From Thiogranum sp. (GTDB lineage Bacteria > Pseudomonadota > Gammaproteobacteria > DSM-19610): 35,054 nt of DNA. The stretch is from positions 1 through 35,054 of the forward strand of contig JASBSN010000135.1 in assembly GCA_030148915.1 (NCBI GenBank). Direction: 5' to 3'. How positions within the stretch are numbered: position 1 is the first letter of the stretch; each line of letters begins with the position of its first letter. Made by a program: the position numbers and the translations under genes. Under the pieces are notes generated by a model that was given only the letters and a program-made list of their open reading frames with translations, made no database searches and was not told the DNA's origin. This document shows positions 1 through 35,054 of this stretch, one piece after another.

Positions 1-98
1 GCATGAGCGGTGATTTCGAAGCCGCCATTCTGGAAGGCAGTACCATGGTGCGCGTGGGTACGGCGCTGTTCGGGGTACGCGACGGAACACTCGGTTGA
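1..98 (+). CDS. yggS: PLP homeostasis protein YggS/PROSC family, C-terminal end only
   Basis: Only the last 31 residues or so are inside the window, read from base 3 to the TGA at 96-98. The visible tail carries the pattern D-x-E-A-A-I-x-E-G-(S/T)-T-M-V-R-(V/I)-G-T-A-x-F-G, the C-terminal signature of the YggS/PROSC family. These are single-domain, non-catalytic PLP-binding proteins that buffer pyridoxal phosphate in the cytoplasm. In many gammaproteobacteria yggS is followed by proC; here it is followed by about 420 bases of repeat-rich non-coding DNA. The identification rests on the tail alone. Confidence 0.8.
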   Translation, partial: MSGDFEAAILEGSTMVRVGTALFGVRDGTLG

Positions 99-152
99 GC
101 GGAGTGCCTCACGCAGTTAATTCGCTCAACGGGTTCGGGTAACGCAGCCCAA

Positions 153-236
153 GAGGCCGCGCCGGGGGGTACCTCGATGGTTCATGTGCCGCGGGCGGCG
201 CCCTAAGCCAGCGAGGTGCCCCCCGGCTCGGCCTCG
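153..236. repeat. Hairpin repeat unit A (imperfect stem of about 29 bp)
   Basis: Bases 154-182 pair with about 206-235 as an inverted repeat with roughly 26 of 30 positions complementary; the core is gccggggggtacctcg against cgaggtgccccccggc. The loop (about 183-207) reads catgtgccgcgggcggcg then ccctaag. That loop is the near-exact reverse complement of the loop of unit B, although the stems of the two units differ in sequence. Confidence 0.75.
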
Positions 237-297
237 AAACGGAGCCACCGGATGTATCCGTTCTCAACCCTCGGCCATAACGCAAACTTTGGTGCAG

Positions 298-382
298 GCG
301 GGTTCCGCCCGGTCCCGGGTTTTTGGCTTAGGGCGCCGCGAGCGGCACATGCACCAAAAACCCGGGACCGGGCGGAACCCGC
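298..382. repeat. Hairpin repeat unit B (perfect 29-bp stem)
   Basis: Bases 298-326 and 354-382 form a perfect 29-bp inverted repeat (left arm begins gcgggttccgcccggtcc) around a 27-base loop. The loop (327-353, starting cttagggcgccgcg) is the reverse complement of the loop of unit A with one or two differences. A and B therefore look like two members of one repeat family in opposite orientation, with a conserved centre and unrelated but self-complementary stems. Confidence 0.85.
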
Positions 383-519
383 TTTGGGCGAGTGTTGTCT
401 TTCGGGTGTGAGCGCTGGCCTACGCCACTCAAAAACCGGGGCACTGGAACCGGCCCGCCATGATGCGCTAAGAGGACCTCTGAAACGGGGTTGATTGTTA
501 CCGCGCAGCTTGCGGCTAC

Positions 520-1053
520 TCAGGCACGCTTGAGCAGCACATATACCGCGCCCGTGCCGCCGTCGCAGTTGCGCGCCGAACAGAACGCCAGTACTTCGTC
601 GCGCTGCTGCAACCAGTGGCTGATTTTCTGTTTCAGTACCGGCGCGCGGTGGCGTGAGCCGCGTCCCTTGCCGTGGATAATGCGCGCGCACTGTACCCGT
701 TGTCGTTTGCAGTCGCGGAGAAATTCCGGCACTGCTTGGCGAGCCACGGCCACGGTCATGCCGTGCAGGTCGAGTTCGGCGCCGACCACGTACTGACCCC
801 GGCGCAGTTTTTTCAGGGTCCGCTGCTGCAGTCCGGCGCGCACGTACAGGAGTTCCTCTCCGGTTTCTGTTTCTTGCGGTTGGTACTGCTCGGACAGCAG
901 GTCGACCAGTACCTGCGCCTCGTCCTGGTCGCGAAATTTCGGTCGGGGGTCCGGCGCACGCCGTGGCGGCGAGACACGATCGTGGCTCACGGGCCTGACC
1001 TCGCCGACGCTGTCACGGAACAGTCGGCAGTCTTCCGGGGCGGGTTTCTTCAT
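520..1053 (-). CDS. Smr-domain protein (MutS2 C-terminal-like putative nuclease)
   Basis: The 177-residue protein has a charged N-terminal half and a C-terminal Smr domain. The Smr motifs are visible: L-D-L-H-G at about residues 94-98 and H-G-K-G-R-G-S at about 127-133, followed by a G-G-T-G-A-V-Y-V-L end. Smr domains are small nucleases acting on DNA or RNA; stand-alone bacterial proteins of this type include SmrA and SmrB, and SmrB cleaves mRNA at collided ribosomes. Which one this resembles cannot be decided by eye. The start at 1053 (MKKPAPEDC) is preferred over 1116, because the longer form would run over the start of surE. A possible promoter (TTGACC at 1084-1089, 17-bp spacer, GTTAAT at 1061-1066) would place transcription start almost on this ATG, and no Shine-Dalgarno is visible, so the mRNA may be nearly leaderless. 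Confidence 0.85.
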   Translation of the reverse strand: MKKPAPEDCRLFRDSVGEVRPVSHDRVSPPRRAPDPRPKFRDQDEAQVLVDLLSEQYQPQETETGEELLYVRAGLQQRTLKKLRRGQYVVGAELDLHGMTVAVARQAVPEFLRDCKRQRVQCARIIHGKGRGSRHRAPVLKQKISHWLQQRDEVLAFCSARNCDGGTGAVYVLLKRA

Positions 1054-1110
1054 AAAGGCTATTAACCGGGAATGGGCGCGACGGGTCAAGTCCGGTATGA
1101 TTTGCAGGTC

Positions 1111-1869
1111 ATGCATATCCTTATCAGTAACGACGATGGCTACCGGTCGGCGGGGATCCGCTGTCTCGCCGCAGCCGTGGAGAGCGTCGCCCGGGTAACC
1201 GTGGTGGCGCCGGATCGCGATCGCAGCGGGGCCAGCAATTCGCTCACGCTGGACAACCCTTTACGCGCCCGTAAGGCCGACAACGGTTTTATCTATGTCG
1301 AGGGCACACCCACCGATTGCGTGCATCTGGCGATCACCGGTCTGCTCGAGGATGAGCCGGACATGGTGGTCTCCGGGATCAATGCCGGCGCCAACCTGGG
1401 CGATGATGTGAATTATTCCGGCACTGTGGCAGCGGCCATGGAGGGGCGTTTTCTCGGTCTTCCGGCGATTGCCGTGTCGCTGGTATCGTTTCAGCCGCAA
1501 CACAACGCTACCGCCGCGCGCGTGGTGCTGGAGCTGCTGGCGCGGTTACAGGACGAGCCGATACCGCCCAATATTATTCTCAACGTGAATGTCCCCGATC
1601 TGCCGTACGCAGAGCTGCAAGGGTGGCAGGTTACCCGTCTCGGGCACCGCCACAAGTCCGAACCGGTGATCCGTCAGACCGATCCGCGCGGTCGGGCGAT
1701 CTATTGGGTAGGGCCGGCGGGTAGTGAGCAGGATGCCGGTCCCGGCACCGATTTTCACGCCGTACGTCACGGTTTTGTTTCCGTCACGCCGATACAGGCC
1801 GATCTGACGCGCCACGATGCCATCGACACGGTGCGACGTTGCCTGGGCGTCAGTGCACAGACACCGTGA
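1111..1869 (+). CDS. surE: 5'/3'-nucleotidase SurE
   Basis: The product is a 252-residue metal-dependent phosphatase that removes phosphate from nucleoside 5'- and 3'-monophosphates in the cytoplasm. The N-terminal metal site S-N-D-D-G (D8, D9), S39 in [10 protein letters not shown], and the signature S-G-I-N-x-G-x-N-L-G-D-D-V-x-Y-S-G-T-V around residues 88-105 are all present, and the length is typical. The ATG at 1111 gives the standard SurE N terminus [10 protein letters not shown]; a weak AGG lies just upstream. A TATGAT box at 1096-1101 may be its -10, but no good -35 was found. It opens the surE-pcm-yqaA-nlpD-rpoS block, a classic stationary-phase cluster of gammaproteobacteria. Confidence 0.96.
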
Positions 1870-1892
1870 AGGCTTTCGACAAGGGTATCGGT

Positions 1893-2522
1893 ATGACCTC
1901 ACAGCGCACCCGCGACCGCCTGGTCGAGCGGTTGCGCAACGAGGGTATCGGCGACACCCGCGTGCTCGAGGCGATCCGCTCGACACCGCGCCATCTGTTC
2001 GTCGATGAGGCACTGGCGAGCCGTGCCTATGAAGATACCGCATTGCCGATCGGCTACGGTCAGACCATTTCGCAACCCTATATTGTGGCGCGCATGACCG
2101 AGCATCTGCTGAAGACCACACCCCGTACGGTTCTGGAAGTCGGGACCGGCTCGGGCTATCAGGCGGCGATTCTCGCGCGACTGGTCGACAAGGTGTATTC
2201 GACCGAGCGCATCGAGGCGCTGGCGACGCTGGCCCGGCAGCGCTTCAGAAAACTGGGTTACCGCAATATCCGCGTGCAGCACAGCGACGGCAGCTGCGGC
2301 TGGCCGCAGTTCGCCCCTTTCGATGCCATTATCGTTACCGCCGGCGGCGAGGAAATTCCGCTGGCGTTACTTGAGCAGCTCGCCGAAGGCGGCAGACTGC
2401 TCATGCCCCTGGGTGACCGCAACCATCAGACCCTGGTGATGGTGACCCGCACGCCCTCGGCGTACGAACGTGTCGACCTGGAGCCGGTGATTTTTGTACC
2501 GCTGATCGGCGGTACCGGCTGA
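1893..2522 (+). CDS. pcm: Protein-L-isoaspartate O-methyltransferase
   Basis: The 209-residue enzyme uses S-adenosylmethionine to methylate isoaspartyl residues in aged proteins, starting their repair. The SAM-binding motif [10 protein letters not shown] lies at residues 81-90, the family motif [15 protein letters not shown] is just before it, and D-A-I-I-V-T-A-G-G follows. The start at 1893 ([10 protein letters not shown]) matches the N terminus of Pcm homologues. An in-frame GTG at 1866 overlaps the surE stop as GTGA and would add nine residues; it could be the translationally coupled start. The stop overlaps the ATG of the next gene (TGATG). Confidence 0.95.
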
Positions 2523-3103
2523 TGGCGCTGTTCAGCCGTCTGTATGAAACCAGTCTGCGTTGGTCGCGCCATCGGCGCGCGGTACGCTACCTCGCAGCGC
2601 TCAGTTTTGCCGAGTCCTCGTTTTTTCCCGTCCCGCCGGATGTGATGCTGATGCCGATGAGCATGGCGCACCCGCGGCGGGCCATGTATTTTGCCGCCAT
2701 CACCACCCTGGCTTCGGTGGCCGGCGGCATGGCCGGCTACGCCATTGGTCATTTCGCGCTCGATTGGGTGGCGCCGCTGATCGAAGCCGGCGGACGTTGG
2801 GCTGCGGCCTATCAGCGGGCCTCGCAGTGGTTTCAGGCGTGGGGTTTCTGGGCGGTGCTGGTCGCCGGCTTTTCACCGATCCCCTATAAGGTTTTCACCA
2901 TTTCCGCCGGTGCGCTGTCGATGGCTTTCCTGCCGTTTTTGTTGGCCTCGGCGGTGGGCAGAGGGGCTAGGTTCTACCTGGTCGCGGCGCTGTTGGCCTG
3001 GGGTGGAGCGTCGATGGAAGAACGTCTGCGACGCTATATCGATGTCATCGGCTGGTCGCTGGTGGGGCTGGGAGTGGCCGTCTACGTCGTTGTCAAGTTG
3101 TAA
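2522..3103 (+). CDS. YqaA-family (DedA/SNARE-associated) membrane protein
   Basis: The 193-residue integral membrane protein is of the YqaA branch of the DedA/VTT superfamily. Visible family features are the early F-A-E-S-S-F-F-P-V-P-P-D-V segment (about residues 29-41), a glycine-rich transmembrane segment, and G-F-S-P-I-P-Y-K-V-F-T-I-S-A-G (about 115-130), the re-entrant loop region of DedA-type transporters. DedA-superfamily proteins include lipid flippases; the substrate of YqaA proteins is not established. The start overlaps the pcm stop by one base. The gene is commonly found between pcm and nlpD in gammaproteobacteria. Confidence 0.88.
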   Translation: MALFSRLYETSLRWSRHRRAVRYLAALSFAESSFFPVPPDVMLMPMSMAHPRRAMYFAAITTLASVAGGMAGYAIGHFALDWVAPLIEAGGRWAAAYQRASQWFQAWGFWAVLVAGFSPIPYKVFTISAGALSMAFLPFLLASAVGRGARFYLVAALLAWGGASMEERLRRYIDVIGWSLVGLGVAVYVVVKL

Positions 3104-3107
3104 GCCG

Positions 3108-3983
3108 ATGCGTTATCACTATGTGCTGTATTTGCTGCTCAGTACGCTTAGCCTGGCTTGCGCTCCGCACCACAGTAGGGCGCCCGTGGGGGAGCGCAGC
3201 AGGTTGTTGCACAATCCTCCGGTGCACGAAGTCAGGCAGGGTGAAACCCTGTATTCGGTCGCCTTTCTGTACGGCTATGAAGTCTCGCAAGTGGCTGCCT
3301 GGAACGCGCTGAAGGCGCCCTATACCATCTACAAGGGGCAGCGGCTGCGGCTGCGCCCGCCGCCGCCAACCGCGCCTGCGCCGAAAGCTCCGGTGCCGGC
3401 CCCGGCGGCGAAACCGCAACCCCGGTCAGCGGCGCTAAAAATCCGCCCCAGTCTGCCCAAACGCCAGCCGGTGGCCGCCTCACAGCCGAAAACCGATGTG
3501 CCGGGCGTGCGGTCCCGGAGCCCCCGTCCGGCCGCTGCCGGCCCCGCGCGGAGAGGGCCCGGCGCCTCTACCGTGGCGGCGAAGCCCCCCCGGGCCATGC
3601 TGCCGAGCAGTCGGCTGCGGTGGGACTGGCCAGCCAAAGGTGTCTTGCTGAGTGCGTTTCATGCCGACAGTGAAGGCCGCAAAGGGATCGACATCGGTGG
3701 TAAGCGCGGGCAGCCAGTGCGCGCCGCGGCCGCCGGCAAAGTCGTCTATTCGGGGAGTGGACTTAGCGGTTACGGTAGACTTATCATCATCAAGCATAAC
3801 AAGGAGTTTCTGAGCGCTTACGCGCATAATCGGAAACTGATCGCCAGTGAAGGCCAATGGGTCGACAAAGGTCAGGAAATTGCCCTGATGGGTAACAGCG
3901 GTACTGACCGGGTGCAGTTGCACTTTGAAATCCGTAAACACGGAAAACCGGTCAATCCATTGCAGTATCTGCCTCGACGCTAG
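3108..3983 (+). CDS. nlpD: NlpD-like lipoprotein with LysM and degenerate M23 (LytM) domain
   Basis: The 291-residue outer-membrane lipoprotein has a short signal peptide ending in the lipobox L-S-L-A-C (Cys18), a LysM peptidoglycan-binding domain at about residues 40-83 ([11 protein letters not shown]), a long Pro/Ala-rich linker, and a C-terminal M23 domain from about residue 185. In the M23 domain the usual first catalytic His before G-(V/I)-D is absent (K-G-I-D-I-G-G), as in E. coli NlpD, although L-H-F-E-I-R is kept. It is therefore expected not to cut peptidoglycan itself but to activate an amidase such as AmiC during division. The start at 3108 is chosen because it gives a proper lipoprotein signal; the open frame upstream overlaps yqaA. 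In E. coli the main rpoS promoter lies inside nlpD, and the same may hold here. Confidence 0.93.
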
Positions 3984-4050
3984 ATGCTGTTGCGCCGGGC
4001 GCGGCCGTGAATGCTCAGTTCAGGCGCGCACTATCGAGGAATGTTTAGCC

Positions 4051-5031
4051 ATGGCCCGAAAACGCCAGGACGGTAAAGGTGCGCCCGCCGATGAATCAAC
4101 GGCAGCGGTGGCGTTGATGGAATCGGCCACGCGCCAGCCGGAGGATGAGTCGGTGGCCTCGGTGAACGCGAAATACCGCGAACCGCCGGACAACGAAGCG
4201 CATTTCGACGCCACCCGTATGTATCTCAGCGAAATCGGCTTTTCGCCGCTGTTGAGTGCCGAGGAAGAAGTCTACTACGCGCGGCTCGCGCAGCAGGGCG
4301 ACGATCGAGGCCGGCGGCGTATGATTGAGAGCAATCTGCGTCTGGTAGTGAAAATCGCCCGCCGTTACATCAACCGCGGCCTGGCGCTGCTGGACCTGAT
4401 CGAAGAGGGCAACCTCGGCTTGATCCGCGCCGTGGAAAAATTCGACCCCGAGCGCGGCTTTCGTTTCTCCACCTATGCCACCTGGTGGATCAGGAAGACG
4501 ATTGAGCGCGCCATCATGAACCAGACGCGCACCATCCGTTTACCCATCCATGTCGTCAAGGAACTCAACAGCTATCTGCAGGCGGCGCGGCGCCTGGCGC
4601 AATCGCTGGACCATGAGCCCAACGCCGAGGAAATCGCCGAGTTGCTGAACAAGCCGCTAAACGACGTCAAGCGGCTGCTGAAGCTCAACGAACGTGTCAC
4701 CTCGGTGGACGTGCCGATCGGCAGGGATTCGGATAAAACGGTGATCGAGGCCATCCCCGATGAAAACAACCTCGACCCGTCGGCGTTGTTGCAGGATGAA
4801 GATGTACTGGCCAATCTCGAAGTGTGGATTTCGCGCCTGTCGGCCAAACAACGCGAGGTGGTGGAGCGGCGCTTCGGCCTGCACGGCTACAAAATCTCCA
4901 CCCTGGAGGAAGTCGGCAATGAGATCGGCGTAACCCGCGAGCGGGTGCGCCAGATCCAGATGGATGCGCTTAAACGCCTGCGCGAAATTCTCGAAAGCGA
5001 AGGCTTCTCCTCCGAGACCCTGTTTGATTGA
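4051..5031 (+). CDS. rpoS: RNA polymerase sigma factor RpoS
   Basis: The 326-residue sigma-70 family protein is close to the 330 residues of E. coli RpoS. Region 1.2 ([11 protein letters not shown]), region 2 ([12 protein letters not shown], then [10 protein letters not shown]) , region 3 ([14 protein letters not shown]) and region 4 with its helix-turn-helix ([19 protein letters not shown]) are all recognisable. It directs general-stress and stationary-phase transcription. The ATG at 4051 has GAGGA at 4035-4039; the open frame upstream is not RpoS-like. The position directly after nlpD makes RpoS rather than RpoD or RpoH very likely. Confidence 0.97.
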
Positions 5032-5061
5032 TCCGCGGCCCGCCGGCGCACCCTCGGTGCG

Positions 5062-5445
5062 TCAAGCGAGGAGCAGCGCGGCGGCCACGCGACGCTGCTC
5101 CGAGAGCAGAATGTTGAAGGTGCGACAGGCGGCGGGGGTATCCATGATTTCGACGCCGATGCCCGCTTGCAGCAACTCGGCGGTGAGCGAGGGCGAGGGG
5201 AAATCCAGGTGGCTGCCGGTACCGAGCAGGAGAATCTCCGGCTGTAGTTGCATCACCGGTTGGAAATCGTCGCGCTCCAGTTCGGTGATCAGCCGCGGGC
5301 GCCAGTCCTCGATCACTTGCTCGGCGGTCAGTATCAGGCTGTGCCGGTAGTGGTGTTCGCCGACGGTGACGCGGCCCGGTTCATAGGCACGGATCAAGTG
5401 TTCACTGCGGCAATCTTCGCGGGCGAAATGCATGCCGGCGAGCAT
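5062..5445 (-). CDS. Mth938-like domain (DUF498) protein
   Basis: The 127-residue protein carries motifs of the Mth938-like/DUF498 family: an early [13 protein letters not shown] segment, P-E-I-L-L-L-G-T-G at about residues 69-77, and G-I-G-V-E-I-M-D-T[10 protein letters not shown] at about 94-112. Members are small cytoplasmic proteins of unknown biochemical role; a mitochondrial relative (NDUFAF3) helps assemble respiratory complex I. Starts at 5445 and 5433 are both possible and neither has a clear Shine-Dalgarno. It converges on rpoS with a 30-base gap and is divergent from alaC. Confidence 0.85.
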
Positions 5446-5456
5446 ACTTCGCCAGC

Positions 5457-5485
5457 TTGTTACATTTCAATATTTTCAGTACGCT
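5457..5485 (+). promoter_or_regulatory. Candidate sigma-70 promoter for alaC-hom
   Basis: TTGTTA at 5457-5462, a 17-base spacer and TACGCT at 5480-5485 lie in the AT-richer gap between the divergent Mth938-like gene and alaC. The -10 match is modest, so this is a weak call supported mainly by position. Confidence 0.3.
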
Positions 5486-5531
5486 ACGCGTTTTGTTTTC
5501 TCTATCCGACGCAAGGCGCAATAGGCACTCC

Positions 5532-6746
5532 GTGGACGAATTCCTCAGAATCAAACGACTGCCACCCTATGTCTTCAATATTGTCAATGAGTTGAAGGCC
5601 GCGGCGCGTGCGCGCGGTGAGGATATCATCGATTTCGGTATGGGAAATCCGGACCGCCCGACTCCGCGCCACATTGTCGACAAACTGGTCGAAGCCGTGC
5701 GCCGGCCCGACACCCACCGCTATTCCATGTCCAAGGGCATCCCGCGGCTGCGCAAGGCCATTTGCGACTGGTACCGGCGGCGCTACGATGTACAGCTCGA
5801 CCCGCAAACCCAGGCGATTGTCACCATCGGTTCCAAGGAAGGCCTGGCGCACCTGGCGCTGGCCACCATGGGCCCGGGGGACGCGGTGCTGGTGCCCAAT
5901 CCGGCGTACCCCATACATCCCTACGGTTTTGTCATCGCCGGTGCGGATATCCGCCATGTGCCGCTGATCGGCGACGACGATCTGTTTTTTGCCGAGTTGG
6001 AAAAAGCCATCAAGGACTCCTGGCCGAAACCGAAAATGCTGGTGCTGAATTTTCCCGGTAACCCCACCACCCAGTGCGTCGAACTGGATTTCTTCCAGCG
6101 CGTGGTGGACATCGCCCGCGAACACAACATCTGGGTGGTGCACGATCTGGCCTATGCCGACCTGGTATTCGACGGTTACACCGCCCCCTCCATTTTGCAG
6201 GTTCGCGGCGCCGAACAAATCGCGGTGGAGTTCTTTTCGCTGTCGAAAAGCTACAACATGCCCGGCTGGCGGGTCGGCTTCATGTGTGGCAACAAAGAAC
6301 TGGTCGCGGCGCTGACGCGGATGAAGTCCTACCTCGACTACGGCATGTTCACCCCCATCCAGGTAGCCGCCATCGCCGCGCTTGAGGGCCCGCAGGACTG
6401 TGTACAGGAAATCGTCGATACGTACCGCCGGCGGCGCGATGTTCTCTGCGAGGGTCTCAACGGCATCGGCTGGCGGATCGACAAACCGCGCGCAACCATG
6501 TTCGTCTGGGCGCCCATACCCGAGGACTACCGGGCCATGGGTTCGCTGGAGTTTTCCAAGAAACTGTTGCGCGACGCGAAAGTCGCCGTATCGCCCGGCG
6601 TCGGCTTCGGTGAATACGGCGACGATTTTGTACGTTTCGGCCTGATCGAAAATGAACACCGCACCCGCCAGGCCGTACGCGGCATCCGCGATATGTTTCG
6701 TCATGACAAAAAACAACTCGCGGCAGCGGGCGAGGAGGGTTCTTGA
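5532..6746 (+). CDS. alaC: Alanine transaminase AlaC-type class I aminotransferase
   Basis: The 404-residue, PLP-dependent fold-type I aminotransferase has a Schiff-base lysine at K239 within [15 protein letters not shown]. Also visible are F-G-M-G-N-P-D-x-P-T-P near the N terminus, the N-F-P-G-N-P-T-T substrate region and the R[13 protein letters not shown] C-terminal segment typical of AlaC. It is expected to exchange amino groups between glutamate and pyruvate. The start is the GTG at 5532, because the homologous N terminus is (M)[13 protein letters not shown]; a short AGG lies six bases upstream. The longer TTG-started frame would read through the promoter region. The stop overlaps the TTG start of hom (TTGA). 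Confidence 0.92.
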
Positions 6747-8059
6747 AACCGGTTAAAGTGGGATTGCTCGGTCTGGGTACCGTCGGCGGCGGTACCTTCA
6801 ACGTATTGCAGCGCAACGCCGAGGAGATCGCGCGGCGCGCCGGGCGCGGCATAGAGATCAGCCACGCCGCGGCGCGTGACTATGATCCTGCGCACCTGCC
6901 CGGTATCGAGCATATACAGATCAGCGAGGACGCCTTTGGCGTGGTCGAGGATCCCGAACTCGATATTGTCGTCGAACTCATCGGCGGCTACGAGCCGGCG
7001 CGCGAACTGGTGCTGAAAGCGATTGCCAACGGCAAACACGTAGTGACCGCCAACAAGGCGCTGATCGCCACCCACGGCAACGAGATCTTTGCGGCGGCCC
7101 AGCGGCAGGGCGTGATGGTGGCTTTCGAGGCGGCCGTGGCCGGCGGCATACCTATTATCAAGGCGCTACGCGAAGGGCTGAGCGCCAATCGCATCAACTG
7201 GATCGCCGGCATCATCAATGGCACCGGGAATTTTATTCTCACCGAGATGCGCGACAAGGGTCGCGAGTTTGCCGACGTGCTGGCCGAAGCCCAGCAACTC
7301 GGCTATGCCGAGGCCGATCCCACCTTCGACGTCGAGGGTATCGATGCCGCTCACAAGCTGGCGATCCTCGGGTCGCTCGCTTTCGGCATTCCTTTGCAGT
7401 TCGATAAGGTCTATACCGAAGGCATCAGCCGCATCACCGGCGAGGATGTCAGTTATGCGGAGCAGCTCGGTTATCGTATCAAACACCTCGGCATCACCCG
7501 GCGTACCGGCAGTGGGGTAGAACTGCGCGTGCACCCGACGCTGATACCGGATCGGCGTCTGATCGCCAATGTCGACGGCGTCATGAACGCCGTACTGGTG
7601 CATGCCGACGCTGTCGGTCCGACCCTCTACTACGGCGCCGGCGCGGGCTCCGAACCTACCGCATCGGCGGTGGTCGCCGACCTGGTCGATGTGGCGCGAA
7701 CGCTGACCGCGGACCCGGAAAACCGCGTTCCGCACCTGGCCTTCCAGCCGGACGCGTTGTCGGATCTGCCCATCCTCGCTATGGAGGATGTTGAGACCGC
7801 CTATTACCTGCGCCTGTGCGCCCAGGACCAGCCCGGCGTCATGGCCGACATTACCCGCATTTTCGGCGACGCCGGCATCAGTATTGAAGCGATTCTGCAG
7901 CAAGAGCCGCAGGAAGGCGAACAGACGGTTACGGTGATTCTGTTGACGCGCGCGGTCCGCGAACGGCAGATGAATACCGCCATCGGGCGCATCGAAGGGC
8001 TGGATACGATTGAAGGCCATGTGACGCGCATTCGTGTCGAACACCTGAGTGGACAGTGA
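6743..8059 (+). CDS. hom: Homoserine dehydrogenase
   Basis: The 438-residue enzyme reduces aspartate semialdehyde to homoserine with NAD(P)H, at the branch to threonine and methionine. The Rossmann motif [11 protein letters not shown] is at the N terminus, V-T-A-N-K-A-L-I-A and the catalytic-region sequence G-I-I-N-G-T-x-N-F-I-L-T-E-M follow, and a C-terminal ACT domain begins near residue 352 ([14 protein letters not shown]), normally the site of feedback inhibition. No aspartokinase domain is fused. The start is TTG at 6743 with AGGAGG at 6733-6738 and a TTGA overlap with alaC, so the two are probably translationally coupled. Confidence 0.96.
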
Positions 8060-8097
8060 ACACGGTCCCTACGGAGCCTCTGATGAATTCCTCTTCC

Positions 8098-8212
8098 GTC
8101 ATTCTGGCGTATGCCAGACAAAAGCGCTGGCGCGTTGAACGCCCCCATGGCGAGCGAAGCGAGTCATCCAGGGGTTTCAATAACCTGGATACCGGCCTGC
8201 GCCGGCATGACG
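8098..8212. repeat. REP-like pair of opposed palindromes
   Basis: A palindromic end gtcattctggcgtatgccag (8098-8117) and an opposed end (about 8188-8212) of the type ccggcctgcgccggcatgac bracket a unit of about 115 bases. Between them is a perfect 7-bp hairpin, ATCCAGG (8166-8172) against CCTGGAT (8184-8190). The GTCAT-TCxGGC...GCCxG-ATGAC pattern is that of the common dispersed extragenic palindromes of proteobacteria. It fills most of the hom-thrC gap. Confidence 0.65.
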
Positions 8213-8262
8213 ACTTGATACGCCGGCATGACGACTTGATACGCCGGTATGACGAATTGATC
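8200..8262. repeat. Three tandem copies of a 21-bp unit
   Basis: The unit cgccggcatgacgacttgat plus one base occurs at 8200-8220 and 8221-8241 identically and at 8242-8262 with three substitutions. The unit contains the terminal palindrome half of the adjacent REP-like element, so the array looks like local expansion of one end of that element. It lies directly upstream of thrC. Confidence 0.9.
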
Positions 8263-8301
8263 AGCGTTTCCCTAATTATTGATTTTCAAAGGTAATGAAT
8301 T

Positions 8302-9381
8302 ATGCCCTTTCGCCCACGCTACACCGGCCTGATCAACAAATACCGCGACCGGCTGCCGGTCCATGACGATACCCGGATCATCAGTCTGGGCGAGGGCAAT
8401 ACGCCGCTGATACGTCTCAACAACATTCCGCGCGACAGCGGACGCAATGTCGATATTTACGTCAAATACGAGGGCTTGAATCCGACCGGTTCGTTCAAGG
8501 ATCGCGGCATGACCATGGCGGTGACCAAAGCCGTCGAGGACGGCTGCAAGGCGGTGATTTGCGCCTCGACGGGCAATACCTCGGCCTCGGCGGCGGCTTA
8601 CGCGGCGCGCGCCGGTATTGCCGCCTTCGTGCTGATCCCGGAAGGAAAGATCGCCTTAGGCAAGCTGGCTCAGGCGATGATGCACGGCGCCGTGGTGCTG
8701 CAGATCCGCGGTAATTTCGACGAAGGCATGCAGTTGGTGAAAGAGGTCGCCGAAAACACGCCGGTGACCATCGTTAATTCCATCAACCCGTTTCGTCTGC
8801 AGGGACAGAAAACCGCCGCCTTTGAAATTATCGAGGAACTGGAGCGCGCGCCCGACTTTCATTGCCTGCCGGTCGGGAACGCGGGCAACATCAGCGCCCA
8901 CTGGATGGGCTACGACGAATACTTCGAACACGGCATTGTCAATAATCGGCCGCGCATGGTCGGTTATCAGGCCAGCGGCGCGGCGCCATTCCTGCGCGGC
9001 GCCATGGTCGACAACCCGGATACCGTGGCCACCGCCATCCGTATCGGTCATCCGCAGTCCTGGGACAAAGCCTGGAAAGTGCGGGAGGCCTCGGATGGCT
9101 GGTTCGATGAGTGCAGCGATGAGGAAATTCTCGCCGCGCAGAAGCTGCTGACGGAAAAAGAAGGCGTTTTCTGCGAACCGGCCTCGGCCACCTCGCTGGC
9201 CGGCGCCCTGCGCGATATCGCCAGCGGCAAGATCCCCGAGGGCAGTTCGGTGGTCTGCACGCTGACCGGCCACGGTCTGAAAGATCCGGATACTGCGATC
9301 AAACAGTGTGCCGGCAGCGTCATCAGCGTCGACGCCGCGCTCGGGCCGGTGCGCCAGGCGATTGTGGAGAATCTGGCCTGA
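8302..9381 (+). CDS. thrC: Threonine synthase
   Basis: The 359-residue, PLP-dependent (fold type II) enzyme converts O-phosphohomoserine to threonine, completing the pathway that hom feeds. The PLP lysine is K66 in N-P-T-G-S-F-K-D-R-G-M, and the phosphate loop S-T-G-N-T-S-A-S follows at about 89-96. Length matches the short bacterial ThrC type. The ATG has AAAGG nine bases upstream. It is separated from hom by a 242-base repeat-bearing gap, so it may have its own promoter or depend on read-through. Confidence 0.96.
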   Translation: MPFRPRYTGLINKYRDRLPVHDDTRIISLGEGNTPLIRLNNIPRDSGRNVDIYVKYEGLNPTGSFKDRGMTMAVTKAVEDGCKAVICASTGNTSASAAAYAARAGIAAFVLIPEGKIALGKLAQAMMHGAVVLQIRGNFDEGMQLVKEVAENTPVTIVNSINPFRLQGQKTAAFEIIEELERAPDFHCLPVGNAGNISAHWMGYDEYFEHGIVNNRPRMVGYQASGAAPFLRGAMVDNPDTVATAIRIGHPQSWDKAWKVREASDGWFDECSDEEILAAQKLLTEKEGVFCEPASATSLAGALRDIASGKIPEGSSVVCTLTGHGLKDPDTAIKQCAGSVISVDAALGPVRQAIVENLA

Positions 9382-10427
9382 GGGGCACGGTCAGTCTGCT
9401 CGTACCGGGACTGGCCGCCAAGTTTGCCGGTTACGCTACTGCGGCGTTGCCGGGCGCACCGGCGCTCTCCCGGTGGCTCAGGCGGGCCCTGGTTTGCCGC
9501 TTCGATGCCTCGTGGTGTGAGGAGGCAATTGCCGCTTTGTGCGGCGGCGACAGCGCGCTCCCGCCGCCCGTCGCAGCGCTCAGTTACCGTGCGGATTTCG
9601 GCGCCCCGGCGCCGGGCTGGTGTCTGCGCGCCGACCCGGTACATTTGCGCGCCGACAGCGGCGGCCTGGTGCTGTTCGACGCCGCGGCGTTCGCGCTCGA
9701 GGCGCAGGAAAGCCAGGCGCTGATCGCCACCCTGGCCGAGCACCTGCGCTCGGATCACTGGCAACTGGTCAGTCGCCATCCGCAGCGCTGGTACCTGCTC
9801 GGCGAGCGTGCGCAGCGGCTCGTCACGCCGGCGCTGCCAACGGTGCGCGCCGGGCGCGTTGGCGCCACACCCTACGGTGGTGAGGACGCGCCGCAGTGGA
9901 TGGGTCGCAGCAATGAAATGCAGATGCTGCTGCACAGTCACAGCATCAACCGCGAACGCGCCGAGCGCGGGCAGGCGGCTGTCAACAGCGTCTGGCTGTG
10001 GGGTGAGAGCGGCGCGCAGAGGCGGCCGATGCCGCGATATACGCAGATTCTCGCCGACAATACCTTCGCCCGCGGTCTGGCCGTCGACGCCGCCCTGGCG
10101 GATCCTCAGTTGCCGGCGAATGCCCGCGAGCTGTTCAGCGCTGCGCGCCCGCCCGCGGATGTTCTCGTGGTGCTGGAAGATTGCCGCGATGCGGCGGCCT
10201 ACGAGGACCTCGAGGCGTGGGCCGCGGCGCTTGCGCGCCTGGAGCGCGATTGGTTCGCGCCGCTAGTCGCCGCCGTGCAGCGGCGCCAGCTCGACAGCAT
10301 CCTGCTGTACCCGCTCAACGGCCACTGTTACCGTCTGACACGCCGGCGTTTGCACGCTTTCTGGAAAGGCGCCGGTGACTATCGCACGCAGACGGATTTT
10401 CGCCGCTCCTCGGCGACCCGTGTTTAG
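9378..10427 (+). CDS. RpfE-like conserved protein (COG4255 type, sometimes named phosphoglycerate mutase-like)
   Basis: A conserved protein of about 350 residues, encoded directly upstream of recJ as in many beta- and gammaproteobacteria. In Xanthomonas the gene beside recJ in the rpf cluster is rpfE. Recognisable is the block R-S-N-E-M-Q-M-L-L-H, then a run of N-x-x-R-E and V-N-S-V-W-L-W-G-x-G (about residues 175-215). The molecular function is not known to me. The start is unusual: homology-like sequence (T-V-S-L-L-V-P-G-L) begins right after the thrC stop with no ATG, GTG or TTG in place. A CTG at 9378 overlaps the thrC TGA as CTGA and has TGGAGA at 9365-9370 at good spacing, so CTG initiation is proposed. 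Alternatives are a GTG at 9306 inside thrC or a TTG at 9447 that would cut conserved residues. Confidence 0.75.
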   Translation: MRGTVSLLVPGLAAKFAGYATAALPGAPALSRWLRRALVCRFDASWCEEAIAALCGGDSALPPPVAALSYRADFGAPAPGWCLRADPVHLRADSGGLVLFDAAAFALEAQESQALIATLAEHLRSDHWQLVSRHPQRWYLLGERAQRLVTPALPTVRAGRVGATPYGGEDAPQWMGRSNEMQMLLHSHSINRERAERGQAAVNSVWLWGESGAQRRPMPRYTQILADNTFARGLAVDAALADPQLPANARELFSAARPPADVLVVLEDCRDAAAYEDLEAWAAALARLERDWFAPLVAAVQRRQLDSILLYPLNGHCYRLTRRRLHAFWKGAGDYRTQTDFRRSSATRV

Positions 10428-10465
10428 TACGTGCCCCGTAAACATTTGCGAGCCTTGGTATACCC

Positions 10466-12196
10466 ATGACCACTATTGTCACCCGAACAGTTGACGAGCG
10501 GGCCGTGCGGCAGCTCGCGGGCCTTGTTCATCCGGCGCTGCAGCGGATCTTTGCCGCCCGTCAGGTGTGCAGCGAAGCGGAATTGGATCCCGCCCTTGAG
10601 CATCTGCACCGTCCCGCCGCACTGTTGGGTATCGAGCGCGCCGTGCGGCTGTTACACCAGGCGCTGGAACAGCAACAGCGTATTCTGGTGGTGGGCGACT
10701 TCGACGCCGACGGCGCTACCAGCAGCGCACTGGTGGTTGGCGCGCTGCGCGATTTCGGCGCCGCCGAGGTGGACTACCTGGTCCCCAACCGTTTTGAGTA
10801 CGGTTACGGCCTGACACCGGAAATCGTCGCGGTGGCGGCGCGCCGCTCGCCACAGCTGATTATCACGGTGGACAACGGTATTTCCAGCTGCGACGGGGTC
10901 GCCGCCGCACGCCAACGGGGTATACCGGTCCTGGTCACCGATCATCACCTGCCCGGCAGCGCGCTGCCGGAGGCCGCGGCCATCGTCAACCCCAATCAGC
11001 CTGGCGATACCTTTCCCAGTAAGGCGCTGGCAGGCGTCGGCGTGGCGTTTTACCTGATGATGGCGTTGCGCGCCGGGCTCCAATCGAGCGGCTGGTTTGC
11101 GGCGCGCGACAGGGCCCGGCCCAATCTCGCCAAGTACCTCGATCTGGTGGCGCTCGGCACCGTCGCCGATCTGGTGCCGCTGGACCGCAATAACCGTATC
11201 CTCGTCCAACAGGGGCTGCGGCGCATCCGCGCCGGACACGGCCGGCCCGGTATCCGGGCGCTGCTGGAAGTGGCGGGGCGCAACACCCGACGGGTGGTGG
11301 CGGCCGATTTCGGTTTTGCCGCCGGCCCGCGGCTTAACGCCGCCGGCAGGCTGGATGACATGTCGCTCGGGATTGAATGCCTGTTGTGCGAAGATCCGCA
11401 ACGGGCATTGGATCTGGCGCAACGCTTGGACGCACTGAACCGCGAGCGGCGTGAAATCGAGGCCGATATGAAACAGCAGGCGCTACGGGCCCTCGAGGCG
11501 TTGCAGCTCGGCGAGGCCCCCCTGCCGGCTGGCTTGTGCCTGTACGATGCCGCCTGGCACCAGGGCGTCATCGGCATTCTGGCCTCGCGCATCAAGGAGC
11601 AGTTTCACCGCCCTGTGATTGCCTTCGCCCGAGCGGGGGACAACGCCTTAAAGGGGTCGGCGCGCTCCATCCCGGGCCTGCATATCCGCGACACGCTGGA
11701 TGCCATTGCCGCGCGCCACCCGCAACTGCTGCAGAAATTCGGCGGCCACGCCATGGCGGCCGGCCTGTCACTCGCCGAGAGCGATCTAAAAGCCTTCCGC
11801 AGCGCGTTCGAGGATGAGTTGAGCACGCGGCTCGACGGCCGGTCGCTGCACGGCGTGCTGGAATCGGACGGACAACTGGGCGAAGATGACTTGGCGCTGG
11901 AGTTCTCGGAACTGTTGCGCGATGCCGGACCCTGGGGGCAGGGTTTTCCGGAGCCGTTGTTTGATGGAGAATTCATCGTGCTGGCGCAACGCATAGTCGG
12001 TAAAGATCACCTCAAGCTCTCGCTGCGCCCGCTGGCCGGTACGCGCACCCTGGATGCCATCGCCTTCAACCAGGCCGCGCAAGCACCGCACACCGGCCAA
12101 CGGCTGCGTTTGGCCTACCGCTTGGACAGCAACGAATACCGCGGTGCACTCAGCGTGCAGTTGGTCGTCGAACACTTCGAGGCGCTGAACGACTGA
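10466..12196 (+). CDS. recJ: Single-stranded-DNA-specific exonuclease RecJ
   Basis: The 576-residue DHH-superfamily nuclease degrades single-stranded DNA 5' to 3' in recombination and mismatch or base-excision repair. The motifs V-V-G-D-F-D-A-D-G-A-T (residues 76-86), V-D-N-G-I-S (135-140) and D-H-H (159-161) supply the metal ligands. The DHHA1-type segment with the G-G-H-A-M-A-A-G-L motif follows in the C-terminal half, then an OB-like domain. Length equals that of the E. coli enzyme. The gene starts 38 bases after the RpfE-like gene, and its TGA is directly followed by the ATG of the DUF2835 gene. Confidence 0.96.
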   Translation: MTTIVTRTVDERAVRQLAGLVHPALQRIFAARQVCSEAELDPALEHLHRPAALLGIERAVRLLHQALEQQQRILVVGDFDADGATSSALVVGALRDFGAAEVDYLVPNRFEYGYGLTPEIVAVAARRSPQLIITVDNGISSCDGVAAARQRGIPVLVTDHHLPGSALPEAAAIVNPNQPGDTFPSKALAGVGVAFYLMMALRAGLQSSGWFAARDRARPNLAKYLDLVALGTVADLVPLDRNNRILVQQGLRRIRAGHGRPGIRALLEVAGRNTRRVVAADFGFAAGPRLNAAGRLDDMSLGIECLLCEDPQRALDLAQRLDALNRERREIEADMKQQALRALEALQLGEAPLPAGLCLYDAAWHQGVIGILASRIKEQFHRPVIAFARAGDNALKGSARSIPGLHIRDTLDAIAARHPQLLQKFGGHAMAAGLSLAESDLKAFRSAFEDELSTRLDGRSLHGVLESDGQLGEDDLALEFSELLRDAGPWGQGFPEPLFDGEFIVLAQRIVGKDHLKLSLRPLAGTRTLDAIAFNQAAQAPHTGQRLRLAYRLDSNEYRGALSVQLVVEHFEALND

Positions 12197-12439
12197 ATGG
12201 GCGCCGATAACGAGGTCCGCGAATTCACCGTGACGCTGTCTATCGAGCGCGCGGAATACGAACGCCTCTACCGCGGTCAGGCGACAACGGTAGTGGCGCG
12301 CGACAGCCGCGGTATCACCGTGCAGTTCCCGGCTCAGGCGTTGCGTGCGTTTCTCAACCACACCGGTATCAGCGGCACCTTTCTCATCCGCATCGACCGC
12401 AATAACCGTCTGCTCGACATCCGTCGCCAGGACGGCTAG
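12197..12439 (+). CDS. DUF2835 family protein
   Basis: The 80-residue protein fits DUF2835: an N-terminal beta-rich half with Y-x-R-L-Y-R-G-Q-A-x-x-V-V-A-R, then V-Q-F-P-A-x-A-L-R-x-F-(L/V)-x-H-x-G-I-x-G and a closing D-x-N-N-R-L-L-D-I-R-R. The function of the family is unknown. The start codon abuts the recJ stop without any gap, which points to coupled translation, and a strong terminator follows, so it is the last gene of the run from thrC or the RpfE-like gene. Confidence 0.85.
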   Translation: MGADNEVREFTVTLSIERAEYERLYRGQATTVVARDSRGITVQFPAQALRAFLNHTGISGTFLIRIDRNNRLLDIRRQDG

Positions 12440-12504
12440 CCCGCGTTTCTCACCGCGGCTCGTCGCGGTCGAGCGGCGGTGAGAAATACGGGTTGGGGTT
12501 TTTT
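12440..12504 (+). terminator. Rho-independent terminator after the DUF2835 gene
   Basis: CCCGCGTTTCTCACCGC (12440-12456) pairs with GCGGTGAGAAATACGGG (12476-12492), 15 of 17 positions complementary. A short GC-rich inner region lies between the arms, and six T residues follow at 12499-12504. Confidence 0.8.
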
Positions 12505-12532
12505 GCCAGCAGATCCTCTAAGCCGGTATGAT
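12503..12532 (+). promoter_or_regulatory. Candidate sigma-70 promoter of prfB-lysS
   Basis: TTGCCA at 12503-12508, an 18-base spacer and TATGAT at 12527-12532 lie between the preceding terminator and prfB, giving an expected start near 12539. The -35 box overlaps the terminator T-tract by two bases. Confidence 0.55.
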
Positions 12533-12578
12533 AGCCGACTTTGTCTAACCACCGGTTCTGCCGGTTTGTGGAGCCATT

Positions 12579-13674
12579 TTGGAAGTCAATCCAGTCATTC
12601 AGCACATCCGGGATCTGCAAGGGCGCTCAGAGGCCCTGAGGGGGTATCTTTGACTACGACGCCAAGCGTGAACAGCTGGTAGAAGTCTGCCGGGAACTCG
12701 AGGTGCCCGAGGTCTGGAACGACCCGGAGCGGGCCCAGAGCCTGGGGCGGGAACGGGCGCGCCTGGAAGAGGTGGTCGAGACCCTCGGCGGCATAGACGC
12801 CGGTCTGCAGGATGCTGCCGATCTGCTCACGCTGGCCAGTGAGGAGGACGACCAGGCCACTGTCGAGTCGGTGATGGCCGATGTCGATGCTATGGAAGCG
12901 CGCGTCGCCGCGTTGGAATTTCGGCGCATGTTTTCCGGCGAAATGGACCCCAACAATGCCTTTGTCGACATCCAGGCCGGTTCCGGCGGCACCGAGGCGC
13001 AGGACTGGGCCAACATGCTGCTGCGCATGTACCTGCGCTGGGCTGAGCGCCACGCCTTCCGGACCGACCTGATTGAGGTGTCCGCCGGTGAAGTGGCGGG
13101 TATCAAGAGCGCCACGATCAAAATCGACGGCGATCATGCCTTCGGTTGGTTGCGCACCGAGATAGGTGTGCATCGCCTGGTGCGCAAATCCCCGTTCGAT
13201 TCCGGCAACCGCCGCCATACTTCGTTCGCCGCGGTGTTTGTCTCACCGGAGGTTGACGACGATCTGGATATCGAAATCAATCCGGCGGATTTGCGCATCG
13301 ATGTCTACCGCGCCAGCGGCGCCGGCGGCCAGCACGTGAACCGGACCGAGTCGGCCGTGCGCATTACCCATGAGCCCAGTGGCATCGTGGTGCAGTGCCA
13401 GAACGACCGCTCACAGCATAAAAATAAAGCCACCGCCATGAAACAACTGAAAGCCAAACTGTACGAACTGGAAGTGCAGAAACGCAACGCCGACCAACAG
13501 GCGTTGGAAGACAGTAAATCAGACATTGGTTGGGGCAGTCAGATCCGCTCCTATGTGCTCGATCAGTCGCGCATCAAAGATCTGCGCACCGGGGTGGAAA
13601 GCGGCAACACCCAGGCCGTGCTGGACGGCGACTTGGATGAGTTCATCGAAGCCAGCCTGAAAAGTGGTCTCTAG
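12579..13674 (+). CDS. prfB: Peptide chain release factor 2, expressed by programmed +1 frameshift
   Basis: RF2 releases the finished peptide at UGA and UAA codons. Translation starts at TTG 12579 with GGAG at 12570-12573; an ATT at 12576 matches the position of some starts but is too close to the SD. The first 24 codons end in C-T-T followed by in-frame TGA at 12651-12653; reading resumes in +1 at GAC 12652, giving about 364 residues against 365 in E. coli. The stop-recognition tripeptide S-P-F (in [12 protein letters not shown]) and the catalytic G-G-Q motif ([11 protein letters not shown]) are present. The true gene is longer than the uninterrupted open frame, which only covers the second segment. 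lysS follows after 29 bases. Confidence 0.95.
12639..12653 (+). promoter_or_regulatory. Programmed +1 frameshift site of prfB
   Basis: The sequence AGGGGGTATCTTTGA carries the internal Shine-Dalgarno-like AGGGGG (12639-12644), the slippery CTT codon and the UGA stop, followed by C. This is the classical RF2 autoregulatory signal: when RF2 is scarce the ribosome pauses at UGA and shifts to make more RF2. Confidence 0.97.
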
Positions 13675-13703
13675 GGCCGACCAACACCAGAGAAGCAAAT
13701 ACC

Positions 13704-15188
13704 ATGAGCGACCAGGAAGACGAACACAAACTCATCGCCCAGCGCCGGCAGAAACTCGCCCAATTGCGCGATCAGGGCGTGGCTTTTCCCAATGCGTTCC
13801 GCCGCGACGCCCTGGCGGCTGAAATTCTCGCCCAATACGGCGACAAGGACGCAGCCTGGTTCGAAGAAAACAGCATCCGCGTCAAGGTCGCCGGTCGCAT
13901 GATGGGCAAGCGCGTGATGGGCAAAGCCAGCTTCGCGCACATTCAGGACATGAGCGGACGGGTGCAATTGTTCGTGCAGCGCGACAATCTGCCCGAGGGG
14001 CGCTACGCGGCATTTAAAGCCTGGGATGTGGGTGACATTATCAGCGCCGAGGGCCATCTGTTCACCACCAAAACCGGGGAATTGTCGATCAAGGCCGACA
14101 CTATCTGCCTGCTTACCAAGTCATTGCGCCCGCTACCGGAGAAATTCCACGGCCTCACCGACCAGGAGACCCGTTATCGCCAGCGTTACCTGGATCTGAT
14201 CATGAATCAGGACTCGCGTCAGACCTTCGTGGTGCGTTCGCGGATCGTGCAGTTCATTCGCGAATTTCTCAACCGGCGCGGCTTCCTGGAAGTTGAGACG
14301 CCGATGATGCAGCCCATCCCGGGTGGCGCGGCGGCGCGCCCGTTCTCGACCTATCACAACGCGCTCGACATGCAGCTCTATCTGCGCATTGCCCCCGAGC
14401 TGTACCTTAAGCGCCTGGTGGTTGGCGGTTTCGAGAGAGTCTATGAGATCAACCGCAACTTTCGCAACGAAGGTCTTTCGACGCGCCACAATCCGGAATT
14501 CACCATGCTTGAGTTCTACGAAGCCTACGCCGATTATGGCGATCTGATGGACACCACCGAATCGTTGCTGCGCGAGATGGCCGAAGAGATACTCGGTGGC
14601 ACCCGCCTGGCGTATCAGGGCGAGAATTTCGATTTCGGCAAGCCGTTCACGCGCCTGACGGTCAAGCAATCGATCCTGCGGTTCAACCCGGAGTTAGCTC
14701 CGGCGCAGCTGGACGATTTGCAGGCCGCACGCGCCGTCGCCCACAGCTTGGATATTCCGGTGAAAGACAGCTATGGCCTCGGCAAGGTGCAGATTGAAAT
14801 TTTCGAGAAGACCGTTGAGCATCGACTCATGGATCCGACCTTCATTACCGCCTATCCGACCGAAGTCTCACCGCTGGCGCGACGCAATGATAACGATCCC
14901 TTTGTCACCGATCGCTTTGAGTTTTTTGTCGGTGGGCGCGAAATCGCCAACGGTTTTTCCGAGCTCAACGACCCCGAGGATCAGGCCGAGCGCTTTCGCC
15001 GCCAGGTCGAGGAAAAAGAGGCGGGCGACGACGAAGCCATGCACTACGATGAAGATTATGTTCGCGCCCTCGAGCACGGTATGCCACCGACAGCGGGCGA
15101 AGGCATCGGCATTGACCGGCTGGTGATGCTGTTTACCGACTCGGCGTCGATTCGCGATGTGCTGCTGTTCCCGCACATGCGGCCCTAG
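13704..15188 (+). CDS. lysS: Lysyl-tRNA synthetase, class II
   Basis: The 494-residue enzyme charges tRNA-Lys. It has an N-terminal OB-fold anticodon-binding domain (V-A-G-R-M-M-G-K-R through F-V-Q-R-D) and a class II catalytic core. Motif 2 is [15 protein letters not shown] and motif 3 is [10 protein letters not shown], followed by R-D-V-L-L-F-P. The length is typical of LysS/LysU. prfB-lysS is a conserved pair in gammaproteobacteria and these two are probably one transcript. The TAG stop directly abuts the stop of the converging HDOD gene. Confidence 0.97.
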
Positions 15189-16025
15189 TTACTGAAACAT
15201 TTTCTGCACTTGTTCGATTTGCTCGGCGACGTCGGTCAGTTCGATTTCGTGCACATCCACTTCCAGTCCCAGACGCTGAAAAGCGCTCACCTGGCCCCAG
15301 TCCGCGCGCGCCAGGGGGTGATCGCTGTCAATGTGGCTTTGCAGATTGGCGACCTGCACCAGGTCCACCAGGTCGGCCGGCCCGGCGTGTTGCCGGTCGA
15401 GGTTTTCGTGCTCCGCGGCCACCGCGATCAGCGCTTCGGGAAATTGCCAATGCTTGAGGATGGCGCCGCCGATGCGCGCATGCAGGCGGTCGATCAGCTG
15501 GTCGAGCAGGCCGGGCGTGTCGAGCAGCTCGTCGCGCTCTTCGGCACGGTAGAGTATCGGCAGAATGCCGATGTCGTGAATCAGCCCCGCCAGCATCGCC
15601 TGGTCGGGAAGAATACCCGGGGTGCGGCCGGTCAGCGCGCGGGCAATGGCGGCCACCTGCACGCTGTGTTCCCAGACCTCGCGCAGTTTCTGATCGACCA
15701 GGTCGTTGGTCGCCTGGAACATCTGCTTCATAACCTGGCTGGTGACCAGATTGCGTACCAGCTTGTTGCCCAGGCGCGAGATCACCATCGATAAGCGGTC
15801 GATTTCGTTGCGACCGCGGTAAAGCGGAGAATTGGCCACCTGGATGAGCCGTGCCGAGAGCGCTGCGTCCTGCGCGATGGTATCGGCAATCTGATGAGCG
15901 TTGGCGTCTTCGTCGTCGACCACCTCGCGCACCCGCAGGGCGACTTCCGGTAGTGTCGGCAATTGCAGCTGACCGGTTTCCAGGTCCTTTATCAATTCCT
16001 CGACGAAAGTTTCTTCCGATTCCAT
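15189..16025 (-). CDS. HDOD-domain signalling protein
   Basis: The 278-residue protein is built almost entirely of an HDOD domain, an HD-related module without the full HD catalytic set that is found in regulatory and signalling proteins. Visible are L-P-T-L-P-E-V-A-L-R-V (about 22-32), the I-x-x-D-A-A-L-S-A-R-L-I-Q-V-A-N-S-P-L-Y helix region, W-E-H-S-V-Q-V-A-A-I-A-R-A-L and G-L-I-H-D-I-G. No output domain is fused. AAAGGAG lies eight bases before the ATG. The partner and signal are unknown. Its stop codon touches the lysS stop codon, so no terminator can lie between these two converging genes. Confidence 0.9.
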   Translation of the reverse strand: MESEETFVEELIKDLETGQLQLPTLPEVALRVREVVDDEDANAHQIADTIAQDAALSARLIQVANSPLYRGRNEIDRLSMVISRLGNKLVRNLVTSQVMKQMFQATNDLVDQKLREVWEHSVQVAAIARALTGRTPGILPDQAMLAGLIHDIGILPILYRAEERDELLDTPGLLDQLIDRLHARIGGAILKHWQFPEALIAVAAEHENLDRQHAGPADLVDLVQVANLQSHIDSDHPLARADWGQVSAFQRLGLEVDVHEIELTDVAEQIEQVQKMFQ

Positions 16026-16094
16026 GCAGCGGGCTCCTTTAGGCCTTGGGGGCTCATCCCTATAGCGACTCGGCGGGCGGATTTTAAAGCCCGA

Positions 16095-17144
16095 TTATTC
16101 CTCCGCAAAAGAGTAGGGCAGGGGTTCGAGCCGCAGAGCCGGCCCGGCGGCACTGCCCAGATGCAGCGAGGGGTCCGTTGCCTCGGCCCGCTCGATCTGG
16201 ACCACCGCCAGGACGGCGTAATCGCCGTCGGGGTGGCCGGCCGCCGAGACCAACTGGCCACAGCTCTGCGTGGCGTCGGCGGCACAGTACAGCGCATCGC
16301 CCGGCTGCGGGGCGCTGTCGGCGGCAACGCGGCCACGGTACATGCGCCGTTTCAGTTTGCCCAGGTACTGCATACGGGCGACAATCTCCTGGCCGGTGTA
16401 ACAGCCTTTTTTGAAGCTGACCCCGCCGACCCGTTGCAGATTGATCATTTGCGGAATGAAAGCTTCGCGGGTCTGCGGGTAGATCACCGGGATTCCCGCC
16501 TGGATATCCAGCAGGCGCCAGGCTTCGGCGCCGACCGGCGCGCTACGCACATTGAGTTTGTCCCACAGCGACATCGCCCGCTCGGTGTCGGTAAACACCT
16601 CGTAACTGGGATAGATACCGTCCACTCGCACGACCACCAGGTTGTCCGTGGCGCGCACGCCACCGACCTCGGTGGGTAACTCGCCGGTGAAGTCGCGCAA
16701 CACCGCCTCGCTCTGATCGCCCGACAGACCAAGGTGAACGAACGCGTTGCTGGCGTCTTCGAGCGTCACCCGCGCGCGCAGCACATACATGCGCAGACGC
16801 TTGATGGTTTCCGCCGCCAACTCAGCGGGCAGACAAAGATAATAGCACTCGGCGTAGCGCAACAGCCGAAAGCTGGCGAGCAGACGGCCTTTGGGATTGC
16901 ACATACCACTGAGCTGGCTGCTCCGTGCCGTGACCTTGGTGAGATCATTGGTGAGCTGCCCCTGCAAAAAGGTCTCGGCATCCTCGCCGCGCACGGCGAT
17001 CAGCGCGTAGTGCGACAGATCGGCGAACACGTTTCCGGTCATCGCCACGCTGAGTTCGCGACGCAGGTTACCGTAATGCCTGACGCCGCCCTGATCGAAT
17101 TCGGCGCCGCCTTTTTGCAGGAATGTTTTCCACTCGTCAATCAT
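16095..17144 (-). CDS. ygfZ: Folate-binding protein YgfZ
   Basis: The 349-residue GcvT-like protein binds tetrahydrofolate and supports repair or assembly of certain Fe-S enzymes. The family signature K-G-C-Y-T-G-Q-E-I-V-A-R, containing the essential cysteine, is intact. The N-terminal half has the G-x-D-A-x-x-F-L-Q-G-Q-L-T-N-D pattern. The start at 17144 (MIDEWKTFL) is preferred; an open frame reaching 17306 would cover the divergent sdhC start. In E. coli ygfZ is divergent from sdhE-ygfX; here it is divergent from an sdh operon that carries those genes at its end, a sensible pairing since SdhB is itself an Fe-S protein. Confidence 0.93.
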   Translation of the reverse strand: MIDEWKTFLQKGGAEFDQGGVRHYGNLRRELSVAMTGNVFADLSHYALIAVRGEDAETFLQGQLTNDLTKVTARSSQLSGMCNPKGRLLASFRLLRYAECYYLCLPAELAAETIKRLRMYVLRARVTLEDASNAFVHLGLSGDQSEAVLRDFTGELPTEVGGVRATDNLVVVRVDGIYPSYEVFTDTERAMSLWDKLNVRSAPVGAEAWRLLDIQAGIPVIYPQTREAFIPQMINLQRVGGVSFKKGCYTGQEIVARMQYLGKLKRRMYRGRVAADSAPQPGDALYCAADATQSCGQLVSAAGHPDGDYAVLAVVQIERAEATDPSLHLGSAAGPALRLEPLPYSFAEE

Positions 17145-17234
17145 GTTACCTTGCCCGCAGTCGCCGCAGCGAATAATAGTCAATCCTGGGTGTTCTGTCA
17201 GCCATTGTAAATACTGGCGGTTTCCGCACACAGA

Positions 17235-17243
17235 TGGTATAAA
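17235..17243 (+). promoter_or_regulatory. Candidate extended -10 promoter of the sdh operon
   Basis: TGGTATAAA at 17235-17243 fits an extended -10 (TG-n-TATAAA) in the gap between ygfZ and sdhC. No good -35 is visible at 17 bases, which extended -10 promoters tolerate. Its expected start would lie about 20 bases before the sdhC ATG. Confidence 0.4.
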
Positions 17244-17271
17244 CCTCGAAACACTGCGTGTGTTGGATTCC

Positions 17272-17652
17272 ATGGACAGACCTGAACAGGCGCCAAAATT
17301 CCTCAATCTGCTGCAGATCTCCCTGCCTCCCGGCGGATTAGCCTCTATCGCTCACCGTATCTCCGGCGTCCTCATGTTCGTTGCGCTGCCGGGTGCCGCC
17401 TGGCTGTTCGCTCTGTCGCTGCAAAACGCAGCGGGTTACCGCGCCGCTCTCGGCTATCTGCAGTCCGCGCCGGTTCGCTGGCTGACGCTATTGCTGGTAT
17501 GGTCGCTGGCGCATCATCTGCTCGCCGGCCTCAGGCACCTGCTGCTCGACCTGCAGATCGGTATCGGCCGCGAGCGGGCCCGCGCCAGCGCCTGGGCGGT
17601 GAATCTGGGCGCTCTGGCGCTGAGCGCGCTGTATCTGGTGGGGCGCTGGTGA
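17272..17652 (+). CDS. sdhC: Succinate dehydrogenase cytochrome b subunit SdhC
   Basis: The 126-residue membrane anchor subunit of complex II binds heme b and quinone together with SdhD. The motif S-I-A-H-R-I-S-G (about residues 24-31) and the heme-region motif H-H-L-L-A-G-L-R-H-L-L-L-D (about 82-94) identify it, and three transmembrane segments are evident. The ATG at 17272 begins M-D-R-P, matching the usual R-P start of SdhC; the normal S-P-H-L-x-I-Y following it is replaced by a divergent sequence. The stop overlaps the GTG start of sdhD. Confidence 0.93.
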   Translation: MDRPEQAPKFLNLLQISLPPGGLASIAHRISGVLMFVALPGAAWLFALSLQNAAGYRAALGYLQSAPVRWLTLLLVWSLAHHLLAGLRHLLLDLQIGIGRERARASAWAVNLGALALSALYLVGRW

Positions 17653-17999
17653 GCCGCGCCGCCCAGGGATTGCGCGCCTGGCTGTTGCAGCGTTTCAGCG
17701 CCGTCTATCTCGCCCTCTACCTGCTGATCATGCCACTGTTGATGCTGCTGCGCGGTCTGCCCGACTATGCCGCCTGGCGCGGCTGGTTCGGCCAAGCCTT
17801 ACCGGGCGTCGCCAGCGCGATTTTCGTCATCGCCGTCGGGCTGCACGCCTGGGTGGGGATTCGCGATGTACTCATCGATTATGTGCACGCGGTCTGGTTG
17901 CGCCTGCTGTTGCTGGCCGGCTGCGCGCTGGTGCTGCTCGCCAGCGTGCTGTGGGTATTGCGCGCCCTGATGCTGGCCGCATTTGCGACAGTGGGCTGA
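17649..17999 (+). CDS. sdhD: Succinate dehydrogenase membrane anchor SdhD
   Basis: The 116-residue subunit has three hydrophobic segments and the SdhD motif H-A-W-V-G-I-R-D-V-L-I-D-Y, which holds the heme-ligand His and the quinone-site Asp-Tyr. Translation starts at GTG 17649, overlapping the sdhC TGA as GTGA, the usual coupling for this pair. sdhA begins three bases after its stop. Confidence 0.92.
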   Translation: MSRAAQGLRAWLLQRFSAVYLALYLLIMPLLMLLRGLPDYAAWRGWFGQALPGVASAIFVIAVGLHAWVGIRDVLIDYVHAVWLRLLLLAGCALVLLASVLWVLRALMLAAFATVG

Positions 18000-18002
18000 G
18001 CG

Positions 18003-19760
18003 ATGGAAAAACGCAGCTTCGACACCCTGATCATCGGCGCCGGCGGCGGCGGTCTGCGCGCCGCGCTGCAGCTCTCGCAGGCCGAGGCGCGGGTCGCGGT
18101 GGTGTCGAAGGTATTTCCCACCCGTTCGCACACCGTAGCCGCCCAAGGCGGGGTTAACGCCGCGCTGGCCAATGTGCTGCCCGATAATTGGCACTGGCAC
18201 ATGTTCGACACCGTCAAGGGCAGCGATTACCTCGGCGATCAAGACGCCATCGAGTATATGTGCCGCGCCGCGCCGCGGGCGGTCTACGAACTGGAACATT
18301 TCGGCGTACCTTTCTCGCGCCTGGAGACGGGAAAAATTTACCAGCGGGCGTTCGGTGGCCAGAGTCGCGATTTCGGCGGCGAGCAGGCGGTGCGCACCTG
18401 CGCTGCGGCCGACCGTACCGGGCACGCCATTCTGCACTCGCTTTACCAGCAGAATATCCACGCCCGTACCCATTTCTTTGATGAATATTTCGCCATGGAA
18501 CTGGTGCAGAACCAGGACGGCTATTTTCTCGGCGCGGTGGCCATGAACATCGCCGACGGCGAGCCGATTCTGATCGAAGCCAAGACCACGATTCTGGCCA
18601 CCGGCGGTGTCGGGCAGTTGTTTCGCACCAACACCAATGCGCTGGTCAATACCGGCGACGGCATGGCCATGGCGTTGCGGGCCGGCATACCGCTGCAGGA
18701 TATGGAGTTCTTTCAGTTCCATCCGACCGGTATCGCCGGCAAAGGGATGCTGATCACCGAGGGCGCCCGCGGCGAGGGCGGTTACCTGCTCAATGGCGAC
18801 GGCGAGCGTTTCATGGAACGCTACGCACCGAACGCCAAAGACCTGGCCAGCCGTGACGTGGTCAGCAGAGCGATCGCCACCGAAGTCCGCGAGGGGCGCG
18901 GGGTAGGCCCTAATCGCGATCATGTACTGCTCAAACTCGACCACCTCGGCGCCGATATTGTGAAAAAACGCCTGCCGGGGATTCGCGATATGGTGATGAC
19001 CTTTCTGCACACCGATCCGGCCGACACGCCCATTCCGGTCTATCCTACGGCGCACTATACGATGGGCGGCATTCCCACCGACCGCCACGGCCAGGTGGTG
19101 GTGCCGGTGCAGCAGGGCGCCGAGGAACCGGTACCCGGACTGTACGCGGTCGGCGAGTGCGCCTGTGTCTCGGTGCACGGCGCCAATCGACTGGGCGGCA
19201 ATTCGCTGCTGGACATCCTGGTGTTCGGTCGCGCCGCGGCCAACCACGTCATCGAACAGCTGAAAGAGCAGCGCTATCACCAGCCGATTCCCGGAGATGC
19301 CGCCGATGTGGCCTTAGAGCGTCTGGCGCGCTGGAATCGACAAGGCAAAGGGGAATCCATTGCCGCCTTGCGCGCGCAGCTGACCAAAGCGATGGAGGAT
19401 CATTGCGGCGTATTTCGTAACGAAGACGTGTTGCAGGAGGGGCAGCAGGCGGTGCTGGCGTTGCGCGAGCGTCTTCAGGACGCTTATATCGATGACCACA
19501 GCCAGGTGTTCAACACCGCGCGTATCGAGGCCATGGAACTGGAAAACCTGGTGGATACAGCGTTGGCGACCGTCTCCTCCGCGCTGGCCCGGCGCGAAAG
19601 CCGCGGCGCTCATTCGCGCATAGACTATCCTGAACGCGACGACCAGCAGTGGCTGAAACACAGCCTGTTCAGTCTCGAAGATTTGAAAATGGACTACAAG
19701 CCCGTGCGTATGAAGCCGCTAACGGTGGACAGTTTCCCGCCGAAGAAAAGGACGTACTAG
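18003..19760 (+). CDS. sdhA: Succinate dehydrogenase flavoprotein subunit SdhA
   Basis: The 585-residue catalytic subunit oxidises succinate to fumarate with covalently bound FAD. The nucleotide motif G-A-G-G-G-G is at residues 12-17, the FAD-linked histidine is H43 in R-S-H-T-V-A-A-Q-G-G, and the active-site region is F-H-P-T-G-I and the later H-G-A-N-R-L-G-G-N-S-L-L-D. Length and C-terminal M-x-x-K-P-V end (Y-K-P-V-R-M-K-P-L) match proteobacterial SdhA. Its TAG stop abuts the sdhB ATG. Confidence 0.97.
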   Translation: MEKRSFDTLIIGAGGGGLRAALQLSQAEARVAVVSKVFPTRSHTVAAQGGVNAALANVLPDNWHWHMFDTVKGSDYLGDQDAIEYMCRAAPRAVYELEHFGVPFSRLETGKIYQRAFGGQSRDFGGEQAVRTCAAADRTGHAILHSLYQQNIHARTHFFDEYFAMELVQNQDGYFLGAVAMNIADGEPILIEAKTTILATGGVGQLFRTNTNALVNTGDGMAMALRAGIPLQDMEFFQFHPTGIAGKGMLITEGARGEGGYLLNGDGERFMERYAPNAKDLASRDVVSRAIATEVREGRGVGPNRDHVLLKLDHLGADIVKKRLPGIRDMVMTFLHTDPADTPIPVYPTAHYTMGGIPTDRHGQVVVPVQQGAEEPVPGLYAVGECACVSVHGANRLGGNSLLDILVFGRAAANHVIEQLKEQRYHQPIPGDAADVALERLARWNRQGKGESIAALRAQLTKAMEDHCGVFRNEDVLQEGQQAVLALRERLQDAYIDDHSQVFNTARIEAMELENLVDTALATVSSALARRESRGAHSRIDYPERDDQQWLKHSLFSLEDLKMDYKPVRMKPLTVDSFPPKKRTY

Positions 19761-20462
19761 ATGAAATTTTCCATCTACCGCTTCGACCCCGATAAGGACG
19801 CCAAACCTTATATGCAGCATTTCGAACTGGAAGAAAGCTGCATCCGCCCCGGCATGATGCTGCTTGATGCGCTGCTGCTGCTCAAGGCACAGGACGAGAG
19901 TCTGAGTTTTCGCCGCTCCTGTCAGGAGGGTGTGTGCGGCTCGGACGGCATGAATATTAATGGCCGTAACGGCCTAGCCTGCATCACGCAACTGACGTCG
20001 CTGAAAAAACCGATAGAAATCCGTCCTCTGCCCGGCATGCCGGTGATTCGCGATCTGGTGGTCGACCTGGAGCAGTTCTACCGCCAGTACCGTACCGCCA
20101 AGCCGTTTGTGATTAATGAGGAACCCTGCCCGGAAGTCGAGCGGTTGCAGAGCCCGGAACAGCGCGAGCAACTGGACGGCCTGTACGAATGTATTCTCTG
20201 TGCCTGCTGTTCGACCGCCTGTCCGTCGTTCTGGTGGAATCCGGATAAATTCCTCGGGCCGGCGGCGCTGTTACAATCGTGGCGGTTTCTGGCCGATTCG
20301 CGCGACCAGGCGACCGAAGAGCGCCTGAGCGATCTCGAAGGGCCCTTCCGGCTGTTTCGCTGCCACACCATTATGAATTGCGTCGAGGTGTGTCCCAAAG
20401 GGCTCAACCCGACCCGCGCCATCGGCCGTATCAAGGAGCTGATGGTAAAACGCGGCCTGTGA
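19761..20462 (+). CDS. sdhB: Succinate dehydrogenase iron-sulfur subunit SdhB
   Basis: The 233-residue subunit passes electrons from FAD to quinone. The [2Fe-2S] site is S-C-Q-E-G-V-C-G-S-D-G with C74 in N-G-L-A-C-I-T (C54, C59, D62, C74, with Asp in the third position as in E. coli). The [4Fe-4S] and [3Fe-4S] sites lie in C-I-L-C-A-C-C-S-T-A-C-P and C-V-E-V-C-P-K-G-L-N-P. The stop overlaps the GTG start of sdhE. Confidence 0.97.
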   Translation: MKFSIYRFDPDKDAKPYMQHFELEESCIRPGMMLLDALLLLKAQDESLSFRRSCQEGVCGSDGMNINGRNGLACITQLTSLKKPIEIRPLPGMPVIRDLVVDLEQFYRQYRTAKPFVINEEPCPEVERLQSPEQREQLDGLYECILCACCSTACPSFWWNPDKFLGPAALLQSWRFLADSRDQATEERLSDLEGPFRLFRCHTIMNCVEVCPKGLNPTRAIGRIKELMVKRGL

Positions 20463-20701
20463 GCGAACTGGCGCGATTGCGCTGGAAATGCCGGCGCGGC
20501 ATGCTCGAGCTGGATCTGCTGTTGCGGGCGTTTATCAACGGCGGATATGCGCAACTGGATGCCGCGCAGCGCGCACGCTTCGACCAACTGCTGGACTACC
20601 CCGATGCGCTGTTACTGGAGTGGCTGATGGGGCGGATTCGACCGACCGACAAGGATGTCGTACAACTCGTTGACAAGATTCGAGCGGCCGCTGCGCCTTG
20701 A
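20459..20701 (+). CDS. sdhE: FAD assembly factor SdhE
   Basis: The 80-residue cytoplasmic protein promotes covalent attachment of FAD to SdhA. The hallmark R-G-x-x-E-L-D motif is present (C-R-R-G-M-L-E-L-D-L-L-L), followed by the typical L-D-Y-P-D-x-x-L-L-E-W-L-M-G segment. The start is GTG at 20459, overlapping the sdhB stop as GTGA; longer upstream readings lie inside sdhB. Its position directly behind sdhB couples the assembly factor to its target. Confidence 0.94.
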   Translation: MSELARLRWKCRRGMLELDLLLRAFINGGYAQLDAAQRARFDQLLDYPDALLLEWLMGRIRPTDKDVVQLVDKIRAAAAP

Positions 20702-21116
20702 GCTCGGCGCCTCGCCGCTGCTCGCTCGCGTGGCGGCAGCCGTTCACCTGCTGGCGGGCGCGGCGTGCTTGCTGGCGTCGCTGCCGGGCGCGCTGCGCTG
20801 GGCGCTGGCCGCCGCCAGTGCGCTGCACTATGGCTGGTTTGTGCGTCGCCAGTGCCGTGCCACGACGAGTCGGGCAGTCAGTGGCATCGCCTGGGACCGG
20901 CAGCGCGGTTGGACCGTGCGCTGTGGCGAGAGCGGCTGGCGCGGCGCGCAACTGCTGAGCCCGGTGTTTGTCAGCCTGCCGCTGGTGATATTGCGCTTCA
21001 GGGTATCCGGTGGCGCGCGCTGTAGCGCCTTGGTGGTGGCCGACCGCCTGGACGCGGAGGGTTTCCGCCGCCTGCGGCTACGGGTGCTGCAATCGCTGCA
21101 AATGACGCGGAACTGA
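20655..21116 (+). CDS. ygfX: YgfX-like (CptA-type) inner-membrane protein
   Basis: The 153-residue protein has two adjacent hydrophobic segments in the first half and a soluble C-terminal part, the layout of the YgfX family. It directly follows sdhE, with a 47-base overlap, as in E. coli. E. coli YgfX has been described as a toxin partner of SdhE, but the toxin-antitoxin reading is disputed and the role here is open. The sequence is too divergent for motif-level proof; position, size and topology carry the call. An ATG at 20655 has AAGG just upstream. Confidence 0.72.
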   Translation: MSYNSLTRFERPLRLELGASPLLARVAAAVHLLAGAACLLASLPGALRWALAAASALHYGWFVRRQCRATTSRAVSGIAWDRQRGWTVRCGESGWRGAQLLSPVFVSLPLVILRFRVSGGARCSALVVADRLDAEGFRRLRLRVLQSLQMTRN

Positions 21117-21121
21117 AAAAC

Positions 21122-22594
21122 GTGTTTTTACTCGCCCTCATGGTCTGTCTGTTACTCGCCGGCTGCAACGCGCCCGATAACCATGCCATTCGTTTCGCCC
21201 TGGCGAGCGGGCCCACCAACCTCGATCCCCGCACAACCACCGACGCCGCCGCGGAGCGAATCGATCGACTGATCTATGCGCGGCTGGTGGACCACGATGC
21301 CCACGCCCGCCCGGTGGCGTCACTGGCCAGCTGGGTGGTGCTGAGTCCGACACATTACCGTTTTACGCTCGGCTCGCGCTGGCGCCGCTTTGACGACGGT
21401 ACGCCGCTCACGGCGCACGATGTCGCCGCGACCTACCGCTCTATCCTGGATCCTGCCGGCGCCTCACCGCACCGCGCGACACTGTCGATGATTGCGCGCA
21501 TCGAGGTGATCGACGACGATACGCTCGATTTCTATCTCAACCGAGCGGACCGACTGTTTCCCGGTTACCTCTCGCTGGGGATTCTGCCGGCGGCGAAGAT
21601 TGCCGCGCACCATCCCTTTCATCGCCGGCCGCTCGGCAGCGGCGCGTTCCGCCTGCTGAGCTGGGAGCAGGCCGATCGGCTGCGCCTGCAACGCAAAGCC
21701 GACGGACAGATACTGGTGTTTGAGCAGGTGAAGGACCCCACCATGCGGGTGTTGAAACTGCTGCGCGGGGAAGTCGACCTGCTGCAGAACGACCTTCCGC
21801 CGGAGTTGCTGGCCTACCTGGCGCGCCAGCCCGGCATCGCTCTGCAGCGCCGACCCGGCAGCAACTTCACCTATCTCGGCCTGCAACTGCAGGATCCCGC
21901 CTGCGGTCGCCTGGAAGTGCGCCAAGCCATCGCTCTTGGCATCGACCGCCCGGCGATTATCGAGCATGTGTTTCACGGCGCCGCGCGACCCGCCTCGGCG
22001 CTGCTACCCCCGGAGCACTGGGCCGGTGCCGCGCAGCTGCCGCGCATCGAACCCGACCCGGCGCGCGCCAAGCGGCTGCTGGCGCAAGCCGGCTACGGTC
22101 CGGAGCACCCCCTGCGACTGAGTTATAAAACCTCCAGCGACCCATTTCGGGTGCGCATTGCCAGCATACTGCAACAGCAATTGGCGGCTATCGGCATCGC
22201 CGTCGAGGTCCAGAGCTACGATTGGGGCACCTTTTACGGCGATATCAAGGCGGGCCGCTTCCAGTTGTACAGTCTGGCCTGGGTGGGTATCAAGTCGCCG
22301 GACATTTTCCGCTATGCTTTTCACAGCGAGGCCGTGCCACCGGCGGGCGCCAACCGCGGCCGGTTCGACGATCCCCAGACTGATGCGCTGCTCGAGCGCG
22401 CGCAACAGGCCGACACGGAAGCCGGGCAGGCGGGCCTGTATCGGCGCGTGCAACGGCGCCTGCTTGAGCGGCTACCTTATGTGCCGTTATGGTACGAAGA
22501 TGAATACGCCGCGGTCAGTGAGCGTATCCGCGGCTATACGCTGGCCGCCGATGGCGCTTATGATGCCCTGATCGATACGCACACAGTGGAGTGA
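21122..22594 (+). CDS. Peptide ABC transporter substrate-binding lipoprotein (SBP family 5)
   Basis: The protein of about 490 residues has a lipoprotein signal (L-L-L-A-G-C) and a family 5 (OppA/DppA-like) solute-binding fold. Visible are L-A-S-G-P-T-N-L-D-P near the mature N terminus, L-T-A-H-D-V (W-R-R-F-D-D-G-T-P-L-T) and R-Q-A-I-A-L-G-I-D-R. It should deliver peptides to the two permeases at 24303 and 25226, but three genes intervene by order and no ATPase is nearby. The listed start is GTG 21122 with GGAA nine bases upstream. A CTG at 21113 overlaps the ygfX stop as CTGA and would give the very typical signal start M-K-N-V-F-L-L; the true start may be there. Confidence 0.9.
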   Translation: MFLLALMVCLLLAGCNAPDNHAIRFALASGPTNLDPRTTTDAAAERIDRLIYARLVDHDAHARPVASLASWVVLSPTHYRFTLGSRWRRFDDGTPLTAHDVAATYRSILDPAGASPHRATLSMIARIEVIDDDTLDFYLNRADRLFPGYLSLGILPAAKIAAHHPFHRRPLGSGAFRLLSWEQADRLRLQRKADGQILVFEQVKDPTMRVLKLLRGEVDLLQNDLPPELLAYLARQPGIALQRRPGSNFTYLGLQLQDPACGRLEVRQAIALGIDRPAIIEHVFHGAARPASALLPPEHWAGAAQLPRIEPDPARAKRLLAQAGYGPEHPLRLSYKTSSDPFRVRIASILQQQLAAIGIAVEVQSYDWGTFYGDIKAGRFQLYSLAWVGIKSPDIFRYAFHSEAVPPAGANRGRFDDPQTDALLERAQQADTEAGQAGLYRRVQRRLLERLPYVPLWYEDEYAAVSERIRGYTLAADGAYDALIDTHTVE

Positions 22595-22599
22595 TGAAC

Positions 22600-23091
22600 A
22601 TGCCACGGGATTTCCTTCATATCGGTCTTGCCAGTCAGCGTCTGCGCCTGTGGCACGACGGTGCGGTGTGCGCCCAATACGCCGTATCGACGGCGCTGAA
22701 CGGTGCCGGTGAGCACACCGGGAGCGGCCAGACCCCTCGTGGCTGGCACCGGGTACGCGCCAAGATCGGTAGCGGCTGCGCCCCTGGGACGGTGTTTGTC
22801 GGCCGTCGGCCCAGCGGTGAAATCTATTCCGCGGCGCTTGCTCGCGCCCACCCCCAACGTGATTGGATTCTTAGCCGAATTCTCTGGCTGTGCGGCAGTG
22901 AGCCCGGCCGCAACCGGTTTGGCGACGTCGACACCATGCGCCGTTACATTTACATTCACGGTTGTCCGGACAGCGAGCCGCTGGGCGTGGCGCGTTCGCA
23001 CGGTTGTGTGCGGATGCACAACGCCGAGGTCATCGCGCTGTTCGCCAGCGTGCCCGCCGGCATGCCCGTATTGATTGAAGAGCAGGACTAA
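22600..23091 (+). CDS. L,D-transpeptidase family (YkuD domain) protein
   Basis: The protein of about 163 residues is almost entirely a YkuD domain, which makes 3-3 cross-links in peptidoglycan or links proteins to it. The catalytic motif S-H-G-C-V-R-M and the preceding I-H-G-C-P-D are intact. No signal peptide is visible, which is odd for an enzyme expected in the periplasm, though the same is seen in several short YkuD proteins. ATG 22600 lies eight bases after GGAG; in-frame starts at 22591 (GTG) and 22594 (ATG) overlap the preceding stop and are possible. Confidence 0.88.
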   Translation: MPRDFLHIGLASQRLRLWHDGAVCAQYAVSTALNGAGEHTGSGQTPRGWHRVRAKIGSGCAPGTVFVGRRPSGEIYSAALARAHPQRDWILSRILWLCGSEPGRNRFGDVDTMRRYIYIHGCPDSEPLGVARSHGCVRMHNAEVIALFASVPAGMPVLIEEQD

Positions 23092-23171
23092 ACCCCTCGC
23101 CGCATTGTGGTAACATGGCTCCCCTGAGTCAGTCTACAACGGGTGATTGCGCCGCCACGGCCCTGATCAGC

Positions 23172-24296
23172 ATGACAAGAATCATTACACTCACCGGCGG
23201 GCGCGACGGCCAGGGGGAGCGGCGTATGGCCGCTGACCTGGCAATACGCCTGGCCGCCGCCTCGGAACGCCGCGTCTGTCTGCTGGCGCTGGCCGGATTA
23301 CCCGACATGGTTGGCGCGCCGCCACACTGGGCCGAGATCACCACCCTGGCCGATAGCCTTGAGGCTGAGCACCGCTTTTCGGTATTGCCGCTGGCCACCA
23401 ATTGCGATCTGGTCGTCGCTAGCCGCGACGGGAGCTGGCTGCGCATCCTGAACGCGGCCCAACTGGAGATGTTCGCCGAGCGGCTACGCCAGCTTGGCGA
23501 TTACGATTACCTGCTGATCGATGCCGGCTCCGGCACCGATCAGAACCGGCTGGCGATCGCGCTCGCCAGTCCGGAGCTGCTATTGACCTTAAGCCCGGCG
23601 ACGGCGTCACTCAACGCCGCCTACGGTCGGCTCAAGCTGCTCTACGCGGAACAGTTCACCGGTAGTATCAGTATTCTGATCACGCAGTGCGACAGTCCCG
23701 CGGCGGGACGTCACAGCTACGACAAGTTGCGCGGCATTGCCGCTTTTTATCTGGACACGCCCCTGCCCCTGGCGGCGCTCGTCGGCGCCCCGGAGGCACC
23801 CGGCGGCGAGGCGGCCTATGCCGCCGGACTGGCGCAACTGGTACACAGCATACTGACGACCACCGAGGCGACACCGTCGCCGGATATGACCGCTTTCAGC
23901 CGGCGCTTTGTGCGCGCCGCGGGGGTGCTTCCCGCCGCCGATGACGCACGCGTATCCACCCCGGTATTCGCTCCGGCCGCGCCGCGTGGCGATCTGTCGG
24001 GGCAATTGGATTTGCTCTCCACCCAGGTCGATGAACTGGTTGCCGAAGTCCACCGCCTGCGCGATAACCAGGCGTTACAGCAACCGTCGCCCGTACAGGG
24101 CTTGCCGCCGCGCCCGGTGCAGCGCTGCGACGCGGCCTGTATCGCGGCGATGGCCAGTAGCAATGAATCCGTCACGGTGGCCGGTGAGACATTTACCGTC
24201 TATCGGCTGCAGCGCGGCGATGGGCACCAGCTGCGTTTTGCCTGTCAGAGCGCCGATGACGATCTGGAACAACCCGAACCGCAATATCTGCCCTGA
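23172..24296 (+). CDS. MinD/ParA-like protein with degenerate P-loop
   Basis: The protein of about 374 residues has the outline of a MinD/FlhG-type deviant Walker ATPase. The N-terminal I-I-T-L-T-G-G-R-D-G-Q-G-E-R-R occupies the P-loop position but lacks both lysines of K-G-G-x-G-K-T. The Walker B-like Y-L-L-I-D-A-G-S-G-T-D and the L-L-T-L-S-P-A-T-A-S-L-N-A-A-Y segment are present. A probable coiled coil (L-D-L-L-S-T-Q-V-D-E-L-V-A-E-V) and a small C-terminal domain follow. ATP binding is therefore doubtful. It lies between a transpeptidase gene and two peptide permease genes. The start at 23172 is chosen because the upstream extension from 23115 has no family character. Function unknown. Confidence 0.75.
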   Translation: MTRIITLTGGRDGQGERRMAADLAIRLAAASERRVCLLALAGLPDMVGAPPHWAEITTLADSLEAEHRFSVLPLATNCDLVVASRDGSWLRILNAAQLEMFAERLRQLGDYDYLLIDAGSGTDQNRLAIALASPELLLTLSPATASLNAAYGRLKLLYAEQFTGSISILITQCDSPAAGRHSYDKLRGIAAFYLDTPLPLAALVGAPEAPGGEAAYAAGLAQLVHSILTTTEATPSPDMTAFSRRFVRAAGVLPAADDARVSTPVFAPAAPRGDLSGQLDLLSTQVDELVAEVHRLRDNQALQQPSPVQGLPPRPVQRCDAACIAAMASSNESVTVAGETFTVYRLQRGDGHQLRFACQSADDDLEQPEPQYLP

Positions 24297-24302
24297 GCGC
24301 CG

Positions 24303-25229
24303 ATGCCTGCCTATGTGTTAGCACGTCTTTTCAGTGCCGTATGGGTCGCGCTCGGCGTGGCCAGTCTGGTGTTTTTTCTGCTGCACTGGGTGCCGGGAGA
24401 TCCGGTTGAGGTGATGCTCGGCGAGTCCGCCGCGGGCGCCGACCGTGAAGCGCTTCGTCATGCGCTCGGGCTCGATCTGCCGTTGTGGGAACAATGGGGA
24501 CATTTTCTGCTCGCACTGCTTAGCGCAGACCTTGGGCATTCGCTCTACAATCAGGCCTCGGTCGGCAGCCTGCTGGCGCAACGCGCCGGTGCCACCGTCG
24601 AGCTGACCGTCGCGGCGCTGTTCATCGCGGTGCTGATCGCCGTGCCGGCCGGTATTGTCTCGGCGGCCCGGCGCGGTACCTTCATCGACAGCACCGCCAT
24701 GGGTTTTTCGCTGCTAGGCGTATCTTTGCCCAACTTCTGGTTGGGGCCGCTGTTGGTCCTGGCGTTTTCACTGGGTCTGGGCTGGTTTCCGGTCAATGGG
24801 CGCGGCGCGCCGTGGTCGCTGGTGTTACCGGCGCTCACCTTGGGGACGGCGCTGGCCGCGGTGCTCTCGCGGATGATCCGTAGCAGTCTGCTGGAAGTGA
24901 TGAGCGAGGACTTTATCCGTACCGCGCGGGCCAAGGGCCTGTCCCGGGCTCGGGTATGGCTGCGTCACGGCCTCGGCAATGCCTGGCTGCCGGTATTAAC
25001 CGTCTTGGGCATGCAGCTGGGCGCCCTGCTCGGTGGTGCGGTGATTACCGAGACTGTGTTCAGTTGGCCGGGTATCGGCAGCTTGCTGATCGAGGCCATT
25101 CAGCGGCGCGATTATCCGGTGGTGCAGGGCGCGGTCCTGGCCATCAGTCTGAGCTATGTGCTGATCAATCTGGCCACCGATCTGTTGTACGCGCGTCTCG
25201 ACCCGCGTATCCGTCTGGGTGCGGCATGA
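24303..25229 (+). CDS. Peptide ABC transporter permease, DppB/OppB type
   Basis: The 308-residue inner-membrane protein has six predicted transmembrane segments and the family markers F-F-L-L-H-W-V-P-G-D-P near the N terminus and the EAA loop E-D-F-I-R-T-A-R-A-K-G-L-S-R-A-R-V that contacts the transporter ATPase. G-G-A-V-I-T-E-T-V-F-S-W-P-G-I-G is the typical late DppB motif. It starts six bases after the ParA-like gene and its stop overlaps the next permease as ATGA, so the two permeases are translationally coupled. Confidence 0.95.
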   Translation: MPAYVLARLFSAVWVALGVASLVFFLLHWVPGDPVEVMLGESAAGADREALRHALGLDLPLWEQWGHFLLALLSADLGHSLYNQASVGSLLAQRAGATVELTVAALFIAVLIAVPAGIVSAARRGTFIDSTAMGFSLLGVSLPNFWLGPLLVLAFSLGLGWFPVNGRGAPWSLVLPALTLGTALAAVLSRMIRSSLLEVMSEDFIRTARAKGLSRARVWLRHGLGNAWLPVLTVLGMQLGALLGGAVITETVFSWPGIGSLLIEAIQRRDYPVVQGAVLAISLSYVLINLATDLLYARLDPRIRLGAA

Positions 25230-26026
25230 AAGCAGGCCGTGTCGCCGCGCTGCTTCTGAGCGCCTGGGTGCTGGTGGCCCTGTTGCAGCCCTATCTGCCG
25301 CTGCACCCCGAACGTATGGCGCTGGCCTCCATCCTGCTCGGTCCCGATCGCCACGCCTGGCTCGGCTATGATGATCTTGGACGACCGGTACTGCACAGAC
25401 TGCTCGCCGGTGCGCGCACCTCCTGCTGGGTGGCCGGCGGTGTGGTCAGTCTGTCCCTGCTGCTCGGCACGCTGCTCGGCAGCGTGGCCGCTTATTTGGG
25501 CGGTTACTGGGACCGCGCACTGGTCGTGGTGTTGGATATTTTCATGGCCTTCCCGGGCATTTTGCTGGCCATTGCCCTGGCCGGGCTGTTGGGCCCAGGT
25601 ATCGGCAATCTGCTCATCGCTCTGAGCCTGGTCGGTTGGGTCGGCTTCGCGCGTCTGGCGCGCGCGCAGGTGTTGTCGGTAAAACAACGCGGACACGTAC
25701 AGGCCGCCGTAGCGTTGGGCACGCGCCGGCGGCATATCGTCCTGCGGCACCTGCTACCTTTAATTGCCGCGCCGCTGGTGGTTGAAGCGACCTTCGCCGT
25801 GGCGGCGGTCATTGTCGCCGAATCCGGCCTGTCGTTTCTCGGCCTCGGCGTGCAACCGCCCGAAGCCTCCTGGGGCAGTATGATCCGTGACGGCGTGCGC
25901 TACCTGCTGGTCGCGCCCCACTTGGTGCTGGCGCCCGGGGTGGCGCTGTTTTCGGTCGTACTGAGTGTCAACCTGCTCGGTGATCGCTTGCGCGATAAGC
26001 TGGACGTGCGGGGAGCCCGGCTTTGA
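25226..26026 (+). CDS. Peptide ABC transporter permease, DppC/OppC type
   Basis: The 266-residue inner-membrane partner of the preceding permease shows L-G-Y-D-D-L-G-R-P-V-L-H-R-L-L-A-G-A-R-T-S, the OppC N-terminal marker, an EAA-like loop with A-A-V-A-L-G-T-R-R-R-H-I, and G-L-S-F-L-G-L-G-V-Q-P-P-E-A-S-W-G near the end. It pairs with the 24303 permease as the membrane channel. No OppD/OppF ATPase gene occurs in the window. The stop overlaps the TTG start of nagZ. Confidence 0.95.
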   Translation: MKAGRVAALLLSAWVLVALLQPYLPLHPERMALASILLGPDRHAWLGYDDLGRPVLHRLLAGARTSCWVAGGVVSLSLLLGTLLGSVAAYLGGYWDRALVVVLDIFMAFPGILLAIALAGLLGPGIGNLLIALSLVGWVGFARLARAQVLSVKQRGHVQAAVALGTRRRHIVLRHLLPLIAAPLVVEATFAVAAVIVAESGLSFLGLGVQPPEASWGSMIRDGVRYLLVAPHLVLAPGVALFSVVLSVNLLGDRLRDKLDVRGARL

Positions 26027-27072
26027 GCATGGGCCCGGTCATGGTCGATCTGCGTGGTCAGCAGTTGCTCGCCGAGGAGCGCGAAATGCTCCAGCACCCG
26101 GCGGTGGGCGGGGTTATTCTGTTCAGCCGCAACTACGCATCATTGGTGCAGGTGCGCGAACTGTGCGCCGAGATTCACGCCTTGCGCCAACCGCCGCTGA
26201 TGATCGCCGTCGATCAGGAAGGCGGCCGCGTACAGCGCTTCCGCGATGGATTTTTCCGCCTGCCGCCACTCGGTCGCTTCGGCGAGCTGTATAGCCAGGA
26301 CAAGGCGCGAGCGCGGCAATTGGCGTGCGAAGCCGGGTGGCTGATGGCCAGCGAAGTGCTGGCGGCCAATGTCGATCTCAGTTTTGCCCCGGTGCTGGAT
26401 CTGAACCTGGGTGTTTCCGAGGTGATCGGTGACCGCGCGTTTCACCGCGATCCGGAAGTGGTGAGCGAACTGGCGCTGGCCTACCAGCGGGGTATGCACG
26501 AGGCCGGCATGGCCAGTGTTGGCAAGCACTTTCCCGGTCACGGCGGTGTGGCCGCCGACTCCCACCTGAGTCTGCCCGAAGACCCGCGTCGCTATGTCGA
26601 TCTTGAGCTGGAAGACCTGGTGCCGTTCCAGCGCCTGGCGCACAACGGCCTGAACGGCGTCATGGTCGCCCATGTGCGTTATCCTCTGGTCGATGCGCAG
26701 CCGGCGGGCTTCTCCCGTGTGTGGTTGCAACAGGTACTGCGTCGGACACTCGGCTTTCAGGGGGTCATATTCAGTGATGACCTGAGTATGGGCGGCGCTG
26801 AATGGGCCGGCGATTATCCGCAGCGCGCCCACGCCGCGCTGCAGGCCGGCTGTGACATGGTGTTGGTGTGCAATCAGCCGCAACGCGCCGCCCAAGTGGT
26901 CGAATCTCTGGGCGACTATCACGATCCGGCCGCTCAGTTGCGACTGGCGCGGATGCGCGCCAAGACCTTTGTCCAACCCGAGGTGTTGCACGCGGGTGAG
27001 CGCTGGAGCAAAGCGCTCAGACTGCTGGAAAGCTGCCAGTCCGAGCGTTGGCTCGATATGGACCTGGAATAA
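26023..27072 (+). CDS. nagZ: Beta-N-acetylhexosaminidase NagZ (GH3)
   Basis: The 349-residue cytoplasmic enzyme removes N-acetylglucosamine from anhydromuropeptides during cell-wall recycling. The GH3 NagZ motif K-H-F-P-G-H-G-G with D-S-H a few residues on, and the nucleophile region I-F-S-D-D-L-S-M, are present; D-Q-E-G-G-R-V-Q-R-F lies early. TTG 26023 is the chosen start: it overlaps the permease stop as TTGA, has GGGAG seven bases upstream and yields the usual M-S-x-G-P-V-M start; ATG 26029 is the alternative. Location after the peptide permeases fits a muropeptide context. Confidence 0.95.
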   Translation: MSMGPVMVDLRGQQLLAEEREMLQHPAVGGVILFSRNYASLVQVRELCAEIHALRQPPLMIAVDQEGGRVQRFRDGFFRLPPLGRFGELYSQDKARARQLACEAGWLMASEVLAANVDLSFAPVLDLNLGVSEVIGDRAFHRDPEVVSELALAYQRGMHEAGMASVGKHFPGHGGVAADSHLSLPEDPRRYVDLELEDLVPFQRLAHNGLNGVMVAHVRYPLVDAQPAGFSRVWLQQVLRRTLGFQGVIFSDDLSMGGAEWAGDYPQRAHAALQAGCDMVLVCNQPQRAAQVVESLGDYHDPAAQLRLARMRAKTFVQPEVLHAGERWSKALRLLESCQSERWLDMDLE

Positions 27073-27188
27073 ACTGCCCCGCGTCATGGGCCGGCGGGGT
27101 ATATTCGCCTGCCCGCTTTGCATACACTACCGGGCCGGGGTCGATGCACAGACGACGCCCGACCGACAATAATAGTACACAGGACATG

Positions 27189-27737
27189 ATGGACAGCGAA
27201 CACATACAGGCGGTACGCGACACCGCCGATGAACTTTATTCCCCGACTCAGGTATCTCAGGCACTGGATAGGATGGCCGCAGAGATCGAAGCCGTGCTCG
27301 GCGACCAGGACCCGCTGTTATTGTGTGTCATGACCGGTGGGCTGGTGGTAAGCGGCGAATTGTTCACGCGTCTGCGCTGTCCGGTCCAGCTCGACTATCT
27401 GCACGCAACGCGCTATCAGGGCACCCGCGGTGGGGCGGAACTCAAATGGATTACGCCCCCCTCTCAAGCGCTCGCCGGGCGCACCCTGCTGGTCGTCGAC
27501 GACATCCTCGACGAGGGCCTGACGCTGGCGGCAATCCTGCGTTATTGTCACGACCAACAGGCGCGGGCGGTTTACAGCGCAGTCCTGGTGGAAAAGAGTC
27601 ACCAGCGCAAACACCCCGACGTACAGCCCGATTTTGTCGGGCTGCAGGTGGCCGATCGCTACGTGTTCGGCTATGGCATGGACTACCATGGCTACTGGCG
27701 CAATCTCAAAGGCATTTACGCCGTTAAAGACAACTGA
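27189..27737 (+). CDS. hpt: Hypoxanthine-guanine phosphoribosyltransferase
   Basis: The 182-residue type I phosphoribosyltransferase joins hypoxanthine or guanine to PRPP, forming IMP or GMP. The PRPP motif L-V-V-D-D-I-L-D-E-G-L-T-L is clear, and a V-M-T-G-G-L-V-V-S-G-E-L segment precedes it. It lacks the N-terminal extension seen in some members. ATG 27189 has AGGA four bases upstream; ATG 27186 is too close to it. It lies between nagZ and mtiP; the latter releases hypoxanthine, so the two enzymes act in sequence. Confidence 0.93.
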   Translation: MDSEHIQAVRDTADELYSPTQVSQALDRMAAEIEAVLGDQDPLLLCVMTGGLVVSGELFTRLRCPVQLDYLHATRYQGTRGGAELKWITPPSQALAGRTLLVVDDILDEGLTLAAILRYCHDQQARAVYSAVLVEKSHQRKHPDVQPDFVGLQVADRYVFGYGMDYHGYWRNLKGIYAVKDN

Positions 27738-27751
27738 CCTACGGACACATT

Positions 27752-28519
27752 ATGGCTGAATTGGCAATTATCGGCGGCACCGGTCTGACGACCCTGAAAA
27801 ATCTCGAAATCAAAAAGCGCGAGGTGATGCGCACGCCCTATGGGGAACCTTCCGGCCCGTTGGTACACGGGCGGCTGTGTAACAAGGATGTGGTTTTTTT
27901 GCCGCGCCACGGCCACGGCCATACCATTCCGCCACACATGGTCAACTTCCGCGCCAACATCTGGGCGTTGAAAGAAACGGGGGTGGACAGCGTAATCGCC
28001 GTGGCCGCGGTAGGTGGCATCGAGGCGGGGTTGAAACCTCCCATGCTGGCGATACCCGACCAAATTATCGATTACACCTGGTCGCGCAAGCACACCTATT
28101 TCGAAAGCAATCTGTCACAGGTGACGCATATCGATTTCACCCGTCCCTATAGCGATTATTTACGGCGTCTGCTGATACAGGCCGCGCAGGAACTGGACAT
28201 CGCCTTCGTCGATCATGGTACCTACGGCGCCACCCAGGGGCCGCGGCTGGAAACCGCCGCGGAAGTCGATCGTCTGGAAAAAGACGGTTGCACCATGGTC
28301 GGCATGACCGGTATGCCCGAGGCGGCCCTGGCGCGCGAGCTCGAGCTCGCCTACGCCTGTTGCGCGGTGGTCGCCAATCGTGCGGCGGGGCGCGGGGAGG
28401 CGCAGAGCGAAATCAGTATGGAGGCGATCGACGCCAATCTGTCTGCCGGGATGGAAACCGTTCGGCACTTATTGGAAACGGCGATTCCGGCGCTCGATCA
28501 ACCTGACAACGCAAAATAA
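27752..28519 (+). CDS. S-methyl-5'-thioinosine phosphorylase (MTAP/PNP family)
   Basis: The 255-residue phosphorylase is close to Pseudomonas aeruginosa MTIP, which splits methylthioinosine with phosphate to hypoxanthine and methylthioribose-1-phosphate. Shared blocks are I-I-G-G-T-G-L-T at the N terminus, R-H-G-H-G-H-x-x-P-P-H-x-V-N-x-R-A-N, H-T-Y-F and V-T-H-I-D-F, then T-Q-G-P-R-L-E-T and V-G-M-T-G-M-P-E-A-A-L-A-R-E-L. Methylthioadenosine phosphorylase remains an alternative because the base-recognition loop was judged by eye. It begins 14 bases after hpt and is likely cotranscribed. Confidence 0.9.
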   Translation: MAELAIIGGTGLTTLKNLEIKKREVMRTPYGEPSGPLVHGRLCNKDVVFLPRHGHGHTIPPHMVNFRANIWALKETGVDSVIAVAAVGGIEAGLKPPMLAIPDQIIDYTWSRKHTYFESNLSQVTHIDFTRPYSDYLRRLLIQAAQELDIAFVDHGTYGATQGPRLETAAEVDRLEKDGCTMVGMTGMPEAALARELELAYACCAVVANRAAGRGEAQSEISMEAIDANLSAGMETVRHLLETAIPALDQPDNAK

Positions 28520-28570
28520 CCTTTTGTATTTAAAAAACAAATAACAGGTATAAATAATATAAATATTAGC

Positions 28571-28611
28571 CCTAATACTTGACTTATTAAGTCAGGATAT
28601 ACTATATTAGG
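28571..28611 (+). promoter_or_regulatory. Promoter with overlapping palindromic operator for the SOR-like gene
   Basis: The region is much richer in A and T than the flanking genes. TTGACT at 28579-28584, an 18-base spacer and TATATT at 28603-28608 make a good sigma-70 promoter. The -35 overlaps a perfect palindrome TGACTTATTAAGTCA (28580-28594), and CCTAATA (28571-28577) is mirrored by TATTAGG (28605-28611). The TGACT...AGTCA half-sites recall Rrf2/IscR-type operators. A small leader hairpin AATGC-taag-GCATT lies at 28619-28632. Confidence 0.65.
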
Positions 28612-28655
28612 CTCTACTAATGCTAAGGCATTAAACCGACAAGAGGAGTCAAACC

Positions 28656-29108
28656 ATGGCCGGACTGATCCAGGATTTTCCGCACAATGGCATCGTTACT
28701 GTCAACCGCGTCATCCTCAAAGACGGTTACACCGTCGATGACCTCCAGGAGCGGGTAGCGATTCTCTGCGAGAACGTAAAGACTTACCATTCCGAGACCG
28801 GTTTTGTCGGCGGTTTTGTCTGCCTCAACAAGGGCGACGTCTCCAACGAGGGATCGACCATTGGCCAGGCAGTAGAGAGTGATCTTAAGGGAAAAGAAGC
28901 GCTTATCGTGACTTTCTGGAATACCTTTGACGATCACGAACGTTCGCACCGCAGCGACACTTTCCAGCCGCTGTTCGAGAGTGTGCTGGAGCTGTGCGAA
29001 AACGGTAATGAGGAAATCGCTTACGAAATGCTCTGGTCGGGCAAAGCCTATGACGCCGAAGAGGCCAGGGTGGCGCGCGAAGCCAAAGAAAAATACCAAG
29101 CCGGTTGA
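28656..29108 (+). CDS. Small SOR-like (half-length sulfur oxygenase reductase) protein
   Basis: The 150-residue protein resembles the first repeat of sulfur oxygenase reductase, an enzyme of about 310 residues that disproportionates sulfur with oxygen at a mononuclear iron. Compared from memory with Acidianus SOR, the iron ligands H86, H90 and E114 correspond to H94, H98 (T-F-W-N-T-F-D-D-H-E-R-S-H) and E120 (N-E-E-I-A-Y-E-M-L-W). The catalytic C31 corresponds to C38, just before T-G-F-V-G-G-F at about 48-54. C56 and C114 are the other cysteines. The second SOR repeat is missing, so a dimer would be needed to form the barrel. A strong AGAGGAG precedes the ATG. Alternatives are an ABM-type monooxygenase or another dimeric alpha-beta-barrel protein. 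It is monocistronic and lies between mtiP and csiV. Confidence 0.65.
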   Translation: MAGLIQDFPHNGIVTVNRVILKDGYTVDDLQERVAILCENVKTYHSETGFVGGFVCLNKGDVSNEGSTIGQAVESDLKGKEALIVTFWNTFDDHERSHRSDTFQPLFESVLELCENGNEEIAYEMLWSGKAYDAEEARVAREAKEKYQAG

Positions 29109-29149
29109 GCGTGTTTCAGACGAGCGAATAAAGCGGTTTCAGGCCCGAT

Positions 29150-29800
29150 TTATTTTTCGGCTGTCGGCGTCTTGGTCGGCGTTGCCGCCGGCGACGCTTC
29201 GGCCGCCGGCGGTTCATACGGTGTAATCAGGGCGATGACGCCGAACCGTGGGTTGTCAAAGTAGTGCAGCTCTTTGCTGCGCATACGACGCTGTTCGGTG
29301 AGGCGGATTTGTGCACCACCCGGGCCCGCGCCCGCGGGCAGGTGCAGCTGCAGATCGAGGTACAGATGCAGGAAGCGCTCCACGGCCACCCGGACAGTAC
29401 CGCCGACCCAGGCGCCACCGGGGCGGGAGGGGGCCGGCAGTTCCAGCGCACGCGCATTGTCCCGATCGACCACCGGCTGGCGCCAGGCCAAATAGGCCAG
29501 GGTGCGGTAGCGGGAGGATCGGTTCAAGGCGTTACGCTCGGCTTTCATCCGGTAACGGCTTTCCGGTAACCAGTGCACCTGTTGCCCAGCGCCGGCGTGG
29601 CCGGCACCGCGCTCATCCCACGTGGGGCTGTCAGCGGCCGGCCATATTTCGCCATTGTCGTTATCCACCAGGTTCTGGAATACCAGCAGCTCGATGTCGT
29701 ATTGCCGCGTCGCCCGGTCGGCGCTCTGCGCCATCCGCATCACCGGTAGCAGACAGCCGACCAGCAAAGCGCCATAGCAGAATCTGTGCAGGTTCGTCAT
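29150..29800 (-). CDS. csiV: CsiV-family protein (peptidoglycan-binding protein CsiV)
   Basis: The 216-residue exported protein has an N-terminal signal sequence (hydrophobic L-L-V-G-C-L-L-P-V, probable cut after A-Q-S). It carries the family motifs Y-D-I-E-L-L-V-F-Q-N at about 34-43 and R-R-M-R-S-K-E-L-H-Y-F-D-N-P-R-F-G-V-I near the C terminus, before a Pro/Ala/Thr-rich tail. In Acinetobacter baumannii CsiV binds peptidoglycan. The ATG overlaps the mfd stop (ATGA). In Pseudomonas the homologous gene also lies next to mfd. Confidence 0.85.
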   Translation of the reverse strand: MTNLHRFCYGALLVGCLLPVMRMAQSADRATRQYDIELLVFQNLVDNDNGEIWPAADSPTWDERGAGHAGAGQQVHWLPESRYRMKAERNALNRSSRYRTLAYLAWRQPVVDRDNARALELPAPSRPGGAWVGGTVRVAVERFLHLYLDLQLHLPAGAGPGGAQIRLTEQRRMRSKELHYFDNPRFGVIALITPYEPPAAEASPAATPTKTPTAEK

Positions 29801-32800
29801 GGCGCTATCCTGCCTGACTCGCTGCGCGGGCTCAAGCTGTCCAGTAGGGTGGAAACGCGGGCGATACGCTCGGCACTGTCGCTCATATCGAACTGAAAAC
29901 GGATTTTATCCGCTCCGTCCAGGCTGTAGTGACTCGGCTGCGACTGTATCAGGCCGACGATGGTCGCCGGGTCGGCATCGGGTTGCGCGCCGAAGATCAA
30001 GCGCCCGCTGGCCGCGCCGACATCGATTCTGGCAATCCCCAGCGGCACGGCCTTGAGCTTGAGCTCGGTGACGGCAAACAGCTGTTTGACGGCATCCGGC
30101 AACAAGCCGAAGCGGTCGATCATCTCCACTTGCAGCTCACGCAGTTCATCGCTATCCGCGGCGCTGGCGATACGCTTGTAGAGCACCAGACGACCGTGGA
30201 CATCGGGCAGATAGTCGTGGGGAATCAGCGCCGGCAGATGCAGATCCACTTCCGGGCCGTGATTGAGCGGCCGGTCCAACGCGGGCTGGCTCCCGGCTTT
30301 CAGGGCGGTGACCGCACGTTCCAACAGTTCGCTGTAGAGGCTGAAGCCGATTTCGTGGATCTGGCCGCTTTGCTCGTCGCCGAGCAGTTCGCCGGCACCG
30401 CGTATTTCCAGATCGTGGGTTGCCAGCGTGAAACCGGCTCCCAGGTCCTCCAGGGATTCAATCGCCTCGATGCGCTTGATGGCATCGGCGGTCATCGCCT
30501 GGCGCGGCGGCACCATCAGGTAAGCGTAGGCGCGGTGGTGCGAACGCCCGACTCGGCCGCGCAGCTGGTGGAGCTGCGCCAGGCCGAGTCGGTCGGCGCG
30601 GTTGATCAGGATGGTATTGGCCGTCGGCACATCGATACCGCTCTCGATGATGGTAGTGCACAGCAGCATGTTGAAGCGCCGGTGATAGAAATCGAGCATC
30701 ACCTGTTCGAGATCGCGTTCACGCATCTGCCCGTGACCGATCTCCAGGGTGGCTTCGGGCAGCAGCTCGCGCAACTCGCGTCCGATTTTGTCGATGGTCT
30801 CGACGTCGTTGTGCAGAAAGTAAACCTGGCCGCCGCGCTTGATCTCTCGCAGGCAGGCTTCGCGGATGGTGGCGTTGCTCCATTCACTGATAAAGGTCTT
30901 GATCGCCAGGCGTTGTACCGGCGGCGTGGCAATAATGGACAAATCGCGCAAGCCGGACAGTGACATGTTGAGGGTGCGCGGAATTGGCGTGGCGGTCAGC
31001 GTCAGCAGATCGACTTCGCTGCGCAAGGCCTTGAAATTTTCCTTCTGGCGAACGCCGAAGCGGTGTTCTTCGTCGATGATCACCAGGCCGAGATTCTTTG
31101 GCTGAATGTCTTTTTGCAGGATTTTGTGGGTACCGATAAGAATATCCAGGGTGCCGGCGTGGAACTCAGCGGTGATACTGTCTTGCTGTTTTTTGCTGCG
31201 AAAGCGCGACAGAACTTCGATACGCACCGGCCAGTCGGCGAAGCGGTCGGAGAAAGTCTGATAGTGCTGCTGGGCGAGCAGGGTGGTGGGCACCAGTACG
31301 GCCACCTGACGGGCCGACTGCGTGGCGATAAACGCCGCGCGCATGGCGACTTCGGTCTTACCAAAACCGACATCCCCGCACACCACCCGGTCCATCGGGC
31401 GCTCGGAACGCATATCGTCGAAAACCGCCTCGATCGCCTGCGCCTGGTCGGGTGTCTCCTCGAACGGAAAGGCGCCGGCGAAAGCCTGGTATTCGTCCGC
31501 GTCGACCTGCGCGGCGTGGCCCTTGCGTGCGGCGCGGCGAGCGTAAATGTCGAGCAGTTCAGCGGCCACGTCGCGCACCCGTTCGGCGGCTTTTTTGCGG
31601 GCTTTCTGCCACTGGTCGTTACCCAGTTTGTGTAGCGGGGCGCTCTCGGGAGAGGCGCCGGTGTAGCGGCTGATCAGGTGCAGGGATGCCACCGGCACAT
31701 AGAGCTTGTCGCCGCCGGCGTATTCGAGCGTCAGAAACTCGGTTTCAAAACCACCCACCGCCAGCGTCTGCAGCCCCAGGTAACGCCCCACGCCATGGTC
31801 TTCGTGCACTACCGGGGCGGCCACGGTGAGATCGGTGAGGTTGCGGATAATGACATCGGCATCGCGGCGTGGCCGGCGGCGGCGTTGTTGCAGGGCGCGT
31901 TCGCCGAACAGTTGCGGCTCGGTGATAATCGCCAGCGGTGGTTCGGTAGCCAGCCACATACCCAGTTCCAGCGGTGCCACCGTGATCGCCAAGCGCTCGG
32001 AGGCGGCGCTGAAAGCCTGCCAGTTTTCCACCACCCGGGGCTTGAGGCCGAATTCTCGCAGCTGGTTGAGCAGCGACTCGCGGCGTCCGGCCGATTCGGC
32101 GCAGATCAGGGTGCGACCGGGGAAGGCCGCGAGGAAGTCCTGCAACAGACCGGCCGGGCGTTCGGCGCGTGCCTGTACGCGCAGTGCCGGCAGCGCCCGC
32201 GTGGCGAAGCGCGCGGCATTCGGTGCTTCTTCCAGCGCCTCGGCACTGTGCACGTCGATACGCGCGTATCCCGCGACGGCGCTCTCTACCTCGTGCTCTT
32301 GCAGGTAGAGCTGGTGCGGCGGCAACAGCGGATGTTCGATATCATGGCGCAAGGATTCGTAACGTTCGGCCAGCGACTGACGGAAACCGGCGATTGCGCT
32401 GTGCGCCTGGGCGCTCGTCACCAGGCAGGTATTCGCGGGCAAGTAGTCGAACAGGCTGACAGTGTGCGCTAAAAACAGCGGCAGATAGTATTCCACGCCG
32501 TTCGGCAGCAGACCGTTGCTGACATCGCGGTACATCAAGGCGCGCTGCGGATCGCCTTCGAAATTGTCGCGCCAGGCCTGGCGAAAGCGCGTGATCGCCG
32601 CCTCGTCGACAGGAAACTCGCGCGCGGGTAACAGACGGATGCGTTCCACCGGTTGCAGAGAACGTTGGGTGTCGGGATCAAACAGACGCATGCTGTCGAT
32701 TTCATCGTCGAACAGATCGATGCGATAGGGTTGACTCGACCCCATGGGAAACAGATCGAGCAACGAACCGCGCACCGCGAACTCGCCGTGCTCCATAACC

Positions 32801-33258
32801 TGCGCGACACAGCGGTACCCGCCTTTTTCCAGCCGCGCGCGCATCGCCTCCAGATCGAGACGTTCGCCGCGATCCAGTATCAGACTGTAACTGTCGAGAA
32901 AATGGCGCGGCGGCAGACGTTGCAGTAGCGTAGCGACCGGCACCAGCAGGATCCCGCGCTGCAGGTCGGGCAGACGGTACAGCGTCTGCAGACGTTGTGA
33001 AACAATGTCCTGGTGTGGCGAGAAGCGGTCGTAGGGTAAGGTCTCCCAGTCGGGGAAGCAGAGTATGTCATCGCCGCTATCGCCGCGGAAAAAGCGCAGC
33101 TGTTGTTGCAGGCGTTCGGCGTCCTGACTGTCGGCGGTAACCACCAGCATCGGGCCGGCATGTTGCTGCGTGGCGCGCGCCAGCACCAGCGGCAGGCTGT
33201 CGCCATACAGCCGCGACCAGATGGCCGCCCGGCCCGCCGGCGGCAGGGGCGGCTGCAT
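29797..33258 (-). CDS. mfd: Transcription-repair coupling factor Mfd
   Basis: The 1153-residue protein (E. coli 1148) removes RNA polymerase stalled at DNA lesions and recruits UvrA. In order it has a UvrB-like N-terminal region (C-F-P-D-W-E-T-L-P-Y-D, then F-S-P-H-Q-D-I-V), a CarD-like RNA polymerase-interacting domain (V-H-E-D-H-G-V-G-R-Y-L-G-L), a superfamily 2 helicase core with Walker A V-C-G-D-V-G-F-G-K-T-E and D-E-E-H box, and the TRG region with the C-terminal domain. The start at 33258 has GGAGAG six bases upstream and the right length; starts at 33312 and 33348 add residues with no counterpart. Confidence 0.97.
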   Translation of the reverse strand: MQPPLPPAGRAAIWSRLYGDSLPLVLARATQQHAGPMLVVTADSQDAERLQQQLRFFRGDSGDDILCFPDWETLPYDRFSPHQDIVSQRLQTLYRLPDLQRGILLVPVATLLQRLPPRHFLDSYSLILDRGERLDLEAMRARLEKGGYRCVAQVMEHGEFAVRGSLLDLFPMGSSQPYRIDLFDDEIDSMRLFDPDTQRSLQPVERIRLLPAREFPVDEAAITRFRQAWRDNFEGDPQRALMYRDVSNGLLPNGVEYYLPLFLAHTVSLFDYLPANTCLVTSAQAHSAIAGFRQSLAERYESLRHDIEHPLLPPHQLYLQEHEVESAVAGYARIDVHSAEALEEAPNAARFATRALPALRVQARAERPAGLLQDFLAAFPGRTLICAESAGRRESLLNQLREFGLKPRVVENWQAFSAASERLAITVAPLELGMWLATEPPLAIITEPQLFGERALQQRRRRPRRDADVIIRNLTDLTVAAPVVHEDHGVGRYLGLQTLAVGGFETEFLTLEYAGGDKLYVPVASLHLISRYTGASPESAPLHKLGNDQWQKARKKAAERVRDVAAELLDIYARRAARKGHAAQVDADEYQAFAGAFPFEETPDQAQAIEAVFDDMRSERPMDRVVCGDVGFGKTEVAMRAAFIATQSARQVAVLVPTTLLAQQHYQTFSDRFADWPVRIEVLSRFRSKKQQDSITAEFHAGTLDILIGTHKILQKDIQPKNLGLVIIDEEHRFGVRQKENFKALRSEVDLLTLTATPIPRTLNMSLSGLRDLSIIATPPVQRLAIKTFISEWSNATIREACLREIKRGGQVYFLHNDVETIDKIGRELRELLPEATLEIGHGQMRERDLEQVMLDFYHRRFNMLLCTTIIESGIDVPTANTILINRADRLGLAQLHQLRGRVGRSHHRAYAYLMVPPRQAMTADAIKRIEAIESLEDLGAGFTLATHDLEIRGAGELLGDEQSGQIHEIGFSLYSELLERAVTALKAGSQPALDRPLNHGPEVDLHLPALIPHDYLPDVHGRLVLYKRIASAADSDELRELQVEMIDRFGLLPDAVKQLFAVTELKLKAVPLGIARIDVGAASGRLIFGAQPDADPATIVGLIQSQPSHYSLDGADKIRFQFDMSDSAERIARVSTLLDSLSPRSESGRIAP

Positions 33259-33357
33259 CGGGTTCTCTCCGCGCGGCGCGGCGTCGTCGACAACAAAGGG
33301 ATGACTGGACATGAGGTACAAATGGCTGAAAACGCGATATTGTCGCACAACACCGGC

Positions 33358-33384
33358 AAAAAAAAACCGGCGACAAGCGCCGGT
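33358..33384 (-). terminator. Rho-independent terminator of the dsrE2-like operon
   Basis: ACCGGCG (33366-33372) and CGCCGGT (33378-33384) form a perfect 7-bp hairpin with a 5-base loop. On the minus strand it is followed by nine T residues (an A run at 33358-33366 on the plus strand). It ends transcription from the dsrE2-like genes before mfd. Confidence 0.85.
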
Positions 33385-33415
33385 AACCGGGGAGGGCCGG
33401 TGGTGTTAAAAAGCT

Positions 33416-34018
33416 TCAGATAAACAGGCAGACATCGGATTTCTGCGCTACCGGTAAAAAGTAAGTGGCGCCGACGTAATCGGTCACTTCCGGTATGAAT
33501 TCACTCTGGTCGAAACCGAACACATCGACGGTCATCTGACAGGCGACCATTTTGACGTCCGCTTCCAGGCACAACTCGCGAAGTTCTTCCACACTGGCGA
33601 CACCCTTGCTCTTGAACGTCTTCTTCATCAAGCCGGTGGCGACTTTCTCAAACCCGGGTACCGCGGCCATCAGCAGGTTCGGCATCGGCCAGTTGAAATC
33701 CTGGAACCACTTCGGACCGAAGGGCATTTTCATCGGCATGGCCGGGTTGCCCAGCGGCGAAACTTCCGAGGGAATCTCTTTTTTCAGCAACAGCAGTCCA
33801 TAGAAAGTAAAGAAAATCGAGGTATCCCAGCCCAACGCCGAGGCGGTCGAGGCCAGAATAAACGGCGGGTAAGCCCAATCCAGTGTCCCTTTGGTAGCAA
33901 TAATGGCCATCGACGGAGTTTTTGCCGCGTCGATTTCCTCTAATTTGGACGGCAGCAGTTCATCGAGCTTGTTATTTAACCACTGGTCCATGTCCTGGCT
34001 GGCGGGTTGTGCGTTCAT
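33416..34018 (-). CDS. DsrE2-like sulfur-trafficking protein
   Basis: The 200-residue protein belongs to the DsrE/DsrF/DsrH-like superfamily, DsrE2 branch. The core reads M-A-I-I-A-T-K-G-T-L-D-W-A-Y-P-P-F-I-L-A (about 37-56), then S-I-F-F-T-F-Y-G-L-L-L-L, and ends with V-K-M-V-A-C-Q-M-T-V-D-V-F-G, where C160 is the likely persulfide-carrying residue. C150 and C197 are other candidates. DsrE2 proteins work with TusA and rhodanese in sulfur oxidisers, passing sulfane sulfur. AGGAGG lies seven bases before the ATG. It is the second gene of a two-gene unit and is followed by a terminator; no tusA or rhodanese gene is visible. Confidence 0.85.
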   Translation of the reverse strand: MNAQPASQDMDQWLNNKLDELLPSKLEEIDAAKTPSMAIIATKGTLDWAYPPFILASTASALGWDTSIFFTFYGLLLLKKEIPSEVSPLGNPAMPMKMPFGPKWFQDFNWPMPNLLMAAVPGFEKVATGLMKKTFKSKGVASVEELRELCLEADVKMVACQMTVDVFGFDQSEFIPEVTDYVGATYFLPVAQKSDVCLFI

Positions 34019-34053
34019 GGTAGACCTCCTGTACGTGTGTCGGGGGGTGAAGC

Positions 34054-34515
34054 CTAAGTGACGTTGCGGCGGGCGAAACCGTACTCGCCGCGCCACTGAC
34101 GGGCGCGGTAATCAATCCTGATCCAATCGGGAACAAAACGTTCCGGATGCTGCACCGGCATGGTTTCCACCGGCACACCACCGCCGGCATCGACAATCGC
34201 GCAGTGGCTGGTGGTGATCGCGCGGAAACTCGTGTAGAAGCCCGGAATCACCCGGACTAAGCCGTCCCCCTCGGTCTGCTGATCGTGCAGACGACGAAAG
34301 CGCAGCTGTTTGCGTACCAGGCAGCTGAAGTACAATTCGAGTTCGGCGAGCACAGGCTGATTGCCCGCGTCCGCTTCGCGCACCGCATCGGCGCTGATAT
34401 CGATGCGCACGGACTTGCCTTGAAGTCGGACCGTGCCGGTATACGACTTGGCGGACAAACGGCGGTCCGGGATGTGATCGCCGATACTCAGGTTGAGGAG
34501 TTTGTCCTGTAACAT
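34054..34515 (-). CDS. Unrecognised 153-residue protein upstream of the dsrE2-like gene
   Basis: I do not recognise this protein. It is soluble, with no signal peptide or membrane segment, and mixed in charge, with two cysteines (in Y-F-S-C-L-V and S-H-C-A-I-V). AGAGGA six bases upstream of the ATG supports translation. It starts the operon that contains the dsrE2-like gene (35-base gap) and is divergent from the TetR-like gene, so a role in the same sulfur-related or stress response is likely by position only. Confidence 0.75.
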   Translation of the reverse strand: MLQDKLLNLSIGDHIPDRRLSAKSYTGTVRLQGKSVRIDISADAVREADAGNQPVLAELELYFSCLVRKQLRFRRLHDQQTEGDGLVRVIPGFYTSFRAITTSHCAIVDAGGGVPVETMPVQHPERFVPDWIRIDYRARQWRGEYGFARRNVT

Positions 34516-34555
34516 GCGGTGTCCTCTGCGCGAATTCGGTGGCGGGCGGTAGAAA

Positions 34556-34609
34556 TTGCCAACAAACTGTCTAGTCTGTAGAATACGAACATACCAACCA
34601 GTTTGTCAA
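34556..34609. promoter_or_regulatory. Overlapping divergent promoters with an inverted repeat operator
   Basis: Plus strand: TTGCCA (34556-34561), 17-base spacer, TAGAAT (34579-34584), reading toward the TetR gene. Minus strand: TTGACA (34604-34609), 18-base spacer, TATTCT (34580-34585), reading toward the unknown gene and dsrE2. The half-sites ACAAACTG (34562-34569) and CAGTTTGT (34599-34606) are exact reverse complements and border both promoters, so a bound TetR-like dimer pair could block both. Confidence 0.75.
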
Positions 34610-34682
34610 CAGCTTTGCCCGGTCTTTTGGCCCGATGGGCGTACACTGTTAAGTGATTACAACTGCATTGAATGATAACATT

Positions 34683-35054
34683 ATGAAGTTAAAAGATAAT
34701 ATTAGCCGTCTCGAACGTAATCCGGATGCCACCCGTCAGCGCATTCTTGAAGCGGCGTTTCTGGAAATCTATCGCAACGGCTTTCAGGGTATGCGTCTGG
34801 ATGAAGTCCTCGCGGTGACCGGCCTGACCAAAGGTGCGCTGTATCACCATTTTCCCAACAAGCGCGCCCTGGGTTATGCGGTGGTCGACGAAGTCATCCT
34901 GCCCACCATGGAGACGATGTGGCTGCAACCGCTGAAAAATGCCGCCGATCCCTTACAGGGGGTGATGGACGTTATCGAGCAACTGCCGGAGAGAAAGCCC
35001 CCGGAGATGATTCGCTACGGCTGCCCGCTAAATAATCTTGCCCAGGAGATGTCG
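34683..35054 (+). CDS. TetR/AcrR-family transcriptional regulator, cut by the window end
   Basis: The first 124 residues are visible; the gene continues past 35054. A TetR N-terminal helix-turn-helix spans about residues 17-64: T-R-Q-R-I-L-E-A-A, then the G-F-Q-G-M-R-L-D-E-V-L-A-V-T-G-L-T-K-G-A-L-Y-H-H-F-P-N-K-R recognition region. The start of a ligand domain contains R-Y-G-C-P-L-N-N-L-A-Q-E, whose cysteine recalls redox-sensing relatives such as NemR. No strong Shine-Dalgarno precedes the ATG. It is divergent from the dsrE2-like operon and probably represses it and itself. Confidence 0.9.
   Translation, partial: MKLKDNISRLERNPDATRQRILEAAFLEIYRNGFQGMRLDEVLAVTGLTKGALYHHFPNKRALGYAVVDEVILPTMETMWLQPLKNAADPLQGVMDVIEQLPERKPPEMIRYGCPLNNLAQEMS

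Follow-up and report, generated by a model that had tools for sequence, protein, structure and literature searches.

Sulfur oxygenase reductase (SOR; PF07682, NF047630; PDB 2cb2 and 6m35) is a protein of ~310 amino acids composed of two fused ferredoxin-like repeats. In the enzyme from Sulfurisphaera tokodaii, the iron ligands are H86, H90, and E114; alanine replacement of any of these residues, or of C31, left activity undetectable, while the C101A and C104A variants retained about a tenth; the same paper puts the cysteine at roughly 9-13 Å from the iron (PMC7398979). SOR assembles into a 24-mer cage. SOR is counted as rare in a Thioalkalivibrio gene inventory, where 3 of 75 strains encode it (PMC6382920). 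Two other groups of proteins are relevant to what follows. ABM monooxygenases (PF03992; e.g., SnoaB, 3kg0, and RslO4, 7bio) consist of a single ferredoxin-like repeat that dimerizes into a barrel. Persulfide dioxygenases convert sulfane sulfur and O2 to sulfite at a mononuclear iron held by two histidines and one acidic residue, and adopt a metallo-beta-lactamase fold. The ETHE1/SdoA-type persulfide dioxygenases (PMC6060420) are unrelated in sequence to the protein described here, so any likeness would be functional only.

The protein in question, which we call half-SOR, is encoded in a 35,054-nucleotide stretch of Thiogranum DNA (the window). At 150 amino acids and one repeat, it has half the length of SOR, and we found no description of half-length SORs in the open-access literature searched. 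A preliminary description based on the DNA sequence had pointed out an SOR-like residue pattern in this protein; the reading frame proved exact, and the residues are in place (Table 1). The motifs C38, G49-F50-V-G-G, T86-F-W88, H94-E-R-S-H98, and E120-I-A-Y123-E include three that are shared with SOR, namely T-x-W-x5-H-E-x-x-H, GF-x-G, and E-x-x-Y-E. Within the window, the gene is solitary. It is followed on the opposite strand by csiV and mfd (the CsiV family assignment was confirmed in one relative) and is preceded by genes that we take to be nagZ, a phosphoribosyltransferase gene, and a methylthioadenosine phosphorylase-like gene; no tRNA genes were found in the 35,054 nucleotides.

Table 1. 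Features of the half-SOR gene and its upstream region (positions in the window)
Feature	Position	Strand	Basis
Palindrome CTTGACTTATTAAGTCAGG, candidate IscR-type operator overlapping the -35 hexamer	28578..28596	+	Kept in close relatives; similar sites at two IscR-family genes
Probable promoter, TTGACT-18 bp-TATATT	28579..28608	+	Sequence reading; kept in Thiogranum relatives
Ribosome-binding site, GAGGAG	28643..28648	+	Sequence, just 5' of the ATG
Half-SOR gene, clade A, 150 aa, one predicted ferredoxin-like repeat	28656..29108	+	Open reading frame (ATG start, 150 codons); profile match to SOR N-terminal repeat; AlphaFold2 pLDDT 89
C38 codon; pairs with SOR C31 in hhalign	28767..28769	+	Invariant, 150/150
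H94 codon; pairs with SOR iron ligand H86	28935..28937	+	Invariant, 150/150
H98 codon; pairs with SOR iron ligand H90	28947..28949	+	Invariant, 150/150
C114 codon; pairs in hhalign with C101, first Cys of SOR C-x2-C	28995..28997	+	148/150
E120 codon in E-x-x-Y-E; matched by motif to SOR iron ligand E114	29013..29015	+	Invariant, 150/150

The relationship to SOR emerges from profiles more than from the individual protein. As a single sequence, the window protein scored 14.5 bits against PF07682 (E = 0.016; cutoff, 25) and 15.8 bits against the NCBIfam SulOxRed model NF047630 (E = 0.0054; cutoff, 400), and a search of the PDB returned SOR first at E = 0.2. Because the SOR family cutoffs are not reached, we regard half-SOR as a relative of SOR and not as an SOR. 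With a profile built from 28 diverse relatives, the top PDB match was SOR 6m35 (E = 1.2e-5), followed by other SORs at ~0.003, all aligned on the N-terminal repeat; in the same search, IsdI and IsdG appeared at E = 0.35-0.54, IsdI at 0.35, over profile positions 74-110. PF07682 was matched by 18 of these 28 relatives (best E = 1.1e-4), and many of the sub-threshold PF07682 matches across 369 genomes belong to the half-SOR family, covering profile positions ~34-104. Sequence likeness to ABM monooxygenases is much weaker: PF03992 was matched weakly by six of the 28 relatives (best E = 0.032) and a Monooxy_af470-like model weakly by eight, whereas the window protein itself had no PF03992 match at E values of up to 10. 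Triosephosphate isomerases, which the PDB search with the family profile also returned (E ~0.005), were judged to be chance matches.

Profile-profile comparison by hhalign, using an alignment of eight full SORs, gave E = 9.2e-6 against whole SOR and E = 1.8e-6 (score 41.5) against the metal-binding N-terminal repeat. For the latter, 150 column shuffles scored 12.9 ± 2.9 with a maximum of 22.4, and a reversed profile scored 10.7. The C-terminal repeat scored 17.3, within the shuffle range, and was rejected as the nearer half, in agreement with the original proposal that only the first SOR repeat is present. Taken at the level of sequence, these results solidly place half-SOR as a homologue of the metal-binding repeat of SOR.

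Conservation of the presumed active site is strict. The preliminary description had named homologues lacking the site residues as evidence that would count against it, but C38, H94, H98, and E120 are retained in all 150 distinct homologues across both clades of the family (described below), and C114 in 148. The neighboring E119 is kept in 123 of the 150; clade B does not conserve it, in contrast to E120. The order and near-spacing read from the window protein were likewise borne out: the interval from tryptophan to the first histidine is +6 in both half-SOR and SOR, that between the histidines is +4 in both (H94-H98 and H86-H90), H98 to E120 spans 22 residues versus 24 in SOR, and C38 to H94 spans 56 versus 55. 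Five SOR residues appear to be kept in half-SOR, four of them paired by hhalign (C31/C38, H86/H94, H90/H98, and C101/C114) and the fifth, E114, corresponding to E120. C38 and C31 share a column in the hhalign alignment but are offset by one in that of HMMER. SOR C104, the other member of the C101/C104 pair, has no equivalent in the half-SOR family (hhalign, 150 homologues). By these alignments, half-SOR possesses the residues of the 2-His-1-Glu site of SOR, with H94 and H98 in register and E120 assigned by motif.

Structure prediction is consistent with this picture but less discriminating. The AlphaFold2 model of the window protein (mean confidence in Table 1) follows a beta-alpha-beta-beta-alpha-beta order, placing the two histidines in the helix that follows strand three and E120 in strand four; a clade B protein folded alone reached a pLDDT of 50. 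Foldseek and VIA-align grouped the model with dimeric alpha+beta-barrel proteins, and half-SOR is accordingly predicted to form the ferredoxin-like half of such a barrel, a superfamily in common with SOR and the kind of repeat from which ABM monooxygenases are built. The best structural matches were ABM oxygenases such as SnoaB (Z 13.9, 97 aligned residues); other ABM proteins lay at Z 11-14, matches of the SnoaB and RslO4 kind reached Z 13-14 over ~97-106 residues, and IsdG and IsdI, heme-degrading monooxygenases that have this fold in common, ranked high in the Foldseek search. SOR 2cb2 was matched at Z 11.2 with 126 residues aligned, which fall within SOR residues 122-301 and not on the N-terminal repeat. 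Given that ABM proteins outrank SOR and that the SOR match falls on this region, the fold by itself cannot single out SOR. Nor do we take the 122-301 alignment as homology to the C-terminal half, since the profile score for that repeat lies inside the shuffle range. The predicted fold is compatible with both SOR and ABM proteins, and it is the sequence evidence that decides for SOR.

A scan of genome contigs retrieved 371 relatives; the best 80 of these derive from Thiobacillus, Thioalkalivibrio, Thiogranum, Sedimenticola, Thiodiazotropha, Thiohalocapsa, Acidiferrobacterales, and others. The viral contigs and plasmids searched yielded no homologues. A quick tree divides the family with full support into clade A, whose members are ~67-92% identical to the window protein, and clade B, whose members are ~135 amino acids long and 31-41% identical to it. 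In an even sample of 369 Gammaproteobacteria genomes (the class sample), half-SOR occurs in 72, dsrA in 119, and soxB in 162, while the SOR model found 10 full SORs, true or divergent. Half-SOR is present in 63 of 119 dsrA-positive genomes versus 9 of 250 dsrA-negative genomes (Fisher p = 6e-28, ignoring phylogeny), which agrees with the sulfur-oxidizer setting first envisaged, and in none of the 194 class-sample genomes lacking both dsrA and soxB. These counts, uncorrected for phylogeny, span many families and both clades. All nine dsrA-negative carriers have a soxB match and five encode an sHdr-type HdrB homologue; in one of the nine the cluster is complete, with sox genes followed by hdrC1-B1-A-hyp-C2-B2, genes for two lipoate-binding proteins, and dsrE. 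Seven further carriers from a sample of the phylum Pseudomonadota, five of them from outside Gammaproteobacteria, all have dsrA. Clade A is kept even in three genomes of ~1 Mb that resemble reduced symbionts. Conversely, about half of the dsrA-positive genomes lack half-SOR, including a 99% complete genome of the same genus. Within the Pseudomonadota sampled, half-SOR follows cytoplasmic sulfur oxidation and is almost confined to sulfur-oxidizing bacteria. As a separate observation, four genomes encode divergent full-length SORs that are ~30% identical to standard SOR and score ~210 bits against PF07682; the three that were aligned retain the Cys, His, His, Glu site.

Most half-SOR copies are unlinked to sulfur genes. 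No conserved operon partner was identified, as the neighbors differ by lineage (MutL, LexA-like, CsiV-Mfd, and queuosine genes), and guilt by association consequently draws on a few loci. In one genome (L124:5517-14769), an otherwise standard dsr operon has a clade B gene inserted after dsrP and before dsrN, giving the run dsrC-M-K-L-J-O-P-[half-SOR]-N. Elsewhere, a clade B gene adjoins a DsrC gene, and another is near genes for a DsrE-like protein and an SQR-like pyridine-nucleotide-disulfide oxidoreductase; in Thioalkalivibrio, an ArsR-rhodanese gene is divergent from clade A half-SOR. A further clade A copy of the window genome itself (78% identical; contig C5, L083:12169-15538) sits directly upstream of DUF488-dsrA-dsrB, with a LysR gene adjoining the cluster, a linkage not found among the loci of the best 80 of 371 relatives. 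The dsrAB pair beside this paralogue is the second, divergent dsrAB of the genome, scoring 575 bits where the pair on contig C35 scores 658. Two further arrangements were each seen in two genomes. Genes for a DsrC-like protein of 130 amino acids (L025:1140-1529 and L113:4041-4433; 82% identical between the genomes) lie no more than 7 kb from half-SOR genes that belong to different clades, and clade B half-SOR directly follows ccoG/ccoH-like genes (FixG, FixH) at L125:5470-7945 and L131:5630-8102. The latter genes function in cbb3 oxidase assembly, and their proximity is a possible link to O2.

Upstream of the window gene, and kept there in Thiogranum relatives, is a palindrome that resembles the Escherichia coli IscR type 1 site. 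Near matches occur in the window genome upstream of iscR (contig C57) and, on contig C37, upstream of a second IscR-family gene with an iscU-like gene behind it. At two mismatches, the palindrome yields 42 matches versus 26 for the control; owing to this high background, only the exact match and the two IscR-family sites are of note. The sole other exact match is at C58:28263, between dxs-like and queD-like genes.

The explanation we favor, at a probability of about 50%, is that half-SOR is a dimeric, single-repeat homologue of SOR with an iron site and C38, oxidizing sulfane sulfur beside rDsr or sHdr. Two copies would probably pair to form the alpha+beta barrel, with each subunit holding one mononuclear non-heme iron through H94, H98, and E120. 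C38 would take up sulfane sulfur as a persulfide, and in the cytoplasm of rDsr/sHdr bacteria the enzyme may use O2 to oxidize, or to both oxidize and reduce, the sulfur of persulfides or polysulfides, providing a side route or safety valve alongside the main sulfur pathway. The homology, the four invariant residues, the predicted half-barrel fold, and the co-occurrence with rDsr/sHdr are results of this analysis; the dimer, the iron, the chemistry on persulfides, the use of O2, and the role in the cell are inferred. Half-SOR is a genuine homologue of the catalytic half of SOR and probably works in the same way. A full SOR iron-site and cysteine pattern at half length, in sulfur-oxidizer hosts, suggests that this may be an overlooked sulfur enzyme.

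Two other functional proposals are each rather unlikely. One is an ABM-type dimeric barrel working without the SOR site, that is, a cofactor-free or heme-binding (IsdG-like) oxygenase acting on an organic substrate, in which the SOR pattern would reflect common superfamily ancestry only. The leading structural matches and the scattered weak hits to PF03992 and the Monooxy_af470-like model fit such an enzyme. They are opposed by profile E values that put SOR more than four orders of magnitude ahead of IsdI, a gap that also led us to reject an IsdG-type heme enzyme as first choice, by four metal and cysteine positions that are invariant at their SOR places, and by the class sample, in which half-SOR occurs only with dsrA or soxB. 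We know of no H-x3-H...E site in ABM monooxygenases. The other proposal is a Dsr accessory, a chaperone or carrier handling siroheme or sulfur with no oxygenase chemistry, with C38 and C114 as sulfur carriers or the His/Glu set as ligand of a metal or siroheme. In its favor, the dsrN gene, beside which the clade B copy in the dsr operon lies, encodes a siroheme amidase, and the paralogue of the window genome directly precedes DUF488-dsrAB. Superfamily members are also known to bind heme (PMC4835899). Most copies nevertheless reside outside dsr operons, half of the dsrA-positive genomes do without half-SOR, and five of the nine dsrA-negative carriers have an sHdr-type HdrB, marking a pathway without siroheme.

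That the metal site senses O2, persulfide, or iron and does not turn over substrate is improbable. The candidate IscR-type operator in the window lineage and the divergent ArsR-rhodanese regulator genes of Thioalkalivibrio invite the idea, but a regulated gene need not be a regulator, and half-SOR has no DNA-binding or signaling domain and no conserved partner. We consider it more improbable still that the resemblance to SOR is due to chance. Single-sequence matches do remain under all curated cutoffs, and the profile search that found SOR also returned triosephosphate isomerases; against this, the hhalign score is far above those of the shuffles and the reversed profile, every SOR profile match falls on the same repeat and register, and the predicted fold is of the same superfamily.

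If the favored reading of half-SOR as a single-repeat, SOR-like oxygenase is correct and the protein is active, many rDsr/sHdr bacteria would hold an O2-dependent sulfane-sulfur enzyme missing from gene inventories (e.g., PMC6382920), and the accounting of electrons and oxygen in sulfur oxidation would change. Because the two clades are defined by sequence and there are four residues to test, the claim can be checked directly with one small protein. A broader version, which we entertain tentatively and think doubtful as a whole, holds both that half-SORs are widespread, unrecognized cytoplasmic iron sulfur (persulfide) oxygenases of rDsr and sHdr oxidizers, including those with reduced genomes of ~1 Mb, and that they represent the single-repeat ancestor of two-repeat SOR, which would have arisen when the repeat was duplicated and its second copy lost the site. 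An active half-SOR would also be a possible single-repeat form from which SOR evolution could have set out.
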